Source: Myxococcota bacterium (GTDB taxonomy: Bacteria; Myxococcota_A; UBA9160; UBA4427). From it: a stretch of 64,000 nucleotides of DNA. A program made the position numbers and the translations under genes. Below the pieces are notes generated by a model. The model saw only the letters and a list, made by a program, of their open reading frames with translations, was not told where the DNA came from and made no database searches. Shown piece by piece: positions 1-64,000 of the stretch. The stretch lies in assembly GCA_028278345.1 (NCBI GenBank), contig JANQEL010000279.1, positions 1 through 64,000 of the forward strand, written 5' to 3'. Position 1 is the stretch's first letter. Every line of letters begins with the position of its first letter.

Positions 1-643
1 GCATCGAGGCCAGGCGCGGCGCCGCCGCCATCATCGCTTCGTTGATCTGCCGTGCGCCCTGGCTCCCACCGAAGATCAACAGGTGGAAGGGCGCCGAAGG
101 CGTGCGCGGCGCGTGAGCCGTTTCGAAGCCGTCGACCAGCGCCTGCCGCAGGGGCACACCGAGCACCTGACTGCGCTCGACCGCGTTCAGTCGTTCGGCT
201 GCGATCTCGAATGCGGGAAAGACCCACTTCGCAAAGCGCGCCGTCAGGCGATTGACCCGACCGGGGATTGCGTTCGGCTCGACCAGTACGATCGGCAGCC
301 GCATCAACACGGCCGCGAGGGTGGCGGGCATCGCGGCATAGCCCCCGACCGAGATCACGATCTCGCTGCGATGCGCACCCAGCGCACGACGCGCACCCGC
401 GACCGCAGCGAGGATCGAGAACGCGCCCGCGAGCTTGCCGAGTAGACCGCGTCCCATCACCTGCCCACTCGAGAGTGCGACGAGTTCGAAGCCGGCTTCG
501 GGCACGAGCCGCGTTTCGAGTCCGCGCTGCGAACCCAGGAAGACGATCTCGTGACCGTCTCTCGAGAGCGCTTCACCGAGGGCGAGCGCGGGCATCACGT
601 GTCCACCCGTTCCCCCACCCGCGATGGCAAAGCGATGCGTCAC
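1..643 (-). CDS. murG: MurG, N-terminal part (cut by window edge)
   Basis: UDP-N-acetylglucosamine transferase that converts lipid I to lipid II on the inner face of the cytoplasmic membrane. The visible 214 residues start MTHRFAIAGGGTGGHVMPAL, which carries the glycine-rich GGGTGGH loop of the N-terminal Rossmann domain. FGGSQGARQIN, the start of the C-terminal UDP-GlcNAc-binding domain, lies near the window edge. The start is GTG at 643 and forms a GTGA overlap with the ftsW stop, so the two are probably translationally coupled. The rest of the gene lies beyond base 1. Confidence 0.93.
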   Translation of the reverse strand, partial: MTHRFAIAGGGTGGHVMPALALGEALSRDGHEIVFLGSQRGLETRLVPEAGFELVALSSGQVMGRGLLGKLAGAFSILAAVAGARRALGAHRSEIVISVGGYAAMPATLAAVLMRLPIVLVEPNAIPGRVNRLTARFAKWVFPAFEIAAERLNAVERSQVLGVPLRQALVDGFETAHAPRTPSAPFHLLIFGGSQGARQINEAMMAAAPRLASM

Positions 644-1833
644 GCGATCACTCCCTGTGCGAGGACGCGGTTCTGGCGGCCGATCTTCGGTCCGCCCTGT
701 CGCGAGAGGCCGAGCAACACGCCGAGCAGCATGCAGCAGATCACCAGCGACGTTCCGCCGTAGGAGAGGAAGGGCAGGGTGAGTCCCTTGGTGGGCAGCA
801 TGCCCATCACGACGGCGGCGTTCACGGCGGCGGGAACGGCGAGCAGCGCGGTCATCGCGAAGGCGAGGAGCAGGGCGAAGCGCGAGCGCGCGCGCCGCGC
901 AATACGCGTGCCCGAGATCAACAGTGCCGCAAACGCACCGAAGACGATCAGCACACCCACCAGCCCGAGTTCCTCGGCCACGAGCGAGAGAATGAAGTCG
1001 GTGTGGGCTTCCGGGAGATAGAAGAGCTTCTGTTTTCCGTTGCCGAGACCTACGCCGAAGAGCCCTCCCTGGTTGAAGGCCACGAAGGACTGCACGAGCT
1101 GGAAGCCGGCACCCTGGGCGTCCTTCCACGGATCGATGAAGCCGAGCACGCGGCGCAGCGCGTAGGGGTTGCTCGCGATGTAGAGCGCGAGGCCGAGCGC
1201 GCCGACGACGCCGGGCACGAGCAGGTGTCGTAGCGGCAGGCCTGCCACCACGAGCAGCATCGCGACGAGCAGCGAGAGCAACACGGCGTTGCCGAGGTCG
1301 GGCTGCAGCAGCAGGAAGACCACGACCGGTGCCGCCATGCCGACGGCCAGCAGGGCGCGGCCCTGGGAAAGCGGCGTGCGTCCGTCCTGCGGCGCGACGA
1401 CCGCGGCGACGGCGATCAGCGTCGCGAGCTTCACCGGTTCGACCGGCTGGAAGCGGAAGTCGAAACCCGGCACCGGGAGCCAGCGCTGCGCCCCGTTCAC
1501 TTCGACACCGAAGAGGAAGGTCCCCGCGAGCAGCAGCACTCCCACCAACCACACGGGAAAGGCGATGCGATGCCAGAAGACGACGGGCATGCACGCTGCG
1601 ACGGTCGCCGCGAGCACGCCGACGGCGAGCGCGCTCACGTGGTGTACGAAGAGCGGCGGGATCGTGCGGTCGATCGAGAGCGGCGCGGTCGTGCTGTAGC
1701 TCATCACGACGCCGAAACCGATCAACACCGCAGCGGAGATCAACAAGCCGCTATCGATTCCCGCGTGGGATTCGAGGGCGGAGCTCGAAGCGCGCTTGCT
1801 GCGCTCGCGCGGTGCAGTTCGTTCTCGCAACAT
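640..1833 (-). CDS. ftsW: FtsW, SEDS peptidoglycan glycosyltransferase
   Basis: Polytopic SEDS-family glycan polymerase of the divisome, expected to work with the FtsI encoded upstream in the same run. The 397 residues begin with a short basic cytoplasmic tail followed by about ten hydrophobic segments. Family motifs are visible: QPVEPVKLA, LLQPDLGNAVLL, EAHTDFILSLVAEELGLVG and the C-terminal PTKGLTLPFLSYGGTS. The ATG at 1833 shares one base with the murD stop (TGATG). FtsW rather than RodA is chosen because the gene sits between murD and murG in a dcw cluster. Confidence 0.95.
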   Translation of the reverse strand: MLRERTAPRERSKRASSSALESHAGIDSGLLISAAVLIGFGVVMSYSTTAPLSIDRTIPPLFVHHVSALAVGVLAATVAACMPVVFWHRIAFPVWLVGVLLLAGTFLFGVEVNGAQRWLPVPGFDFRFQPVEPVKLATLIAVAAVVAPQDGRTPLSQGRALLAVGMAAPVVVFLLLQPDLGNAVLLSLLVAMLLVVAGLPLRHLLVPGVVGALGLALYIASNPYALRRVLGFIDPWKDAQGAGFQLVQSFVAFNQGGLFGVGLGNGKQKLFYLPEAHTDFILSLVAEELGLVGVLIVFGAFAALLISGTRIARRARSRFALLLAFAMTALLAVPAAVNAAVVMGMLPTKGLTLPFLSYGGTSLVICCMLLGVLLGLSRQGGPKIGRQNRVLAQGVIA

Positions 1834-3191
1834 CAGGCGGTTTCTCCCCGGGTGATCGGTCGCGTCGTCGCGCCCTTGGGCAGCGCGTGTACCGCGCGAC
1901 GAAAGTGCTCGCCGCGCTCTTCGAAGTTCTGGAACTGATCGAAGCTCGCGCAGGCCGGCGCGAGCAGGACGACCTCTCCGCTGTTCGCACGTGCGGCGCT
2001 TGCAACGACGGCTTCGTCGAGGGTGTCGAAGCGCACGGTCTCGCAGCGCCCGCCGATCGCAGAGGCGAGGGCTTCGGCGGTTTCGCCGTAGAGATAGGCT
2101 CGAACGACGCGACCCTCGACTGCCCTCGCCAGCACGTCGAAGTCGACGCCCTTGTCTCTGCCGCCGGCGAGCCAGTGGATGGGCGCGTCGAAGCTCTCGA
2201 GGCTCTGGGCTGCGGCGCCCGGGTTGGTGGCCTTCGAATCGTTGACGTAGATCACGCCCTGTCGCGTCGCGATCGTCTCGCAGCGATGGGGAAGCGGTGC
2301 GACGTCGCAGGCGGCGGCCACGGCCACGGCGGGGTCGACCCCCAGGGCGCTCGTGATCGCAACCGACGCCAGGAGGTTCGCGAGAGCGTGCCCGCGGTTG
2401 AAGGGCGTGCCTTCGAGGGCGACACGCTTCATGCCATCGGGTTCGATCACGGCGAGGGCACCGCCATCGACGCAGACGCCGTGGGGAACCGGGCCGCGCA
2501 TGCTGAAGAAGCGCACTTCGGCCTTGCAGTCGGTCGCCATGGCGCGCGTCACGGGGTCGTCGAAGTTGAGTACCGCGCTGTCGCTCGGACCCTGCTGCGC
2601 CAAGATGCGCGCCTTGGTGGCCGCGTAGTTCTCCATGTTGCCGTGGCGGTCGAGGTGGTCGGGGGTGACGTTCAGTACGGCAGCGACGCGCGGCGCGAAC
2701 GCTTCGACCGCTTCGAGCTGGAAGGACGACACCTCGAGCACCGCGACGTCGAGGGGTTCACCGACCAGCGAGAGCGCGGGCGTCCCCACGTTGCCCGCCA
2801 TGCGCGCCCGCATGCCCCCCGCGCGAAGCATCGCCTCGACGAGGGTCACCGTCGTCGATTTCCCATTCGTGCCCGTGACGGCCACGATCGGCACTTCGAG
2901 GAAGCGCGCGGCGAGTTCGATGTCGCCCACGACCCGGCGCGCACGGCCGGCGTAGCGCTCCTGCGGAATGCCGGGACTCGGAATCACGATGTCGAAGCTC
3001 GAGGGATCGGGGAGGGCTTCGCCCGTCCGCAGTTCGACGTCGCTCGCGATCTTGTCGAGGCCGGCGAGCCGCTCGCGCGGCGCTTCGTCGGCGGCGCACA
3101 CCCGGGCCCCGCGCGCGGTACAGAAATTCGCCGCGCTACGGCCCGAGATGCCGAGCCCCAGAATCAAGATGCGCTGTTCGCGCAATTCCAT
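1833..3191 (-). CDS. murD: MurD, UDP-MurNAc-L-alanine:D-glutamate ligase
   Basis: Cytoplasmic Mur ligase adding D-glutamate to UDP-MurNAc-L-Ala. The 452 residues show an N-terminal Rossmann segment (ILILGLGISGRSAANF), the ATP-binding VTGTNGKSTT at about residues 105-114, VLNVTPDHLDRHG, and the C-terminal VNDSKATNP and LLAPACASFDQF. The reading frame stays open for a long way upstream across mraY. I chose the ATG at 3191 because the protein then begins MELREQRILILGLG as in the family and AAGGGAG precedes it. The stop overlaps the ftsW start by one base. Confidence 0.95.
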   Translation of the reverse strand: MELREQRILILGLGISGRSAANFCTARGARVCAADEAPRERLAGLDKIASDVELRTGEALPDPSSFDIVIPSPGIPQERYAGRARRVVGDIELAARFLEVPIVAVTGTNGKSTTVTLVEAMLRAGGMRARMAGNVGTPALSLVGEPLDVAVLEVSSFQLEAVEAFAPRVAAVLNVTPDHLDRHGNMENYAATKARILAQQGPSDSAVLNFDDPVTRAMATDCKAEVRFFSMRGPVPHGVCVDGGALAVIEPDGMKRVALEGTPFNRGHALANLLASVAITSALGVDPAVAVAAACDVAPLPHRCETIATRQGVIYVNDSKATNPGAAAQSLESFDAPIHWLAGGRDKGVDFDVLARAVEGRVVRAYLYGETAEALASAIGGRCETVRFDTLDEAVVASAARANSGEVVLLAPACASFDQFQNFEERGEHFRRAVHALPKGATTRPITRGETA

Positions 3192-3259
3192 CGCGCACCG
3201 CTCCCTTCGTTTTTCGTACACGCGGCGCAACCGGAAGCGTCGAACTCTGGCGGTGCGAC

Positions 3260-4333
3260 CTAACGAAGCTTGAGCGACGAAAGGGCGACCAGGCCGAGGA
3301 TGATCGACACGATCCAGAAGCGAACCACGATCTTCTGTTCCGCCCAGCCGAGTTTCTCGAAGTGGTGGTGGATGGGGGCCATCAAGAAGACGCGTCTTCC
3401 CGTCAGCTTGAAGGAGGCCACCTGGATGATCACGGAAACCGTCTCGACGACGAAGATTCCGCCCACCACCGCCAACAAGATCTCCTGGCGGATCAATACT
3501 GCGATGGTTCCGAGCGCACCCCCGAGAGCGAGCGAGCCGACGTCGCCCATGAAGAGTTCGGCCGGGGAGGCGTTGAACCACAAGAAGCCGAGGCCCCCGC
3601 CGACCATGGCGCCGCAGAAGATCGCGAGCTGGCCCGCGCCGGGGACGTACTTGATCTGCAGGTACTCGGCGATCACCGAATGGCCCGCAGCGTAGGAAAG
3701 CAGCAGGAAGGTCGCGGCGGATATCATCACCGGCCCGATCGCGAGGCCGTCGAGGCCGTCGGTGAGGTTCACCGCGTTGCTCGCCGCCACGATGATGAAG
3801 GCGGCGAGGGGCACGTAGAACATGCCGAGATTCGGGGTGAAATTCTTGAAGAACGGCACCGCGAGTTCCTTGTCGAAGGCGGGGTCGGTGTAGATCGCGA
3901 CCGCCACCCCCGAGGCGAAGACGATCTGCCACACGAGCTTCATGCGCGCGCTGATCCCCGCCGAGCTTCCCTGGGTGACCTTCTGGTAGTCGTCGACGAA
4001 GCCGAGCACGCCATAGCCGGCGGTGAGACCGATCAGGATCCACACCATGCGGTGGTCGAGTTCGCTCCAGAGCAAAACGGAAACCAGCACCGAGAAGAGG
4101 ATGAGCAGGCCACCCATGGTGGGCGTGCCTTCCTTCGACTGGTGGTCGGGGCCGATCTCGCGAATCGGTTGCCCCACGCGCAGGGCGGCGAGGCGGCGGA
4201 TCAACCAGGGGCCGACGACGAAGCAGATGAAGAGCGCGGTGAGCGTCGCGGCCGCCGTGCGGAAGGTGATGTACCGCACTACGTTGAAGGCGCCGTAGGT
4301 TTCGGCGAGGGGATAGAGAAGGTGATAGAGCAT
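3260..4333 (-). CDS. mraY: MraY, phospho-MurNAc-pentapeptide transferase
   Basis: Integral membrane enzyme that moves phospho-MurNAc-pentapeptide to undecaprenyl phosphate, giving lipid I. The 357 residues and about ten hydrophobic segments match the family. Diagnostic motifs are PDHQSKEGTPTMGG, GFVDDYQKV (the Mg-binding Asp pair), NAVNLTDGLDGLA, NASPAELFMGDVGS and MAPIHHHFEKLGW. The ATG at 4333 shares one base with the murF stop. A 68 bp gap separates it from murD. Confidence 0.97.
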   Translation of the reverse strand: MLYHLLYPLAETYGAFNVVRYITFRTAAATLTALFICFVVGPWLIRRLAALRVGQPIREIGPDHQSKEGTPTMGGLLILFSVLVSVLLWSELDHRMVWILIGLTAGYGVLGFVDDYQKVTQGSSAGISARMKLVWQIVFASGVAVAIYTDPAFDKELAVPFFKNFTPNLGMFYVPLAAFIIVAASNAVNLTDGLDGLAIGPVMISAATFLLLSYAAGHSVIAEYLQIKYVPGAGQLAIFCGAMVGGGLGFLWFNASPAELFMGDVGSLALGGALGTIAVLIRQEILLAVVGGIFVVETVSVIIQVASFKLTGRRVFLMAPIHHHFEKLGWAEQKIVVRFWIVSIILGLVALSSLKLR

Positions 4334-5736
4334 CAGTTCGTCCCCGAATTCGAAAGTGCTTCGACGATGCGTTCCATACGCGCGGCGCGGGAGCCCTTGA
4401 CCAGGATCCAGTCGCCTTCACCCAGTGACTTGCGCAGCACGGAGCACGCCGCCTCGTGACCATCGACGCGTGCGATGCGCGCGTCGTCCATTCCGGCTTC
4501 ACTCGCGCCGTCCGCGATCCCGGCCGCGGTCTCGCCGACGGTGATGAGCTGGCCGATACCGCGTTCATGAGCCAGGCGGCCGATGTCGAGGTGCGCCTGC
4601 GCGGCGTCGTCGCCGAGTTCGCCCATCGCGCCGAGCACGGCCACGCTGCGCGCGCCTTCCGCAAGCCGCGTCACGCTCTCGATCGCCGCGGCCATCGACT
4701 GCGGGTTGGCGTTGTAGGTGTCGTCGATCAGCGTGACGCCGTTCGCGAGGGCGACGCGAGTCATGCGGCCCGCGATGCCGCGGTAGTCGGCGAGGCCCCG
4801 GGCGATCGTCTCCATGTCGAGTTCGCACGCAATACCGATCGCCGCGGCCGCAAGCGCGTTGATGATCGTGATCTCGCCGAGCCCCTCGACTTCGATCGGC
4901 GTCTTCGTTCCCGCGTACTCGAGGGTCATGGCGAAGCGCCCTTCGGGATCGAAGACGACGTGGCTGGCGCGCAGGTCGGCATCGTCGCTCGTGCCGTACG
5001 AGAGCACGCGTCCCTTGCAGCGCTTCGCTTGCTCGCGCACGCGCGGGTCGTCGAAGTTCGCGGCGGCGATGCCGCTTTCCGTGAGCGCTGCGAAGAGATC
5101 GCCCTTCTCGGCGGCGATCTCCTCCTGGCTGCCGAGGTGTTCGATGTGGGCGGTGCCGATGTTGGTGACGAGGCCGACATCGGGCTGGGCGATTGCCGCG
5201 AGTCGCGCGATCTCACCGCGGTGGTTCATCCCGAGTTCGATCACAGCGCGCTCGTGGGCGTCTTCGCGGCGCAGCAGGGTCAGGGGCACGCCGTAGTCGT
5301 TGTTGAGATTGCCGTGCGTCTTGAGGCAGGGCCCGGCCGCTTCGAGGACGGCGGCGATCATCTCCTTGGTGGTCGTCTTGCCGCTGCTTCCCGTCAGCGC
5401 GACCAGGGTGCCGTCGAAGCGGCGGCGGTGCTGGGTCGCGAGATCCTGGATGCCCTTCGTCGTGTCCTCGACTCCGACGACGGCCACGCCCGAAGGCAGG
5501 GTGTCGTCGCCGACGCGCGCGGTCTCCACGAGCAGCCCACCGGCGCCCGCCTCGGCTGCTTGTGCCAGGTATCCGTGTGCGTCGTGGTTGGGTCCCACGA
5601 TCGCGGCGAAGAGTTGGCCGGCTTCGATCGCACGCGAGTCGATCGAGAGGCCGTGGAGCTGTGCCGCACCGTCCCCCTGTAGGAGCGTTCCGCCACACCA
5701 GGTGGCGAGATCCGCGACGCTGTAGCGCGTGCTCAT
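4333..5736 (-). CDS. murF: MurF, UDP-MurNAc-tripeptide D-Ala-D-Ala ligase
   Basis: Cytoplasmic ligase that attaches D-Ala-D-Ala to the UDP-MurNAc-tripeptide. The 467 residues contain the MurF N-terminal domain with LSIDSRAIEAGQLF, the ATP loop LTGSSGKTTTKEM (about 115-127), THGNLNNDYGVPLTLL, ELGMNHRGEI and, near the C-terminus, LVKGSRAARMERIVEAL. GGAGGTG lies just upstream of the ATG, which overlaps the murE stop by four bases (ATGA). Confidence 0.96.
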   Translation of the reverse strand: MSTRYSVADLATWCGGTLLQGDGAAQLHGLSIDSRAIEAGQLFAAIVGPNHDAHGYLAQAAEAGAGGLLVETARVGDDTLPSGVAVVGVEDTTKGIQDLATQHRRRFDGTLVALTGSSGKTTTKEMIAAVLEAAGPCLKTHGNLNNDYGVPLTLLRREDAHERAVIELGMNHRGEIARLAAIAQPDVGLVTNIGTAHIEHLGSQEEIAAEKGDLFAALTESGIAAANFDDPRVREQAKRCKGRVLSYGTSDDADLRASHVVFDPEGRFAMTLEYAGTKTPIEVEGLGEITIINALAAAAIGIACELDMETIARGLADYRGIAGRMTRVALANGVTLIDDTYNANPQSMAAAIESVTRLAEGARSVAVLGAMGELGDDAAQAHLDIGRLAHERGIGQLITVGETAAGIADGASEAGMDDARIARVDGHEAACSVLRKSLGEGDWILVKGSRAARMERIVEALSNSGTN

Positions 5737-7289
5737 GCTTCACCTCCGCTCGCTCGAGTGCGGAGTGCGCGTCGCGCCTGATCGCGATCGTCGAAGGGCA
5801 GCTTCGCCGTGCCGACGATCTGATAGTCCTCGTGACCCTTGCCCGCGAGCACGACGGCGTCTTCGGGCTTCGCCATCGAGATCGCCTGGGCGATCGCCTC
5901 GCTGCGGTCGGGCAGGGTGGTGTAGGCGCGGTCGCTGCGATCGAGGGCATTGGCATCGACGCGCGAAAGACTGTCGAGGCCGGCTTCGACGTCGGCCAGG
6001 ATCGCCAGGGGATCCTCGGTGCGCGGGTTGTCGCTGGTGGCGATCGCAAGGGTCGCGTGGTTCGCCACCGCGCGCGCCATCAGCGGGCGCTTCGCGCGAT
6101 CGCGATCCCCGCCGCAACCGAAGACGGCGATCAGGCGCCCCTTCACCAGCGGTCGCACCGCGGCGAGCAGCTTGTCGACCGCATCGGGGGTGTGGGCGTA
6201 GTCGACGACGACCGTCGGCTCACCCGCACCCTGGGCTTCGACCACCTCCATGCGACCGGGCACCTGCGGGCAGTGCCGCACGCCTTCGGCGATCACCTCG
6301 GGATCGATCTCGAGGGCCACCGCGATCCCGACCGCGACCAGCAGGTTCTCGAGGTTGAAGTCACCGACGAGGGGCAGCTCCACTTCGAGGGCGCCACTCG
6401 GCAGCGCAAGCGAAACACGGCTGCCTTCGATGCTCACCGCTGCGTCGCTGAGCGACACGTCGGCTTCGCGATTCGGGTCGCGCGACACCGTGAGCAGGCG
6501 TGCGCCGCGTTCGCGCGCGGCTTCGACGAAGTGCGCTGCACTCGGATCGTCGATGTTGATCACCGCAACGCCATCGGTGTCGAGGTATTCGCTGAACAGG
6601 CGCTCCTTCGAACCGCGATAGGTCTCCATGTCGCCGTGGAAGTCGAGGTGGTCCTGGGTGAGGTTGGTCATGGCCGCGACTCGAAAGCCACAACCGTGGA
6701 TGCGTTCGAGTTCGAGGCCGTGGCTCGACACTTCCATCACCACGTGGTCGACGTTCTGGGTGCACATGGCGCGCAGGGTGGCCTGCAGGTCGAGGCTCTC
6801 CGGGGTGGTGTTGACGGCGGTCTGCACCTCGCCCGCAAAACGGACCTCGACGGTACCGATCAGCCCGGTTCGCATGCGCGCGCGCTGCAGGATCGACTCG
6901 ACGAGATAGGTGGTGCTCGTCTTGCCATTGGTGCCGGTCACGCCGACCAACGTCATTTCGTGCGCGGGATCGCCGTAGAAGCGGGGCGCGATGCGCGACA
7001 TCGCGCGACGCGAATCCGGAACCACGACCGCGACGGCCGATCCGAGGACATCGGTCGCCGGCGCTTCTTCCACCAGCAGGGCGACGGCGCCGAGGTGCAC
7101 CGCGCGTTCGAGGTAGTCGTGTCCGTCGGCCACGCTCCCGCGCAGTGCGACGAAGAGATCTCCCGGTGCGACCTTGCGCGAGTCATAGGTGATGCCGCGA
7201 ATCACGGGATCGGCGGCGTCGCCCGCAGTGATGCGTTCGCGCGCCGCGAGTTCGGGGGGGAGGGCGTCGAGAAGCTTGCCGAGTTTCAT
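5733..7289 (-). CDS. murE: MurE, meso-diaminopimelate-adding ligase
   Basis: UDP-MurNAc-L-Ala-D-Glu:meso-diaminopimelate ligase. The 518 residues show YDSRKVAPGDLFVALRG, the ATP loop VTGTNGKTSTTYL (about 117-129), LTQDHLDFHGDMETY and VVDYAHTPDAVDKLL. The substrate-specificity motif is SDNPRTEDP with Asp near residue 420; the DNPR form marks meso-DAP rather than lysine enzymes. I chose the ATG at 7289 (MKLGKLLDALPP), five bases after the ftsI stop; an in-frame start 36 bases upstream would lie inside ftsI. Confidence 0.95.
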   Translation of the reverse strand: MKLGKLLDALPPELAARERITAGDAADPVIRGITYDSRKVAPGDLFVALRGSVADGHDYLERAVHLGAVALLVEEAPATDVLGSAVAVVVPDSRRAMSRIAPRFYGDPAHEMTLVGVTGTNGKTSTTYLVESILQRARMRTGLIGTVEVRFAGEVQTAVNTTPESLDLQATLRAMCTQNVDHVVMEVSSHGLELERIHGCGFRVAAMTNLTQDHLDFHGDMETYRGSKERLFSEYLDTDGVAVINIDDPSAAHFVEAARERGARLLTVSRDPNREADVSLSDAAVSIEGSRVSLALPSGALEVELPLVGDFNLENLLVAVGIAVALEIDPEVIAEGVRHCPQVPGRMEVVEAQGAGEPTVVVDYAHTPDAVDKLLAAVRPLVKGRLIAVFGCGGDRDRAKRPLMARAVANHATLAIATSDNPRTEDPLAILADVEAGLDSLSRVDANALDRSDRAYTTLPDRSEAIAQAISMAKPEDAVVLAGKGHEDYQIVGTAKLPFDDRDQARRALRTRASGGEA

Positions 7290-7294
7290 TGCCG

Positions 7295-9409
7295 CTACCG
7301 CCCGTCGCTGCTGAAGGCGACCCACACGCTGCGATCGGCATCGACCACGATGGTGCCGGGCGAGGGGTGCTGTTTCACGGCAAGCCCGCGCCCGCGTACC
7401 TCGAGGCGGATGCCCTCGCTCTTCGCCATGGCGCGTACGGACGCGACGGTCTCGCCACGGAAGTCGGGAACGAAGAGGGGGTCGGCCGGCGGCGGCGGTG
7501 CGGAAACGTGGGGAAGCTCGTCGACCGAGCGAACGCGCGCGGGTGTGGGCGTGGGCAGGGCCGCGGGAGTTTCCCGCTTCGCGACGACGCGCGGCGCAGT
7601 CTTCTTCTGCGGGGTGGGCTTCGCTTTCACTTCGACTTTCTTCTTCGCTTTCGCGGCGGGTTTCGCGCTCGCCAGTTCGACGGCCCTCGGCGGCGCCGGG
7701 ATGGGTGCGGGTTTGGTGAAGATGTCGACGTGGGCGAGCTGTCCGGCAGCGACCTTCGCGAAGAGCGGCGCAGCGACATCGCCGCCGCCGTGGGCGAGAC
7801 CCTTGGGCTCGTCGAGCATGGCCACGATCACGAGCTTGGGATCATCCGCAGGAGCCGCGCCCATGAACCACGCCGTGTAGCGGGTCTGGGAATAGACCCC
7901 GCGATCCGTATCGAGTTTCTGCGCCGTGCCCGTCTTTCCCGCGACGCGGAGCCCTTCGAGTGCCGCCTTGCGTCCCGTCCCCTCGGCGGACACCACGGCC
8001 TCGAGCATCTTCATCACGCGGTCGGCGGTCTCCTCGCTCACCACGCGTCGCGGCGTCGGGGCCTCGACCCGCTGCCACTCGGCACTCTGGCTCTCGTCTC
8101 CGCGTCGCCGCGCGGAGATGATGCGCGGCATGCGCCACTGCCCGTCGCCGGCGAGCACGGCCATGGCGGATGCGAGCTGCACCGCGGTGACGCCGATGCC
8201 CTGGCCGTAGGCCACGGTGGCGTGATCAATGGCCTTCCACTCCTGCCACGGGCGCAGCAGGCCGTTCGATTCGGAGGGGAAGCCGCTTCCCGTCTTCGTG
8301 CCGAAACCGAAGGCGCGCAGGGCGTCGTAGTGGGCTTCGGGGCCAAGCAGCTGCGCGATCATCACTGAGGCGACGTTGCTCGAGTGCATCAGCGTGTCGG
8401 TCGGGTCGAGGATGCCGTAGGGCTTGTGGTCCTTGATCTTCTTGCCGGGCACGTCGAGGGTGCCGTCGCCGGTGTCGAAGCGTTGGCGGGGATGGACCGT
8501 TCCCGTCTCGAGGGCCGCGGCGATCAGGAAGGCCTTCATCACCGAGCCGGGTTCGACCGCGTCCTGGAAGGCCGATGATCGCGTCAGCTCGTAGCGCGTG
8601 TCGCGAAAATCGTTCGGGTCGAAGCTCGGCCCTTCGGCCAGGGCGAGGATCTCTCCCGTCATCGGGTCGAGGGTGATGACGCAACCGCCGTGGGCCCCCG
8701 ACTTCTCGATCGCCGCGCGCAGGGCCGTCTCGGCTTCGGCCTGCATCGCCATGTCGATCGTGAGCGCCACGTCGCCGCCCGAGGTCATCTCGGGTTCGAC
8801 GCGCCGCTGGGTCAGCAGCTGGCCGCGGGCATCGCGTTCGACGGAGACACGCACCGGGGTCCCGCGCAGCCACTCGTCTTCCATCTGTTCGACGCCGCGC
8901 ACGCCCTGGCTGTCGATGTTCGAGAAGCCGAGCAGCGAACTCGCGAATTCATCGGCGGGGTAGGCGCGTCGCGGTTCCATCACGATGCCGACGCCGGGCA
9001 GTTCGAGCGCTTCGACGCGGGCTGCGACCTTCTCGTCCACCCAGCGCGCGACGAAGGTGAAGCGATCGCGCTCGGCGAGGCGTTTGCGGAGGGTCGTGGT
9101 CTTGCGCCCGAGGGTCCGCGCGAGCCTTCGCACGGCGTCTCCCTGGGTGTCGAACTCCTGGGGAAGCACGTAGATCGAAGGCGCTCGCACGCTCAGCGCG
9201 AGTTCCACGCCTGCGCGATCCACGATCAACCCGCGCTGGGCAGGAAGCACCATCGCGCTGGCCAGCTGTCCCTTCGCCCGCATCTCCCCGCGTTCGGTGA
9301 CGACGGTGAGATGGGCGGCGCGCGCGGCGAGTCCGACGAACAAGACGAGCAAGACGGCGCGCATCACGGCCACACGGCGACCCGCGCCCCCCAACTCGAC
9401 ACTTCTCAT
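7295..9409 (-). CDS. ftsI: FtsI/PBP3-type transpeptidase with a C-terminal PASTA domain
   Basis: Division-specific class B penicillin-binding protein that cross-links septal peptidoglycan. The 704 residues contain one N-terminal membrane segment (about 14-34), a PBP dimerisation domain and the transpeptidase domain with all three catalytic motifs: SVMK (289-292), SSN (343-345) and KTGT (492-495). After the catalytic domain comes a Lys/Ala/Pro-rich linker (about 565-635) and one PASTA-like unit starting FVPDFRGETVASVRAMA. The linker and PASTA tail are absent from E. coli PBP3 and recall SpoVD-type proteins. The ATG overlaps the ftsL stop (ATGA). Confidence 0.93.
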   Translation of the reverse strand: MRSVELGGAGRRVAVMRAVLLVLFVGLAARAAHLTVVTERGEMRAKGQLASAMVLPAQRGLIVDRAGVELALSVRAPSIYVLPQEFDTQGDAVRRLARTLGRKTTTLRKRLAERDRFTFVARWVDEKVAARVEALELPGVGIVMEPRRAYPADEFASSLLGFSNIDSQGVRGVEQMEDEWLRGTPVRVSVERDARGQLLTQRRVEPEMTSGGDVALTIDMAMQAEAETALRAAIEKSGAHGGCVITLDPMTGEILALAEGPSFDPNDFRDTRYELTRSSAFQDAVEPGSVMKAFLIAAALETGTVHPRQRFDTGDGTLDVPGKKIKDHKPYGILDPTDTLMHSSNVASVMIAQLLGPEAHYDALRAFGFGTKTGSGFPSESNGLLRPWQEWKAIDHATVAYGQGIGVTAVQLASAMAVLAGDGQWRMPRIISARRRGDESQSAEWQRVEAPTPRRVVSEETADRVMKMLEAVVSAEGTGRKAALEGLRVAGKTGTAQKLDTDRGVYSQTRYTAWFMGAAPADDPKLVIVAMLDEPKGLAHGGGDVAAPLFAKVAAGQLAHVDIFTKPAPIPAPPRAVELASAKPAAKAKKKVEVKAKPTPQKKTAPRVVAKRETPAALPTPTPARVRSVDELPHVSAPPPPADPLFVPDFRGETVASVRAMAKSEGIRLEVRGRGLAVKQHPSPGTIVVDADRSVWVAFSSDGR

Positions 9410-9810
9410 GGTCGCGTTCCGTCCGCAGCGATCGGCCCGCTCTTGTTCGGAAGGGGAATCACCTGGTCGGGCGTGCCGAAGCCGAGCTTGCGCGCCTCCG
9501 CAGCCAGACGGGTCGGCTCGCGCTGACGGAGCAGTTCGACGGTGACCTTCTGCTTGTGATCACTCAGCGCCTGCACTTCGGCCATCGCTTCGGCGGCGGC
9601 GTAGCGCATGCGAACGACGTCCATCCGCAACCACACCAGACCCAGCGCGCACACCACGACGGCGACGATCACGGGAACCAGGGCGGCGTTGCGATGGCGC
9701 TTGCGACGCGGCGCCATGTCGAGACCGATCAGGTCGAGGCGGCCTTCGGGTTCGCGCTTGCCGCGCGCCCAATCGGGCAGCCGATTCTCGAAGAATTCCG
9801 CGAAACTCAC
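9406..9810 (-). CDS. ftsL: FtsL-like divisome bitopic protein
   Basis: Small single-pass membrane protein expected to act in the FtsQLB-type divisome subcomplex. The 134 residues have a basic cytoplasmic N-terminus (PRRKRHRNA), one hydrophobic helix (about 44-61) and a short periplasmic coiled-coil-like stretch ending LAAEARKLGFGTPDQVIPLP, which resembles the conserved end of FtsL. The assignment rests on size, topology and position between rsmH and ftsI; FtsL is poorly conserved in sequence. Both ends overlap the neighbouring genes by four bases. Confidence 0.85.
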   Translation of the reverse strand: MSFAEFFENRLPDWARGKREPEGRLDLIGLDMAPRRKRHRNAALVPVIVAVVVCALGLVWLRMDVVRMRYAAAEAMAEVQALSDHKQKVTVELLRQREPTRLAAEARKLGFGTPDQVIPLPNKSGPIAADGTRP

Positions 9811-10820
9811 GCTGCTACTCCCCCGCTCTCGGCCCTTCCCCCGCTCTTGTCCGTTCCCCCGCTCTTGGCAGTTTCCACCCGCTCGGCCGCGCGCAAGCGA
9901 CCGGAGCGCGCACGCGGATTGCGCTTCACCTCGTCATCGGAGGGTTGGACGGGCCGCCTGGTGATGACGCGCAAAGTGATCTGTCCGCCGCAGATGCACA
10001 CGGGTGTGCGGGGCGGGCACGTGCAGCCCTTCGCGGCGTCGCGCAGGGTCTGTTTCACGATGCGGTCTTCGAGGGAGTGATACGCGATCACCACCAGGCG
10101 GCCCCCAGGGCGGAGGACCCGGATTGCAGCGTCGAGGCCTTCGCGCAGCGCGTTCAGTTCATCGTTGACCGCGATGCGCAGTGCTTGGAAGACGAGGGTT
10201 GCGGGGCTGTGCTTGCGACCGCGGCCGATGCCCGCGGACTCGATGACGCGGAGCAGGTCGGCTGCGGTGCGAATCGGATCTTGCTTGCGGGTTTCGACGA
10301 TGGCGCGGGCGAGGCGCTTGCTGCCCGGCAGTTCGCCGTACTCCTGGAACCAGAGCTGGAGTTGGTTCGCGGTGGCGCTGCGCAGCAGGGCGCTCGCCGG
10401 CTCGCCGACCTCCGGGTCCATGCGCATGTCGAGGGGCGTGTCTTCGGCGCCTTCGACTGCGAAACGAAAGCCGCGCTCGCTGGAATCGATCTGATACGAC
10501 GAAACGCCGAGATCGAGCAGCACGCCGTCGACCTGATCGATGTCGAGCTGCGCGAGGATGCGATCGAGATCGCGGAACGAACCGGGCACCACCTGCAGGC
10601 GATCGCCGAAGCGGGCGAGGCGGGTGCGCGCGGCGCTTCGCGCATCGGGGTCGAGATCGATGCCGATCAAGCGACCGTCGGGCGAAGTGGCTTCGAGGAT
10701 CGCTTCGGCGTGACCGCCGCCACCGAGAGTGCCGTCGACGATCGTGGCACCGGGCAACAGGTGCAGGTGTTCGAGGGTTTCTTGCTCGAGAACCGGGCTG
10801 TGTTGGAAATCTAGGGCCAC
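9807..10820 (-). CDS. rsmH: RsmH (MraW), 16S rRNA C1402 N4-methyltransferase
   Basis: SAM-dependent methyltransferase acting on 16S rRNA C1402. Motifs include HSPVLEQETLEHL, the SAM site VDGTLGGGGHAEAIL, LLDLGVSSYQID, ERGFRF and IAYHSLEDRIVK. The frame continues upstream to a TTG at 10886 with further GTG codons, but homologues start close to the HSPVL motif, so I chose the GTG at 10820 (337 residues). The C-terminus ends in three SGG-containing six-residue repeats (KSGGTD, KSGGRA, ESGGVA) encoded by an 18 bp tandem repeat at about 9818-9868. The stop overlaps the ftsL start. Confidence 0.93.
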   Translation of the reverse strand: MALDFQHSPVLEQETLEHLHLLPGATIVDGTLGGGGHAEAILEATSPDGRLIGIDLDPDARSAARTRLARFGDRLQVVPGSFRDLDRILAQLDIDQVDGVLLDLGVSSYQIDSSERGFRFAVEGAEDTPLDMRMDPEVGEPASALLRSATANQLQLWFQEYGELPGSKRLARAIVETRKQDPIRTAADLLRVIESAGIGRGRKHSPATLVFQALRIAVNDELNALREGLDAAIRVLRPGGRLVVIAYHSLEDRIVKQTLRDAAKGCTCPPRTPVCICGGQITLRVITRRPVQPSDDEVKRNPRARSGRLRAAERVETAKSGGTDKSGGRAESGGVAA

Positions 10821-11040
10821 AACAGCCGCCTGCTTGCCGCACCCGCGGATCCCCGCGCGCACGTGTGCCACATGAAGGGCGAGCAAGTACGGGAGTAGAG
10901 AGAGGTGCTGGGGGCCCCAGCTTGCCTACGTCCCAGCGCGTACCCCCCAGTAACCACGCTGGTCCATCAATGGCTTGCCAGGACCACCCAGCCTCTCTAC
11001 AGGAAGAGTCCTCTCTTCCTGTCCCCCAACGGATCTCCCC
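10821..11040 (-). other. mraZ-rsmH intergenic region with a perfect hairpin
   Basis: A gap of about 220 bp between the mraZ stop and the chosen rsmH start, the only sizeable gap inside the otherwise tightly packed cluster. It holds a 10 bp perfect inverted repeat with a four-base loop at 10999-11022 (arm ACAGGAAGAG), 19 bases past the mraZ stop on the transcribed strand. No T-run follows it, so it is not a standard intrinsic terminator. It could be an attenuator or an RNA-processing or stability element. No coding frame was found here. Confidence 0.55.
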
Positions 11041-11484
11041 CTAGCTCGTTGGCGCTTCGTCCACCGAGCGTTGAATCGAATCGAAGTTCTCGACGATGTC
11101 GAGATTGCCGGCGTCGTACGTTGCTGCGTCCCAAATTTCGATGCATTCGAGATTGCCGGCCAAGGTCACTTTGCTTTCCAACTTTGCGTGCGCTCTCAAA
11201 TTGGGCGGCACGAGAATTCGTCCCTGGCTGTCGATGGGGCACTCTGTGGATCCCGAGATGACGAAGCGCGTGTACTTCTGGACTTCCGGCTGCAGCTTCG
11301 ATTTACTCTTCAGTGCCTGTTCGATCTCCAACCAGTCTTCGTATGGGTAAAGCGCCAGGTAGTCCTTGAATCGAGTCAGTATTGGAGGTTTTTCACTACG
11401 GCGAAGGATTTCGTTTCTGAACGCCGCCGGAATGCTGAGTCTGCCTTTGCCGTCGATCGTGTGAACATGCTCGCCGCGAAACAT
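11041..11484 (-). CDS. mraZ: MraZ, transcriptional regulator of the dcw cluster
   Basis: DNA-binding protein with an AbrB/SpoVT-like double fold that represses or modulates its own division/cell-wall cluster. The 147 residues contain both repeats: FRGEHVHTIDGKGRLSIPAAFR near the N-terminus and FVISGSTECPIDSQGRILVPPNLR in the second half. The ATG at 11484 gives the usual MFRG-type start; an in-frame start 30 bases upstream would add a non-conserved extension. Phased TGGGA boxes lie directly upstream. Confidence 0.95.
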   Translation of the reverse strand: MFRGEHVHTIDGKGRLSIPAAFRNEILRRSEKPPILTRFKDYLALYPYEDWLEIEQALKSKSKLQPEVQKYTRFVISGSTECPIDSQGRILVPPNLRAHAKLESKVTLAGNLECIEIWDAATYDAGNLDIVENFDSIQRSVDEAPTS

Positions 11485-11536
11485 TCTCAGATGCCCCCCG
11501 GCTGTGTGTCCCAACGGTCGCTTGCTTGGGCCTTCG

Positions 11537-11602
11537 TCCCACCTCCCGTCTGACGCGATCCACCTTATCCCACCTCATCCCACTTTCCACCCCTTCATCC
11601 CA
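11537..11602 (-). promoter_or_regulatory. MraZ operator: phased TGGGA boxes
   Basis: Reading the minus strand upstream of mraZ, TGGGA occurs at 11602-11598, 11582-11578, 11572-11568 and 11541-11537, with another copy at 11513-11509. The first three lie on a 10 bp grid, and degenerate TGG copies fall between them. MraZ proteins are known to bind direct TGGGN repeats spaced at 10 bp, so this is very probably the autoregulatory operator. An AT-rich tract (about 11611-11632) lies just upstream. I could not identify a convincing -35/-10 pair. Confidence 0.75.
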
Positions 11603-11726
11603 GGGAAAGTCGATTTTTTCGATTTTTTTTGGATACAGGCGTGCGCGTACGCCAGGAAGCAACAAATCACCACCGGATTTCGCTCAGTTTGGGACCTGAG
11701 GTGGGTGGTATGGAGTGGCGTCAGCA

Positions 11727-11889
11727 AGCAGCCGGTTGAAGAACCCTTCGGTCGCCATCCGCGGCCCTTCGACCCGATCTCTGCGTTGCGCAATCACGGC
11801 CGTAGCTATGGCTACGCCCGCGATCACGCGCCTTGATCTCGGGTCGAATGACCACGGCTGGCTCGGTCAGGGTTCCTCAACCGGCTGCT
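11727..11889 (-). repeat. Palindromic element copy 1 (163 bp, terminal inverted repeats)
   Basis: An interspersed element with about 20 bp terminal inverted repeats (left AGCAGCCGGTTGAAGAACCC, right arm complementary except for one base). Imperfect symmetry runs along the whole length, centred on the stem CGTAGC-TATG-GCTACG at 11801-11816, exactly mid-element. A second copy lies at 14822-14983. The right terminus forms the last two bases (AG) of the TAG stop codon of the deacetylase-family gene. No target-site duplication is visible. It has no ORF, so it is a MITE-like or large REP-like element. Confidence 0.8.
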
Positions 11890-12955
11890 ACGCGATGCCG
11901 GAGTAGTGGCCCGAGTGCACGTCTCGAACGGCGCGCACGATGTCGGCCAGGTTGCTTCCATCCGGAATCTCGAGGCGGTTCGAAAGCAGGCTTTCGGGGT
12001 CGTCCTGGAGCATGCCTTCGAGCACCGAAAGGGTGCCTTCGGCCAGCCCCTGGGCCGCATACCCACCTTCGAGAATGAACGCGAGACGCCCGTTGCAGGC
12101 TGTTTCAGCCACTTCCCGCACGATCTGGGTCATCGCGAAATAGCCGGTTCGGGTGATCCCCATCGAGCCGAGCGGGTCGGTCTCGTGGGCGTCGAAACCG
12201 CAGCTCACGAGGATGAAATCGGGGTCGAACTCGAGCGCAGCCGGCGCGAAGAGGTGCTGGAAGACGGCGATGTATTCGTAGTCGCCGCAGCCAGGTGGCA
12301 TGGGAATGTTGAGGGTCGACCCGATTCCCTCCCCGGTGCCGGCCTCGCCCGCGGCGCCGGTCCCGGGATAGAACGGGAATTGATGGGTCGAGACGTAGAG
12401 AATGTCCCGATCCCCCTCGAAGCTGTGCTGGGTGCCGTTCCCATGGTGGACATCCCAGTCCAGGATCAGGATCCGGTCGATCCCGGCCTGCTGCTGGAGG
12501 GCCCGGGCGGCGATCGCGACCCCGTTGAAGAGGCAGAACCCCATGGCGCGGTCGGCTTCGGCGTGGTGGCCCGGCGGGCGCAGGGCCGCGAAGGCCCGGT
12601 CGATCTCGCCGCTGGCGATGCGCAAGGAGAGGTCGACGCAGCTTCCGGCGGCCAGACGGGCCACGTCGAAGCTCGCAGGGGAAACGTAGGTATCGGCGTC
12701 GAGGCGCCCCGGGGCGCTCTTCACCGCGGTTTCGATACTGCGCAGGTGCTCGGCGGAATGCACCGCGAGGATCTCCTCGTCGGTCGCCGCGCGCGGCTGC
12801 AGACGCTCGAGGCTGCCCGGCGCGTGGGCGTCCCACTGGGAGATGGCTTCGCCGACGGCCAGCAGCCGAGCCGGCTTCTCGGGATGGCCGTCGGGCGCGA
12901 CGTGATCGCGAAACCGGGGATCCTCTACGACGTGCATGCGTCGGGTGACGGCCAT
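11888..12955 (-). CDS. Histone deacetylase-family (acetoin utilisation / acetylpolyamine amidohydrolase-like) hydrolase
   Basis: Zinc-dependent deacetylase of the arginase/deacetylase fold, probably cytoplasmic and acting on acetyl-lysine or acetylated small amines; the substrate cannot be told from sequence. The 355 residues show HPEKPARL, RPPGHHAEADRAMGFC (catalytic His pair), LDWDVHHGNGTQ (zinc Asp and His), YPGTGAAGEAG and SCGFDAHETDPLG (second zinc Asp). The start is uncertain: ATG at 12955 was chosen, ATG at 12937 (MHVVEDPRF) is possible, and neither has a strong ribosome site. The TAG stop is completed by the terminal repeat of the adjacent palindromic element. Confidence 0.88.
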   Translation of the reverse strand: MAVTRRMHVVEDPRFRDHVAPDGHPEKPARLLAVGEAISQWDAHAPGSLERLQPRAATDEEILAVHSAEHLRSIETAVKSAPGRLDADTYVSPASFDVARLAAGSCVDLSLRIASGEIDRAFAALRPPGHHAEADRAMGFCLFNGVAIAARALQQQAGIDRILILDWDVHHGNGTQHSFEGDRDILYVSTHQFPFYPGTGAAGEAGTGEGIGSTLNIPMPPGCGDYEYIAVFQHLFAPAALEFDPDFILVSCGFDAHETDPLGSMGITRTGYFAMTQIVREVAETACNGRLAFILEGGYAAQGLAEGTLSVLEGMLQDDPESLLSNRLEIPDGSNLADIVRAVRDVHSGHYSGIA

Positions 12956-13020
12956 GACGCACGATGGTATCTGATCGTTCACTCGAGGTGGCAATGAGTT
13001 GCAGGGAACGGGGGTAGGGC

Positions 13021-13977
13021 GTGTCGATTGGCGATCTTCCGCAAGACGTCGTGAACCGCCTGCGCGAGGCGAGTCGCGGTCTTTCCCGCGAGATCCGCTC
13101 CCAGCAGCGGCGCGCCCTGCGCCCCGATCGCGAAACCGAGAGCGGCAGCGAGTGGAACACCCTCTTCGATGAGCTGCGCGGGCGCATCGGTTCACTCGGT
13201 CCGTTCAAGGAGAGCGAGGGCGACCGCGAAGTCGACGATTTCGGGCTGCGCAGCGACTTCGTCGAACGCATCCTGCCGCTATTCGACTTCCTGTTCGATC
13301 GCTATTGGCGCGTCGAAGTGAAGAGCGATTGGAACCTGCCCGCGCGCGGCCCCGTGCTGCTGGTTGGCAACCGCGCCGGCGTGCTTCCGTGGGATGGCAT
13401 GATGCTCTCCCACGCGGCCAGTCGGCTCTTCGACGATCACGCCCGCCCGCGCTTCCTGGTCGAACCGGAGGTGTGGAAGCTTCCCTTTGCTCGCGTCCAA
13501 CTCGCGCGCGTGGGTGGCGTGAAGGTGAGCGCCGAGAACTACGAGGAACTCACCAGTGCGGGGCATTCGGTGGTCCACTTCCCGGAAGGCGCGCGCGGGG
13601 TGCTGCATTCGTTCCGGGAGCGCTATCAGGTGGGGCCGTTCAAGCGCCTCGAGGTACTCGAAGCAGCCCTCGGGCGCGGGGTGCGGATCGTGCCGGTCGG
13701 CATCGTGGGCGCCGAGGAGGCGGTTCCGCGCCTCGGCGATGCGCGCATCCTCTCGCGCTTGATCGCACGCGAGATCGACGCACCCATCCTCCCCATGACA
13801 CCGACTTTTCCCCTGCTCGGGCCGATGGGGCTCCTGCCGTTGCCTTCGCGTTGGGTGATCGCCTTCGGCGCGCCGATCGAGGGCGGGCAGGTGGAGCAGG
13901 TCGCAGAAGCCCTGCGCGAAGAGGTGCAGGGCCTGGTCGAGGAGGGGCTCGACGCGCGTTCGTCGACCTGGCTCTAG
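13021..13977 (+). CDS. PlsC-like acyltransferase, possibly inactive
   Basis: Member of the lysophospholipid/glycerol acyltransferase fold. The 318 residues contain about 95 N-terminal helical, charged residues, then the acyltransferase core: LLVGNRAGVLPWDGMML at the motif I position and VVHFPEGARG at motif III. In most relatives motif I reads NHSGxLPxD with a catalytic His; here Arg replaces that His, so acyl transfer may be impaired or the protein may have another role. The start is GTG at 13021. It diverges from the deacetylase gene by 65 bp and ends 10 bp from the convergent PhaR-like gene. Confidence 0.8.
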   Translation: MSIGDLPQDVVNRLREASRGLSREIRSQQRRALRPDRETESGSEWNTLFDELRGRIGSLGPFKESEGDREVDDFGLRSDFVERILPLFDFLFDRYWRVEVKSDWNLPARGPVLLVGNRAGVLPWDGMMLSHAASRLFDDHARPRFLVEPEVWKLPFARVQLARVGGVKVSAENYEELTSAGHSVVHFPEGARGVLHSFRERYQVGPFKRLEVLEAALGRGVRIVPVGIVGAEEAVPRLGDARILSRLIAREIDAPILPMTPTFPLLGPMGLLPLPSRWVIAFGAPIEGGQVEQVAEALREEVQGLVEEGLDARSSTWL

Positions 13978-13987
13978 CCCGACGGCC

Positions 13988-14740
13988 TCAATCGGCGTCG
14001 AAGTCGCTCGAAGGCGCTTCGGCCTCGGGTTCGCCCCGGGCGAGCACGTCCTGCAGTTCTTCCAGGGCGCGCGCCACGCGTTCGAGGTTCTCGTTCAGGG
14101 CGTCGACGTCCTTGCGCCGCGGCAGGTCGAGCACCTTGAAGACGCGTTCCACCGCGTTCTGGATCGCGCTGTCGAAATCCGGTGAGGCGTAGGCGATCCA
14201 ATCGCCGAGCCCGCGGCGATCGCGTGCGCGTCCACTGGTTGCGCTTCGGCCTCGCTTCTGGCCCCGCGACGCATCACTTCGTCGCTCGGTTCGCGGGCGT
14301 GAAGCAAAGGGCGACTCGCTCGGGTCGATGCGCTCGTCCTCGCGATCGTCTTCGTCGTAGGGATCGCGGTCGTCGTCGCGCGACGATCCACGCCGCCGTT
14401 CGGCGTCGGCCCCCAGGATGCGGCGGAAGCGCTCCTGGATCTCATCGAAGTTGTCGCTCGCGTCGTCGACGCCCTTCTTGAGTACGTCGTAGAGCACGTC
14501 CCCACCGCGCTCCATGATCTGCGAAAGCAACGAAGGCGAGGGATCGCCCTTCGAGCGCGTCGAATCGACCAGGATCTGCGAGAGCGCGACCGAGGTGATG
14601 TCCTCGCCGGTCTCGTTGTCGATCACGCGAACCTCTTCACCCTCGTCGAGGAGTTCGGAGATGCCCTTCAACGTGATGTAACGACTCGAAGCCGTGTTGT
14701 AGAGCTTCCGGTTCGCGTAGCGCTTGATCAGGATCGGCAT
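13988..14740 (-). CDS. PhaR-like polyhydroxyalkanoate regulator
   Basis: Probable DNA- and PHA-granule-binding regulator. The first 65 residues (MPILIKRYANRKLYNT...ITLKGISELLDEGEEVRVID) match the PHB/PHA accumulation regulator DNA-binding domain. Residues about 130-195 are highly charged and low in complexity. The end (VERVFKVLDLPRRKDVDALNENL) forms an amphipathic helix like those of granule-associated proteins. The total is 250 residues. The ATG at 14740 was chosen over an in-frame start 51 bases upstream because the conserved domain starts there. No phaC is in the window, so a role in PHA storage is inferred from the family alone. Confidence 0.83.
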   Translation of the reverse strand: MPILIKRYANRKLYNTASSRYITLKGISELLDEGEEVRVIDNETGEDITSVALSQILVDSTRSKGDPSPSLLSQIMERGGDVLYDVLKKGVDDASDNFDEIQERFRRILGADAERRRGSSRDDDRDPYDEDDREDERIDPSESPFASRPRTERRSDASRGQKRGRSATSGRARDRRGLGDWIAYASPDFDSAIQNAVERVFKVLDLPRRKDVDALNENLERVARALEELQDVLARGEPEAEAPSSDFDAD

Positions 14741-14821
14741 GGGGGTCTCACTGGAAAGCGCGTGGTGGGTGGGGAAGCCGCAAACTAGCACGCGGCCGTT
14801 GCGCCGTCGTGCTTCGACGGG

Positions 14822-14983
14822 AGCAGCCCATTGGAGAACCCTTCGGTCGCCATCCGCAGCCCTTCGGCCCGGCCTCTGTGTTGCGCAACAGCGGCCGTAG
14901 CGGTGCTACGCCCACTGTCACGCGCCTTGATGCCGAGCCGAATGACTACGGCCGGCTCGGTCAGACTTCTCCAACGGGCTGCT
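14822..14983 (-). repeat. Palindromic element copy 2 (162 bp)
   Basis: Second copy of the element at 11727-11889, in the same orientation and nearly the same length. Its termini AGCAGCCCATTGGAGAACCC and the complementary right arm differ from copy 1, but the changes in the two arms largely match each other (TTGG pairs with CCAA, against TTGA with TCAA in copy 1), so symmetry is kept. The centre is CGTAGC-GGT-GCTACG at 14896-14910. The right terminus again supplies the AG of a TAG stop, here of the helical unknown gene. The rest of the 14741-14981 gap would hold the promoter of the PhaR-like gene. Confidence 0.8.
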
Positions 14984-15518
14984 AGCGCTGGATGGGGATC
15001 CTCTGCACGCGCGCCCGGCGCGTCGAGCGCGTGCGCGCGCTCTCGGACTTCGCCCGGTTGGTCCCCGCTTCATTGCGGCCATGGGAAGCCGAACGGTTGC
15101 GCGTCCTGGTCTCCGGGCGAACTCCCAGCTCCCAGAGCACTTCGCGCATGCCCAGGAAGACGCGCAAGACAGCGCGCGCGTCGGGATCGTCCTTCGACCG
15201 CAGCTCCCAACGCTCGACCTCGCGGTCGACCGCCGCGAGCACCGTGTTGATGGCCGCGTTGCGGAAGGAGGGGGCTTCGCCGTTGAGGGTGCGCTCGAGT
15301 TGCTCGAGCAACTTTGCGAGCTCGCCGAGGCTGCGGTGGGTATGGGCCGGCGCACCGAGTACGCCGATGCTCGCGACATCGAGCAGATCCCGCGCGCCCG
15401 CAACGCCTTCGGCGGCCGCGCGCTGCGCGTGATCGAGGGCGCTTTCGAGCGACTCGCGCATCGACGCCTCGTCGCGCGCGGTCGTCGATCTTCGCGTTCG
15501 GCTGCGGGCGGGACTCAT
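14982..15518 (-). CDS. Hypothetical helical protein between phaR-like and arsA-like genes
   Basis: Not recognised. The 178 residues are strongly helical: a basic start (MSPARSRTRRSTTARDE), an amphipathic stretch (MRESLESALDHAQRAAAEGVAGARDLL), a central segment (LLEQLERTLNGEAPSFRNAAINTVLAAVDREVERWE) and a basic, low-complexity tail. The composition recalls phasins or small polymer-associated proteins and the neighbour is PhaR-like, but this is only a suggestion. The ATG at 15518 was chosen; an earlier in-frame start would run into the arsA-like gene. The TAG stop is completed by palindromic element copy 2. Confidence 0.6.
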   Translation of the reverse strand: MSPARSRTRRSTTARDEASMRESLESALDHAQRAAAEGVAGARDLLDVASIGVLGAPAHTHRSLGELAKLLEQLERTLNGEAPSFRNAAINTVLAAVDREVERWELRSKDDPDARAVLRVFLGMREVLWELGVRPETRTRNRSASHGRNEAGTNRAKSESARTRSTRRARVQRIPIQR

Positions 15519-15579
15519 GGGGCCGGCTCGTCGGTGCGCTTTCTGGGGGTTGCGGGGGGTATGGCGAAGTGAAGGTCGT

Positions 15580-16803
15580 TCACTCGGGGCTGGCAAGCGT
15601 TTCTTCGCTGGGCGGGCTCACGCCTTCCACCTCGCCTTCGCGCACGTCCTCGAGGGCGGCTGTGATCTGGTCGAGGGTGTCGAGGTCGTGGACGTCCCGG
15701 CGCTGCTCGCGCACCAGGCGGAAGAAACAACGGTTGCGCTCGGCGCGAAGCCTCAGGGGCTCGACGTTGCGTGCATCCTGGGCCGCGACACGCGCAAAAT
15801 CCCCGACCGCGTCGATGGTCGCCCGGGCCGCGGCGCCGTCGCTGAGGGCAACGGCCAGCCGCTTCGCCTCGGCTTCGGGAACGTCGTCTTCGAGCAGGGC
15901 GTCGGCGGGGGGCGTCTGCGCCGGCCAGCGGTGGATGCGATTGATCACCACCCCGCGCAGTCGGGCCTTCATGTCGACGAGATGTTCGAGGAATTGCTCG
16001 GCGTTGCGCGTCGATTCGCGGGACGGCCCCGCGACCAGCACGAACGCGCTCTTCGGCCCGAGCAGCGTCGCCTCGATGCGCTCCGCCCGACTCTTGAAGC
16101 CCTCCGACAGGTCCTCGATCGCCAACAGGAAGGAAGAGAGATCTTCGAGGAAGCCCACCCCGGTCACGCGTTCGAGCAACTGCAGCACACCCTGGATCGG
16201 TCGCTGGAAGACGCGAACGCTCCAACGCCCCGCCGCCATCGCGGGATGCACCAGCAGTTTCACCAGGCGGCTGTCGAGGAACTCGACCAGGCGCCGCGGC
16301 GCATCGAGGAAGTCGAGGACGTGTTGCGCGGGGGGCGTATCGACGATGACCACGTCGAAGTCACCGCTCTCGGACATCTCGAGCACCTTCTCCATCGCCG
16401 CATACTCACCGCTGCCCGAGAGTGCACCCGAGGCGTGTTGGTAGATCGGATTGTCGAGGATCTGCCGGCGGATCTCGTCGCTCGGCGAGAAGCGTTCGAT
16501 CAGGCCGTCGAAGGTGCGCTTGGGGTCGAGCATCATGGCGGAGAGAGCGACGTCGCCACCCGGGTTCCCGCTGCTCTCGGGCAGGCTGACCCGCCTGGGT
16601 TCGTTGCCCAGGGATTCGATGCCGAGGGCGTCGGCCAGGCGTCGCGCCGGGTCGATCGTCAGCACGAGGGTGCGCAGCCCGCTGCGCGCGGCGAGTAGCC
16701 CGAAGGCCGCAGAAACCGTCGTCTTCCCGACGCCACCGGTGCCGACGCACACCACGATGCGGTGGGAGCGCAGGATCGATTCGGGCGTGACGGCTTCGCT
16801 CAC
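15580..16803 (-). CDS. ArsA/Get3-like ATPase, downstream member of a pair
   Basis: Deviant-Walker P-loop ATPase of the ArsA/Get3/MinD class. The 407 residues show VVCVGTGGVGKTTVSAAFGLL (signature lysine loop) near residues 17-37, LTIDPARRLADALG and DVVIVDTPPAQHVLDFLDAPRRL (switch region). No arsenite-binding cysteine cluster or arsB/arsD partner is visible, so arsenic export is unlikely. The GTG at 16803 overlaps the preceding arsA-like stop (GTGA), pointing to a coupled, possibly heterodimeric pair. Confidence 0.85.
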   Translation of the reverse strand: MSEAVTPESILRSHRIVVCVGTGGVGKTTVSAAFGLLAARSGLRTLVLTIDPARRLADALGIESLGNEPRRVSLPESSGNPGGDVALSAMMLDPKRTFDGLIERFSPSDEIRRQILDNPIYQHASGALSGSGEYAAMEKVLEMSESGDFDVVIVDTPPAQHVLDFLDAPRRLVEFLDSRLVKLLVHPAMAAGRWSVRVFQRPIQGVLQLLERVTGVGFLEDLSSFLLAIEDLSEGFKSRAERIEATLLGPKSAFVLVAGPSRESTRNAEQFLEHLVDMKARLRGVVINRIHRWPAQTPPADALLEDDVPEAEAKRLAVALSDGAAARATIDAVGDFARVAAQDARNVEPLRLRAERNRCFFRLVREQRRDVHDLDTLDQITAALEDVREGEVEGVSPPSEETLASPE

Positions 16804-17855
16804 TGCGGACTCCCAGCCGCATCGGCGCCGCCCTCATTGCGCCCGATCAGCTGACGGCCGATTTCGAGCAGGGTTTCAGGTCCTTCGATGCCGCCGAGTC
16901 GTTCGCGCACTTCGACCAGCGGAAGTCGGGTGCGCTCGGCGAGCTGATCGACGTAGCGCGAACTCAGCTCGAAGCGCTCGCGTCGCCAGGCGCAGCACTG
17001 CGCCATGACTTCGGGCGTGGGGAGCACCTCGAAGTCCCCACCCGTCGCGTTCACATCGAGGGCGTTCAAGCGCGCCTCGAGATCCCGCGCGTCTTCGGCG
17101 GTTCCAAACGGTGAGTGCGCGACGCGATTCATCACCGCGCGATCGATCGGCACGCCGACATGCTCGATGATGCGCTCGATCAACTCGACGGTCTCGTTGA
17201 CCGGAAGCTCTTCGGCGAGACTCACGGGCAACAGCCGCGTGCGCTCGGGATCCTTGATCAATGCCTCGACGTTGTGCGCGTTGCGCCGCAGGGGCCCCGT
17301 GCGAATGGCGCCCTGCACGACCCGCGGAACGTCGAGGAAGGTGAGCCCGTGTCCGCTCGCCGGGGCATCCACGATGATGAGGTCGTAATCCGGGCGCGCG
17401 GCATCCCGCCCGAGGGATTCCATGTAGTAGACCTTGCCCAGGGTGATGAGCTCCCTCCAACCGGGCGCGGCCGCGAGTAGCTGTTGGAAGGCGGGTTGTC
17501 GCAGGCCGCGCTCGACGAGCGCTTGCATGCCGATCTGCAACCCGAGGTACTCGACCAGCGCGTCGAAGGGGCGGATGTGGAGCACCTCGAGGCCGGGCCG
17601 CAGTTCGCGCCCCTGGTAGCCCACCGAGGCCGTGCCCGGATCGATCAGCTGCGGGCAGTGCTCGTCGTGGCCGGTCTCGGCCAGCGCCACCCGCTTGCCG
17701 GCCTCGGCCGCGGCGAGGGCGAGGGCCGTGGCGACGGTGGTCTTCCCGCAGCCCCCCTTGCCGGTGACGATCACCAACCGGCAATCGAGCAGCGAAGGCA
17801 GCGCCCCCGGCCCGCGGGCTCCGTTCGGCTCATGCTGCAAAGTGACCGATGACAC
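16800..17855 (-). CDS. ArsA/Get3-like ATPase, upstream member of the pair
   Basis: Second deviant-Walker ATPase. The 351 residues begin with about 24 variable residues, then LVIVTGKGGCGKTTVATALAL (P-loop), IDPGTASVGYQGRELRPGLEVLHIRPFDALVEYL and DLIIVDAPASGHGLTFLDVPRVV. It differs clearly from its neighbour, with DPGTA in place of DPARR, so the two are old paralogues rather than a recent duplication. Such tandem pairs are known in Actinobacteria and in deltaproteobacterial groups, with no established function. The start is GTG at 17855. Confidence 0.85.
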   Translation of the reverse strand: MSSVTLQHEPNGARGPGALPSLLDCRLVIVTGKGGCGKTTVATALALAAAEAGKRVALAETGHDEHCPQLIDPGTASVGYQGRELRPGLEVLHIRPFDALVEYLGLQIGMQALVERGLRQPAFQQLLAAAPGWRELITLGKVYYMESLGRDAARPDYDLIIVDAPASGHGLTFLDVPRVVQGAIRTGPLRRNAHNVEALIKDPERTRLLPVSLAEELPVNETVELIERIIEHVGVPIDRAVMNRVAHSPFGTAEDARDLEARLNALDVNATGGDFEVLPTPEVMAQCCAWRRERFELSSRYVDQLAERTRLPLVEVRERLGGIEGPETLLEIGRQLIGRNEGGADAAGSPQ

Positions 17856-18197
17856 GCCGGGTTTTCCCTACGAGCGCTGGCCGTCGCCCGGCTCTCCCGC
17901 GCCCGATTCATCCGCGCTTCCGCACGGGTCGTCGTCGCGGGGAGCGGTGTTCAGTGGCGAGCGGGTTCGGGGCCGCGGGGGCAGCGGGCGATTCTCAAGC
18001 AATGTGCGGGTCCGTCCGAAACAGCCTCGTGGAACAGCAGTTTCGCATCGACGTCCGAAGTCGTCGGGGCCGACGACTTCGGGGAAGAAAGAACGCATCG
18101 CTGCGCCCGGCGAGCCTGGCAGAACGCCGGGCTCTCGAAATCGACGCTAGCACACAGCACACAGCAGCTACGCAGGACAACCACGCGGGAGCAGGCC
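17856..18197. other. Divergent intergenic region with a 13 bp perfect palindrome
   Basis: 342 bp between the divergently transcribed arsA-like and MJ0042 genes. It must carry both promoters, though I could not pick out clear boxes. The notable structure is a perfect inverted repeat at 18055-18082 (arms CCGAAGTCGTCGG and CCGACGACTTCGG with two bases between), long enough for a dimeric repressor or a strong hairpin. No credible ORF was found. Confidence 0.6.
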
Positions 18198-19748
18198 TTG
18201 GTCGTTGAATGCCGAAAGTGCGGGACGCGTTTCCAACTCGATGCCGCTCGCATTCCCGATAGCGGAATCCGCGTGCGCTGCTCGCGCTGCAAGCACGCCT
18301 TCTTCCTGCAGCACCCCGATCAGAGCCAGGCGGATGGGGTCGACGCAGTCGTCGAAGAGGCGGTACACGGCGACGCCACGCCGACCCCGGGCGCCACCCG
18401 GGACCTCTCGGTCGCCCACCCCGAGGATTCCGCGGCGGCCCAGACCGTTGCTGCGACCGTCGCACCGACCGATGAAGAGGACTTCATCGACGACGAAGAG
18501 GACGACTGGGAGTTCAACGAAGATCTCCCGGACTATGACGACGATGAGGACGATGTCGGGGGCGAGGGCTTCGCGGCCGACGCGTTGGGACACGATTCGT
18601 CGAGCGATATGTCGATCGAGCTGGCCGACGACGACGACGACGATGACGACGAGGACGATGTCGATCTGGCGGAAGACGACTTCGCCGACGGCGCTTCCGA
18701 GTTGGAAGCCGACCCGTCCGAGATGAGCGCGAACGACCTGATGTCGTCGAGCATTGCCGTCGAACCCGACTCGCCCTTCGAGGCGGTCGACGACGACGGG
18801 GACGACGGCATCCCGTTGGCCGACGACAGCGCCATGCCCGAAACCGTCGAGGGCGTGCGCGAGGAGGCCTTCGGCAGCGTGGAAGACTTCTCGGCCCTGG
18901 CGGAGCCCGACCCGGCCACCACGCCGATGGAAGCCGCGCCCCAGGCTCCTGCCGCTTCCGCGGCGAGCGAAGAAGAGAACATCGAAGACCCCGAGAGCTG
19001 GGACTTCTTCGGCGATGGCGGCGCGACGAACGACGCGCCGTGTACTCCGCAGGATCCCTTCGGCGCAGCGCTTTCCGCTCCAACGCAAGCCGACGCGGGT
19101 GACGACGCCATCCAGGACGCGATGTCGGACCAGGATTGGCCGAAGCTGGGTGAAAACAAGGCGATGAGCGCCGCCGGCCGCATCGGAAACGCTCTGGCCT
19201 GGACGCTGGTCTGCGCTGCGATCGGCCTCGGTGTGGCGCTCGGCCTGCGTGATATCTTCGACCCGGGTGTGCGCGCTCCCGCCTTCGTTTCGATTGGCGA
19301 GATGCGCGCGGCCAACGTGAAGGGGCAGTGGGTCGAAACCGCCGGGATGGGCACGCTCTACGTCGTGAGCGGCGATCTGCTCAACCCCGGGACGGCGCCC
19401 GCGGCTCCTAACCTCGCGATCGAAGTGCGCCTGCTCGACGACGCCGGTCCCCTCGCGGATTGGCCGACTGCCCACGCAGGCAGCGGCATCGAGTTCGACA
19501 CCCTGCGCACGCTCCCGGCAGCCGAACTCGGCGGACTGCGCACACAGGCCATCAGCCAATTGGCCTGGAGCGAGATTCCCGCCGGCGAGTCGATTCGCTT
19601 CGCGGCGATCTTCGAGCGCCTGCCCGACGCCGCGGCCCACTTCGAGCTGGCGGCGGCAGAAATCGACGGCGTCGTCGCGCCGCCACCGGTCGCAGAGCCC
19701 GGAGCCCCGCAAGACGCCGAGGCGGTGCGGCTCAGCGCCAACGACTGA
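18198..19748 (+). CDS. MJ0042 zinc-ribbon / acidic linker / membrane / DUF3426-type protein
   Basis: A 516-residue protein of unknown function. The first 40 residues form an MJ0042-type zinc ribbon with two Cys pairs (CRKCG and CSRCKHAFF). Next is a long, very acidic, low-complexity region (about 55-320), including eight Asp in a row. One transmembrane helix (ALAWTLVCAAIGLGVALGL, about 334-352) follows, then an extracytoplasmic beta-rich domain like DUF3426. The TTG start at 18198 is preferred because GGGAG lies 6-7 bases upstream and the zinc ribbon begins at once. Confidence 0.8.
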   Translation: MVVECRKCGTRFQLDAARIPDSGIRVRCSRCKHAFFLQHPDQSQADGVDAVVEEAVHGDATPTPGATRDLSVAHPEDSAAAQTVAATVAPTDEEDFIDDEEDDWEFNEDLPDYDDDEDDVGGEGFAADALGHDSSSDMSIELADDDDDDDDEDDVDLAEDDFADGASELEADPSEMSANDLMSSSIAVEPDSPFEAVDDDGDDGIPLADDSAMPETVEGVREEAFGSVEDFSALAEPDPATTPMEAAPQAPAASAASEEENIEDPESWDFFGDGGATNDAPCTPQDPFGAALSAPTQADAGDDAIQDAMSDQDWPKLGENKAMSAAGRIGNALAWTLVCAAIGLGVALGLRDIFDPGVRAPAFVSIGEMRAANVKGQWVETAGMGTLYVVSGDLLNPGTAPAAPNLAIEVRLLDDAGPLADWPTAHAGSGIEFDTLRTLPAAELGGLRTQAISQLAWSEIPAGESIRFAAIFERLPDAAAHFELAAAEIDGVVAPPPVAEPGAPQDAEAVRLSAND

Positions 19749-19787
19749 AGCTCGAACCGCGGCGCGCGGGCGCCGGGGGCACGCGCC

Positions 19788-19985
19788 TCAGGTCTTCGAC
19801 TCGCCCTCGTCGACCTGTTCCTTCTCGGGCGTCACGTCGATCTCGCTCTGTTCCGAGATGCCGCTCTTGAAGTTCTTGATCGCCTTGCCGATGCCCGAGC
19901 CGATTTCGGGCAGGCGCTTGGCGCCGAAGAGCACCACGACGATGGCGAGGATGATTCCGAGTTCGAGCGGCCCAAGGCCAAACAT
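19788..19985 (-). CDS. tatA: TatA/TatE-type twin-arginine translocase subunit
   Basis: Small pore-forming subunit of the Tat system exporting folded proteins. The 65 residues have a classic TatA layout: an N-terminal membrane helix (LGPLELGIILAIVVVLFGAKRLP), the FGAKRLPEIGSGIGKAIKNFK hinge and amphipathic helix, and a short acidic tail. The ATG at 19985 has GAGGA eight bases upstream. It is convergent with the MJ0042 gene (39 bp gap). No tatB or tatC is nearby. Confidence 0.95.
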   Translation of the reverse strand: MFGLGPLELGIILAIVVVLFGAKRLPEIGSGIGKAIKNFKSGISEQSEIDVTPEKEQVDEGESKT

Positions 19986-20075
19986 GGGGTTTTCCTCGCT
20001 TTCTGGGTTGGCGGGAATTCACCGGGAAATGTGCCCCCCGAACACCGGGGGGTCAAGCGCGCACGCGCGCAGTGG

Positions 20076-21140
20076 CTATCGAGTCTGTGGTCGCGCCGAG
20101 AGTTCGCGGTCGATGATCTGGCGGAACATCTCCAGCGGCTGGGCGCCTCGCAGCTCGATGCCGTTGATGAAGAAGGTCGGGGTCGCCGTGGCTCCGAGCT
20201 GTCGTGCCAGCGCCATGTCTTCGCTCACCTGAGCAGCGCTGGCCTCGTCTTCGAAGCAACTGCGAAAGGCGTCGGCATCCAGACCGAGCTGATCCGCGTA
20301 GCCGAGCAGTTGTCGTTCGCCGAGGGCCCGCTGGTTCTCGAAGAGCAGGTCGTGGTAGTCCCAGAAGCGATCCTGTGCGCCCGCGCAGTTGGCTGCGACC
20401 GCGGCGGGCATCGCGTTCTCGTGGAAGTCGAGGGGCAGGTGGCGGTAGACGATGCGGAGCTTGCCCGGGTAGAGCGCGTCCACCTGCTTGAGGGTGGCCT
20501 CGGCGCGTTTGCAGAAGGGGCATTGGTAGTCGCTGAACTCGACGATCGTGATGGGGGCGTCGGTCGGGCCGCGGCTCGCGCCACCTTCGGGAAGCTCGTG
20601 GCGGACGATCGGGGGCGGCGGCGGTGCTTCGAGCAGGATTTCGATCTCGACGTTCTCGCGCAGGTTGTTCATCACGCGAACGGTGCGGTCGCCCTCGAGG
20701 AACTCGCGGATGCGCGGGCGCAGGGTTTCGAGCGGCTGCGGCGGTTGGATTCGATCGCGGTTGCGCGCGTAGAAGTCGTTGATCTCCTGCTCGGTCACCG
20801 GGCCGAGGGCTGCGGTCTCGCGCGCCAGGTAGGCGTCTTCGTCGAGGCCCGCCGCCGCGGCGGCATTCGCGATCAACTCGTCGTCGATCACCCCGTCCAG
20901 ACCGGCACGGCGCAGCTGGTAGAGCTGCTGTTGATCGTCTGAAATGCCGCGCAGCCAATCGTTCTTGAGCCAATCGTCGAGTTCGCTCTGGCGGATGTCG
21001 CGGCCATTGAGTTTGGCGACGACCGGCCCGGGATCGTCATCGCCTTCGGCCGAGCCACCGAGCGTCGAACAACCCGTGGCCGCGAACGCGAGGGCGAGCG
21101 CTGCTGCGATGATGAGGGAACCGGGGCTTCGTCGATGCAT
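20076..21140 (-). CDS. Lipoprotein with SurA-like and DsbA-like thioredoxin domains
   Basis: Predicted envelope lipoprotein combining a SurA-type chaperone-like segment with a DsbA/DsbG-like thioredoxin domain. The signal peptide ends in a lipobox before Cys24 (FAATGCS). Residues about 40-165 (VVAKLNGRDIRQSELDDWL...VTEQEINDFYARNRD) resemble the SurA N-terminal helical domain. Residues about 200-354 carry ITIVEFSDYQCPFCKRAE with a CPFC active site and the cis-Pro region ATATPTFFINGIEL. It probably acts in disulfide handling during envelope protein folding. An alternative ATG at 21167 would add nine residues. Confidence 0.85.
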   Translation of the reverse strand: MHRRSPGSLIIAAALALAFAATGCSTLGGSAEGDDDPGPVVAKLNGRDIRQSELDDWLKNDWLRGISDDQQQLYQLRRAGLDGVIDDELIANAAAAAGLDEDAYLARETAALGPVTEQEINDFYARNRDRIQPPQPLETLRPRIREFLEGDRTVRVMNNLRENVEIEILLEAPPPPPIVRHELPEGGASRGPTDAPITIVEFSDYQCPFCKRAEATLKQVDALYPGKLRIVYRHLPLDFHENAMPAAVAANCAGAQDRFWDYHDLLFENQRALGERQLLGYADQLGLDADAFRSCFEDEASAAQVSEDMALARQLGATATPTFFINGIELRGAQPLEMFRQIIDRELSARPQTR

Positions 21141-21228
21141 GTCTCGAGGCTTGGCGTGCGGCGTCATGGCGCAGACCCTACCGGATGCCCGCATTGGACG
21201 CCGCCAGAGCACGTGTCAAGCTTGCGCG

Positions 21229-21699
21229 ATGGATCACCAATCGCTGCTCGAACGCGCAATCGAACTGTCACACGAAGGTCTTCGTCGCAGGGCGGGTGGA
21301 CCCTTCGGCGCGCTGCTTGCGCGCAACGGAGAGATCGTCTCCGAGGGATGGAACTGTGTGACGTCGGTCGCAGATCCGACGGCCCATGCGGAAGTCGTCG
21401 CGATTCGCGCGGCCTGCAAGGCACTGGGCACCCACGACCTCTCGGGTTGCGTGCTCTACAGCTCGTGCGAGCCCTGTCCCATGTGCCTGGCCGCGAGCTA
21501 CTGGGCGCGCGTCGATCACATCTACTACGCAAATACCCGGGAAGACGCCGCGCGCATCGGTTTCGACGACCGGTTCTTCTACGAGGAACTCGCGCGCGGG
21601 CCCGAAGCGCGACGCGTTCCTTCGACGCGTCTGCAGATCGACGAGGCCTTCGCGCCCATGCAGGTGTGGTGGGACGACGCCGAGCGGACACCGTACTGA
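21229..21699 (+). CDS. guaD: Guanine deaminase-type nucleoside/base deaminase
   Basis: Zinc-dependent cytidine-deaminase-fold enzyme, most likely converting guanine to xanthine. The 156 residues show PTAHAEVVAIRAACKALGTH (zinc His53, proton-shuttle Glu55) and SSCEPCPMCLAASYWAR (zinc Cys83 and Cys86). These, together with the C-terminal FDDRFFYEELARG and FAPMQVWW, follow the B. subtilis GuaD pattern rather than TadA. The ATG at 21229 gives the usual length. It diverges from the SurA/DsbA lipoprotein gene. Confidence 0.85.
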   Translation: MDHQSLLERAIELSHEGLRRRAGGPFGALLARNGEIVSEGWNCVTSVADPTAHAEVVAIRAACKALGTHDLSGCVLYSSCEPCPMCLAASYWARVDHIYYANTREDAARIGFDDRFFYEELARGPEARRVPSTRLQIDEAFAPMQVWWDDAERTPY

Positions 21700-21883
21700 G
21701 TTGCTCTGCGGGTGCATGTGACTGCACATCGGGGGAGGGCGCCGTGCGGCTTCGCTGCGCACGCGCTTCGCACGCGGACCCCGGAACTCAGTCGCCCGGT
21801 TTTCGTGCCGATAGATAGGGCGGGAAGGGGAGTTGGTTCTGCTCTCGCGTCGTCCGCTCCGCGGGCGACGGAGGTCCCCGACG

Positions 21884-22084
21884 ATGAACAAGATCGTGCG
21901 CGCCTGCCTGCTGATCGCGGCGCTGTATTGCGCGGGTAGCTATTACCTCGACCGCCCCGAAGAGGTCGAGCGCGACGTCGCGGCGCTCCGCGACATGGCC
22001 GATCGCATCCCCGAGCCCGAGGTGGTGATCGAAAAAGCCCGCGCTACCGGCGATGCCGTGGTGCAGCGCGTTTCGCGCAGATGA
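21884..22084 (+). CDS. Small exported or membrane-anchored hypothetical protein (66 aa)
   Basis: Not recognised. It begins MNKIVRACLLIAALYCAGSYY, a single hydrophobic segment acting as signal or anchor, followed by an acidic helical tail (RPEEVERDVAALRDMADRIPEPEVVIEK). GGAGGT eight bases before the ATG at 21884 supports translation and fixes this start over an upstream in-frame one. It lies between guaD and hisE and has no visible partner. Confidence 0.6.
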   Translation: MNKIVRACLLIAALYCAGSYYLDRPEEVERDVAALRDMADRIPEPEVVIEKARATGDAVVQRVSRR

Positions 22085-22202
22085 AATCGCTCCTGAAACG
22101 GGCTACATGATCCCGCCGCCGTGCGGGCCGCTTGCGCCCCGACCCTCGCCGCGGCGTGCGCAGTCTGCATTCGCCGTGCGCCGGTTCAGGAGCCGTCGAT
22201 CG

Positions 22203-22589
22203 ATGAGCGAAAACGCCTCGGGTGACGCCAAGCGTCCCAACGCCTCGGGTCGATCGACTCGCGACGTCCTGGCTGAGCTGTTCGCGTTGATCGAAGAGCG
22301 CAAGCGACTTCGACCCGAGAAGAGCTACGTCACGAGCCTCTTCGATGGGGGCCACGAGGCGATCGCGGCGAAAGTGCGCGAAGAGGCTGCGGAGCTGATC
22401 GAAGCCGCGGCCGCCGACGATCGCGGACACACGGCGCAGGAAGCTGCCGACCTCGTCTTCCACACCCTGGTGCTGCTCGCGCAGGCGGGGGTCTCTCTCG
22501 ACGAGGTGCTCGACGAACTCGCATCGCGCTCCGGGGTTTCGGGGCTCGAGGAAAAAGCCGCTCGCTCGCGCGACGCCGGAGACCGCTGA
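22203..22589 (+). CDS. hisE: HisE, phosphoribosyl-ATP pyrophosphatase
   Basis: Second step of histidine synthesis: PR-ATP to PR-AMP plus pyrophosphate. The 128 residues contain the all-alpha MazG-like core: RPEKSYVTSLFDGGHEAIAAKVREEAAELIEA with the Mg-binding ExxE, then AQEAADLVFHTLVLLAQAG. The ATG at 22203 gives a 20-residue leader before the domain. The stop overlaps the following hisG start (TGATG). HisE is a stand-alone protein here; its usual fusion partner HisI is encoded 40 kb away next to a different hisG. Confidence 0.93.
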   Translation: MSENASGDAKRPNASGRSTRDVLAELFALIEERKRLRPEKSYVTSLFDGGHEAIAAKVREEAAELIEAAAADDRGHTAQEAADLVFHTLVLLAQAGVSLDEVLDELASRSGVSGLEEKAARSRDAGDR

Positions 22590-23452
22590 TGTTGGGAAGT
22601 GAACGCCTGCGTATCGCGGTGCCGTCGAAGGGCCGCCTGCGCGACAACGCCATCGAGATCCTGAAGGGTGCGGGGCTCCGCTTCCGCCTGTCGGGGCGTC
22701 GCTTGTTCTCCGTCTGCAGCGATACCGACACGCGCATCATCTTTTCGAACGTGCAGGACATCCCGGTGCTGGTCGCCGAGGGCGTGGTCGATCTCGGGAT
22801 CACCGGCAGCGATCAGGTGGCGGAGAAGCGCGTCGAAGTGGTCGAGCACCACAAGCTCGGCTTCGGGCGCTGCCGCGTTTCGGTGGCGGCCCACAAGGAC
22901 AGCGAAGTCCGCAAGCCTGCCGATCTTTCCGGCAAGGTGGTGGGATCGAGCTTCGCGAACCTCGCGGCCGACTACTTCGCGCGCGAAGGGGTCGACGACG
23001 TGCACGTGATCGCGATCGAGGGTGCGGTCGAGGTGATGGTGTTGCTCGGTCTGGTCGACGCCATCGTCGAGATCGTCGAGACGGGAAACAGCCTGCTCGA
23101 GAACGACCTCGTCGAGCTCTGGCCGGTGCGCGCAGCGGAAGCCGTCTTGATCGGCAACGATCGCCCGCGTGACACGGCCGAGTGCGAGCGCTTCCTGCGC
23201 CGCGTCGAAGGCGTGCTGGCCGCGCGGCGCTACTCGCTCCTCGAATACAACTGCCCCGCCGACAAGCTCGAAGAGGCCACGCGCATCACGCCCGGCTTCA
23301 GCTCGCCGACGGTGACGCGCCTGCTCGACGACCGTTGGGTGGCCGTGCGCGTGCTCGTCGAGCGCGACGTGATCCACGGCGTACTCGACCAGTTGGAAGC
23401 GATCGGCTGCGTGGCGATCCTCGAATCGGATCTGCGCCACACGCGGCTCTGA
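22589..23452 (+). CDS. hisG: HisG, ATP phosphoribosyltransferase (copy 1)
   Basis: First, committed step of histidine synthesis: ATP plus PRPP to PR-ATP. The 287 residues are long-form HisG: RIAVPSKGRLRDNAIEILKGAG, EGVVDLGITGSDQVAEKRV, the PRPP-binding region VDAIVEIVETGNSLLENDL, and a C-terminal ACT-like regulatory domain (about 210-287) ending LDQLEAIGCVAILESDLRH. Its signature sequences differ considerably from the second hisG of this window. It is translationally coupled to hisE. Confidence 0.9.
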   Translation: MLGSERLRIAVPSKGRLRDNAIEILKGAGLRFRLSGRRLFSVCSDTDTRIIFSNVQDIPVLVAEGVVDLGITGSDQVAEKRVEVVEHHKLGFGRCRVSVAAHKDSEVRKPADLSGKVVGSSFANLAADYFAREGVDDVHVIAIEGAVEVMVLLGLVDAIVEIVETGNSLLENDLVELWPVRAAEAVLIGNDRPRDTAECERFLRRVEGVLAARRYSLLEYNCPADKLEEATRITPGFSSPTVTRLLDDRWVAVRVLVERDVIHGVLDQLEAIGCVAILESDLRHTRL

Positions 23453-23473
23453 AGACCCCGAAGGAGGCGTGCT

Positions 23474-24319
23474 TTGACGAGCGATCCCTTCACGAAGAGT
23501 GACGGCGCGGGACGCACTCTGGCGAGTCATCCCGTGTCGGGGTTCGCGAGCGGTCTGCGGCTTCCCTTCGAAGGGCTCTCGATGCTCGTGCGCGAACGCA
23601 GCCTGTGGGCGCTGGCCTCCGTGCCGATGGCGCTGTGCACCCTCGCCCTCGCGATCGCGGGGAGCCTGCTCTACTTCAACTCGGCCGCGGTCTTCGAGCT
23701 CGCGACCGGCTGGCTTCCGGTGTTCGACGTCGAGGCCTGGTACCAGTGGCTGTGGCTCGGGCCGGCGAAGGGGGTCGTCTGGCTCGTGGGATGGGTGCTC
23801 TTTGCGGGCATCTGGGCGGTGGCGCTGCTCGCCGCGATCCTGCTGGCGAACCTCGCTTCGGCGCCGTTTCTCGATCTGCTCGCGCAGCGGGTGGAGCGCA
23901 TTGCCGTGGGTCGCGTGGCCGAGAGCGACGAAACGGGCTGGGCGGCGATCGTCGGCGAGGCACGCCGCACGATGACGAACGAATTCCAACGCCTCGTCTT
24001 CTTCGTGGGGATCTCGGGCCTGATCTCGCTGGGAGGCGTGCTGATTCCAGGCGGGCAACTGATCGCGCCGCCACTGCTCGTGCTGTTCACCGCGACCTTC
24101 CTGCCTCTCGACTACGCGGGGTATCACCTCGACCGCGCGCAGGTTTCGTTTCGCAAGCGACGAGCGTGGTTGGGTGATCACCTGCCCGTGATGCTCGGCT
24201 TCGGCGGCGCGGCGATGGCGACGGCCCTCGTACCGGGGTTGAACCTGCTGCTATTGCCGGTGCTCGTGACAGCGGGGACGTTGCTCGCACTGCGGCTCCC
24301 AATCGAGCGCGCGCCGTAG
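23474..24319 (+). CDS. EI24/CysZ-like integral membrane protein
   Basis: Polytopic membrane protein of the EI24 family (which includes CysZ), 281 residues with roughly six hydrophobic segments. Features are GFASGLRLPFEGLSMLVRERSLW at the start, LANLASAPFLDLLAQRVE after the second membrane segment, and FLPLDYAGYHLDRAQVSFRKRR near the end, the last a typical EI24 signature. The TTG start at 23474 is well supported by AAGGAGG six bases upstream. No cys genes adjoin it, so sulfate transport is not implied. It is convergent with the next gene (19 bp gap). Confidence 0.82.
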   Translation: MTSDPFTKSDGAGRTLASHPVSGFASGLRLPFEGLSMLVRERSLWALASVPMALCTLALAIAGSLLYFNSAAVFELATGWLPVFDVEAWYQWLWLGPAKGVVWLVGWVLFAGIWAVALLAAILLANLASAPFLDLLAQRVERIAVGRVAESDETGWAAIVGEARRTMTNEFQRLVFFVGISGLISLGGVLIPGGQLIAPPLLVLFTATFLPLDYAGYHLDRAQVSFRKRRAWLGDHLPVMLGFGGAAMATALVPGLNLLLLPVLVTAGTLLALRLPIERAP

Positions 24320-24338
24320 CCGCTCTCGCCCTGGCCGA

Positions 24339-25025
24339 CTACGAAGTGAGACGCGTCTCGAACCAGGCGCACACCGCTTCGTCCGGTGCGTGCGGTGCTT
24401 CGATGAGCGCGTCCTTCGCGAGCGCAGCTACGTTCGCGTCGGCTTCGAACTCGGGATCGACGGGCGCCGATCGCGCGAAGAGAGCGATCGCGCGAACACC
24501 CGCGACCTCGGAGGCCACCTGGGCTACCAGGTTGGCTCCGACTCCGTTCCCCAGCAGGCCGATCCGATCGCCATCGATCGAGGGTTGCGAGGCCAGGGCC
24601 TCGACCGCGCGAGCGAGATCACCGCGCGACTGCTGCGCGAACTCCTGAACCAGGGCGCGTGCGTTGTCGTCCAGCGCATCGTCGGTCGCGAGTGCCCCGA
24701 CCAGGCGCTCGCTGAACTTCGGGCTGCTGCGTGCGCCGTGAAGGGAGAGGTCGAGGGTCGCGACGGCGATGCCGCGTTCCGGCAAGGCGCTCGCGAATTC
24801 GAGAGAACCGTCGTCGCTCCGACTTCCGGCTGCGCCGACCACGACGACGACCGGCACCGCCGCGGAGGCCGCGGTGGGAAGCGCCACGCGGCAGGTCACG
24901 CGATCACCGCGGCTGCTGAACTCCGTCCGCAGGCCGTCGGCCTTCGGAAAGAGATCGGCGACGTCACACGCTGTAGTGAGCAGGCCGAGGGGTTCGGGGG
25001 ATCGTGCTGCACTCGAGTCCGTCAT
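24339..25025 (-). CDS. Dienelactone-hydrolase-like alpha/beta protein lacking the nucleophile
   Basis: A 228-residue alpha/beta-hydrolase-fold protein with VPVVVVVGAAGSRSDDGSLEFASALPERGIAVATLDLSLHGARSS as the early core. The nucleophile elbow reads IGLLGNGVGANLV, where relatives have a G-x-S-x-G or G-x-C-x-G; Gly stands at the nucleophile position. An ordinary esterase mechanism therefore looks impossible, and the protein may be a binding or regulatory pseudoenzyme. The start is ATG at 25025. The opposite strand is also open, but the minus frame shows clear fold logic. Confidence 0.72.
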   Translation of the reverse strand: MTDSSAARSPEPLGLLTTACDVADLFPKADGLRTEFSSRGDRVTCRVALPTAASAAVPVVVVVGAAGSRSDDGSLEFASALPERGIAVATLDLSLHGARSSPKFSERLVGALATDDALDDNARALVQEFAQQSRGDLARAVEALASQPSIDGDRIGLLGNGVGANLVAQVASEVAGVRAIALFARSAPVDPEFEADANVAALAKDALIEAPHAPDEAVCAWFETRLTS

Positions 25026-25060
25026 GGACGCGTACGCTAGCAAGCCCGCCCACGTTCCGA

Positions 25061-25639
25061 TCAGCGTGCCAGCAGGATCTTTCGCGCGCGGTAGAGATTC
25101 GATTTGATCGCGTTCTCGCTCTTGCCGAGGGTGTTCGCGATCTCCTGGATCGGTCGATTCTCGAGGTGGTGGAGTTGGAAGAGCACCTGCTGTTCGCGGG
25201 TGAGCTTCTGATTCACCAGACGATCGATGCTGGCCACCCGCTGCTTGTACTCGATGCTTTCGATCGCGCTCGGCACCACGGCCGAGCTGGCGAATTCACT
25301 CGCTGCCGACTCGCCCTCCTCGTCTTCGAGGGGCACGGTCGGGTGGCGCTTCTTCTTGAAGCGCGACGCGATGGTTCGGCGGGTCACGCCGAAGATCCAC
25401 GCGGCGAAGGGCGCTTCCCGCCGGTAGGAGTCGACGGAGGAGAAGACGTTGACGAAGACTTCCTGCACCGTCTCTTCGACGTCGGCGATGTTGTTCATCC
25501 GCTTGTCGACGAAGTGATAGATCCGCTTGAAATAGCGATCGTAGAGGGCCGAGAAGGCCTCGTGATCGCCGGCGCTGATCAGGTTGACGAGTTCCTCGTC
25601 GGCCAGCGCGGCTACATCATTCATCTCAGGAGCTGCCAT
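25061..25639 (-). CDS. ECF-type RNA polymerase sigma factor
   Basis: Sigma-70-family ECF regulator of 192 residues. Region 2 is visible in DHEAFSALYDRYFKRIYHFVDKRMNNIADVEETVQEVFVNVF and YRREAPFAAWIFGVTRRTIASRFKK. Region 4 is seen in RLVNQKLTREQQVLFQLHHLENRPIQEIANTLGKSENAIKSNLYRARKILL. No adjacent anti-sigma factor is visible; the downstream neighbour is the hydrolase-fold pseudoenzyme. The upstream region has two small perfect hairpins. Confidence 0.93.
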   Translation of the reverse strand: MAAPEMNDVAALADEELVNLISAGDHEAFSALYDRYFKRIYHFVDKRMNNIADVEETVQEVFVNVFSSVDSYRREAPFAAWIFGVTRRTIASRFKKKRHPTVPLEDEEGESAASEFASSAVVPSAIESIEYKQRVASIDRLVNQKLTREQQVLFQLHHLENRPIQEIANTLGKSENAIKSNLYRARKILLAR

Positions 25640-25973
25640 CGTCTCCCCCTTCCCAATCCCAATCCACTGTTCCGCGATCGCCGCGAGCGCGAGTCCCAGT
25701 CACGCGGCGTTCCACTTCATCTCATCCCAGGTCGAGCCGTTGGCTCGAAAGGAGGGCTCCGGTCGGAGCACGCCTCATTTGGGAAGTGGCCGATTTCGTC
25801 GATCGGTGTCGAAAAATGTCAGCGGTGACGGAATTTGTTTCTGGGGCGGTGCCCAGCAGCGCGTCCGGAAACGGGGAAAATCGCTGGCACCGCAGAGGGT
25901 TCGCGGCTTAGTCGCGTATCGGCAGCGGACTTCGGCGATGCGCAGATGACGCGCAGGTCCGCGCGAGTCCCCG
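25640..25973 (-). promoter_or_regulatory. Upstream region of the sigma factor gene with two adjacent hairpins
   Basis: 334 bp without a gene. Two short perfect inverted repeats lie close together: TCGAGCC-GTT-GGCTCGA at 25732-25748 and GCTCCG-GT-CGGAGC at 25756-25769, about 95-130 bases before the sigma start. They could shape the leader transcript or bind a regulator. I could not assign a confident promoter and see no ORF. Confidence 0.4.
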
Positions 25974-26774
25974 CTAGTGAAACGCTGTCTTGCGTGCGCG
26001 CTCGAACACCAGCTTGGCGGCTTCGCGCAGGGCGGCGCGGGCGGGGGAGTCGGGGTGAGCGCGCCCGATCGCCTGGCGGGCGGCCAGGGAGCGGTAGACG
26101 TCGAGGTCCTCGAGCAGCAGGCCGTAGTTCACCAGCGAGCGCCCGAGCCTCTGCTCGACGCTGCGGGCCAGCACGCCGAAGGCCGCTTCCCCCTCGCGGC
26201 GGCCGGCGGCCCCGTGCACCGCGACGCCGATCTCGGCCTCCGGGTTCTCGCGCAGCACCCGGCTGGCCAGAGCGAACGCATCGCACAGGTTGCGTTCGTG
26301 GGTCGAGGTGAAGAGCAGAAGCCAGTCGAGCAGTTCGCCGGGCATCTCGGCCGCGTCGAGCCACTCCGGCGGGATGCGCGCGATCACCACGCCATCGACG
26401 GCGTCGGCCTGCTTCAAGCCCTCGGCCCGCTCGACGGCAATGCTCGCCAGTTCGTGGAGTGAGCCGACCTCGGCCACCTCGACTTCGGTCGCGGTATCCC
26501 CCGTGAAGAGACCGCGCGCGTTCGCGGTATCGGGGGTGACGAGGATCGTGCGTCCACCGAGTTCGCCGACCTCTTCGGCCAGGCTCGCGACCAGGCCGGC
26601 GCGCAGCATGTCGCGATCCGCGATCGGCACGCTGGCCAGGGGCAACAGCGCATCCGCCTCGGAGGTCGCCTCGGGAGGATGCGCGCTCGGCTCGGGCGGC
26701 GGGGTGGCCACGTCATCCGGACGTTCGAGTTCCGGCATGAAGTAGTGCAGTACGTCGGATAGATCGCGCGGCAC
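25974..26774 (-). CDS. MinD/FlhG-like protein without a Walker A motif
   Basis: A 266-residue cytoplasmic protein. The N-terminal MPRDLSDVLHYFMPE is followed by a Pro/Ala linker. The rest resembles the second half of MinD/FlhG ATPases: LLDWLLLFTSTHERNLCDAFALASRVLRENPEAEIGVAVHG, EGEAAFGVLARSVEQRLGRSL, then LEDLDVYRSLAARQAIGRAHPDSPARAALREAAKLV. No GKGGxGKT loop is present at the expected place, so it is probably not an ATPase. It lies 21 bp after the ParA-CBM48 gene, in the same orientation, and is probably its partner. The start is GTG with GGAG upstream. Confidence 0.65.
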   Translation of the reverse strand: MPRDLSDVLHYFMPELERPDDVATPPPEPSAHPPEATSEADALLPLASVPIADRDMLRAGLVASLAEEVGELGGRTILVTPDTANARGLFTGDTATEVEVAEVGSLHELASIAVERAEGLKQADAVDGVVIARIPPEWLDAAEMPGELLDWLLLFTSTHERNLCDAFALASRVLRENPEAEIGVAVHGAAGRREGEAAFGVLARSVEQRLGRSLVNYGLLLEDLDVYRSLAARQAIGRAHPDSPARAALREAAKLVFERARKTAFH

Positions 26775-26795
26775 GGCGGCTCCGTACTCGAGTCG

Positions 26796-27890
26796 TCAGC
26801 GAACGACGAGGACCGAGTTCTCCTGGCCCGCAGCCGTGGGAACGAAGTCGGTGTTGTCGGGATCGCGGAACCACTCACCGTCGACCACGTAGCGGTACTG
26901 ATAGGTGCCCGGCGGCAGATAGAGGATCTTGGTCCAGATCCGCGTTTCGCCCTCGCTCTCGATCATCGAGCGCACCCCCTTGTCGGGGATCCAGCCGTTG
27001 AAGTCGCCGGCGATGCGCACCTCTCCCGCCTGGGCGTCGCGGTAGCGCACGACGACCTCACGCGTCGAATCGCCGCCCACCGTCTCCTTCTCTTCGCGCG
27101 GGATGTCGTTGCGGATGGCTGGCGGCGGACTGGCTTCGACTTCGATGGCCAGCGCCGCGTAGTCGCGCGCGCCGTTGGCGCTCGATGCGAAGCGGGCAAT
27201 CGGCTTCCCGGCGCGCGCTGCTTCCCGCAGCTTCACGTTGTTGCGGATGACCGTGTCGAAGCAGAGATCCTTGAACAGCTCGCGCACGTCGCCCAGCGTC
27301 TGGCGCGCGTAGCGGGTGCGTCCGTCGTACAAGGTCGGCAGGATGCGCACCGACACGTCGTGGCCGATCCGATCGTTGAGCAGCGCCACCGTCTCGAGCA
27401 GCTTCTGTACGCCGTCGACGGCAAAGAAGCTCATCTCGAGGGGAATGATGACTTCACGCGCGGCCCGCAACGCGTTGAAGGTGAGCAGCCCGACGTTCGG
27501 CGGGCAGTCGATCAAGACGTAGTCGTAGTAGGGCGGCAGATTGTCGAGGGCGACGGACAGCCGCTCGGTGCGCGAGTCGTGCCTTTCGGCCGCGAGCTTC
27601 TGCTCGAGGGCCGAGAGCACGATGCTCGAAGGCGCGAGATCGAGCCCATCGCTCGCGCTGATGATCACCTCTTCGAGGCGTCGCACCCCTGCGGGCTCGG
27701 CGAGGATCTCGTAGAGATTCTGGTCGAGTTCCTCGGGATCGATCCCGAGCGCCAGCGTCGCGTGGGCCTGTGGGTCGAGATCGACCACCAGGACCCGCGA
27801 CCCGTCGGCCGCAAGCGCACCGGCGAGATTGACCGTGGTGGTCGTCTTTCCACAACCACCCTTCTGGTTGACGACTGCAATGACCCGCAT
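26796..27890 (-). CDS. ParA-family ATPase fused to an AMPK-type glycogen-binding (CBM48) domain
   Basis: A 364-residue fusion. Residues 1-255 form a ParA/Soj-type ATPase: VVNQKGGCGKTTTTVNLAGAL (deviant Walker A), VVDLDPQAHATLALG, DYVLIDCPPNVGLLTFNALRAA. Residues about 275-364 are an E-set carbohydrate-binding module like the AMPK-beta/CBM48 domain: VRYRDAQAGEVRIAGDFNGW, WTKILYLPPGTYQYRYVVDG, EWFRDPDN. ParA proteins position cargo on the nucleoid; the CBM suggests the cargo may be glycogen or another alpha-glucan, which is inference. No parB or parS was found nearby. Confidence 0.9.
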   Translation of the reverse strand: MRVIAVVNQKGGCGKTTTTVNLAGALAADGSRVLVVDLDPQAHATLALGIDPEELDQNLYEILAEPAGVRRLEEVIISASDGLDLAPSSIVLSALEQKLAAERHDSRTERLSVALDNLPPYYDYVLIDCPPNVGLLTFNALRAAREVIIPLEMSFFAVDGVQKLLETVALLNDRIGHDVSVRILPTLYDGRTRYARQTLGDVRELFKDLCFDTVIRNNVKLREAARAGKPIARFASSANGARDYAALAIEVEASPPPAIRNDIPREEKETVGGDSTREVVVRYRDAQAGEVRIAGDFNGWIPDKGVRSMIESEGETRIWTKILYLPPGTYQYRYVVDGEWFRDPDNTDFVPTAAGQENSVLVVR

Positions 27891-28076
27891 GGCGTACCCC
27901 CCTACGCCGAAGGACTGTGCTGTGCCCTTCGTTCCTCCTCCCGATTCGCGGTTCGCGAGAGAAGGCTTGCCCGTATTCGGTTGTTGGCTCCCGTTTCTCT
28001 GGTCTTTCGGTTCGTTGCTTGCTGGTCGGGTTGCCTTGTTGGGCGGGGGAGGGGGGTGATCTGCAGTCGATACGGT

Positions 28077-28613
28077 CTACGCGGTCTGGCTGAAGCTCTG
28101 TGCCCTGCGCGCGGTGCGGGCGCGTCGTGCGGGTTCGACGCGAGTCTCACTCTTCCACGTGTCGACTTCGCGCTTGAAGTCGGCGACCTCGAAGATCCAC
28201 TCCTGCCCGGAGACGGCTTCGAAGGCGGTGTTCTCGAGGAAGACGAGGACGACCTCGCCGGTGGCGACGAGCACCAGTTCGGCGAGGGGGCGTTCGATGT
28301 TGGGGAGGATGTCCCGCAGCGCGCGAATGCTCGAGCGAATGCGCTGTACCGAGACACCGGCGTCGATCAAGCGCTTGGTGGCCTTGAGTGCGACGAGATC
28401 CTGGAATGTGTAGCGGTGGTGGCCGCCCCGGGTTTTCACCGAGGGGACGACGAGGTCGGTCTGCGCCCAGTACTGCAACTGGCGTCGTGAGATGCCGAGG
28501 ATCTGAACGACTTCCTTGGTGCGATAGAGATCGCCCGGTTCTCCGTTCTGCTTGCTCTTCTCTCGGCCGTCGTGGTTCGGATCGATCGAGTGGCTCTGTG
28601 CGGGGGTGTCCAT
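28077..28613 (-). CDS. MerR-family transcriptional regulator
   Basis: A 178-residue regulator with a winged-helix MerR domain: LYRTKEVVQILGISRRQLQYWAQTDLVVPSVKTRGGHHRYTFQDLVALKATKRLIDAGVSVQRIR. A C-terminal domain of about 100 residues (ELVLVATGEVVLVFLENTAFEAVSGQEWIFEVADF) lacks a recognisable metal site. AGAGGA seven bases upstream supports the ATG at 28613. A perfect palindrome lies at 28635-28644, just before the gene. It sits 186 bp upstream of the ParA-CBM48 gene in the same direction. Confidence 0.9.
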   Translation of the reverse strand: MDTPAQSHSIDPNHDGREKSKQNGEPGDLYRTKEVVQILGISRRQLQYWAQTDLVVPSVKTRGGHHRYTFQDLVALKATKRLIDAGVSVQRIRSSIRALRDILPNIERPLAELVLVATGEVVLVFLENTAFEAVSGQEWIFEVADFKREVDTWKSETRVEPARRARTARRAQSFSQTA

Positions 28614-29052
28614 CTCGTTTCCTCTCACTTGACTACTTGCAAGTTGCGGTTGGCAGGTTGTGCTTCTTCGTTCGTTGGTTCTCGTTGCTACGGGCTTGGC
28701 TCGAATCGAATCCCCACACGACGAAACGCTGTTCGTGGCTCACGATGTCGTCATTCGAATCGCTCGTTGCAGCCCCTTTCGATACGCGATGCTCGATGGA
28801 TCGAACTTGCGTTTGGTTGGCGCAAAAGTTCTTGCAAATCCCGCTTCTCGAACGGAAACGGAAAGCGCTCCTCCAGCTAAAACCGAGAAACCCTCGAAGT
28901 CAACCCATTTGTTCAGCGAAATGTAGCGGTTGAGGCAAACGAATCGAGTCGAATCGGGGTTTTCCACGAGAAGTTGCGCATCCGCAGAAGCCTGATCCGG
29001 ACTCACCGGCGCGGAGCGGATCCGGGCCTCGGGCTGCGGTAGGGTGCCCCGC
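28614..29052. promoter_or_regulatory. Divergent merR / kinase intergenic region, lower GC, candidate MerR operator
   Basis: 439 bp of visibly lower GC than the flanking genes, between the divergent merR-like and phosphoglycerate-kinase-like genes. The perfect palindrome ACTTGCAAGT at 28635-28644 is 22 bases from the merR start and could be an autoregulatory operator. A related half-site (CACTTG) lies just beside it. Promoters for both genes must lie here, but I could not assign boxes with confidence. No coding frame is convincing. Confidence 0.45.
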
Positions 29053-30285
29053 ATGTCGGATCCGAAGGAGAAGGGCGGAACGACGGGCGATTCCCCTGGG
29101 GGAGATCGCGATTCGCGAATCCTCGTCGAGGACGACGCGGGTCGCCGCCCGTTCATGCGGGGGATCATGGTCCACTCGCTGATGGCCCGCGGTGTGAGCT
29201 TCGACGAGGCCTTCACCACGGCGAACCTCGTGCGCGATCGCACCCGCGAGCGCGGCGTGGTGCAGCGCAGCGAACTCGCGAAGCTCGTGAGCGAGATCCT
29301 GAGCGAAGACGTGCTCGGTGATCATCAACCGCCGATTCCGATCCCCGGCGGCATCCAGGTCGGTGGCCCCGAAGAATCCGAACCCTTCTCGAAGGGCGTG
29401 CTCGCGCAGTCGCTCCTCGCGGCCTCGATCGATCCGAGCGACGCCCACGATGTCGCGCGCGAAATCGAGATCGGGTTGCTGCGCCAGGGTCGCCGGCAGA
29501 TCACGCGACACGAACTTCGTCGGCTCGCCCACGACACCATGCTTCGGCGCTTCGGTCCGCGAGCGGCCTCGCGCTACCTGATCTGGCGCGAATTCCAGGA
29601 GCCTCAGAGGCCGGTCATCATCCTGCTCGGTGGCAGCACCGGGGTCGGGAAGACCTCTCTCGCCCTCGAGGTCGCGCGACGCCTGGGCATCCGGCGCGTG
29701 CTGTCGACCGATTCGATCCGCCAGGTCATGCGGCTCATGCTCTCGAACGATCTGATGCCGCAGATCCACGCGTCGTCCTTCGACGCGCACCACGATCTAC
29801 CCGTCGCCGAGGGGATGGACGACGAGGAAGATCGCATCGTCGGCGGCTTCATCTCCCAGGCCTCGGTCGTCTCGGTGGGGGTGCGGGGCATGATCGAGCG
29901 CGCGATCGAGGAGAGCACGAGCCTCGTGCTCGACGGCGTGTCCCTCGTCCCGGGCATGATCGACCTCGACGCCTACAAGGCCAACGCCCACATCATCTAC
30001 CTGGTGGTCGCGCGGATGGACGAGGAGAGCTTTCGCAACCACTTCGTCGCCCGGGGCAAGCGCCAGAAGCACCGCGACCCGGCGCGCTACGTCGAGAATT
30101 TCGACTCCATCCTGAAGATCCAGGAGCACTTCCTGGAGCTCGCCGACCGCTACGACATCCCGATCGTCGACAACGTGACGATCGACGGATCAGTCATGCT
30201 CGTGATCCGCCACGTCGTGGAAACCCTCCGTAAGTCCGGTAACTTCGACGATCTCGACCTGCTGCAGACGGAATCGTCGTCGTAG
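29053..30285 (+). CDS. 2-phosphoglycerate kinase-like protein with two ATP-cone-like repeats
   Basis: A 410-residue protein. Two N-terminal repeats, RPFMRGIMVHSLMARGVSFDEAF (about 32-54) and EPFSKGVLAQSLLAASIDPSDAH (about 110-132), each followed by a similar helical stretch, resemble ATP-cone modules. The C-terminal half is a P-loop kinase: PVIILLGGSTGVGKTSLALEVARRLGI (about 187-213) with STDSIRQVMR and LVLDGVSLVPGMIDL. It matches archaeal-type 2-phosphoglycerate kinases; the substrate is inferred from the family. The ATG at 29053 was preferred over a GTG nine bases upstream. Confidence 0.8.
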   Translation: MSDPKEKGGTTGDSPGGDRDSRILVEDDAGRRPFMRGIMVHSLMARGVSFDEAFTTANLVRDRTRERGVVQRSELAKLVSEILSEDVLGDHQPPIPIPGGIQVGGPEESEPFSKGVLAQSLLAASIDPSDAHDVAREIEIGLLRQGRRQITRHELRRLAHDTMLRRFGPRAASRYLIWREFQEPQRPVIILLGGSTGVGKTSLALEVARRLGIRRVLSTDSIRQVMRLMLSNDLMPQIHASSFDAHHDLPVAEGMDDEEDRIVGGFISQASVVSVGVRGMIERAIEESTSLVLDGVSLVPGMIDLDAYKANAHIIYLVVARMDEESFRNHFVARGKRQKHRDPARYVENFDSILKIQEHFLELADRYDIPIVDNVTIDGSVMLVIRHVVETLRKSGNFDDLDLLQTESSS

Positions 30286-30401
30286 CGCTTCGGGCGGGTT
30301 CACGGGGAACTCGCGGGTTGTCCGCAGGTCGAGAGTGTCGAGAGTCCGCCCGAGGGCGCGACCGCGTGCGCGACCTCGAATCCCACCCCACCGGAGGTCC
30401 C

Positions 30402-31823
30402 ATGCCGAAGAGTTCCCCCCCGGCCATCACCCGTCTGGGTGATCTGCGCGGCCAGGGTTATTCGCACCGCAGCCTGCGCGACGAATTGCGCGCCAATCTC
30501 CAGCGATGCATGCGCGAGGGGAAGCCGATCTTCCAGGGCATCGTGGGTTACGAGGACACGGTGATCCCGGCCCTCGAGAACGCATTGCTCTGCGGCCACG
30601 ACGTGATCTTCCTCGGCGAACGCGGGCAGGCGAAGACGCGCATGATCCGCTCGATCGTGGGGCTGCTCGACGAGTGGATCCCCGAGGTGGCGGGTAGCGA
30701 GATCCACGACGATCCGTTCGATCCCATTTCCGCCTATGCGCGCGAGAAGGTCGAGCGCGACGGCGACGATACGGAGATCGCCTGGTTGCACCGCGAGGAT
30801 CGCTACGGCGAGAAGCTCGCGACCCCCGATACCTCGATCGCGGATCTGATTGGCGACGTCGATCCGATCAAGGTGGCAGAGGGGCACCACCTCTCGGACG
30901 AGTACACCCTGCACTTCGGCCTGCTGCCGCGCACCCATCGCGGCATCTTCTGCATCAACGAACTGCCCGACCTCACGGAGAAGGTGCAGGTCGGCCTGTT
31001 CAACGTGATGGAAGAGCGCGACATCCAGGTGAAGGGCTATCGCGTGCGCCTGCCGATCGACGTGCTCGTGGTCGCGAGCGCGAACCCCGAGGACTACACG
31101 AGTCGCGGTCGCATCATCACGCCGCTGAAGGACCGCTACGCGGCACAGATCCGCACCCACTATCCCAGGAAGCGCGAGCTCGAAGTGGCGGTGGCGAACC
31201 AGGAAGCCGAGCTTCCGCATCTCGGCGAAGCCGCGGTGCACGTGCCCGACATCATGCAGGACGTGGTGGCCGAGCTGACCTTCCAGGCGCGCAGCAGCGC
31301 CGACGTGAGTCAGTCCTCGGGCGTCAGCGTGCGCATGACGATCGCCAACTACGAAACCCTCGTCGCCAATGCGGTGCGCCGGGCGCTGCTGCTGGGAGAG
31401 CCCGAAGCGGTTCCGCGCATCACCGATCTGCCTTCGATGCTGGCTTCCAGCCGGGGCAAGATCGAACTCGAGTACGCCGGGGTCGAGCGCACGGAAGACG
31501 AAGTGCTCGCCGATCTCATGCAGCGCGCCGTGCGCGTCGTGTTCGAGGAGCGCGTGCAGGAAGAACAGGTGAAGCCGATCGTCGAGGCCTTCGACCAGGG
31601 TTGGCAGGTCGAGGTGTCCGCGGCCCAGGAGTCGGCGAGCTACCTCGAAGGGCTCGACGAGATCGCGGGCCTGCGCGAACTGGCCGTGTCGCTCGCGGGC
31701 GGTGATTCCGAGGCGCGCATGGCGAGCGCCATCGAGTTCGTGCTCGAAGGGCTCCACCTCGCCAATCGCCTCAACAAGGCCCAACTCGAAGGCGCGACGC
31801 GCTTCGGGCGGCTTCAGGAATAG
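30402..31823 (+). CDS. MoxR/BchI-like AAA+ ATPase with atypical Walker motifs
   Basis: A 473-residue AAA+ ATPase of the magnesium-chelatase/MoxR clade. The Walker A region reads FLGERGQAKTRM (G72-T79, Ala where the last Gly is usual) and the Walker B is GIFCINELPDL (Asn instead of the first acidic residue). The sensor region VVASANPEDYTSRGRIITPLKDRY is well conserved. GGAGGT precedes the ATG at 30402. A VWA gene begins eight bases after the stop, as in MoxR-VWA chaperone pairs that insert cofactors or remodel partners; the target is unknown. Confidence 0.85.
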   Translation: MPKSSPPAITRLGDLRGQGYSHRSLRDELRANLQRCMREGKPIFQGIVGYEDTVIPALENALLCGHDVIFLGERGQAKTRMIRSIVGLLDEWIPEVAGSEIHDDPFDPISAYAREKVERDGDDTEIAWLHREDRYGEKLATPDTSIADLIGDVDPIKVAEGHHLSDEYTLHFGLLPRTHRGIFCINELPDLTEKVQVGLFNVMEERDIQVKGYRVRLPIDVLVVASANPEDYTSRGRIITPLKDRYAAQIRTHYPRKRELEVAVANQEAELPHLGEAAVHVPDIMQDVVAELTFQARSSADVSQSSGVSVRMTIANYETLVANAVRRALLLGEPEAVPRITDLPSMLASSRGKIELEYAGVERTEDEVLADLMQRAVRVVFEERVQEEQVKPIVEAFDQGWQVEVSAAQESASYLEGLDEIAGLRELAVSLAGGDSEARMASAIEFVLEGLHLANRLNKAQLEGATRFGRLQE

Positions 31824-31831
31824 GAACAGGC

Positions 31832-33457
31832 GTGTTCACCTATCGCTACAGCCGCTGGGATGGCACCCAGAAGGAATTCAGCCTCGACGCGAAGAGCGCG
31901 CTCGACGCCATGAGCGAGCTCATGATGGAGGGGCTTTCCGCGCGCGAAGCGATGGAGTGGATGCAGCGCATGGGCTTCGAACTCGCGGGCCTGAACATGC
32001 GCGTGATGGGGCTCGACGAACTGCAGCACGAGCTGCGCGAAGCCATGCGCGATCTCTACAACCAGTTCGACCTCGACGAGGCGCTGCCCGAGATGCAGGA
32101 GCGCCTCGACGAGATCCTCGACCGCGAGCAGGAGACGCTCCAGCGCGAGCAGGGCTTCGAATCCTCCGCGATGAACGACTTCCTCGATCGCCGACACCGC
32201 GAGCGCCAGCGCACGTCCGAACAGATCGAGGATTTCCGCGACTACGAATTCCAGGACGAACAGGCCGCGCGCGACTTCGCCGAGCTGCTCGAAGAACTCG
32301 AAGCGATGCAACAACTCGAAGAGTTCATGCAGGAACGCGGCGGGCGCTTCCGCGGCGAAGAGATGGCGGATTACGAACAGGCGCAGGAGATCCGCCAGCG
32401 CATCGAGCAGATGGAGCAGCTGATGCAGCAGCTCGCTTCGGGGGATCTCAAGGGCCTCTCACCCGAGGCGCTCTCGGAACTGCTGGGCGACGAAGCTGCC
32501 GAGTCGCTGATCCTGATCCAGGGTCTCGAGAACCAGATGCGCGACGAGGGTTTCCTGCGCGGCGAGGGCGACGATCTCCAGCTGACGCCGCGGGCGATCC
32601 GACAGATGGGCGCCTCCGCGCTCGCCGACATCTACGGAATGCTGAAGCGCGACCGCGCGGGCGAACACGACTCGGCCGAACGCGGAGTCGCGATGCCGCG
32701 CCCCGACGAAACGCGTCCCTGGGAATACGGCGATCCGATGGATCTCGACATCGTGAAGACGGTGTTGAACGGCGTGAAGCGCCGCGTGGCCGAGGGGCTT
32801 CCGGCGGCCGGCGCGAACGTCTCCCTCGACGTCGAGGACTTCGAGGTGCGAGAGACCGATTGCGCCACCCAGACCACGACGATCCTGCTGCTCGATCTCT
32901 CGTGGTCGATGTCCTGGGCGGGACGCTTTCCCGCGGCCAAGCGCGTGGCCCTGGCCCTCGATCACCTGATCCGCACCCGCTATCCGCGCGATCACTTCGC
33001 CGTGGTCGGCTTCTCGACCCGAGCGAAGGAGATCCCGATCGGTGAGCTGCCCGAAGTGTGCTGGGACATGGGGGATCCGTTCACGAACTTGCAGGGCGGG
33101 TTGATGGTGGCGGAGGAGTTGATCCGCAAGAAGCCTTGTTCGTCGCCGCAGATCCTCGTGATCACCGACGGACAGCCGACGGCGTACCTCGATGAAGGCG
33201 AACTCCGCGTCGAATGGCCGAACGGCCTCGGTGGCGTGTCGCCGCATGCGGTCGCGGCGACCCTCGCCACCGTGCGTCGCGTGACCCGGCGCGGGATCAC
33301 GATCAATACCTTCATGCTCGACGACGCCCCCGAGCTCGTGGGCTTCGTCGAGCGCATGACCCAGATCAACCACGGCCGCGCCTTCTACACGCAGCCGAGC
33401 CAGATCGGTTCGTTCATGATGGTCGACTACGTGCAGCAAAGGCGACGTCGGCGGTAG
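31832..33457 (+). CDS. VWA-domain protein, partner of the AAA+ ATPase
   Basis: A 541-residue protein. Residues about 1-320 are rich in Glu, Gln and Arg and helical or coiled-coil, including LLEELEAMQQLEEFMQERGG. A C-terminal von Willebrand A domain follows, with a complete MIDAS: DLSWSMS at about 355-361 and ITDGQPT. The protein resembles the D-subunit type of Mg-chelatase-like systems. The start is GTG at 31832 with AGGA upstream, eight bases after the AAA gene. No signal peptide is present, so it is cytoplasmic. Confidence 0.87.
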   Translation: MFTYRYSRWDGTQKEFSLDAKSALDAMSELMMEGLSAREAMEWMQRMGFELAGLNMRVMGLDELQHELREAMRDLYNQFDLDEALPEMQERLDEILDREQETLQREQGFESSAMNDFLDRRHRERQRTSEQIEDFRDYEFQDEQAARDFAELLEELEAMQQLEEFMQERGGRFRGEEMADYEQAQEIRQRIEQMEQLMQQLASGDLKGLSPEALSELLGDEAAESLILIQGLENQMRDEGFLRGEGDDLQLTPRAIRQMGASALADIYGMLKRDRAGEHDSAERGVAMPRPDETRPWEYGDPMDLDIVKTVLNGVKRRVAEGLPAAGANVSLDVEDFEVRETDCATQTTTILLLDLSWSMSWAGRFPAAKRVALALDHLIRTRYPRDHFAVVGFSTRAKEIPIGELPEVCWDMGDPFTNLQGGLMVAEELIRKKPCSSPQILVITDGQPTAYLDEGELRVEWPNGLGGVSPHAVAATLATVRRVTRRGITINTFMLDDAPELVGFVERMTQINHGRAFYTQPSQIGSFMMVDYVQQRRRRR

Positions 33458-33462
33458 CTGCG

Positions 33463-34107
33463 ATGTCGCGAACGCTCAAGTACGACATCCCCGGCACCGA
33501 CTGGCGCCGCAGCATGGCCGACGCCTACGAGTTCGGCGTGCATTCCCTCTTCGCACCGGAGTGGGAACCTCCGTTTCCGCTGGTCGTGGAGATCGGCTTC
33601 GGGCGCGGCGAGTTCCTGCTCGAACTCGCGGCGAAGCATCCCGAGCTGGCCTTTCTCGGGGTCGAGGTTTCGTGGAAGCGGGTGCTGAAGATGGCGCGCA
33701 AGGTCGCGCGCGCCGAACTCGAGAATGTGCGTCTCCTGGCGGGAAAGGGCGAAGCGGTGCTGGGCGACTGCGTGCCCGAAGGCAGTGTGCACACGGTGTG
33801 GATCAATTTCTCCGATCCGTGGCCCAAAGCGGCGCATGCGCACAGGCGTTTGTTCCAGCCGGAGTTCGTTCGGCAGGCGGCGGTGGCGCTCGAACCCGGT
33901 GGGCTGCTCCGTGTGGCCACGGACGACCGCGTCTATGCCGAGCAGATCGACGAAGTGCTGAACGGCGAACCGCTGCTCGAGAACGTCTATGCCCCGGAAC
34001 CCTGGGTGCGGGAAGTGCCCGGCCGCATCATGACCTCCTACGAGCGCGACTGGCGGGAAGACGGTCGCGACATGCACTTCTTCGACTACGCGCGGGTGAC
34101 GACGTGA
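33463..34107 (+). CDS. trmB: TrmB, tRNA (guanine-46-N7)-methyltransferase
   Basis: SAM-dependent enzyme methylating G46 of tRNA. The 214 residues contain LVVEIGFGRGEFLLELAAKHPELAFLGVEVSWKRVLK (SAM site), the family signature INFSDPWPKAAHAHRRLFQPEFV, and the C-terminal TSYERDWREDGRDMHFFDYARV. The ATG at 33463 is just after the VWA stop; an upstream in-frame extension lies inside the VWA gene and is not conserved. The stop overlaps the rlmN start (GTGA). Confidence 0.95.
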   Translation: MSRTLKYDIPGTDWRRSMADAYEFGVHSLFAPEWEPPFPLVVEIGFGRGEFLLELAAKHPELAFLGVEVSWKRVLKMARKVARAELENVRLLAGKGEAVLGDCVPEGSVHTVWINFSDPWPKAAHAHRRLFQPEFVRQAAVALEPGGLLRVATDDRVYAEQIDEVLNGEPLLENVYAPEPWVREVPGRIMTSYERDWREDGRDMHFFDYARVTT

Positions 34108-35168
34108 GCGCGACGGCCAACCTGAAAGACCACGGCCTCGAGTCGCTGCGCGCGCGCTTCGTCGAAGAGGGCATCCCCGCCTATCGTGCCAACCAGGTGA
34201 TGGCGTGGATGTACCAGCGCGACGTCGACGATTTCAACCTGATGACGGATCTCTCCCTCGATCTGCGCGACGCCCTCGCCGAACGCTACGCGACCCGGGC
34301 CGTCGAGATCGTGAAGGCCGAGCGCTCGGTCGACGGTACGCAGAAGCTCGCGCTCACCACGCACGATGGACATCGCATCGAAGCGGTGATCATTCCCGAA
34401 GCGAGGCGCAATACGCTGTGTATCTCGACCCAGGTGGGGTGCCCGCTGGCCTGCGACTTCTGCGCGACGGGGACGATGGGGCTGACGCGCAACCTCACGA
34501 CGGCGGAGATCGTCGATCAGGTGTGTCGCGCGCGAACCTGCCTCGACGAAGAAGACGGCGAGATCAGCAACATCGTCTTCATGGGCATGGGAGAGCCGCT
34601 GCTGAATCTGCCCGCGGTCGAAGAGGCGATCCGCATCATGACCGACCCGCGCGGGATGGCCCTCGCACCCCGTCGCATCACCGTTTCGACGGCGGGGGTG
34701 GTGCCGCGCATCCCGGATCTCGTCGAGATCGGCCCGATCAACCTCGCGGTCTCGCTCCACGCCACGACCGACGAGGTGCGCGACGTCCTGGTGCCGATCA
34801 ACAAGAAGTTCCCGCTCGAGGTATTGCTCGACACACTCCGCAGCAATCCCAACGTGACGAAGAAGCGCCCGGTGTTCTTCGAGTACACGCTGATCGAGGG
34901 CATGAACGACAGCCTCGAAGATGCCGATCGCCTGCCCGGGCTGCTCCGCGGCATTCCGTGCAAGATCAACCTGATTCCCGCCAATCCCCATCCGGGAAGC
35001 CGCTACCGCGCGCCGAAGCAGGAGGTGATGGATCGCTTCGCCGCGCGCGTCCACGAGCACGGGATGCGGGTGACGCTGCGACGAAGTCGCGGGACCGATA
35101 TCGCCGCCGCGTGTGGCCAGCTGGCGAATACGGACGCAGACGAAGTCGGGCTCGGCGAAGGAGCGTGA
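34104..35168 (+). CDS. rlmN: RlmN, dual-specificity rRNA/tRNA adenine-C2 methyltransferase
   Basis: Radical-SAM enzyme methylating A2503 of 23S rRNA and A37 of some tRNAs. The 354 residues include the cluster motif CPLACDFCATGTMG (Cys113, 117, 120), VFMGMGEPLLN, LAVSLHATTDEVRD, INLIPANPHPG and the C-terminal SRGTDIAAACGQLA with the methyl-accepting Cys. The GTG at 34104 gives the GTGA overlap with trmB; a longer upstream frame would lie inside trmB. The stop overlaps the next gene in the same way. Confidence 0.95.
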   Translation: MSATANLKDHGLESLRARFVEEGIPAYRANQVMAWMYQRDVDDFNLMTDLSLDLRDALAERYATRAVEIVKAERSVDGTQKLALTTHDGHRIEAVIIPEARRNTLCISTQVGCPLACDFCATGTMGLTRNLTTAEIVDQVCRARTCLDEEDGEISNIVFMGMGEPLLNLPAVEEAIRIMTDPRGMALAPRRITVSTAGVVPRIPDLVEIGPINLAVSLHATTDEVRDVLVPINKKFPLEVLLDTLRSNPNVTKKRPVFFEYTLIEGMNDSLEDADRLPGLLRGIPCKINLIPANPHPGSRYRAPKQEVMDRFAARVHEHGMRVTLRRSRGTDIAAACGQLANTDADEVGLGEGA

Positions 35169-35845
35169 AGCTCACGGAACTCACTGATCGTCGTGTCGTC
35201 ACGGTCGCTTGCGCCCTCGTCGCCCTCGACGTGTTCTTCGTGATCGTTCACGGCGTGAAGTTCGCCTTCAAGGAGGAGTTCATCGATCTCTTCGGGTATT
35301 GGCTCTACCGCAATCTCACGATCACGAACGACTGGGCGATCCCCGAGGCGGTCAATTACCTGAAGTTCGTCGTGATCGTGGCCCTGCTCGCGCGTGTCTA
35401 CCGATCGGTTCGACAACCCGTCTACCTCGCATGGGCCATCGTGTATGCGGTCGCCCTCATCGATGATTCGATGCAGATACACGAGCGACTCGGCGAATGC
35501 ATCGCGGGTGGGATCCCGGGAGGGGAGGGGGCGGATCAGGCGCTGCGCCCCCAAGATCTCGGTGAACTGGTCGTGTACGCGATCTATGCGGGCGCGCTCT
35601 CCGGCGTAGTCGGCATCGGCTTCATGCGGAGCAGCGGCGAGCATCGCAAGTGGGCTCTGGGCTTCGTGGCGTTGTTGCTTGCCCTGGCCTTCTTCGTCGG
35701 TGTCGTGGACATGATCGATCGCATGGCGCTCGCGTACGGCCGCACCCTCGCGCAGGTGCTCGCGACCTTCGAGGACAGCGGCGAGATGGTCGTCGTGAGC
35801 CTGACCGTCGCCTACGCGCTGTTCGTCCGTCGCAGACTCGCGTAG
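35165..35845 (+). CDS. Hypothetical integral membrane protein
   Basis: Not recognised. The 226 residues have about five or six hydrophobic segments (including VVTVACALVALDVFFVIVHG, FVVIVALLARVYRS, LAWAIVYAVALIDD, ALGFVALLLALAFFVGVVDM and VVSLTVAYALFVRRR). An amphipathic loop contains the motif IDDSMQIHERLGE. The GTG at 35165 is fixed by the GTGA overlap with rlmN and by GGAG just upstream. The sequence gives no function. Confidence 0.75.
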   Translation: MKLTELTDRRVVTVACALVALDVFFVIVHGVKFAFKEEFIDLFGYWLYRNLTITNDWAIPEAVNYLKFVVIVALLARVYRSVRQPVYLAWAIVYAVALIDDSMQIHERLGECIAGGIPGGEGADQALRPQDLGELVVYAIYAGALSGVVGIGFMRSSGEHRKWALGFVALLLALAFFVGVVDMIDRMALAYGRTLAQVLATFEDSGEMVVVSLTVAYALFVRRRLA

Positions 35846-35896
35846 GCCCGTGTAGCCTGTTCGTTCGCACTGCCCCGGTGTGAGAGGAGCTACCCC

Positions 35897-36403
35897 GTTG
35901 ACGATTTCATCATTGAAACGCTTGGGCAGACCTTCTCGCCGGCGCGGCCCGTCGAATACGAGGGGCTCGAGCCCGTGCTCATCGTTCTCGTGCCGGATCA
36001 GCTCGTGAGCGACGCAGATGAGGCGACGGGGATTCGTCTGCGTGCGGGCGGCGAACTGGTCGACGTCGACGAAGACGAGGTGACCTTCCGGTACTTCGAC
36101 TTCGAATCGAGCGATCTCGTCGACGTCTTCGCGGGCGATCTGCCACCTGTGCATCCACCGGGCTCGCCCCTTCGCATCGAAGGAACGCTGACCCGGGTGG
36201 ATCAGCGCTACCGCGTCTCGCAAGGCATCTGCCCTCCCGCGCCGATTCCACCGAGGGCTGCGACGCAGTGCACGTCGTGCCGCGAGGAGTTCCGGGGACG
36301 AGCGGCAAGTAGGGGGCGACCGCTCTGTGGCTCGTCCGATCGATTGGATTTGAATCCAGTTGATGGACAAGGGATGGAGATCCGATCGTTCGAACCGTGG
36401 TGA
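35897..36403 (+). CDS. Hypothetical small protein with a missing conventional start codon
   Basis: An open frame of 168 codons reads VDDFIIETLGQTFSPARPVEYEG and onwards, with a plausible acidic beta-rich middle (VTFRYFDFESSDLVDVFAGDLPP) and a CTSC pair near the end. Its stop overlaps the next gene start as GTGA, like many genes here, which favours a real gene. The codon after the ribosome site GAGAGGAGC is GTT (35897), not a normal start, and the first in-frame GTG is at 35975. It may be a recently start-less gene, use a rare start, or contain a sequence error. Homology unknown. Confidence 0.4.
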   Translation, partial: VDDFIIETLGQTFSPARPVEYEGLEPVLIVLVPDQLVSDADEATGIRLRAGGELVDVDEDEVTFRYFDFESSDLVDVFAGDLPPVHPPGSPLRIEGTLTRVDQRYRVSQGICPPAPIPPRAATQCTSCREEFRGRAASRGRPLCGSSDRLDLNPVDGQGMEIRSFEPW

Positions 36404-36783
36404 TCGCCGCTTGCGCGCTCCTCTCGCTTCCGATCGCCCTGGTGGTGGTCTCCGAGCTCGGCGAGGTCGTGATCCGGAGCGAGATCGACGGCGAAGAGTT
36501 CGCCACCCGAATCTGGGTCGTCAATGCTCCCGGTGGGATCCTGGTGCGTGGCTCGAGCGGCAAGGCGTGGGTCGAAGCGGCGCGTCGCGCGGGCCGTGTG
36601 ACGGTGGAGCGCGGAGAGGTCCGTCACCACTACGCCGTCAGGGATCGTTCGAACCGCGCCGGCATCGCAGAGGTCAACGCACTGATGCGGGAGAAGCATC
36701 GCGTCGCGGACCGAGTGATCGGCGCCATGCGCGACTACGAAGACATCGTCGTTTTGTATCTCGAGGATGCCGAGTCTGACTGA
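36400..36783 (+). CDS. Small protein with N-terminal membrane helix and oxidoreductase-like domain
   Basis: 127 residues: an N-terminal hydrophobic helix (IAACALLSLPIALVVVSELG) then TRIWVVNAPGGILVRGSSGKAWVEAARRAGRVTVERGEVRHHYAVRD. This resembles the split-barrel fold of nitroreductase/PPOX-like and DUF2255 proteins; the match is by eye and weak. The start is GTG at 36400 (GTGA overlap with the previous ORF) or GTG at 36397. A short hairpin (GCCTAC-TGGG-GTAGGC, 36790-36805) follows the stop. Confidence 0.6.
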   Translation: MIAACALLSLPIALVVVSELGEVVIRSEIDGEEFATRIWVVNAPGGILVRGSSGKAWVEAARRAGRVTVERGEVRHHYAVRDRSNRAGIAEVNALMREKHRVADRVIGAMRDYEDIVVLYLEDAESD

Positions 36784-36789
36784 GGATTG

Positions 36790-36805
36790 GCCTACTGGGG
36801 TAGGC
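36790..36805 (+). terminator. Short hairpin after the small oxidoreductase-like gene
   Basis: A perfect 6 bp stem with a TGGG loop begins seven bases after the stop codon of the preceding gene. The following bases (ATTCCGCTTACC) are only mildly T-rich, so it is at best a weak intrinsic terminator. It ends a plus-strand run that begins at 30402. Confidence 0.35.
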
Positions 36806-36958
36806 ATTCCGCTTACCGAACTTGAATTGTCTCGATTGGCGCGGGCGGCCTGTGCGCACGTTGCCGGGCGTTCACGATGATGTCGGAGAACGCACGGTTC
36901 GGTGTTCTCTTGGCGAGGTGTGACCTGATCCGTCACGGTCGTGCTGCATGTTCGCGTC

Positions 36959-38746
36959 ATGAGTGGAGCAGCGGGGACCGCGCGACTCGCGACCGTTGGT
37001 GATGGGCCGAGAGAGCGTGCCGAAGACGAACTGATTCGGTTGGCGCGGGCGCAGGGGCCGTTGCGTGAAGCGTTGGCTCGGGTGGCGGCGCGGTTCGTGT
37101 CGACGCAGGGGTGGAGCTGGCTGGGTTACGCGCGTCTGGGTGACTACGCGCGCGAGGGGTTGGGAACGTCGGCGCGCTCGGTTCAGGATTGGGCTTGCGT
37201 GGGGGCACGGTTGGACGAGTTGCCGGAGCTGCGTGGTGCGCTGACTTCGGGGCGATTGCCGTGGAGCAAGGTGAGGTTGCTCGCGCGGTCCGTCGAAGCG
37301 GCGAACGAGCGTGGTTGGATCGGGTACGCCGAGCAGCAGAGCGTGAAGACCCTCGAGGGGGAGCTGCGTGCGGTGGATCGGGGTGCGCTCGAAACGGGTG
37401 CAATCGAGCGCGCACAAGAGGAGAAGGACACTCGGGTTCGGATCTCGGTGCCGTTCAGCCTGGCGATGAAGTGGCAGCGTACGAAGAGGCAAGCGAGTCG
37501 GATCGAGGGGGTGGAGCTGTCAGCGGGGGAGGTGCTCGAGCGGGTGACGGCGGAGGTGCTGGCAGCGTTGCCGGTGCAGTTGGAGGTGGTGGACGACGAC
37601 GCGGGTGACGATCCCGTCGGGTTCCAGTTCGCGCGCAGCTGCTCGTCTGCCGCGCCCTCTGCCGAGGCCTTTTCCTGGCTTCCGGCTGTGGTCGAGGGTG
37701 GCTTGCCACCCGTTCCCGCGTTTCTTTCCCGACTGGTCGAAGGCCTCGACGAGGCCGATGCCTTCGAGCTGGATGCAAGGCTGAGGCAGGTAATCCGGCT
37801 CGAACAGCGACTCGATGCCCAGATCGCAGCCCTGGTGCGCGTGGTGACTGCACCGGAGTATGAGTGGAGTGGTCAGCGTCCCACGAAGGCAGCGCTCGCC
37901 CGCGAGTTGCTGGGGATGTCGCCCAGCAAGCTACGGGCATTGCTGCGGATCGAGCGGGTGGGGGATCAGTGCCCGCCGCTTCGGGAAGCGTATCGGGACG
38001 GGGCGCTCTCTTGGAGTCAGGCCGATACGCTGGCGCCTCTCCTCGATCGTGACTTCGACGGAGGCTGGCGCGAGGAGTGGGTCCGGTATGCGCATGGGGT
38101 CACGGGGCTGCGGCTGAAGGAGGCGGTCGAGCAGGCGAAGTTCCTGCGGGACACGGATCCAGAGGTCTACGAACGCCACCGGGAAGATCCGGCCTGGTTC
38201 GCCTCGCCGCACGCTGAGGAAGAAGACCCGGACCGCCAGAAGTGTGCGCGACCCAGGCGTTTCGGAGAGCCCATCCGGATCTCGTTCGAGGCGGCCAGCG
38301 ACGTTGTGAAGCTGTTTCGGGCGGTGCTCTGCACGGTGAGGAGGGCGATCGAGCGGGATTCGGGGCGACTACCGAGCGAAGCGGAGGGGTTCGAGGCCAT
38401 GCTCGCTCACGTACTCGACGGTTGGGATGTGGACGATCCGTGGTTGAAGAAGAACATCAGTCGGAAGTATCGAGAGGTGCTCGATCGAGACGACTGGCGG
38501 TGTGTGTTCCCGGGGTGCACGTCGCAGAGGAACCTTCACGTGCATCACATCCGGTTCAGGTCGGCGGGTGGGGGCGATGAACCCGAGAATCTGACGACGC
38601 TGTGCGCTTTCCACCATCTGCGAGGGGTGCATGGAGGGACGGTCAGCGTTACGGGTTCGGCGCCAGACGAGCTCGAGTTCGCGCTTGGGCTGCGGGCGGG
38701 GTGCGAGCCTTTGGCGCGGTATCGATCGCGGGGGCGCGTCGCTTGA
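36959..38746 (+). CDS. HNH endonuclease-domain protein with a duplicated DUF222-like module
   Basis: A 595-residue protein ending in an HNH nuclease motif: CVFPGCTSQRNLHVHHIRFRS (about 514-534) and NLTTLCAFHHLRGVHGG. Upstream are two copies of a helical module like that in DUF222-HNH proteins: SVQDWACVGARL...LTSGRLPWSKVRLLARSV (about 72-110) and KLRALLRIERVGD...YRDGALSWSQADTLAPLL (about 322-360). Such proteins are often multicopy and linked to mobile elements, and their biological role is unsettled. ATG 36959 was chosen; GTG 36941 is possible. Confidence 0.85.
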   Translation: MSGAAGTARLATVGDGPRERAEDELIRLARAQGPLREALARVAARFVSTQGWSWLGYARLGDYAREGLGTSARSVQDWACVGARLDELPELRGALTSGRLPWSKVRLLARSVEAANERGWIGYAEQQSVKTLEGELRAVDRGALETGAIERAQEEKDTRVRISVPFSLAMKWQRTKRQASRIEGVELSAGEVLERVTAEVLAALPVQLEVVDDDAGDDPVGFQFARSCSSAAPSAEAFSWLPAVVEGGLPPVPAFLSRLVEGLDEADAFELDARLRQVIRLEQRLDAQIAALVRVVTAPEYEWSGQRPTKAALARELLGMSPSKLRALLRIERVGDQCPPLREAYRDGALSWSQADTLAPLLDRDFDGGWREEWVRYAHGVTGLRLKEAVEQAKFLRDTDPEVYERHREDPAWFASPHAEEEDPDRQKCARPRRFGEPIRISFEAASDVVKLFRAVLCTVRRAIERDSGRLPSEAEGFEAMLAHVLDGWDVDDPWLKKNISRKYREVLDRDDWRCVFPGCTSQRNLHVHHIRFRSAGGGDEPENLTTLCAFHHLRGVHGGTVSVTGSAPDELEFALGLRAGCEPLARYRSRGRVA

Positions 38747-38769
38747 TCGAGGGCCAGTCTCGGGTTCGA

Positions 38770-40263
38770 TCAAGCGTTCGCCGACCGCAACTGCCGAACC
38801 CCCGCGATTCCAATCAGCGCCGCACTCGCCAACGGGACGAGGAGTGGAATCGGAACCGATGGCGGGAGCACGAGCCCGAGGGTCGGGGGCGACGAATCGA
38901 AGTCGAGGACGAGGAGTTCGAACGGACCCTCGCGGAATGGCACCTCGAACCCCGAGAGCGCCAACAGGTTGCCGCTGCCGAACAGGTAGTTCGTTCCGAG
39001 GATGCCGTCGAAGGTGAAGGTGTCCATCGTGACCGGGTCCATCAACTCGATGTCATGGACGTAGACCGGCGCCGACGGGAAGAGCAGATGATTCGGATCG
39101 CCGTCGACCAGGGGATTGCCTTCGAGGGTCCGCACCAGCAGTGAATCGGCGTTGAAGCCCGCAATGGTGACGGTGCCACCGATGCCGCCGATGTCGACGG
39201 TGAACTGGTTCGCGACGAGCGAACCGTCGGCGTCGTTCACGAGGGTGGCCGGCGTGCCCGGGTCGTAGCCCGGGTCCCCCGGTTGCCAATAACGCACGCC
39301 CAGGCTGAGGGCCATCGCGCTCGAGATCGAACTGATCTGGGCACCGGTATCGAGCAGAAAGGTGCCCTCCACGGTACTGCCGCCTCGGGTCAACTTGATG
39401 CCGGGTGGCGTGGTGGGGAGTGGAGTCACCCCTTCCAGCTCGGCGAGGGGATCGGGGCCGATGAAGGGATTCTCGCTCAGGGTCGGGCCGGTTGCGCCGG
39501 TGGGCGTGGTCTGGGTGAAGCGATCGAAGGCCTTCATCGTGAGTTCGACGCGCAGATCCGGTGTCACGATGCCCGGCCCTTCTTCGGGCGCCACCGCGGG
39601 ATCGTAGACGTAGGTATGGATGGTGTCCTCGATCGTGAGTTCGTCGATCGACACTTCAGCGCGTTTGGGATCGATCACGGAGACCCGATCGTCGAAGGCC
39701 GGCATGCCCACGATGCCGAGCTGGGACGTGTCGGCGAGAAAGAGCGCCGCCGAACCGGGTGGCCCGAGCTGCAGCCGTAGGCCGGCGTTCTCGCGCGGAT
39801 AGTCGGCATCCGACGTGTAGGGGGCCGGGGGATCCTGCGTGAAGTTCCCAAGGCTCAGGTGCGTCGGATCCGAGACGTCGAATGTCGTAGTGCCCCCGAC
39901 GCCGACGTCGGTGAAGACGATCGGCGTCCCCATGAACTGGGCCTCGGGAATCGTGAGCGCCGACGCGGGCCCCTCGAAGAGAATGACGCCGCTGGCCCCG
40001 GTGTCGTAGATCAAGCGCAGATTCGTCAACGCGAACCCGAACGAGTCGAGACCGGAGTAGGGCGCCGCGCCAACGCTGGGACGTAGCACCACGTTGACCT
40101 CGGGCAGACCAACCGAGTTGGGAAGCACGCCGTCGATCTCGAGTGCGCGGACTCGCCCCGGTGACGTGGATAGGATCAGCGCCATCGCGAGCGCCGCGAG
40201 CACCGCGAGGCGTCGGCCCGGGCCCGCTGCTTCGGCGGGTACCGTTCGAGGGTTCGAGGTCAT
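38770..40263 (-). CDS. Exported two-lobed aspartyl-protease-like protein with C-terminal sorting-type helix
   Basis: A 497-residue secreted protein. The signal peptide (RRLAVLAALAMALILSTSPGRVRA) is followed by two copies of an aspartyl-protease active-site motif: LIYDTGASGVILF (Asp87) and TFLLDTGAQISSISS (Asp305). Together these suggest a pepsin-like bilobal fold in a single chain. The C-terminus VPIPLLVPLASAALIGIAGVRQLRS looks like a PEP-CTERM or related exosortase tail (Pro motif, helix, basic end). The substrate is unknown. The ATG at 40263 was chosen over a GTG at 40272. Confidence 0.78.
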   Translation of the reverse strand: MTSNPRTVPAEAAGPGRRLAVLAALAMALILSTSPGRVRALEIDGVLPNSVGLPEVNVVLRPSVGAAPYSGLDSFGFALTNLRLIYDTGASGVILFEGPASALTIPEAQFMGTPIVFTDVGVGGTTTFDVSDPTHLSLGNFTQDPPAPYTSDADYPRENAGLRLQLGPPGSAALFLADTSQLGIVGMPAFDDRVSVIDPKRAEVSIDELTIEDTIHTYVYDPAVAPEEGPGIVTPDLRVELTMKAFDRFTQTTPTGATGPTLSENPFIGPDPLAELEGVTPLPTTPPGIKLTRGGSTVEGTFLLDTGAQISSISSAMALSLGVRYWQPGDPGYDPGTPATLVNDADGSLVANQFTVDIGGIGGTVTIAGFNADSLLVRTLEGNPLVDGDPNHLLFPSAPVYVHDIELMDPVTMDTFTFDGILGTNYLFGSGNLLALSGFEVPFREGPFELLVLDFDSSPPTLGLVLPPSVPIPLLVPLASAALIGIAGVRQLRSANA

Positions 40264-40474
40264 TTCAGACACGATACGCGCCCAGGCCGTTCGACGTATC
40301 TATCTATTTGAGCGCGGGACACGGAATTCCCCAGACGAAACGCGGCCGCTCGCGTAACCGTTGCCTGTTGCCGTGGCTCTAACAGGGACCGCGCCTGGAC
40401 GTCCCGTCCACGCCGCGAGGCGTCAAGTCGTCCATTCTGAGGGCCGATGAGCCACCGGGGGGATTGCACACCTC

Positions 40475-41146
40475 ATGCTCTACGCCATAGGTGACATTCA
40501 CGGTGAGTTGGACAAGCTCGAGGAGCTCCTCGACGACTTGCCCCTGCGTGAGGGTGACCGGCTGATCTTTCTCGGCGATTACGTCGACCGCGGACGCGAT
40601 GCGTTCGGGGTGATCGAACGGCTGATCGAGGTGCAGAAGCAGTGGCCCTGCGTCTTCCTGCTCGGCAACCACGAGTCGATGTTCCTCGACTTCCTCGGCT
40701 GGACCGACAAGTCGTACTTCGGCGGCGACGCGTTTCTCATGAACGGAGGCGACCGCACCCTCGAGAGCTATGGCTTCCTCGCGGAGAGCGACCGCAAGAA
40801 GTACCGCCTGCCGAAGACCCACGAAGACTTCCTGCTCAGCCTGAAGCTCTACCACCGCGAGGGCGACTACCTCTTCGTCCACGCCGGCATCAATCGCAGT
40901 CTCTTGCGAGAACGCGACATCAGCTACGTGCTCCACAAGGCCAAGGTCGAAGACTTCCTCTGGAACCGCAGCACCTGCGACCTGCCGCACAACATGCCGG
41001 TCACCGTCGTCTACGGTCACACTCCGGCCGAAGACTTCGAGGTGCGCTGGAACCTGCCGTTCAGCGTGGGCATCGACACCGGCGCCGTCTACGGCGGGCC
41101 GCTCACCGCGCTGCGCCTGCCCGACGAGACCGTCTTCCAGGTCTGA
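40475..41146 (+). CDS. PP2A/PrpA-like metallophosphoesterase
   Basis: Serine/threonine-type protein phosphatase of the bacterial PrpA/ApaH-related class, 223 residues. Metal-binding motifs are intact: YAIGDIHGELDKLEELL, FLGDYVDRGRDAFG, FLLGNHESMF, LFVHAGINRSL and VVYGHTPAEDFEV. The protein is cytoplasmic; its substrate, phosphoprotein or dinucleotide, cannot be told. It is divergent from the protease-like gene and only six bases from the convergent transglycosylase gene. Confidence 0.9.
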   Translation: MLYAIGDIHGELDKLEELLDDLPLREGDRLIFLGDYVDRGRDAFGVIERLIEVQKQWPCVFLLGNHESMFLDFLGWTDKSYFGGDAFLMNGGDRTLESYGFLAESDRKKYRLPKTHEDFLLSLKLYHREGDYLFVHAGINRSLLRERDISYVLHKAKVEDFLWNRSTCDLPHNMPVTVVYGHTPAEDFEVRWNLPFSVGIDTGAVYGGPLTALRLPDETVFQV

Positions 41147-41152
41147 TCGAAC

Positions 41153-43402
41153 TCAGCTCGCCCGCTGATCCGCGACCTGGGTGCTGGGGTTCCAGCTGTC
41201 GCGCTCTTCGAGGATCGGCACCTGGATCTTGGTGCCCTTCTGCAGGGCGGCGAAGTCGACGTCCGGGTTGTACTGGCGTAGCAGCCAGAGCGGTACGCGG
41301 TACTTCTTCTCCGAGAGGGTCCACACCGAATCGCCGCGGCGGGTCACGTGGGTCTTCGTGCCTTCGATCTCGTAGCGCTCGAAGAAGGCCTCCTGGAGAT
41401 TGCGGTGGTACTCCTGGCGGCGCGCTTCGAAGACGCTGGCGTCGATGCGCGAGAGGTCGAGCTTGATGCGCTGGCCGATCGCGATCGAGCGACCGTAGGA
41501 AAAGCCGTTGAGCCGGCGCAGGCGACTCGCGCGGATGTCGAGCCATTCGGCGTAGTGGCCGAGGGTTTCGGCGCCCTGGACTTCGATCGTCTTGTCGGCC
41601 GCGACGCCGTAGTCGCTCGGGTCGGCGAGCAGGCCGGGCAGGTCGCTCGGACTCACTTCTTCGGCCAACTGATCGGCGGCCGCGGTCTCGATCAGCGCGG
41701 CGCCCTGCACCGGCAGCAGGCTCTCCGCCGGTCGGTTGGGCGGGTTCGAAAGGGTGGCCACGGCGTCGGGGTGGGGCTGTTCGACGATCGGCTTGGCCTT
41801 TCCCTTCTCGATCGTCGCCACGACGGGCTCGACGCCGCGCAGCAGCAGCGTCTGCCCGACGTAGATGCGGTTGCGATTGCGCAGGCGGTTGGCGGCGAGG
41901 ATCTCCGCCTCGGAGAGATTGAATCGCTTCGCGATGCGCGAGATCGTGTCGCCGCGGCGCACCGTGTAGCGGCCCGAAGCGGGGATGTCGGCGGTGGCGA
42001 AATCGGCGCTGGATGAGCGCGAGCGATGCACTCCGCCGCGGTCGGGAAGCTTCAGCTTCTGGCCCACCCGGATGCGGTGTCGGCTGCGCAGGCCATTGAT
42101 CGCCACCAACTCACTCACGCTGACCTTGAAGCGGCGCGCGATGGTCGAAAGGGTATCGCCGCGGCGCACGCGATAGTCGAGGTCGCGGGTCTGCTCGGCG
42201 TAGCGCTTGTTGCGCGGGATCGATTCGATCGCCACCTTCGCGGGCCGCGCGAGCTGCGCTCTCGGGACGCGCAGCTGGAACTTGCGCGGGATGTACTTGG
42301 CGCCCCGCCACACCGTCGGGCGCAGGGCGGGGTTCGACGTCTCGAGGGTGCTGCGCTCGATGCCGAGGGCGTCCGCGAGGGAGGTCGGGGTCGTGTAGAA
42401 GGGAAGCTCGAACCACTCGTAATCGATCGGCTGATCGACCGTGACCTTGCCGAAGTAGCGCTCGTGGTTGTGCGCCACCTCGGTGGCGGCCAGCAACGAG
42501 AAGTAGAAGTTGCGCGATGCGAAGCCGAAGGTGCGGCTCTTGTACTTGCGGTTGATCGTCACGATGTCCTTCGTGCCGAGCTTGCGCGCCGCGCGTCGCA
42601 TTCCCGCCGCACCGTGGTTGTAGGCCGTGACCGCGAGCGGCCAGCTGCCCGTGACTTCGCGGTTCTGTTTCAACAGGCGCGCGGCGGCCACCGTGGCGCG
42701 GAAGGGGTCGAGACGTTCGTCGACCACATGATCGACGCGCAGGAATCGCCGCCCCGTCGAACGGGTGAACTGCCACAACCCCGCCGCGCCCACACGCGAA
42801 TATGCCCACGGAGTGAAGGAACTCTCGACGTGGGGGAGCGAGCCGAGTTCAGGCGGCAGGTCGTGCTCTTCGAAGACCTTGTCGATCATCGCGTGCCAGC
42901 GACCCGAGCGGATGATGCCGGCGCGGAACCGGTCCGACTGCCCGAGTTGGAAGCGCAGGCGGCTGCGCGCCTTGCGGAATTCGCTGCTGGTGGTGCCCGA
43001 GGGCCAGAGCCCGAGCACCCGGCGTTCCTCGCTCGAAAGCCCGGTGCGCTTTCCGCTCGCGAGGGTGTCGAGAATCTTGCGGTACTTCGACTTCGCCTTC
43101 TCGGTGTACCGCTCGCGCGATCGCGAAGAGAGACCCTTCGGGATCTCGATGCGGTCGTAGACGATGCCCAGATGACGAGAATCGTGGATCAACCCACCGC
43201 TGGTCGGCACCTCGGAGTAGATCCGCACCCAGAAGTGGACGTCTTCCGCGGCCTCCGCGGGACGGGGCAGGGTGACGTGGCGGCCGGCCGTCGCCGTCGT
43301 GGGCGCTGTTGCGGCGATTCCGCAATAGACAAACGCAATCAGCGCCACCAGCCACAGGCCGAGGCGGCCCATCCCCCGGGCGCTTCGCAGAAGACACTTC
43401 AT
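41153..43402 (-). CDS. MltD-like lytic transglycosylase with LysM repeats
   Basis: Envelope enzyme that cleaves the glycan strands of peptidoglycan. The 749 residues have an N-terminal signal/anchor (MGRLGLWLVALIAFVYCGIA), an SLT domain with the catalytic Glu193 in LPHVESSFTPWAYSRVGAAG, GLWQFTRSTGRRFL and AVTAYNHGAAGM. Two strong LysM repeats (YRVRRGDTLSTIARRF, YTVRRGDTISRIAKRF) follow, then one degenerate unit and a terminal HVTRRGDSVWTLSEKKY unit. The frame is open 231 bases upstream, but the signal peptide fixes the ATG at 43402, with GAGG upstream. Confidence 0.92.
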   Translation of the reverse strand: MKCLLRSARGMGRLGLWLVALIAFVYCGIAATAPTTATAGRHVTLPRPAEAAEDVHFWVRIYSEVPTSGGLIHDSRHLGIVYDRIEIPKGLSSRSRERYTEKAKSKYRKILDTLASGKRTGLSSEERRVLGLWPSGTTSSEFRKARSRLRFQLGQSDRFRAGIIRSGRWHAMIDKVFEEHDLPPELGSLPHVESSFTPWAYSRVGAAGLWQFTRSTGRRFLRVDHVVDERLDPFRATVAAARLLKQNREVTGSWPLAVTAYNHGAAGMRRAARKLGTKDIVTINRKYKSRTFGFASRNFYFSLLAATEVAHNHERYFGKVTVDQPIDYEWFELPFYTTPTSLADALGIERSTLETSNPALRPTVWRGAKYIPRKFQLRVPRAQLARPAKVAIESIPRNKRYAEQTRDLDYRVRRGDTLSTIARRFKVSVSELVAINGLRSRHRIRVGQKLKLPDRGGVHRSRSSSADFATADIPASGRYTVRRGDTISRIAKRFNLSEAEILAANRLRNRNRIYVGQTLLLRGVEPVVATIEKGKAKPIVEQPHPDAVATLSNPPNRPAESLLPVQGAALIETAAADQLAEEVSPSDLPGLLADPSDYGVAADKTIEVQGAETLGHYAEWLDIRASRLRRLNGFSYGRSIAIGQRIKLDLSRIDASVFEARRQEYHRNLQEAFFERYEIEGTKTHVTRRGDSVWTLSEKKYRVPLWLLRQYNPDVDFAALQKGTKIQVPILEERDSWNPSTQVADQRAS

Positions 43403-43529
43403 CGGTCCCTCACCAATCGGCAACTTCGAGCGGAAATTGAACGGTCTACGGCAGAGTTGATCCCTCGGGGGTGCTGGGGAGCGAGAGGGTAGTTTGAGGG
43501 AGACAACCCGTGGACGGAGGGGGTTCCTT

Positions 43530-45098
<1,569 letters not shown>

Positions 45099-45228
45099 GC
45101 TTGGGTTCCTCCGGGGCGGCTACTCTAGCAGCAGCTCAGGTGGATGAGGTGGTTGCCGCGGCGCGGGGTGGCGTGCATGATTGCCCGGCTGCGAGAGGCC
45201 TGGATTTCGGGGGGAGGGGGGAAGAGAG

Positions 45229-45444
45229 ATGAGTGTTTCGGTGGAAGCGCAGGTGACGGGGCGCGTGGTTCGCATCGAAGCGAAGGTGGGAGATACGGTG
45301 GCCGTCGACGACGTGCTGCTGGTTCTCGAAAGCATGAAGATGGAGATCCCCGTCGAATCCGAGAGCGCGGGCACGGTGAGCGAAGTCCGCGTCGCCGAGG
45401 GGGACAGCGTCGAAGAGGGCGATGTCCTCGTCGTGCTCGACTAG
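45229..45444 (+). CDS. Stand-alone biotinyl/lipoyl carrier domain protein
   Basis: 71 residues consisting solely of a biotinyl domain, with the biotinylation motif VLESMKMEIPV and the acceptor Lys within MKM. Such small BCCP-like proteins serve acyl-CoA or other carboxylases as separate subunits, or occur as orphan biotin acceptors. No carboxylase subunit is encoded nearby. A purine-rich ribosome site (GGGGAGGGGGGAAGAGAG) sits directly before the ATG at 45229. The GNAT gene starts nine bases after the stop. Confidence 0.88.
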   Translation: MSVSVEAQVTGRVVRIEAKVGDTVAVDDVLLVLESMKMEIPVESESAGTVSEVRVAEGDSVEEGDVLVVLD

Positions 45445-45453
45445 GTCGCCTGC

Positions 45454-46335
45454 GTGTTCGAGCGGGAAACTCCCCTGCCTCCGCGGCCCCGGGCGGCGTT
45501 TCTCACGCCCGACGTCCGCGAGACCGTGCTCGCCTATCTCCACCGCGACGCGCGCCTGAACCTTCAGCTCCTCGATCTGCTCGACCCGGGCCCCGAGAGC
45601 GAGAGCGCCGAGCCCGTGGTGCTCGTCGCCTGGGATGGCGACGAGGTGGTCGGGGTGGCGGCCCTGCGCCCCAGCCTGTTGTTCGACGCCCATCTCTCGA
45701 CCCCGGCCCTCGAGGCCTTCCTTCCCTTCCTCGAATCGATCGACTCGGGGCTCTTCAAGAGCCTCGATCGGGTGATCGACCGACTCTGGAAATTGCTCGA
45801 GCAGACCGGGCGCCGTGCACTGATCGATCGCTTCGAGACCGCCTTCGCAATCGAACCGGGACAGCTCGCCCCGGCCTCCCTTCCAGCCGGAGTGACCCTG
45901 CGCAGCGCGGTCGAGTCGGATCTCGACGAACTCGTCTATGCGGCGCGCGCGAGTTTGCGGGAGGAACATCGCCCCGACCCCGGCGAGCGCGACCCGGTGG
46001 GGTTCGAGCGCTGGGTGCGCGGCCGCCTGGCCCGCGCGCGGGTGGCCGAGTACGAGGGGCGGCTCGTGTTCGTGGGTTACGCCGACGTTCGCAGGAAGGA
46101 AGGCTGGCTCGTGCAGGGGGTATTTACCTGGCCCGAGATGCGCCGTCGTGGGGTGGCCGCGGCCGCCATGACGGGGCTCGTCGAGGAGGCTTTCGCGACC
46201 GGCACCGACCACGTGCAACTCGCCGTGATCGAAGGCAATGATGCGGGGCTTGGGCTCTACCGACGGCTCGGTTTCCGCAGTTTTGCGCGACTTCGAACGG
46301 TACTCTTTGCCGGGAGGGCCGCTCGCCGAAAGTAG
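45454..46335 (+). CDS. GNAT-family N-acetyltransferase
   Basis: 293-residue protein with a C-terminal GNAT domain. The acetyl-CoA-binding motif A is visible as LVQGVFTWPEMRRRGVAAAAMTGLVEEAF and motif B as VQLAVIEGNDAGLGLYRRLGFRSFARLRTVLF. The N-terminal ~130 residues look like a second, degenerate GNAT-like half (LVAWDGDEVVGVAALRPS). The substrate is unknown. The start is GTG at 45454, just after the biotinyl gene, so the two are probably co-transcribed. Confidence 0.85.
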   Translation: MFERETPLPPRPRAAFLTPDVRETVLAYLHRDARLNLQLLDLLDPGPESESAEPVVLVAWDGDEVVGVAALRPSLLFDAHLSTPALEAFLPFLESIDSGLFKSLDRVIDRLWKLLEQTGRRALIDRFETAFAIEPGQLAPASLPAGVTLRSAVESDLDELVYAARASLREEHRPDPGERDPVGFERWVRGRLARARVAEYEGRLVFVGYADVRRKEGWLVQGVFTWPEMRRRGVAAAAMTGLVEEAFATGTDHVQLAVIEGNDAGLGLYRRLGFRSFARLRTVLFAGRAARRK

Positions 46336-46422
46336 AAGGGTGATCCCGAGCGCACTCGCGAAACCTCTCGCGCGCCACCCGCAGCACAACCTTTTCCCGC
46401 CCCGTCCCGTCCAACGAGAACC

Positions 46423-49104
46423 ATGGAAGAAAGAGACCCAGAACGAACCGTCGACGGCGCAGTGAGCAAGCCGGACGACACAGCCGTCGAGCGTTCGACG
46501 AGCCGCGATCCCATTACCGCGATGGTGCCGGCCTTCAACGCCGTTGCCCGCGGCTTCGCCCGCCGCTACTTCTCGCACTTCGAGCTCGAGCCCGAGACCG
46601 TGAAGAACCTGCGCGACATGGAGGAGCGCGGTTCGGTGGTCTACGTGATGCGGTACTCGAGCCGCCTCGACTACTTCCTGCTCAACACGCTCTTTGCGCG
46701 CGAGGGGCTGAGGCTCTCGGCCTTCGCGAACGGCATCCGTTATCACATCTTCGGCACCTTCCTGAACGCCCTGCGCATCACCTTTACCCGGGCGCGGGCG
46801 CTTCCCGCCGAAGTGCAGCACGAGCACGATCGACAGCACGCACGGGCACTGGCCCTCGGTGGGCAATCGCAATTCCTCTTCCTGCGAACCCAGCGGGTGG
46901 GGCGGTTCTTCCGAAGTCGGCGTCGGCGCGAGCGCAGTGACGAACTCGATCTCTTGAAGGAAGTCGTGCAGGCGGTGTGGGATACCGATCGGCCGGTCTT
47001 CGTCGTGCCGGTGGCGCTCTTCTGGCGCAAGGGGCCACGCACCGAGAGCCGCTTCCTGAATCTGAACTACGGCGCGCTCTTCCGCCCCTCGGATCTCGCC
47101 AAGGTGAGTTCCTTCCTCGCGACCTATCGCAGCCTCGCGGTGAAGGTCGGGCAGGCGGTCGATCTGCAGGGCTTCATCGAGAGCCATCGCGAGGAGGGGG
47201 CCGCGCGGGTGGCGCGCAAGGTGCGGCGCTCGCTGCTCATCTACCTCTTCCGCGAAGAGAAGGTGGTCGAGGGGCCGACGCTTCGCGCGCGCTTCCGCGT
47301 GCAGCGCGAGGTGCTGGCGGATGCCGGAGTGCGGCAGATGATGGATCAGGTGCGCGAGCAGCGCGGCTGGACCGCGGAGCGCACCCAGGGCGAGGCCCAG
47401 AAGATCTTCCTCGAAATCGCGGCCTCGATGAACAGCACCTTCCTCGCCGTGATGAACGGCATCGTGAGCGCGATCTTCCGGCGGCTCTTCTCCTCGATCG
47501 AGATCTACGGTCTCGAGCAGGTCGCCGAGAACGTGAAGCACCGGCCGGTCGTCCTGGTGCCGAGCCATCGCTCGTACTTCGACTTCCTGATCCTCTCGGT
47601 GTTGCTCTACGGCAAGTTCATGATGCCGCCCCACATCGCGGCGCGAGAGAACATGGCCTTCGGGCCCTTCGGCGCGATCTTCCGCCGCTGCGGTGCGTTC
47701 TTCTTGAGGAAGTCATTCGACGACCCACTCTACAAGGAGGTCTTCCGCTCCTACGTGGGTTATCTCGTGCGCGAGGGCTTCACCCAGGAGTTCTTCATCG
47801 AGGGCGGGCGTTCGCGCAGTGGCAAGACGATGCCGCCGCGCCTGGGCATGTTGACGTGGGACGTCGACGCCTTCATCGACAGCCACCAGCGCGACATGGT
47901 GATCATCCCGGTGGCGATCACCTATGAACGCCTGGTCGAAGAGAGCGCGATGCTCGAAGAACTCTCGGGGGGCGAGAAGACCGAAGAGAGCGTGCTCAAC
48001 CTGATGCGCGCGCGGAAGTATCTGCAGCGGCGCTTCGGCAGCGCGCACGTGTGCTTCGGCGATCCGATCTCTCTCGCCGACGGGCTCGGTGCGAAGCGCG
48101 AGGTCTATCGACGCGCCGCGGCCGACGATCCCGCCATCGAAGCCGAGAAGCGCGACTTCGTGAGCGATCTGGGCTGGCGGATCGTGGAGCAGATCAACTG
48201 GTCTTTCGTTGCCAACGCCACTTCGGTGGCAGCCTCGGTGGTGATGGGGGCCTCGCATCACGGTATCCGGCGCAAGGATCTGGTGGCGCGCATGGGGGAT
48301 GTGGTGGATCTGCTGAGCCTCCAGAAGACGCGCATCACGAAGGCGCTGCTCTCCGATCGCCGCGGATTCGAGGATTCGATCTCCTTCCTGCTGCGCAACG
48401 ACCTGCTGAAACTCCGCGAAGACCTCGGCGGGGAGATCCTCTACTACGAGGAGTCGCGCCGGCAGGCCCTCGACCTCTATCGCAACTCGATCGCGCACTT
48501 CCTGGCGGCGCCGAGTTTCCTCGCGCGCCGCATCCTGGCGGGCGCACCGACCGAGGGGCTCGCGCGCGATCTCGACGTCTGGCACTCGCTCTTCTATCAG
48601 GAGTTCTATCTGCCGAAGAGCGGTGTGTCGCCCGAGACTTGCGAGGCGTTGCTCGGCCACTTCGCGCAGAAGGGCTACACGATGCAGCGCGACGGGCTCT
48701 GGGTGCCGACCGAGGCGGGACGCCCGGTGTTCGAAAACCTCGCCGAGCAGACACGCGGCGTGGTCGACGTCTTCTCCGTGGCCTGTGTCGTGGCCTCCGA
48801 ACTCGACGAAGAGATGACGCGCAAGGACTTCGTCGCGCGTCTCTCCACGGCATACGAATCGGCGAGCATGCTCGGCGAAGCGCGACGCGTGGAGGCGGCC
48901 AACGACACGACCTTCAGCAACGCGGTCGATCTGCTGGTATCGCGCGAAGTGCTGCTCGAACGCCACCGCGATGTCGTCGACAAGAAGGGAAAGCCCAAGG
49001 GCAGCGAGCGGGTGCTCGTGCGGGTGGACGATCCCGCCGCGCTCGAGCGGCTGCGCGACGATCTCCGGGTCTCGGGGCCCCTCCGTGGTGCGTTCGCGCT
49101 GTAG
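46423..49104 (+). CDS. plsB: PlsB-type glycerol-3-phosphate acyltransferase
   Basis: Probable sn-glycerol-3-phosphate 1-acyltransferase starting phospholipid synthesis at the inner membrane. The 893 residues are close to PlsB length. Acyltransferase motifs: PSHRSYFDFLIL with catalytic His382 and Asp387 (HX4D), FRRCGAFFLRKSF (motif II), FFIEGGRSRSGKTMPPRLG (motif III) and VIIPVAITYERL (motif IV). An N-terminal region of about 340 residues and a long C-terminal helical region flank the core. The acyl-donor preference cannot be read from the sequence. Confidence 0.9.
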   Translation: MEERDPERTVDGAVSKPDDTAVERSTSRDPITAMVPAFNAVARGFARRYFSHFELEPETVKNLRDMEERGSVVYVMRYSSRLDYFLLNTLFAREGLRLSAFANGIRYHIFGTFLNALRITFTRARALPAEVQHEHDRQHARALALGGQSQFLFLRTQRVGRFFRSRRRRERSDELDLLKEVVQAVWDTDRPVFVVPVALFWRKGPRTESRFLNLNYGALFRPSDLAKVSSFLATYRSLAVKVGQAVDLQGFIESHREEGAARVARKVRRSLLIYLFREEKVVEGPTLRARFRVQREVLADAGVRQMMDQVREQRGWTAERTQGEAQKIFLEIAASMNSTFLAVMNGIVSAIFRRLFSSIEIYGLEQVAENVKHRPVVLVPSHRSYFDFLILSVLLYGKFMMPPHIAARENMAFGPFGAIFRRCGAFFLRKSFDDPLYKEVFRSYVGYLVREGFTQEFFIEGGRSRSGKTMPPRLGMLTWDVDAFIDSHQRDMVIIPVAITYERLVEESAMLEELSGGEKTEESVLNLMRARKYLQRRFGSAHVCFGDPISLADGLGAKREVYRRAAADDPAIEAEKRDFVSDLGWRIVEQINWSFVANATSVAASVVMGASHHGIRRKDLVARMGDVVDLLSLQKTRITKALLSDRRGFEDSISFLLRNDLLKLREDLGGEILYYEESRRQALDLYRNSIAHFLAAPSFLARRILAGAPTEGLARDLDVWHSLFYQEFYLPKSGVSPETCEALLGHFAQKGYTMQRDGLWVPTEAGRPVFENLAEQTRGVVDVFSVACVVASELDEEMTRKDFVARLSTAYESASMLGEARRVEAANDTTFSNAVDLLVSREVLLERHRDVVDKKGKPKGSERVLVRVDDPAALERLRDDLRVSGPLRGAFAL

Positions 49105-49642
49105 GGCATGGCGCGCGCTCGTGCTCGGCCTCGCGATCGCGGGCCTGAGCTGCGGGGGGAGCGGCGAAGACGATTCCGGCGCATCGGAGAACGACGACGC
49201 CCTCGTCGATCACGAGGAGTGGGAAGAGGTACTTTCCGTCGACGACGTGTTCGGGGACCGCCCGGCCGTCGTCGATTGTCCATTCGGTTGGGCGCCCGAG
49301 CCGTTTGGTGCCGGCGATTCCCTCGGCGTGGATCTCGCAGTGTGCGACTACCTGACGGTGACCCAGCCCTCACTGCGCGATGTTGCGGCGGGCCAGACGG
49401 TTCGCATTCGCGTCTACCACTTTCCCCTCGAGAGCCCTGTTCCCGGTGTTCGGGCCCATCTCGCGATCGCCTTCGATCGCGAGGTCGTGTGGGAGCGCTT
49501 CCTCGACATCCCGGCGGATGCGTCGGTGATCGACGCCGAATTCGTGGCGGGTCGCGAGTTCGCAGCGGGCGTGCCGATCGACTTCCACGTCCACAACCAC
49601 GGGCCCAACTCGTACAACCTGGTGTGGATCGAGCGCGAGTAG
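49088..49642 (+). CDS. Hypothetical lipoprotein
   Basis: 184 residues. The N-terminus is basic, then hydrophobic, ending in a lipobox (ALVLGLAIAGLSCGG), followed by an acidic low-complexity linker (SGEDDSGASENDDALVDHEEWEE). The remaining ~130 residues are beta-rich (RIRVYHFPLESPVPGVRAHLAIAFDREVVWERF...IDFHVHNHGPNSYNLVWIE), suggesting an immunoglobulin-like or cupredoxin-like fold; no family was recognised. The GTG at 49088 (or 49085) overlaps the end of plsB by 17 bases. It is convergent with the outer-membrane protein gene (6 bp gap). Confidence 0.7.
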   Translation: MRSRCRAWRALVLGLAIAGLSCGGSGEDDSGASENDDALVDHEEWEEVLSVDDVFGDRPAVVDCPFGWAPEPFGAGDSLGVDLAVCDYLTVTQPSLRDVAAGQTVRIRVYHFPLESPVPGVRAHLAIAFDREVVWERFLDIPADASVIDAEFVAGREFAAGVPIDFHVHNHGPNSYNLVWIERE

Positions 49643-49648
49643 AGCCGG

Positions 49649-51931
49649 CTAGCGAACGGCTTCGATACTCCAGTGCGTTTCGGCGGGTGGCGGGAAGCTC
49701 TGGCGGTGTTGGAGTTCCATTCGCACCTGACCGTCGTAGCGGCGCGGGATGCCGAAACGCAGCACGCCGTGGGGGAGATCCCATTCGACGATGCGGATCA
49801 GCTGATCGGTGTTGACGTCGCGAAGCAGGGTGGCGCCGAACTGACCGCGTTCCAGGCCGCGGACGGGCGGGCCATAGCGTTTGATCAGCTCTTCGCGGAC
49901 GCGCTCGAAACGTTGACCCGCCGTTTCGATGGCACCCGCGTCGTCGAGCTCGATGATGAGGGCGCTGGCCAGCACGGTTTCGTCGTCGTGAATCACGACC
50001 AGGCGCTGACGTTGATCGATGCGGCGCAGCACCGGGGTTTCGTAGACGTCGAGATCGGTTTGCGCGACGCCGCCCACGATGCCGATCTGGGTGAGCCGCT
50101 TGCGCGTCTCGGCGAGCGGGAGGCCGGGCGCGATCTCTCCCGGGTCTCCGGCCTTGATGTTCGCCGCGACCAGCGGTTGCGTGACTTCGGCCGAGGGTCG
50201 CTCGAGGAAGGCGGGGTGCCCCGGAGCGATCGGGCGTCCCGGTCGGTCGAAGGTGAAGGTCCAGAAGATGCCGAGGTTCCAGGCGTCGGTGTCTTCGCCG
50301 GGTTTCCTGTCGAGACCCAGGTACTCGAACTCGGTGCCGAAGCGGTTGCGGCCGACTTCGACGGTGTAGTCCGCGGTGATGGTGTGGCGTTTGAAGTCGG
50401 TGGCGCCCGCACCCGATTCGCGTTCCTGGATCAACGCGCCGTAGTTGAAGCCGACCGAATGTCCTCGCGCCCCCGCGCGCACCGCGAGCGTCGGCTGGAA
50501 CTCGTCGCTATCCGGGGTGCCGTCGACGATGAAGCGCATCAGGAAGCCGGGGGTGACCACGCCGTCGAAGGGGCCGAGGCTGAAGTCGTGATCGGCGCTG
50601 GTCGAGACCTCGACCGTAGTGCTGTCCGCGTTCGCGGCGGTCTTGTCGTTGTCGTCCCGCACGACCCAGCCCAGGCGGCCCAGCCACCCCCAGCCGACCT
50701 CCGAACTGAGATCGCCATTCCAATTGATCGAAAGGCTCTCCACGGTCTCGGATTCGTTCTCGCGGTGCTGGATGAAGAAGTCGCTCGACCCCTTCACGCT
50801 CGGAAGCAGGTGCAAGCCAATCGGCCCCGATACGTTCACGCCGCCGATCACTGTGTCGGTCTGATCGGCCTTCTGGAAACCGTCGGCGAAGCCCTGCACG
50901 CGTCCGCGCATCTGCACGCCGTTCTCGAATTGCCAGCTGGCGTGGCCTTCCCCCGAAGCGCGGTTGGATGAAACGATCGCTCCCCGCGGTGTGTAGTGGC
51001 GATCGTAGACCTCACCGCGGGCGCGATAGGTGAGGGGAAGATCGGTGTGCCGCCCCGAGACCTCGGCGAGGAAGCCATTGCCCACCTCACCCGTTTCCGC
51101 GCCCAGGTCGCCGAAGGCCAGGGCTTCTTCGAGTTCGATGCTGAGCGCCTGGTCGCCCCACTCGAACTCCTTGAACACGGCGGCGCTCACCACCCCCTGG
51201 TCGCGATCTTCGGGGAAGAAGAGATCGTCGCCCTCGCGGTGGTTGTAGATGCCGTCGACGTGCCATGTGCCGTAGCGATCGGTTTCGAACACGTAGGTGG
51301 CGCCGCTCGAGATGTCGTCGGCGAAGACATCCTCTTCGAAGATCGTCTGCCAGTTGCCTTCGTTCGAACCCATGAAGAGCTGCAGGGAGTCGGCGTTGCC
51401 GGCGATGCGGGGCTGCACCTCCATCTGCACGCCCTTCACCGAACGCTGCTGGGTGAGGATGCTCGTGTGGGAGAAGTAGTCGCCGACCTGCCAGCGATAG
51501 GGAATGGTGCGATCGCCGAACTTCCGATCCCCCGCTTCGCGCGTCAGGTTCATGCGCTCGGGGACGAAGCCGCGATCGGGTGCCCGGTATCCGCGCTTGT
51601 TGAGCAGTACGCCCGAGAGCTGGCCGCGCCACTGGGAGTAGGGCCCGTCGGGGTTGCGGAAGTTCACGTTGAATTCGTCGAAGACCTGGTTGCCCTCGAA
51701 GGGGTAGGGTGACTCGGGGCCGTCGGCGTCGAAGTGGTCGTAGCGCAGGGTGTTCGTGCCGCCGAAGTGCACGTTGGGCAGCGCCGTCACCCGATGGGTG
51801 AGCGCTTCGCTCGGCGGCTCGCCCGCACCCGTTTCTTCGGCTGCGCCCGAAGCACCCGCCCACATCAGCGTCGCGGCGAGCAGGGGCGCCGACCACGAGA
51901 GCAGGGCTCGGATGTGCGGGCTTGGTCGCAT
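49649..51931 (-). CDS. Predicted outer-membrane beta-barrel with C-terminal BamE/SmpA-like domain (exported operon gene 4)
   Basis: 760 residues with a signal peptide (LLSWSAPLLAATLMWAGASGAA). Residues about 50-600 show alternating amphipathic strands rich in Gly, Asp and aromatics, typical of a large outer-membrane barrel (for example GGTNTLRYDHFDADG, FGTEFEYLGLDRK). After GIFWTFTFDRPGRP comes a soluble domain with ETRKRLTQIGIVGG and ELIKRYGPPVRG, resembling BamE/SmpA lipoprotein modules. No TonB box or plug was seen. It is the last gene of the four-gene exported-protein run, six bases after the previous stop. Confidence 0.68.
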   Translation of the reverse strand: MRPSPHIRALLSWSAPLLAATLMWAGASGAAEETGAGEPPSEALTHRVTALPNVHFGGTNTLRYDHFDADGPESPYPFEGNQVFDEFNVNFRNPDGPYSQWRGQLSGVLLNKRGYRAPDRGFVPERMNLTREAGDRKFGDRTIPYRWQVGDYFSHTSILTQQRSVKGVQMEVQPRIAGNADSLQLFMGSNEGNWQTIFEEDVFADDISSGATYVFETDRYGTWHVDGIYNHREGDDLFFPEDRDQGVVSAAVFKEFEWGDQALSIELEEALAFGDLGAETGEVGNGFLAEVSGRHTDLPLTYRARGEVYDRHYTPRGAIVSSNRASGEGHASWQFENGVQMRGRVQGFADGFQKADQTDTVIGGVNVSGPIGLHLLPSVKGSSDFFIQHRENESETVESLSINWNGDLSSEVGWGWLGRLGWVVRDDNDKTAANADSTTVEVSTSADHDFSLGPFDGVVTPGFLMRFIVDGTPDSDEFQPTLAVRAGARGHSVGFNYGALIQERESGAGATDFKRHTITADYTVEVGRNRFGTEFEYLGLDRKPGEDTDAWNLGIFWTFTFDRPGRPIAPGHPAFLERPSAEVTQPLVAANIKAGDPGEIAPGLPLAETRKRLTQIGIVGGVAQTDLDVYETPVLRRIDQRQRLVVIHDDETVLASALIIELDDAGAIETAGQRFERVREELIKRYGPPVRGLERGQFGATLLRDVNTDQLIRIVEWDLPHGVLRFGIPRRYDGQVRMELQHRQSFPPPAETHWSIEAVR

Positions 51932-51937
51932 GGTGGA

Positions 51938-52495
51938 CTACGGCTGCTCCATCTCGGTGATACGCAGGATGAACTCGTTCACGCCCGGCAGCCGCACGAA
52001 GCCCGTCGGTGAGTTGAACTCGAGCTGGGTCTGCGCGACGGCAGAAACGATGCTCGTCCGTGTCTGCGGGCCGTACTCGCTCGGCTCGCTCATGTACTGC
52101 TGCACGGTTCGCACGCTCTGGATCGACTGCAGCTTCAACTGCGCATCTCGTGGAACGTTTGCCTCCACCGCGTCGAGCAACCGCGACTTGTCGTAGAAGC
52201 TGTCGGCCATCGTCTGGGCCATGCGGGGCGAGTTCCAGCGTTCGATGATCTTGCGCAGCTTCGTTTCGACGACCTTTCGCGGAACCGGGGTCGGGTTCTC
52301 GACCGGAACGGCGCCTTCCGGCAGGGCGAGTTGAACGTCGGGGGAGGCAATCGGCTGGATCGCGCGGAAGTTCTGCGCCAGGGCCGCGCCCGCCGTGGCG
52401 ACGGCGAGGAGGAGGGTTGTGCCCGCCGCGAGCTGGAACGCGGGGTGCCCTGCGTTCTTCTTTCGCTTCGAATTCGCCATGTCGCTCTTTCTCAT
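51938..52495 (-). CDS. Exported hypothetical protein (exported operon gene 3)
   Basis: Not recognised. 185 residues with a basic start, a signal-like hydrophobic segment ending in LLLAVATAGAALAQ, then a helical domain (RKVVETKLRKIIERWNSPRMAQTMADSFYDKSRLLDAVEANVP) and a C-terminal beta-rich part (TQLEFNSPTGFVRLPGVNEFILRITEMEQ). Probably periplasmic. ATG 52495 was chosen; ATG 52480 would remove five residues and keep the signal. It lies 20 bases after the kinase-like gene and six before the barrel gene. Confidence 0.7.
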   Translation of the reverse strand: MRKSDMANSKRKKNAGHPAFQLAAGTTLLLAVATAGAALAQNFRAIQPIASPDVQLALPEGAVPVENPTPVPRKVVETKLRKIIERWNSPRMAQTMADSFYDKSRLLDAVEANVPRDAQLKLQSIQSVRTVQQYMSEPSEYGPQTRTSIVSAVAQTQLEFNSPTGFVRLPGVNEFILRITEMEQP

Positions 52496-52515
52496 TGCAT
52501 GAACGCCCTTTGGCC

Positions 52516-55500
52516 TCAGTTCCGAATCGCGCACTGCGAGCGCGGAATCACGATCACGTCGTCGACCGTCCCGTAGCCGCAGACGAGGGGGGCTGGATCG
52601 GACTGCGATCCGCCGTTGCAGTCGAGCACGGGAAGCACGATCGCGCGGGTGTCGTGGTAGTGGGGATCGTCACAGTCGTCGGGATCCGACGGACCCGAGA
52701 ACTGATCGATCGGAATGAACACCCCACCCGGTCGCGGCAGCACCTCGATGCCGTCGATGATCGAACCGCTCCCAAGGTTGCCCCCGTCCTCGCCCAACGG
52801 GTCGCGGGCGTCGTAGGGGTTGTTGCCGAGGATGAAGATCACCTGGATGAGTTCGGCGTAGCTCGAGAACGCGCCGTCGTCTTCGTCGTCACCGCAGTAG
52901 AACCACTCGCAGACCTCGAGGGCATCGAGCAGGGCATCGAGCCGTGCATTCACGGCGGGCGTGTCGACGCCGCTGGCGACCAGCTGGTTGTACTCGATCA
53001 CGTAGTGGATGCAGGGCGGGCAGTAGGTCATGATGCCGCCGGTCGGAAGGCCCGGGCCCATCTCGAAGTGGATGGGATCGACGACGGGAATCCCGCTGAA
53101 GCCACCGGCCGAGATGAGGCCCGAACCGCCCCCTTCTTCGTCGTCGGGCAGGCGCACCGGGTTGCGGCGCGTGCCGCTGTAGTCGGGACTGCGATCCTTG
53201 GCGCGTTCCCACAGGCTCCGGTCGCGTTGTGGGGCTGCGGGGTGCTCACCACCGGTGCCCGGGCCGAGGGGTGTGTTCGGGTCGGGATCGGGCGGTCGCA
53301 GCGGACCCGAGATGCCCGGGTTCTCCACGCCGTTCGACGGGTTCATCGGGAAGCGCTTGTTCATCAGCAGGTCGATGTTGCTGTAGCCCTCACCCAGGGT
53401 GTGGAACTGGAAGTCCGGGTGGAGGTCGTTGATGGCATCCCAATCGATCAGGTGGTCGAAGTTCTCGGCCAGCCATTCTGTGTGGATCTGGCGACCGGTG
53501 ACCTGCCGCGGGTCCAGGGGGTTCTCCCACTCGACGCCGGGAGCCACGGCTTCGTCGATCGGGTTGTCGAGGGCGTGTTGCAGGCGGCGGGCGGCGGCCG
53601 GGTCGAGGTTCTTCATTGGGACGATGCTGCCCGCGTCGAGGATCACGAGCTTCCACTCATCCGGCTCGCCGACCTTCCGGAACGCGTAGTTGTCCGGCTT
53701 GTTGTCGAGCATCACGAAGCCGTTCTCGTTGATCTTCTCCATCGCGCGTCGGTAGGCGCGCCGCCGGCCCGGGGTCATCACCTCTCCGGCTTCGCGTGCC
53801 TTGCGCCAATCGGTGGGCGCGCGGTCGACGACTTCGACGATGCCGCCATCCATCTGGTGGCCTTCGGCGGCGACGCGGTGCTGCGAGTGGCGTCGCGGCA
53901 GTTCGAACGCATTGCCATCCGGGTCCATGTTGCGAAGCGCACGATGCCCCGCGTTGTCGAGCGCCTGCCCGGCGGGGTCGGCCTTCGAAATGCGCACCAC
54001 GACATCGCTGCGGCCCGGAACGCTATACACCTCTGTCGTCGAACCCTTGCCCATCGGCGTTGCGGGCAATTCGAGGCGCGTGCCGTCGTTGCGCAGCAGC
54101 ACGATGTTGGGTTGGCCCTGGGGATCCAGGATGTTCACGTTCATGTGGGTGCCCCACGGCGTTCCGTCCGCGGGGTAGTCATCGCCGTAGCGCTGGGCCG
54201 GGGGGATGTTGTCGGCTGCGCCGGCACCGGTCGGTGTGCCGCTGGTCGCTGCGCGACTGGCGTCACCGGTCGCGCCGGCGCCCGGCGTCGGAATGGCACC
54301 GGCCGGGGGAACGGCGCCCGAAGGCGGCAACGCGTTGGTGGCCCACAAGGTGACGCCTCGAACCGCCCGGGGCGCCGCGGCCGCAACGCGGAACAGCGCC
54401 TCTTCGACACCGACCACCGTGCCGACCACGTATCCCGTGTCTTCGAGAGCCCGCCGGACGTTGCCGCTGCCGGCGGTCGATTCGACGCGGCGCTCGAGTT
54501 GGCGCGCGACGTTCTCGCCGAGCTGCACGAGTTCCTGTGCGAGCCGCGCGCCCTCGGGATCGTTCGGGTCGAGGATCTTCGCGAAGCCGCTGCGGATGCG
54601 TTCGAGGGTGGCGAGGTTTTCGCTGCCGAAGAAGTCGCTGCGCACTCCGAAGGCTTCTTCGAGGAAGGCTTCGAAGGCTTCGCCCTGGGTGTCGAGACCC
54701 TCCTTCGCGATCATGGCCAGGTCCTTGACCGCGTCGACGCCGGCGCGCGTTACGCCCTTGGTATAGGCGCCCATGCGCAGGGAGAACTCGTACCAGGTCA
54801 GGTCGGCGTTGGTCGACGCGACGTCGGAGAAGAAGCTCCCCCAAGTGTTCTCGAACTCGGCCATCGACGGGGCGCCCTGGGCGATGGCGAGGGCGCTGGT
54901 TCCGGCTGCGGATTCGGCCGCGGAGTCGATGGCGGTGATCTCGGCGATCATCTCACCGCCTTGTGCTTCGCTGAGCTCGCCTCGCCCGATGCGTTCATTG
55001 ATGTCGGTGATGACCCGACGAATCGTGCTGCGCGATTCGCCGGAGTTGGTTTCGCCGATGCCGTCCTGGCGATTGCGATCGAAGAACTGCTCCTGCTGCT
55101 GCACGTGTCGCCGCAGCTCGCTGTCCATGCTGTTGCGCCACTCGGTGTGGGCCTCGGTGATCTTCTGCCGTTCGGCGAGCAGGTCCAACACGGCCTGACT
55201 GTCGGGGGCGCGCGTCGTGACCATCTGCGATTGGTCGACGACGCCCGTGAACTGGGAGGCGCTCGGGGCGGGAGTCTTGGCGCGCTCGGCCGCGATCTGG
55301 GCATCGAGGGCCGCGAGCTGGTTGTTGAACTGGGTTTCGCCAGCTTCGATCTGCGCGCGCTGGGTCGCCACGTTGCGCACGTGTTCCATCGCCTCGACCG
55401 AGCGTCGTGCGCGGTCTTCCGCCAGGAGGCGAGGCGACGACTTGATGATCTCGACCTCGTAGGCGCGATCCTGCTCCATCGCGTTCTGCCGCGCGGTCTC

Positions 55501-56379
55501 GATCTGGGTGCGCGTGCGCGCAATCTGCTGGTCGAGGTTTCGTTCCTGGACCGTGGCGTTCTCGAGGTTGGTTCTCGCGGTACCCGAGGGCGTCGATTGG
55601 CCGAAGATCCCGACGGTGAAGTCGTAGATGTCGTTCAGGAAGTCGGTGTGCTCCTCGACCAGATCGACTTGCGCTTGCGCGTCACGTCGCGCCTGCTGTG
55701 TCGTTGCGAGCTGGTTCTGCTGGTTGTTGAGCGTCTGGATCAGCCCGTTGATCTCCGCCGTCGCCTCTTGTCGGGCCTGCAGGCGCTGGCCCTGCAAGGT
55801 GGCGACGCGATCGTTGATCTCGGTGTTGCTCGAGCCCATCGCCTCGAGCTCGGTGCGCGAATCGCGCAGCTGGGTGCGGATGCTGTTCGTGCGGTGCTGC
55901 GCGGACTGCACGGCGCGCTTCAGCGCAGCTTCCTCGTCGCTTTCGTAGCCGAAGAGGTTCATCGCGCGATCGCGCAGTTCGCGTGGGTTGTAGGCCGTGG
56001 AGTTGTCTTCGTAGTACTGGATCAGGTCGGCGTACGCGGCATTCTCGGCGGCGATCGCGCCCGGGAGCGCCTCTTCCCGTTGGCTGATCTGCGACTCCAG
56101 CCGCGCGCGCTGGGCGTTGGCCTCGCGCATGGCGTCGACCTCGGCCTGGGTGAGTTCACGGCGCTGGCTGCCGGCGTTGGGGTCGATGGGTACGGCGTGG
56201 TACTCGCGCGTGCCGCTGAACTCTCGCGTCGTGAGACCCGCCGCAGATGCACGGGCGACTTCCTCGGGCGTGAGGATGCCCGTGTGGGTGTGTTGGCTCG
56301 CGCGAACGTCCTGCATCAGCCCCGCCACGGCGATGGCCAGACCGAGCGAAACTCCGCAGCGCCAGAGCACCGACCTCAC
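52516..56379 (-). CDS. Exported coiled-coil protein with a protein-kinase-like domain (exported operon gene 2)
   Basis: 1287 residues. A signal peptide (VLWRCGVSLGLAIAVAGLMQDVRA) is followed by a long coiled-coil region (about 60-480), a hydrophobic stretch near 640-690 and a Pro/Gly/Ala linker. Next is a kinase-like domain (about 770-930): MGKGSTTEVYSV as glycine loop (from 776), VVVRISK, a catalytic-loop equivalent MLDNKPDN (Asp892, Asn897 at +5) and ILDAG (Asp915) in place of DFG. The ~280-residue tail has a CPPC pair and more Cys, fitting an oxidising compartment. No known family was recognised. The GTG start overlaps the previous stop. Confidence 0.75.
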   Translation of the reverse strand: MRSVLWRCGVSLGLAIAVAGLMQDVRASQHTHTGILTPEEVARASAAGLTTREFSGTREYHAVPIDPNAGSQRRELTQAEVDAMREANAQRARLESQISQREEALPGAIAAENAAYADLIQYYEDNSTAYNPRELRDRAMNLFGYESDEEAALKRAVQSAQHRTNSIRTQLRDSRTELEAMGSSNTEINDRVATLQGQRLQARQEATAEINGLIQTLNNQQNQLATTQQARRDAQAQVDLVEEHTDFLNDIYDFTVGIFGQSTPSGTARTNLENATVQERNLDQQIARTRTQIETARQNAMEQDRAYEVEIIKSSPRLLAEDRARRSVEAMEHVRNVATQRAQIEAGETQFNNQLAALDAQIAAERAKTPAPSASQFTGVVDQSQMVTTRAPDSQAVLDLLAERQKITEAHTEWRNSMDSELRRHVQQQEQFFDRNRQDGIGETNSGESRSTIRRVITDINERIGRGELSEAQGGEMIAEITAIDSAAESAAGTSALAIAQGAPSMAEFENTWGSFFSDVASTNADLTWYEFSLRMGAYTKGVTRAGVDAVKDLAMIAKEGLDTQGEAFEAFLEEAFGVRSDFFGSENLATLERIRSGFAKILDPNDPEGARLAQELVQLGENVARQLERRVESTAGSGNVRRALEDTGYVVGTVVGVEEALFRVAAAAPRAVRGVTLWATNALPPSGAVPPAGAIPTPGAGATGDASRAATSGTPTGAGAADNIPPAQRYGDDYPADGTPWGTHMNVNILDPQGQPNIVLLRNDGTRLELPATPMGKGSTTEVYSVPGRSDVVVRISKADPAGQALDNAGHRALRNMDPDGNAFELPRRHSQHRVAAEGHQMDGGIVEVVDRAPTDWRKAREAGEVMTPGRRRAYRRAMEKINENGFVMLDNKPDNYAFRKVGEPDEWKLVILDAGSIVPMKNLDPAAARRLQHALDNPIDEAVAPGVEWENPLDPRQVTGRQIHTEWLAENFDHLIDWDAINDLHPDFQFHTLGEGYSNIDLLMNKRFPMNPSNGVENPGISGPLRPPDPDPNTPLGPGTGGEHPAAPQRDRSLWERAKDRSPDYSGTRRNPVRLPDDEEGGGSGLISAGGFSGIPVVDPIHFEMGPGLPTGGIMTYCPPCIHYVIEYNQLVASGVDTPAVNARLDALLDALEVCEWFYCGDDEDDGAFSSYAELIQVIFILGNNPYDARDPLGEDGGNLGSGSIIDGIEVLPRPGGVFIPIDQFSGPSDPDDCDDPHYHDTRAIVLPVLDCNGGSQSDPAPLVCGYGTVDDVIVIPRSQCAIRN

Positions 56380-57896
56380 GGCTGATCCTCCCCGGTCGGA
56401 GTGCGCTGGATGCGGATGGCTTCCGCACCGTCGACGCCGCCCTCGATCGGCGCGCCCGGATCGCGCGTCGTCTGTTGCCCGGTGTTCGGAGCGCGGATCA
56501 CGCGGCGCTCGCTCTGACTCGGCGGTGTGGTCGTCTGGTCTTCGGTGGGTGCGATGCGGAAGCCGCCGCCGGATTGGCCGGCCGGGTCCGTTCCGCGCTG
56601 GATGCGATCGAGCAGGCGCGGGCTCTGGCCCGTCCCCTGGGAATCGTCCATCGGTGCACCGCCGCGATCGAAGGTCCACTGACTCGACGAGGGGCCGCCA
56701 CCCGACGACGATTCGACTTCGCGCGTCACGAGTTGATCGCGCGGGCTGCTGCGTCCGAAGGAGGGACCGCCGATCGCACCCTGATTGGTTGCGCGCGGCG
56801 CATCCGGCGGCGGTTGTCCCGCTGCGGCGGCTTCGGCGCCGGGACCGACGCCCATCACGGCTTCGGCATGCGCCTTCATGGCCAGCATCTCGGGGATCGA
56901 CATGGAGGCGATCTCTCCGAGGGAGGGCAACCAGGCCCAATCATCGGGTGAGTTCCGGACGTAGGGGCCGAGGATCGCGTCGACGAAGCGGCTCGCCAGG
57001 GCGCGCATCTCTTCGGTGCAATCCTTGTCGCCGAGTTGCGCGGGCGGCTCGCCGATCAACCAATAGAAGGTGCATAGATCGGTAGTCGCGAGTCGCTCGG
57101 GGCCGCCACCGGGAGGCGGCGGCGGTCGGAAGTGCATGTGCCCGCTGATCGTGTAGGTCTTGCGCACCGCGTTGCAGTCGGTCGAGGGCGACCACGCGTG
57201 CCACACCACGACCTCGCCTTCGATCTCCTCGAAGTTGGGTTGGTGGAACGTCGGCGGAGGCATCATGCCGGGAGGGATGATGATGTTGCCGAAGTCGATC
57301 CATCCGTCGCCGGAGTGGTGCGGACCGGGAGGCTCGGGAGCGAGCTGTACCGTACCCGTCACCGTCGTATCGCCGGGGGGAACGGTCACGACGTTCGGCA
57401 TGGTGAGGTAGGGGTTGTCGTAGACGAAGATGCCGACGTCCTGCGGTGAATCACACTTGTTGTGGATCACCAGAGGGGCCGCGAACACCGAGTCGTAGTA
57501 GCGCTCACCCCAGGGCCAATCGGCCTTTCCGCTTCCGACGAAGACCTGGTTGAGGCCGGCGCCGCTACTGCCTTCCCACTCCTCGCCGGGATCCTTGGTC
57601 GGATTCTTGAGCGGGTGATGGGGATCTTCGCGCGGGTCGTACTCTTCACCGCGCGGCCCGCGGTAGTCGTCGCCGAAGTCGGGAGAGAAACCGTTGTCGG
57701 GGGAGTACGCGCTCTCGTCCCAGCCGCGCGGCGGGCGATCACCCGACCAGTCGCGGTTGCGCACGTCGGAGGCCGCTGCGGGAGGAGCGTGAACGCCGGC
57801 GAGGATCGAGACGACGCAGGCCGTGATCACCGCGGCGATCCGGCGCCGTCGTGGGATGACGGTCGATGCCGGATGCAGAAGGAAGGCAACTCCCAT
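56376..57896 (-). CDS. Exported proline-rich hypothetical protein (exported operon gene 1)
   Basis: 506 residues, not recognised. A basic signal peptide (RRRRIAAVITACVVSILAGVHAPPAAAS) precedes an acidic, aromatic region (NRDWSGDRPPRGWDE), a beta-rich domain with paired Cys (VIHNKCDSPQDVGIFVYDNPY...GEVVVWHAWSPSTDC, roughly 140-255), a Pro/Gly stretch and a helical segment (CTEEMRALASRFVDAILGPY). The last ~150 residues are a Ser/Gly/Gln/Arg-rich disordered tail. First gene of the four-gene minus-strand run; its stop overlaps the start of the kinase-like gene (GTGA). Confidence 0.72.
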   Translation of the reverse strand: MGVAFLLHPASTVIPRRRRIAAVITACVVSILAGVHAPPAAASDVRNRDWSGDRPPRGWDESAYSPDNGFSPDFGDDYRGPRGEEYDPREDPHHPLKNPTKDPGEEWEGSSGAGLNQVFVGSGKADWPWGERYYDSVFAAPLVIHNKCDSPQDVGIFVYDNPYLTMPNVVTVPPGDTTVTGTVQLAPEPPGPHHSGDGWIDFGNIIIPPGMMPPPTFHQPNFEEIEGEVVVWHAWSPSTDCNAVRKTYTISGHMHFRPPPPPGGGPERLATTDLCTFYWLIGEPPAQLGDKDCTEEMRALASRFVDAILGPYVRNSPDDWAWLPSLGEIASMSIPEMLAMKAHAEAVMGVGPGAEAAAAGQPPPDAPRATNQGAIGGPSFGRSSPRDQLVTREVESSSGGGPSSSQWTFDRGGAPMDDSQGTGQSPRLLDRIQRGTDPAGQSGGGFRIAPTEDQTTTPPSQSERRVIRAPNTGQQTTRDPGAPIEGGVDGAEAIRIQRTPTGEDQP

Positions 57897-58017
57897 GCAG
57901 AGAAATCTGACACGTTCGCTCTTCGTTGGTCAAGGTCTATGCGCCATGCAACCCGGCGGCGTTGCAGTGCAAGCGCAGCGGGAGCCGGACAGGTCGGAGT
58001 CGATCTACATTCTGGGC

Positions 58018-58854
58018 ATGGGTGCGCACGCGTTCAGGCGAAGCGGGAATCGAGCGGTCTTTGCACTGGTTACGCTCGCGTGCCTCCTGGCCTGCGGGGG
58101 CACCGGAGGGGGAAGCAGGGAAGAGGGCGCTCTCACCCTGGTCTTCCGCCATCAGAACGACGGCGCAGCCCTCGAGATCGACCAGCTCATCTACCAGAAC
58201 GAGGCGGGTAACCAGTACAGCGTCGAGAAGTTCGAATACCTGATCACGGACATCTGGCTGATCCGGGAAGACGGACGAATCGTCGAGGTTGCGGATGCGA
58301 TCCAGGGCAACGCGGTCACCCTGGGTGCGATCGACCACCCGTTCGAAGGGGTTCCCGCCGGGCGCTACACGGCGATCGAGTTTCGCTGGGGCATTCATCC
58401 CGATCGCAACCGGAACTTCACCCTCGACTCGAGCTTCGACAATCTGCTCTGGCCGCCGAATCTGGGCGGGGGGTATCACGCGATGCGGTTCGAGGGAGAT
58501 TGGAGCCTCGCCGCGCCCGGTGATTCGAGCTTCTCACTGCACAGCGGCTATCTCCGCGCAGCCGGTCGCCGCGAGGCCGATGGGTCCTTCGTCGTTCGAC
58601 TCGATGGCTTCGCGATCACCCTCCGCGACGAGGGCGAAATCGAGATCGAGATTGCGATCGACGTCGACCGTTGGATGAACGATCCGCTGATCGATCTCAC
58701 CGCCGAGTGGGCCGATCAATCGATCTGTCCCCTGGCGGCGCCGGCGACCTGCACCCTGGCGGCGTTTTCGATGATGAACCCCGAAACCCAGGAACTCCTG
58801 CGGGACAACGGTGACGACGTCTTCAGCCTCCTGGACGCTCGTTCCTCGCGGTGA
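58018..58854 (+). CDS. mbnP: MbnP-like copper-binding lipoprotein
   Basis: Member of the MbnP family, periplasmic copper-binding proteins whose site depends on a tryptophan oxidised to kynurenine by the partner MbnH. The 278 residues have a lipobox (LACLLACGG, Cys26), YSVEKFEYLITDIWLIREDGRIVEV, typical of the family, and LLWPPNLGGGYHAMRFEG at about 143-160. Trp145 sits where relatives have a conserved Trp-containing motif, so it is the candidate for modification (inference). No methanobactin genes are nearby. mbnH follows after four bases. Confidence 0.85.
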   Translation: MGAHAFRRSGNRAVFALVTLACLLACGGTGGGSREEGALTLVFRHQNDGAALEIDQLIYQNEAGNQYSVEKFEYLITDIWLIREDGRIVEVADAIQGNAVTLGAIDHPFEGVPAGRYTAIEFRWGIHPDRNRNFTLDSSFDNLLWPPNLGGGYHAMRFEGDWSLAAPGDSSFSLHSGYLRAAGRREADGSFVVRLDGFAITLRDEGEIEIEIAIDVDRWMNDPLIDLTAEWADQSICPLAAPATCTLAAFSMMNPETQELLRDNGDDVFSLLDARSSR

Positions 58855-58858
58855 TCCG

Positions 58859-59974
58859 ATGTTGCGCGGGTTCCTCGTCCTTCTTCTACTACTGCTCGTC
58901 GCAGGTGCGGGCTGTGGCAAGTCGAAGAGCGGATCGTCGGATGACGAAGGCCCGACCCCGGTCGACCTCGACCTGCCGCGGGAGGGCCTCGCGAACTGGC
59001 CCGAGATGCCCATCCCCGCCGACAACCCCACCACCGAGGAGGGCATCGCCCTCGGTCGGCACCTCTTCTACGACCCGATCCTCTCGGGAGACGACACGCT
59101 CTCGTGCGCGAGTTGTCATCGCCAGGAAGCCGCGTTCTCCGATGGGCCGAATCGCTTGAGCAATGGAAGCGGAGGAGCGCTCGGGAGCTTCAATGCCAAT
59201 GCCCTCGCGAACCTCGGCTGGCTCTCGGCACGTCCCTTCGCGATCGAAGTCGCCGGGCAGACCCTCTCGATGTTCTGGGACGGTCGCGCCGAGAGCCTCG
59301 AAGCCCAGGCCATCGAGCCCGTGCAGAATGCGACCGAGCTCGATCAACCGTGGCCGCTTCTGCTACAGGAGCTGGCCGCCCACCCCGAGTATCCGGCGCG
59401 CTTCGAAGCTGCCTTCGGCAGTCGTGAGATCACCCAGCAACACGTCGTCCAGGCGCTCGCCCAGTTCCAACGTTCGCTGCGCTCCTTCGATTCGAAATGG
59501 GATCGCGTGCAACGGGGCGAAGACGTCTTCACCGATGCCGAAGCCCGCGGTTTCGACGCGTTCACGGGTGAGGTCGGGGATTGCTGGCATTGCCACGGCG
59601 GAAATCTCGCGCTCTTCGTCAACCAGGGCACACCCTTTGCGAACAACGGCCTCGACTCGAGTCCCGACCCCGGCTTGATGGGGCCGACCGGGCGCGCGGA
59701 CTTCGAGGGCCTGTTTCGCGTGATGAGTCTGCGCAACATCGAAGTCACCGGGCCCTACATGCACGACGGGCGCTTCGAGACCCTCGAAGAGGTTCTCGCC
59801 TTCTACAGCGATGACGTCGCCCTCGACAGCCCGAACCTCGACTCGAACCTGCGCACGCGCGTCATTGCTGGGCCGATCCCGGCGCAGGCCCAGGCCGACA
59901 TCATCGCCTTCCTGAAGACGCTGACGGACCAGACATTCCTGACCGAAGAGGCCTTCTCCGATCCGTTCCGCTGA
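58859..59974 (+). CDS. mbnH: MbnH/MauG-type di-haem enzyme
   Basis: Di-haem protein of the cytochrome c peroxidase/MauG superfamily, expected to oxidise a tryptophan of the adjacent MbnP. The 371 residues have a lipoprotein-type signal (LLLLLLVAGAGCG, Cys19), two c-type haem motifs (CASCH at 83-87 and CWHCH at 242-246), FYDPILSGDDTLSC and the C-terminal VTGPYMHDGRFETLEEVLAFY. An ordinary cytochrome c peroxidase is the alternative, but linkage to mbnP favours MbnH. The stop is eight bases from the convergent VOC gene. Confidence 0.88.
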   Translation: MLRGFLVLLLLLLVAGAGCGKSKSGSSDDEGPTPVDLDLPREGLANWPEMPIPADNPTTEEGIALGRHLFYDPILSGDDTLSCASCHRQEAAFSDGPNRLSNGSGGALGSFNANALANLGWLSARPFAIEVAGQTLSMFWDGRAESLEAQAIEPVQNATELDQPWPLLLQELAAHPEYPARFEAAFGSREITQQHVVQALAQFQRSLRSFDSKWDRVQRGEDVFTDAEARGFDAFTGEVGDCWHCHGGNLALFVNQGTPFANNGLDSSPDPGLMGPTGRADFEGLFRVMSLRNIEVTGPYMHDGRFETLEEVLAFYSDDVALDSPNLDSNLRTRVIAGPIPAQAQADIIAFLKTLTDQTFLTEEAFSDPFR

Positions 59975-59982
59975 TCGTCGTT

Positions 59983-60855
59983 CTAGCGATCGAGATGCTG
60001 GATGATCAGCGTCGGCACGCCGACGGGTTCGCCCTTGATCGTGAAGACGCGCGTGCCCGGCTTGTTGCCGTCGCGGAAGTCGCTGATTTCGAGGCCGGCT
60101 TCTTCGACGCGCTTCGCCGCGGCGTCGATGTCGTCGACCTGATAGGCGAGGCCAAAGAACCGGTCGTCGGGGGCCTCGCCTTCGGGCGCGGGGCCACGCA
60201 GGGAGTGCCCGACTTCGATCGTCATGCCGCCCACGCGGAAGAAGAGCAGGCGCACCCAGCGCTCGTCGAAGGTGCGATCGAGGGCGAGGCGGATGTCGAG
60301 CTTGTCGCGAAACAGCTCGATGGCGCGCTCGGGTCGCGCGGTGAAGATCACCACGTGATCGCCGGCCTTGACGGACGCCGCCTCGTTGCCGATCGGCAGC
60401 GACGGCGGGTCTTCGCCGGACTCGTCGAGGGTCTGGTTGAGTTCGATGCGGATGCCCGCCGCGTCTTCCGGCGCGAGCCCGCTGCGCAACATGCGGCGAT
60501 AGGCGCCCGAGGGTTCGTCGCGCGCGATGACCTCGACGGGATCGTGCGGGGAGAGCCCGCGCTCGCGCAGGGTTTCGATCGTTTCTTCGAGGTTGCCGGT
60601 TTCGAGCACGACGGCGTGGAGGCCGGCACCGCCAACGTCCAGGCGCTTCCTCAGTGCGGCGTTCGCGTCGCTCTCCTCGCGCGGGCTCACGAGTTCGACG
60701 TGGAGGTTGTCGAGGCGAAAGGAGACGCAGCCGATGCCGACGGCGGCGTATTCACCGATCCAGGCGGGGCTGCGGCCGAGCACGCCGATCATCTCGCGCT
60801 GGGCGCGTTCGAGGTCGGGGACGGCGATCACGACGCGATCGATGCAGTGGAACAT
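59983..60855 (-). CDS. VOC-superfamily (glyoxalase-fold) protein
   Basis: 290 residues with two vicinal-oxygen-chelate modules: residues 1-130 (FHCIDRVVIAVPDLERAQREMIGVLG...AGLHAVVLETGN) and about 175-290 (GDHVVIFTARPERAIELFRDKLDI...FGLAYQVDDIDAAAKRVEEAG). The function is open: dioxygenase, isomerase, lyase or resistance-type binding. AAAGGAAG six bases upstream supports ATG 60855 and rejects a longer upstream frame. Nearest upstream neighbour, 22 bp away in the same direction, is an amidase. Confidence 0.83.
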   Translation of the reverse strand: MFHCIDRVVIAVPDLERAQREMIGVLGRSPAWIGEYAAVGIGCVSFRLDNLHVELVSPREESDANAALRKRLDVGGAGLHAVVLETGNLEETIETLRERGLSPHDPVEVIARDEPSGAYRRMLRSGLAPEDAAGIRIELNQTLDESGEDPPSLPIGNEAASVKAGDHVVIFTARPERAIELFRDKLDIRLALDRTFDERWVRLLFFRVGGMTIEVGHSLRGPAPEGEAPDDRFFGLAYQVDDIDAAAKRVEEAGLEISDFRDGNKPGTRVFTIKGEPVGVPTLIIQHLDR

Positions 60856-60877
60856 GGGGCTTCCTTTGTGGAACCGA

Positions 60878-62293
60878 TCAGTTTGGCAGAGACCCGAAGC
60901 GCTCGGCCCAGGGGTGTGCGCGTTCGAGTTGGCCGGATAGCTGGAACAGCAGGTCTTCGTGGGCGGTCGCAGCGACGAGTTGCACACCGATCGGGAGACC
61001 GTTCGAGCTGGTGTGCAGCGGCAGCGAGATCGCGGGCTGCCCGGACACGTCGAAGGCCATGGTGAAGCGTGTCATCCCACCCAGGCGCCCCAGCAGTTCG
61101 TGTGCGGGAACGCTCGGTGCCGCCCAACCCAGCTGCGGTGGGAGGATCGGCGAAGTCGGCAAGAGCAGGATGTCGATGGCGTCGCCCCACGGCGCTTGCA
61201 GCTCGCGTGCCCACGCGAAGGCGCGTTCTTCGGCGGCCACGTACTCCGGCGCGGTCATGCGGCGCCCGGCTTGCGCCATCAACCAGTTCACGGGTTCGAT
61301 GTCGTCTTGACCAATGGGTTCGCCGAAGTGCTCGGACCAGCGATCGAGATCGCGGGCGAGCCCGCCGGAGATCCAGGGGCCGAACTCCGCGCGGTCGAGG
61401 CAGGCGAACTCCTGCCGCTTCACCTCGTGCCCCAGGGAATCGAGCCAGCCCGCCGTTTGATCGACGGCGCCGCGCACTTCGGAGTCGACGGCGTCGTCGA
61501 GGTCGAGCACGCCCACGCGAAGCCGCTTCGGTTCGGCTTCGACCTCTTGGCGCCAGGGCCGTCCCGGCGCCGGGGCGCTGTACGGGTCGCCGGGTGCCGC
61601 TCCCGCGATCGCATCGAGCACTCCGGCGCTATCGCGCACCGAGCGCGTCACCACGTGTTCGTGAGTGAGGGGCCCCCAGTACTGGCCGAAGTCCGGCGCG
61701 AGGCTGCCGCGAGCGCGGGTCGGTTTCAGGCCGACGAGTCCGCAATAGCTCGCGGGGATGCGAATCGACCCGCCCATGTCGTTCGCATGCGCCGCCGCGA
61801 CCATGCCCGAAGCCACGGCGGCGGCCGAACCGCCGCTGGAACCGCCGGTCGAATGGTCGGTGTTCCACGGGTTCTTCGTCGCGCCGTAGGCCAGCGGCTC
61901 GGTGGTGGCGGACATCGCGAGTTCGGGGGTGTTGGTCTTGCCGACGAAGACGAAGCCCGCCGCGCGAAAGCGCCGGGCGAGTTCGCTGTCGTGGTCCGAA
62001 TGAAAACCGCGCTCCTTCAAGAAACGCATGCCGAGGTGATAGGGATCGCCCTTCGTCTGACAGACCGCGTCCTTCACCAGGAAGGGCACACCGCGGAAGG
62101 GCCCTTCGGGTAGTGCGCCGGACGCGATTTCGCGCGCGCGATCGAAGGTCTCGTGGATCACCGCGTTGAGTTCGGGGTTGCTCTTCTCGACCCGCGCGAT
62201 CGCGGTTTCGAGCAGTTCACTGGCGCTCGTTTCGCCCCGTTCGATGGCCCGGGCTTGTGCGGTGGCGTCCTGCGAGAGAATCGATTCGCTCAT
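60878..62293 (-). CDS. Amidase signature-family hydrolase
   Basis: 471-residue amidase (GatA/AtzF-like class). The catalytic triad region is intact: FLVKDAVCQ (Lys), [23 protein letters not shown] (cis-Ser and nucleophile Ser) and [29 protein letters not shown]. The C-terminal half carries [17 protein letters not shown] and [16 protein letters not shown]. GatA is unlikely because no gatB/gatC neighbours are present and the C-terminus differs; it is more likely a catabolic amide or carbamate hydrolase. ATG 62293 was chosen; an in-frame ATG at 62305 adds four residues. Confidence 0.88.
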
Positions 62294-62374
62294 GTGGTGC
62301 ACCATAGCAGCGCGCAAACGGCGGATTCGGCCGACGTAGCGGCCCCAAGGGTGAGCAGGTAGCCTCGGCGCCCC

Positions 62375-62761
62375 ATGTCCCTGCTCGACCAACTCGATTT
62401 CGCCAAGAACGACGGTCTCGTGACCGCCATCGCCCAGGATCACTCGACGGGAGAGGTCCTGATGGTGGCCTTCATGAACGAGGAGTCGTTCAAACTTACC
62501 GTGGAAACCGGCACGGCCGTCTACTACAGCCGCTCGCGCAAGAAGCTCTGGCACAAGGGCGAAGAGAGCGGAAACGTGCAGAAGGTGAAGTCGCTGTACA
62601 TCGATTGCGATGGCGACGCGGTGTTGATGCAGGTCGAGCAGATCGGCGGGGCCGCCTGCCACACGGGTCGCCGCAGCTGTTTCTACCGGAAGGTCGACGG
62701 CGACGACTACATCGATGTCGGGGTGAAGGTCTTCGATCCCGACGAGGTCTACAAGAAATGA
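62375..62761 (+). CDS. hisI: HisI, phosphoribosyl-AMP cyclohydrolase
   Basis: Third step of histidine synthesis: opening of PR-AMP to ProFAR. The 128 residues carry the family motifs: [44 protein letters not shown], the metal-binding [14 protein letters not shown] and [13 protein letters not shown] with the zinc cysteines. It is a single-domain HisI without the HisE fusion. The stop overlaps the second hisG start (ATGA). Confidence 0.96.
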
Positions 62762-63660
62762 GCGACAGGTCTTTCGCGGATCGCTCGACGAAGAAGCTGC
62801 GCCTCGGCCTGCCGAAGGGGAGCCTGCAGGAGACGACCGTCAAGCTCTTCGCCCAGGCGGGCTACAACGTCCGCATCCAGAGCCGCAACTACTACCCGGA
62901 CATCGACGACGAAGAGATCGAGTGCATCCTGATCCGCCCCCAGGAGATGGCGCGCTACGTCGAGCAGGGGGTGATGGACGTCGCGATTACCGGGCGCGAC
63001 TGGGTAATCGAGAGCGGAGCCGATGTCGAGGAGGTCGCGAACCTCGAAGCGCCGTGGCCCAACTACGTGCCCGTGCGTTGGATCCTCGCGGTGAAGGAGG
63101 GCTCGCCCTTCGAAAAGCCCGAAGACCTGCGGGGCAAGCGCATCGCCGCCGAGGTCGTCGGCATGACGAAGAAGTACCTGGCGGCGAAGAACATCGACGC
63201 CAGCGTCGAGTTCAGCTGGGGCGCGACCGAGGTGAAGCCGCCCATCCTCGCCGACGCGATCGTCGACGTGACGGAGACGGGTTCGAGCCTGCGCGCCAAC
63301 AACCTTCGCGTGATCGACACCATCGCCGAGAGCACACCGCGCCTCATCGCGAACCACGCCTCCCTCGAAGAACCGTGGATCGTCGACAAGATCGATCGCC
63401 TGAAGATGCTGCTGCTCGGTGCCATTTCGGCGGCTTCGCGCGTCTGCCTCGCGATGAACGTTCCACGCACGCAACTCGACGACGTGCTCGAGTTGCTCCC
63501 CGCACTCAACACCCCGACCATCTCCACCCTGGCCGACGAAGCGTGGGTCGACGTCACCACCGTGATCGAAGAGCGCCTGGTGCGAGAACTCCTCCCGCGC
63601 CTGGTCGCCGCCGGCGCCCGCGGAATCATCGAGTCCCCCCTCAACAAGATCGTCGGTTAG
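62758..63660 (+). CDS. hisG: HisG, ATP phosphoribosyltransferase (copy 2)
   Basis: Second long-form HisG of the window, 300 residues: [59 protein letters not shown], the PRPP-binding [21 protein letters not shown], and an ACT-like C-terminal domain ending [29 protein letters not shown]. Its sequence agrees with the hisG usually linked to hisI in deltaproteobacterial-type genomes. It is only distantly similar to copy 1 at 22589-23452. It is translationally coupled to hisI. Confidence 0.95.
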
Positions 63661-63664
63661 CGCC

Positions 63665-64000
63665 GTGCTGCGGGTCGCCTGGAGCCTGCTCGGCGCCTTC
63701 TTCACCTACGCGAAGATCGGCTGGTGGGGCCTCGTCATGCCACAGGTGCGCGAGCACCTCGTGGTGGCCCAGGCCATCGTGCACGGCGAGGATGGCGTGC
63801 TGCTCGCAGTGCGCAGCGACCTGCGCGGCTGGGAGCTCTCGGGCGGCGAGGTCGAGGAAGGCGAGACGGCGGAGGCCGCGGTGTGCCGCGAGGTGTGGGA
63901 GGAGACCGGGCTCGAGGTCGAGATCGATCGCCATGTCGGCGACTACGAGCGCGACGGTTTCCGTCCCCATACGGCGAAGATCTTTCTCTGCCATCCGATC
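63665..64000 (+). CDS. Nudix hydrolase, N-terminal part (cut by window edge)
   Basis: 112 visible residues of a Nudix hydrolase. It starts with a hydrophobic segment (VAWSLLGAFFTYAKIGWWGLVMP), then HLVVAQAIVHGEDGVLLAVRSDLRGWELSGGEVEEGET. The Nudix box is GGEVEEGETAEAAVCREVWEETGLEV, complete with the REVxEE core. The GTG at 63665 is four bases after the hisG stop. The N-terminal hydrophobic segment is unusual for the family. The C-terminus lies beyond the window. Confidence 0.85.
   Translation, partial: MLRVAWSLLGAFFTYAKIGWWGLVMPQVREHLVVAQAIVHGEDGVLLAVRSDLRGWELSGGEVEEGETAEAAVCREVWEETGLEVEIDRHVGDYERDGFRPHTAKIFLCHPI

Follow-up and report, generated by a model that had tools for sequence, protein, structure and literature searches.

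A palindromic MITE-like repeat family with CTAG targets, an ordinary link to stop codons and a core that appears selected to fold on one strand

The two interspersed repeats found in a 64,000-nucleotide stretch of a Myxococcota bacterium genome (the window, contig JANQEL010000279.1) belong to a new MITE-like family. Quite probably, they are copies of a non-autonomous palindromic MITE whose target is CTAG or the looser YTAR, whose AG...CT unit rebuilds CTAG, and which most likely depends on an IS5/IS1182-type DDE transposase for its mobility. The link of this family to stop codons is ordinary; unexpectedly, its core looks selected as a single strand. Our direct observations are of the repeat family, related sites without the element, a target bias, covariation of the arms, a fold favoured on one strand and matching insertion-sequence ends elsewhere in the order.

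Both window copies (Table 1) have the termini AGCAGCC...GGCTGCT, a near-palindromic body and a central CGTAGC/GCTACG hairpin at the midpoint. The coordinates and anatomy given in the initial annotation are correct, as is its remark that the AG of each adjoining TAG stop comes from the element and the T from the flank. The arms of I1 are 51 nt long and 78% complementary. On the minus strand, each copy is predicted to form one long hairpin, at -121.7 kcal/mol for copy 1 (z -14.9, shuffle mean -63.3) and -114.5 kcal/mol for copy 2 (z -11.1, shuffle mean -68.2). An Rfam search of window positions 9000-18000 gave nothing up to E 5, and no Pfam match was found for the gene at 14982-15461.

Table 1. 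Features of the two element copies in the window.
Feature	Position	Strand	Remark
Element copy 1	11727..11889	minus (strand of the stable conserved fold)	163 bp, AG...CT
TAG stop, histone-deacetylase-like gene (PF00850)	11888..11890	minus	T flanking, AG is the element end
GACCGA, 5' half of conserved 6x6 internal loop	11863..11868	minus	copy 1
GACCGA, 3' half of conserved 6x6 internal loop	11748..11753	minus	copy 1
GATCAAGGCGCG, conserved core 5' half	11827..11838	minus	copy 1
CGCAACGCAGAGATC, conserved core 3' half	11776..11790	minus	copy 1
Apical hairpin around CGTAGC/GCTACG	11798..11819	minus	copy 1
Element copy 2	14822..14983	minus	162 bp
TAG stop, gene 14982-15461	14982..14984	minus	T flanking, AG from element

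A genome-wide search, a check suggested in the initial annotation, returned 25 copies in the window's genome (G000, a draft assembly of 7.26 Mb) at E <=5e-14, plus two weak fragments. Among the 60 relatives searched, 21 have a match. Short (162-163 bp), non-coding, multicopy and bounded by terminal inverted repeats, the element has the properties of a MITE. Its outer stems fall into types, namely A (AGCAGCCCGTTGAA), B (AGARSYCATCTCAT), C (AGCAGGGTGCTGAA and AGCAGGCTGCGGAA) and E (AGGAGGCTGTTGAA), with an additional type in a MAG labelled Planctomycetota. The stems are usually flanked by CTAG, and the window copies carry the A type.

One conserved core is combined with these differing stems in MAGs labelled as several phyla. 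Among GTDB genomes, 54 stretches contain the core pattern, GATCAAGGCGCGN{26,52}CGCAACGCAGAGATC; every title is that of a MAG, and the submitters' own labels are Deltaproteobacteria, Myxococcota, Proteobacteria, Planctomycetota, Bacteroidetes, Ilumatobacteraceae or plain "bacterium". The pattern was absent from the viral contigs scanned, and the plasmids and phages searched had no element match. At title and abstract level, no prior description of the element was found in the literature; a text search with element sequences gave matches that look unrelated by their titles.

Orthologous sites without the element in related genomes indicate that it inserts. Copy 1 is absent at the orthologous site in the relatives G001, G002 and G003, and its flanks run straight on in G002. 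The protein there ends in GITAG followed by TGA, against GIA followed by TAG in the window, which is two residues shorter; copy 1 thus probably created a new TAG stop. At the place of copy 2, G001 and G003 have no recognisable copy, yet they carry TAG at the same codon. Copy 2 reuses a TAG already present in relatives. The proposal that insertions defined new C-termini is borne out at a further locus, L008, and probably at copy 1, but not at copy 2.

A flank search for 16 further G000 copies gave at least one relative match for 14, many of these being a site without the element. At L008, where G002 reads GAG ACC TGG ATC GAG CCC TGA, G000 has GAG TCC TAG; the gene was probably truncated by the insertion. 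CTAG stands at the right edge of L019 in G002. L004 is filled in G000 and G001 alike, with an A-type copy in one and a B-type copy in the other. In the reverse search, starting from copies in G001 and G002, the G000 site was CTAG (L031), CTAC (L282) or TTAG (L048). Near-identical recent copies in G014 likewise follow in-frame TAG ends.

To call genes in the window and in the other genomes, we used a codon-usage script of our own whose training set was the window. From 111 copies with enough flank, we removed 13 with one unrecognised end, leaving 98, and then those scoring below 14 at either end, leaving 90. The stop of a called gene lies at offset 0 from at least one end in 44 of the 90 (11/25 in G000, 33/65 in other genomes), and nearly all of these stops are TAG. 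Both ends are on stops in 12 copies, and 46 have no stop at either end. By hand check, L008 in G000 is an additional stop-associated copy, whose gene the caller missed. The coincidence first noticed in the window is therefore not chance. The stop is not always at the right end, as it is in both window copies, but can fall at either end.

The two bases outside the AG, at 196 scored ends, are mostly CT (121), followed by TT (24) and CC (15). CTAG itself is scarce: 268,002 bases of G000 hold 45 outside elements, against 260 expected under a first-order Markov model, which is about a six-fold depletion. Of those 45, 18 are the TAG stop of a called gene, another 17 are intergenic and 10 lie in CDS. 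In the non-redundant sequence of all loci (914,795 bases), stops account for 105 of the 273 CTAGs outside CDS. The stop association of the element is not significantly above this CTAG background (44/90 vs 105/273, p = 0.085), which means that most of the coincidence can be put down to the preference for CTAG; over the looser YTAR background it is still in excess (44/90 vs 154/544, p = 0.0002). The preference for gene ends suggested in the initial annotation is thus real, though mostly a by-product of the CTAG target. There is also an excess of copies with stops at both ends (12 of the 44 on stops vs 7 of 105 CTAGs, p = 0.002). This leftover excess at convergent stops could arise because insertions between convergent genes are tolerated, or through replacement of the spacer.

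With all genomes pooled (n = 178), the ends are conserved as inner A 175 and G 164, and outer T 142 and C 132. As the inner A and G are kept more than the outer T and C, the AG behaves as part of the element. On this ground, we set aside a 4-bp CTAG duplication in the genus, and none fits L008, L015 or L282, yet four distant copies (L242, L266, L230 and L246) look 4-bp duplicated. We rejected an IS630-type TA duplication, which fits L282 and L048 but not the cc/gg flanks of L011, L015 and L016.

In this genus, the mobile unit would be AG...CT, and its insertion at CTAG would yield CTAG at both ends. A TAG stop within the target would be restored, and a coding sequence cut in the right frame would gain a new TAG. 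Because CTAG is scarce and many non-genic CTAGs are stops or lie between genes, surviving insertions would sit on stops about half the time. The rebuilt stop codon offers a simple account of insertion survival, and the family shows that target choice and base composition together can produce a conspicuous association of a mobile element with stop codons.

An IS5/IS1182-type DDE transposase (NCBIfam NF033581) would most likely be the mobiliser; the insertion sequences that encode this enzyme have the ends CTAG-CAGNNTGYNGAAAAAC. Viral contigs scanned for C-type ends contain two complete insertion sequences, L346 (1547 bp) and L347 (1300 bp). The L346 transposase is assigned to NF033581 (IS5 family, 266 bits against a cut-off of 140) and scores 189 bits against the IS1182 model, short of the 270 required there; the L347 protein resembles it, judged by eye. 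Among the 60 relatives, an NF033581-type transposase was found in two of the same order, intact in G048 and broken in G029. The intact insertion sequences of L346 and G048 have CTAG at both ends. The B-type outer stem matched no insertion sequence.

An NF033581-type transposase was not found in G000, G002, G003, G006 or G014. Draft assemblies often miss multicopy insertion sequences, so this absence is weak evidence; the autonomous partner is missing from G000 or unassembled. We infer that an NF033581-type transposase moved the copies of the window's family. The IS1182 domain PF13751 was rejected as a candidate, being present in 7 of the 60 relatives and lacking in G000, G006 and G014.

For analysis of the fold, 41 copies were hand-picked (A type, two C-type, B type) and aligned. 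RNAalifold predicts 58 pairs, and 38 of these have a compensatory change, with both sides altered in at least one sequence. This agrees with the initial claim that the arms change together and that folding is conserved. The structure was derived on the strand it favours, and G-T and A-C were therefore also counted over the 53 pairs that are Watson-Crick in most rows, giving 148 G-T cells against 8 A-C cells. The alignment energy is -101.1 on the favoured strand and -41.8 on the opposite one. For single copies, the mean RNA energies are -115.1 and -88.3 kcal/mol, with the favoured strand lower in 41/41. When copies are split by stem type, this strand again has the lower energy: A 41/41, B 29/30, C 10/10 and E 9/9. 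In eight MITEs without the core, taken in arbitrary orientation, the strands differ by 0.2 to 11 kcal/mol. The 6x6 mismatch is retained in nearly all rows of the 41-copy alignment, and its GACCGA/GACCGA loop could form tandem G-A pairs on the favoured strand. On these models, the core is selected to fold on one strand only.

Where a copy has a stop at one end only (n = 32), the stable strand runs with the gene 13 times and against it 19 times (p = 0.38). Given no sense or antisense bias, selection for the neighbouring gene is unlikely, and the one-strand selection more likely concerns the element itself. The fold would then serve mobility or an RNA, and not a host gene. A plain double-stranded MITE needs no one-strand fold, so the family lends itself to testing whether a DNA transposon derivative can pass through a structured RNA or folded ssDNA step. 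Tentatively, the core (GATCAAGGCGCG...CGCAACGCAGAGATC, with the GACCGA/GACCGA loop in the aligned A and B copies) may be an ssRNA- or ssDNA-selected unit carried by outer stems that are unrelated to one another, some of which match the ends of local insertion sequences, in organisms whose labels span several phyla. Such a mobile structured nucleic acid would borrow different CTAG-targeting transposases or act on them, a possibility we take seriously without favouring it. It could do so, for example, as an intermediate of RNA or folded DNA, or as a decoy to which the transposase binds.

The difference between strands in energy and in G-T over A-C would also suit a single-strand element that a Y1/HUH enzyme mobilises in hairpin form, whether REP/REPIN, an IS200/IS605 derivative or integron attC-like. 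Target duplication is slight or absent in the genus, and CT borders most element ends, as in cleavage by TnpA-REP enzymes, which cut at CT dinucleotides (PMC8266576). This route is distinctly unlikely in our view, with inverted termini of the IS5 type speaking against it. The Y1 transposase PF01797 was detected in 19 of the 60 relatives, but not in the copy-bearing G000, G006 and G052. Its absence from G000 and G006, both copy-rich, led us to reject a Y1/RAYT mobiliser. From the initial label "MITE/REP-type", the MITE part is upheld by multiple copies, lack of coding, inverted termini, sites without the element and IS5-like ends, and the REP part falls with the length of 163 bp and the missing PF01797. 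Replacement of pre-existing stem-loops is rather unlikely as well. IS1272 (IS1182 family) is reported (PMC5678879) as replacing hairpins between convergent genes and leaving both stops at its ends. At L005, L025 and L100, relatives have a 7-22 bp spacer that is gone here, both stops keeping their codon position, and extra sequence of relatives is also missing at L002, L008, L012 (vs G002) and L019; the sub-threshold IS1182 score of the L346 transposase points the same way. No clear loss is seen, however, at L001, L003, L015, L021, L048 or L282. Complementarity of the flanks ends at position -2, with positions -3 to -12 no better than shuffles (89 copies, one of the 90 being short of flank), which speaks against stem-loop replacement as a rule.

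A strong stem at a stop codon, with covarying arms, could alternatively be a host regulatory hairpin, such as a terminator or an mRNA 3'-end stabiliser, kept at gene ends. We give this very little credence: the fold is strand-specific yet shows no orientation bias, on which ground a host terminator was rejected, about half of the copies (46/90) have no stop at an end, and copies are absent at orthologous sites. Arm covariation might also arise purely from template-switch correction of palindromes with no selection on folding, and such correction would yield what is seen in L273, where a flip of one loop arm has made the palindrome perfect. Nearly every other aligned row, though, keeps the 6x6 mismatch, and G-T exceeds A-C in a strand-specific way where correction would be symmetrical, which counts against this quite improbable origin.

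ERIC and Correia elements are palindromic intergenic repeats of 100-200 bp, and the present element is likened to them by general description only (palindromic, intergenic, size). It shares with REP/REPIN and their TnpA-REP (RAYT) the extragenic palindrome, one structurally distinct strand and CT at the ends. It differs in being 163 bp with ends mostly CTAG, and not a 20-40 bp hairpin (size as given in PMC3733652) tagged GTAG or CGTC, and in that no Y1 transposase was found in G000. Like IS1272 (PMC5678879), it appears to make no target duplication in the genus, and sequence is missing at some sites; unlike IS1272, it leaves no extended target inverted repeat in its flanks. MITEs from viral contigs (L337, L344, L345, L351, L372 and L373) are likewise short, with similar inverted ends mostly bounded by CTAG, but the viral contigs yielded no instance of the conserved core pattern. 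The IS5-family NF033581 elements (transpos_IS5_4; related IS1182 NF033551) have CTAG-CAGNNTGYNGAAAAAC ends that match C-type stems closely and A-type stems more loosely. They encode a transposase, whereas the present element is 163 bp long and non-coding, with a structured core.

CTAG is very rare in the window, with 11 occurrences outside the two copies of the element, and six of these 11 are TAG stops. The features with coordinates are collected below.

Coordinates of the features considered here
Feature	Location	Strand
Two ArsA-type ATPase genes, adjacent, 4-base overlap	window 15580-17840	minus
Perfect palindrome, 6-base loop with one arm flipped	L273 3493-3659	

The flipped loop arm in locus L273 is as expected from template-switch correction. 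At an orthologous intergenic site shared by the window's own genome (L004) and the related genome G001 (L161), one species carries an A-type element and the other a B-type, so that either the outer stem was exchanged or the site was hit by insertion repeatedly.

The copies in the related genome G006 (L174-L178) include truncated ones and one that has an internal duplication. Several are nearly identical, suggesting that the element was active recently.

A further palindromic element adjoins two different copies of the CTAG-preferring family, in L038 before 1480 and in L170 (G014). Its ends resemble CTAGTGTCCTGTCCCAGGAGTTC, and its inner motif, CTGCGTTG...CCGCCTTG, is similar to that of the CTAG-preferring element.

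Finally, Y1_Tnp matches occur at ten places in the related genome G003, all weak and partial (~65 residues, within 198-264-residue frames); these perhaps represent an unrelated HUH-like family.

What the first reader, a model, noticed from the sequence alone, without database searches (positions are those of the whole stretch)
49649..57896. Four-gene operon of exported proteins around a secreted kinase-fold protein
Four minus-strand genes with 4 bp overlaps or gaps of 20 bp or less encode only proteins with signal peptides: a Pro-rich protein with paired Cys, a 1287-residue coiled-coil/kinase-like protein, a small periplasmic protein and a predicted outer-membrane barrel with a BamE-like tail. 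The kinase-like domain keeps a glycine loop, a DxKPDN catalytic loop (Asp892, Asn897) and a DxG (Asp915), although the protein is exported and the periplasm lacks ATP. It could be an exported kinase, a delivered effector or a ligand-binding pseudokinase assembled with its own outer-membrane component. I do not recognise this arrangement as a described system.
Basis: partly seen in the sequence, partly recalled or inferred. Interest (0 to 1): 0.72.

Follow-up and report, generated by a model that had tools for sequence, protein, structure and literature searches.

The report
Exported kinase-like cargo with outer-membrane module
The window holds a horizontally acquired four-gene operon that is conserved across two bacterial phyla; it pairs an exported protein carrying a kinase-like domain with a small periplasmic protein and a large outer-membrane barrel, and elsewhere the same barrel pair sits beside quite different exported proteins, which suggests an undescribed export or surface-assembly cassette with interchangeable cargo.

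Summary
Four co-directional genes (A, B, C, D) encode only exported proteins, and none has a curated family match. A global scan found the same four genes in the same order in a gammaproteobacterial MAG. Two more relatives followed (one ABCD, one BCD). The mid-part of B is almost certainly kinase-fold: its four-member profile finds protein kinases and aligns with 11 host kinases far above shuffled controls. Asp892, Lys894, Asn897, Asp915 and the glycine loop are invariant in all four. The beta3 lysine is present in the three relatives but is Arg796 here, so this copy may be a pseudokinase. AlphaFold models were too poor to decide.

The main new result is that C-D is the constant part. In about 10 of 369 gammaproteobacteria D occurs, usually with C behind a different exported protein. 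Two of these share B's C-terminal domain (GNNPYDxxDP motif, glycine/serine linker, four cysteines, HxH) but lack the kinase. I read B as one payload of an undescribed outer-membrane export/assembly cassette that works like, but is not, T11SS/Slam. The 10.9-kb block is missing from three sister genomes, with a clean empty site, so it was gained horizontally. Actual export, kinase activity and substrate remain untested.

The parts
49107..59984 (.). Acquired block (about 10.9 kb) between plsB and a glyoxalase-family gene; includes the operon and an MbnP/MbnH-like pair
   Evidence: Sister genomes G001-G003 match both sides but lack it; in G002 the two flanks lie 24 bp apart
56376..57896 (-). Gene A: exported Pro-rich protein with four Cys conserved in the L014 homologue (C148, C241, C275, C293); possible Ig-like domain
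   Evidence: weak FixG_C Ig-like hit in the L014 homologue (E=0.007, below cut-off)
52516..56379 (-). Gene B: exported 1287-aa cargo protein: coiled coil, helical region, kinase-like domain, Cys-rich C-terminal domain
53425..54072 (-). Kinase-like domain of B (about residues 770-985): G777/G779, R796 (beta3 position), D892/K894/N897, D915/G917
52519..52863 (-). C-terminal cargo domain of B (residues 1173-1287): GNNPYDARDP motif at 1185, four conserved Cys and HYH; shared with kinase-free cargos
   Evidence: blastp E 6e-14 and 4e-16 to cargos L036 and L038; motif scan
51938..52495 (-). Gene C: small exported (periplasmic) protein, constant partner of D
   Evidence: Nine-member alignment A8; adjacent to D in most D-bearing loci
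49649..51931 (-). Gene D: predicted large outer-membrane beta-barrel with C-terminal alpha/beta domain
   Evidence: HMM hits in 10 of 369 gammaproteobacteria; long consecutive beta strands, and the listed Foldseek hits are outer-membrane barrel proteins, low-confidence model
49652..50137 (-). C-terminal alpha/beta tail of D; strongly conserved; exists free-standing as a putative lipoprotein in L045
   Evidence: Alignment A9, 13 members; BamE resemblance weak

Best explanation
A mobile cassette for exporting and assembling a large protein at the outer membrane. B, and probably its partner A, cross the inner membrane by their signal peptides (inferred). In the periplasm the disulfide-stabilised C-terminal domain of B (GNNPYDxxDP motif, linker, four Cys/HxH domain) is recognised by C and by the C-terminal domain of the barrel D. 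D then places B in or across the outer membrane (inferred from constant C-D, variable cargo and shared cargo C-terminus). The payload between coiled coil and C-terminal domain is interchangeable; here it is a kinase-fold domain. In this genome that domain more likely binds a ligand or nucleotide as a pseudokinase than phosphorylates, because the beta3 lysine is arginine; the relatives keep the full catalytic set and may be active outside the cytoplasm. Shown: gene linkage, kinase-like profile, cargo exchange with shared C-terminus, horizontal gain. Inferred: translocation, recognition, surface location, activity.
For: Same gene order in two phyla. D family in 10 of 369 gammaproteobacteria, with C next to it and a different exported protein upstream in most loci. 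Cargos L036 and L038 lack the kinase but share the C-terminal domain (E down to 2e-23). The motif occurs once each in 9 of 11 cargos, 102-211 residues from the end; the 3 hits in the comparison set equal the number of those cargos that lie in it, and shuffled cargo tails give at most 1 (pattern chosen after seeing the sequences). Kinase: 21 of 22 PDB profile hits are kinases, mostly in register (E 0.12-1.8); the profile also finds a real bacterial Ser/Thr kinase, E=8e-4; hhalign to 11 host kinases scores 45.8 against 22.0 for the best of 60 column shuffles; D, K, N, D, G invariant in four. D: barrel-like model hits. No Cys in the kinase domain; the Cys conserved among the full-length B proteins lie in the C-terminal domain.
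Against: No direct evidence of translocation. Cargos L041 and L042 lack the motif, L043 has C-D with no evident cargo and L040 has D apart from C. AlphaFold models are poor (pLDDT 36.9 and 29.3). PDB and Foldseek kinase hits are individually not significant. Arg796 argues against catalysis in this copy.
Confidence: 0.5

Rival explanations
1. Active exported kinase: B phosphorylates extracytoplasmic or neighbouring-cell targets, using ATP outside the cell or inside a recipient.
For: Three of four members keep glycine loop, beta3 Lys, catalytic Asp/Lys/Asn and DxG; the catalytic loop is among the most conserved stretches of B (67% identity to L014).
Against: The window copy has Arg at the beta3 Lys position; no periplasmic ATP; no known recipient; no HRD His/Arg; no alphaC Glu can be assigned confidently.
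Confidence: 0.2
2. Ligand-binding pseudokinase in the periplasm: A-B-C-D form a sensor or scaffold at the outer membrane and nothing is translocated; D is a channel or anchor.
For: Arg796; coiled-coil architecture; no export evidence; C and A look like periplasmic binding or Ig-like proteins.
Against: Exchange of cargo with a shared C-terminal domain is what a cargo module, not a fixed sensor, would show; kinase residues stay conserved in relatives.
Confidence: 0.25
3. Surface fibre or adhesin assembly locus: B is a structural surface protein and the kinase fold is a structural or binding domain.
For: Other cargos are coiled-coil, repeat (L041) or possibly beta-sandwich-like (L042) proteins.
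Against: Conserved catalytic residues are not needed for a structural role.
Confidence: 0.25
4. The kinase resemblance is chance: a short DxKxDN motif in an unrelated fold.
For: No Pfam kinase hit in any member; low-confidence AlphaFold model.
Against: Profile-profile score well above 60 shuffles; canonical motifs in order in four divergent proteins; kinases dominate independent sequence and structure searches.
Confidence: 0.08

Closest known systems
Type 11 secretion system (Slam / DUF560 outer-membrane proteins; PMC8406197, PMC12282271)
   Same: Outer-membrane barrel encoded beside cargos with variable N-terminal parts and a shared C-terminal domain; often on mobile islands
   Different: D has no DUF560 match; its soluble domain is at the C-terminus, not an N-terminal TPR domain; the cargo C-terminal domain is a Cys/HxH domain with a GNNP motif and no Pfam match to known cargo barrel domains; a dedicated small periplasmic partner C is constant
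Protein kinase superfamily (bacterial Hanks-type Ser/Thr kinases, PF00069)
   Same: Glycine loop, DxKxxN catalytic loop, DxG, same order and secondary-structure order
   Different: Exported; no HRD; no Pfam-level similarity; lacks assignable alphaC Glu; beta3 Lys replaced by Arg in the window copy
CotH spore-coat kinase and Fam20 secretory-pathway kinases (PMC7821199, PMC7948968)
   Same: Precedent for kinase-fold proteins that act in the spore coat or the secretory pathway
   Different: No sequence match found; different compartments and architectures; not encoded with an outer-membrane barrel
LptD (LPS transporter)
   Same: Best Foldseek neighbours of the low-confidence D model: large many-stranded barrel
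   Different: No LptD Pfam match; D has a C-terminal alpha/beta tail; hits not significant (E 0.002 at best)

Membership tests
Protein kinase superfamily | Glycine-rich loop, catalytic Asp-x-Lys-x-x-Asn, DxG in order | tested here: met
   Invariant in 4/4 members; profile evidence
Protein kinase superfamily | beta3 lysine | tested here: not met
   Arg796 in the window; Lys in L014, L019, L020
Protein kinase superfamily | Kinase fold | tested here: inconclusive
   AlphaFold pLDDT 36.9; Foldseek hits mostly kinases but E 0.04 at best
Protein kinase superfamily | Phosphotransfer activity | not testable with these tools
   Needs biochemistry
Type 11 secretion system | DUF560 (SlipAM) barrel domain | tested here: not met
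   No Pfam match for four D proteins
Type 11 secretion system | N-terminal periplasmic TPR domain | tested here: not met
   No TPR match; soluble domain is C-terminal
[quoted passage not shown]
   No Pfam match of the cargo C-terminal domain; structure unknown
BamE / SmpA-OmlA | BamE domain in the D tail | tested here: inconclusive
   Only free-standing relative L045 hits PF04355 at E=0.07, below cut-off; none of 13 tails in the per-member scan, no BamE in the PDB search
Outer-membrane beta-barrel | Signal peptide followed by many amphipathic antiparallel strands | tested here: inconclusive
   Long consecutive strands in a low-confidence model; the listed Foldseek hits are outer-membrane barrel proteins

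The most novel reading that the evidence does not exclude
C-D is a new outer-membrane protein secretion system of Gram-negative bacteria with its own C-terminal secretion domain (GNNPYDxxDP plus Cys/HxH), and one of its cargo classes is a catalytically competent kinase delivered to the cell surface or beyond.
Probability: 0.15. Interest if true: 0.9.

Novelty: new variant of a known kind. Interest (0 to 1): 0.62.

Why it matters
If right, a barrel/partner pair present in a few percent of sampled gammaproteobacteria, with no match in Pfam and none in NCBIfam for the window copies, is a dedicated route for large disulfide-bonded proteins to the bacterial surface, recognisable by a short cargo motif. 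The kinase-bearing class would give a testable case of kinase-fold proteins outside the bacterial cytoplasm, with natural Lys and Arg versions to compare.

Tried and rejected
Viral contigs and plasmids gave no relatives; the five viral DNKPDNY hits are chance matches in other proteins or frames. Weak hits to the kinase query in five genomes of the window's phylum (20-25 bits, two with internal stops) were judged probably spurious and not followed up. Contamination of the assembly as the source was rejected: the flanks are 82% identical to a genome of the same genus. An insertion with direct repeats at the ends was looked for and not found. C gave no meaningful PDB match. AlphaFold of the kinase domain and of D with two sequences failed to give usable confidence; I kept to sequences the tool permits and did not add the other loci. 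A single origin for kinase-bearing loci is not supported: the four D proteins are not one clade (AU p=0.024; L020 apart). tblastx for synteny was too noisy and was replaced by blastn. The GC3 value for C was computed out of frame and is not used.

Full report
Observation. The four minus-strand genes exist as described: A 56376-57896, B 52516-56379 (GTG start overlapping A's stop by 4 bp), C 51938-52495, D 49649-51931. All have N-terminal signal-like segments, which recur in the homologues. None matches a curated Pfam or NCBIfam family.

Distribution. B is absent from 60 relatives including three genomes of the same genus. The kinase-like region is convincingly present in no other of 379 genomes of the phylum, and D in no other of 80 order genomes by sequence search or 284 phylum genomes by HMM. 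One scan of 85,000 species genomes with the catalytic-loop segment returned a single relative, a contig of a MAG labelled Neptunomonas (L014, G+C 0.51). It carries all four genes in the same order, with neighbours overlapping or only a few bp apart. Searching that order with a D profile gave two more loci: L019, ABCD on a 3.7-Mb contig, and L020, BCD with assembly gaps.

Horizontal gain. The left flank is 82% identical to sister genome G002. There the plsB stop and the glyoxalase gene are 24 bp apart, while the window has 10.9 kb between them. G001 and G003 also lack the block. The D tree places the window among gammaproteobacterial sequences, with a midpoint root for drawing only. Base composition is host-like, so the gain is not recent or the donor was G+C rich. 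No flanking repeats were found.

Kinase-like domain. In four divergent members the glycine loop, the LDxKxDN loop and DxG are invariant. The beta3 lysine is present in three; the window has Arg796. The four-member profile hits 22 PDB sequences, of which 21 are protein kinases, each weak alone (E 0.12-1.8) but mostly in register. An unforced genome search with the same profile picked up a true bacterial Ser/Thr kinase at its catalytic loop (E=8e-4). Alignment to 11 kinases of the host genome scores 45.8 (P 6e-6) against at most 22.0 for 60 column shuffles and 14.6 reversed. AlphaFold with two sequences gave pLDDT 36.9, too low to rely on, although the order of helices and strands is kinase-like and most of the listed Foldseek neighbours are kinases. 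I treat the kinase fold as likely and catalysis in this copy as unlikely.

The constant part is C-D. A D profile found the family in about 10 of 369 gammaproteobacteria. In most of these loci C sits directly upstream of D and a different exported protein precedes C: Cys-rich coiled-coil proteins (L035-L039), a repeat protein (L041), a possibly beta-sandwich-like protein (L042). Two kinase-free cargos, L036 and L038, share the C-terminal domain of B (E 6e-14 to 2e-23): GNNPYDxxDP, a Gly/Ser linker, four invariant Cys, HxH and CGxG. The short motif alone is in 9 of 11 cargos, once each, 102-211 residues from the end (the pattern was written after seeing the sequences, so its statistics are descriptive). 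A was recognised only beside kinase-bearing B.

D. The low-confidence model consists of long consecutive strands followed by an alpha/beta tail, and the listed Foldseek hits are outer-membrane barrel proteins, LptD first. The tail is strongly conserved and exists alone as a putative lipoprotein in L045. Its BamE resemblance is weak (E=0.07 for L045) and not found for the others.

Mechanism. Interchangeable exported proteins with a common C-terminal domain next to a constant periplasmic partner and barrel is the pattern by which T11SS cargo was recognised (PMC8406197, PMC12282271). D is not a T11SS protein by the tests made here (no DUF560, no N-terminal TPR). By analogy I propose that C and D recognise the cargo C-terminal domain and move or anchor it at the outer membrane, with the kinase-like region as payload. 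Translocation and recognition are inferred. Four literature searches turned up no paper that describes this arrangement in the held open-access library; absence there is not proof of novelty.

Limits. Four kinase-bearing members only; no usable structures; no expression or localisation data; the host phylum was not identified by name. Prevalence figures come from samples of genomes.

Noticed in passing
window 57823-59974 (+): MbnP-like lipoprotein (PF20243, E=3e-19) and di-haem MbnH/MauG-like peroxidase (PF03150, E=2e-48) lie divergently beside A inside the same acquired block; they are not seen in the other ABCD loci read.
   Followed up: partly
window 49108-49642 (+): Small putative lipoprotein gene at the other edge of the acquired block, no Pfam match.
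   Followed up: no
L045 3609-4307 (-): Free-standing version of the D tail domain with a lipoprotein-like signal (LAGC), in a genome (G709) that also has a full C-D locus.
   Followed up: partly
L041 8315-9442 (+): Cargo made of repeats of about 20 residues (GVPTIQTAPLRFGVAADGGE) upstream of C-D.
   Followed up: no
L039 12157-14136 (+): A second large exported coiled-coil protein directly downstream of D; possibly a second cargo.
   Followed up: no
L044 9214-10527 (+): Divergent D-like barrel without C, tail or evident cargo.
   Followed up: no
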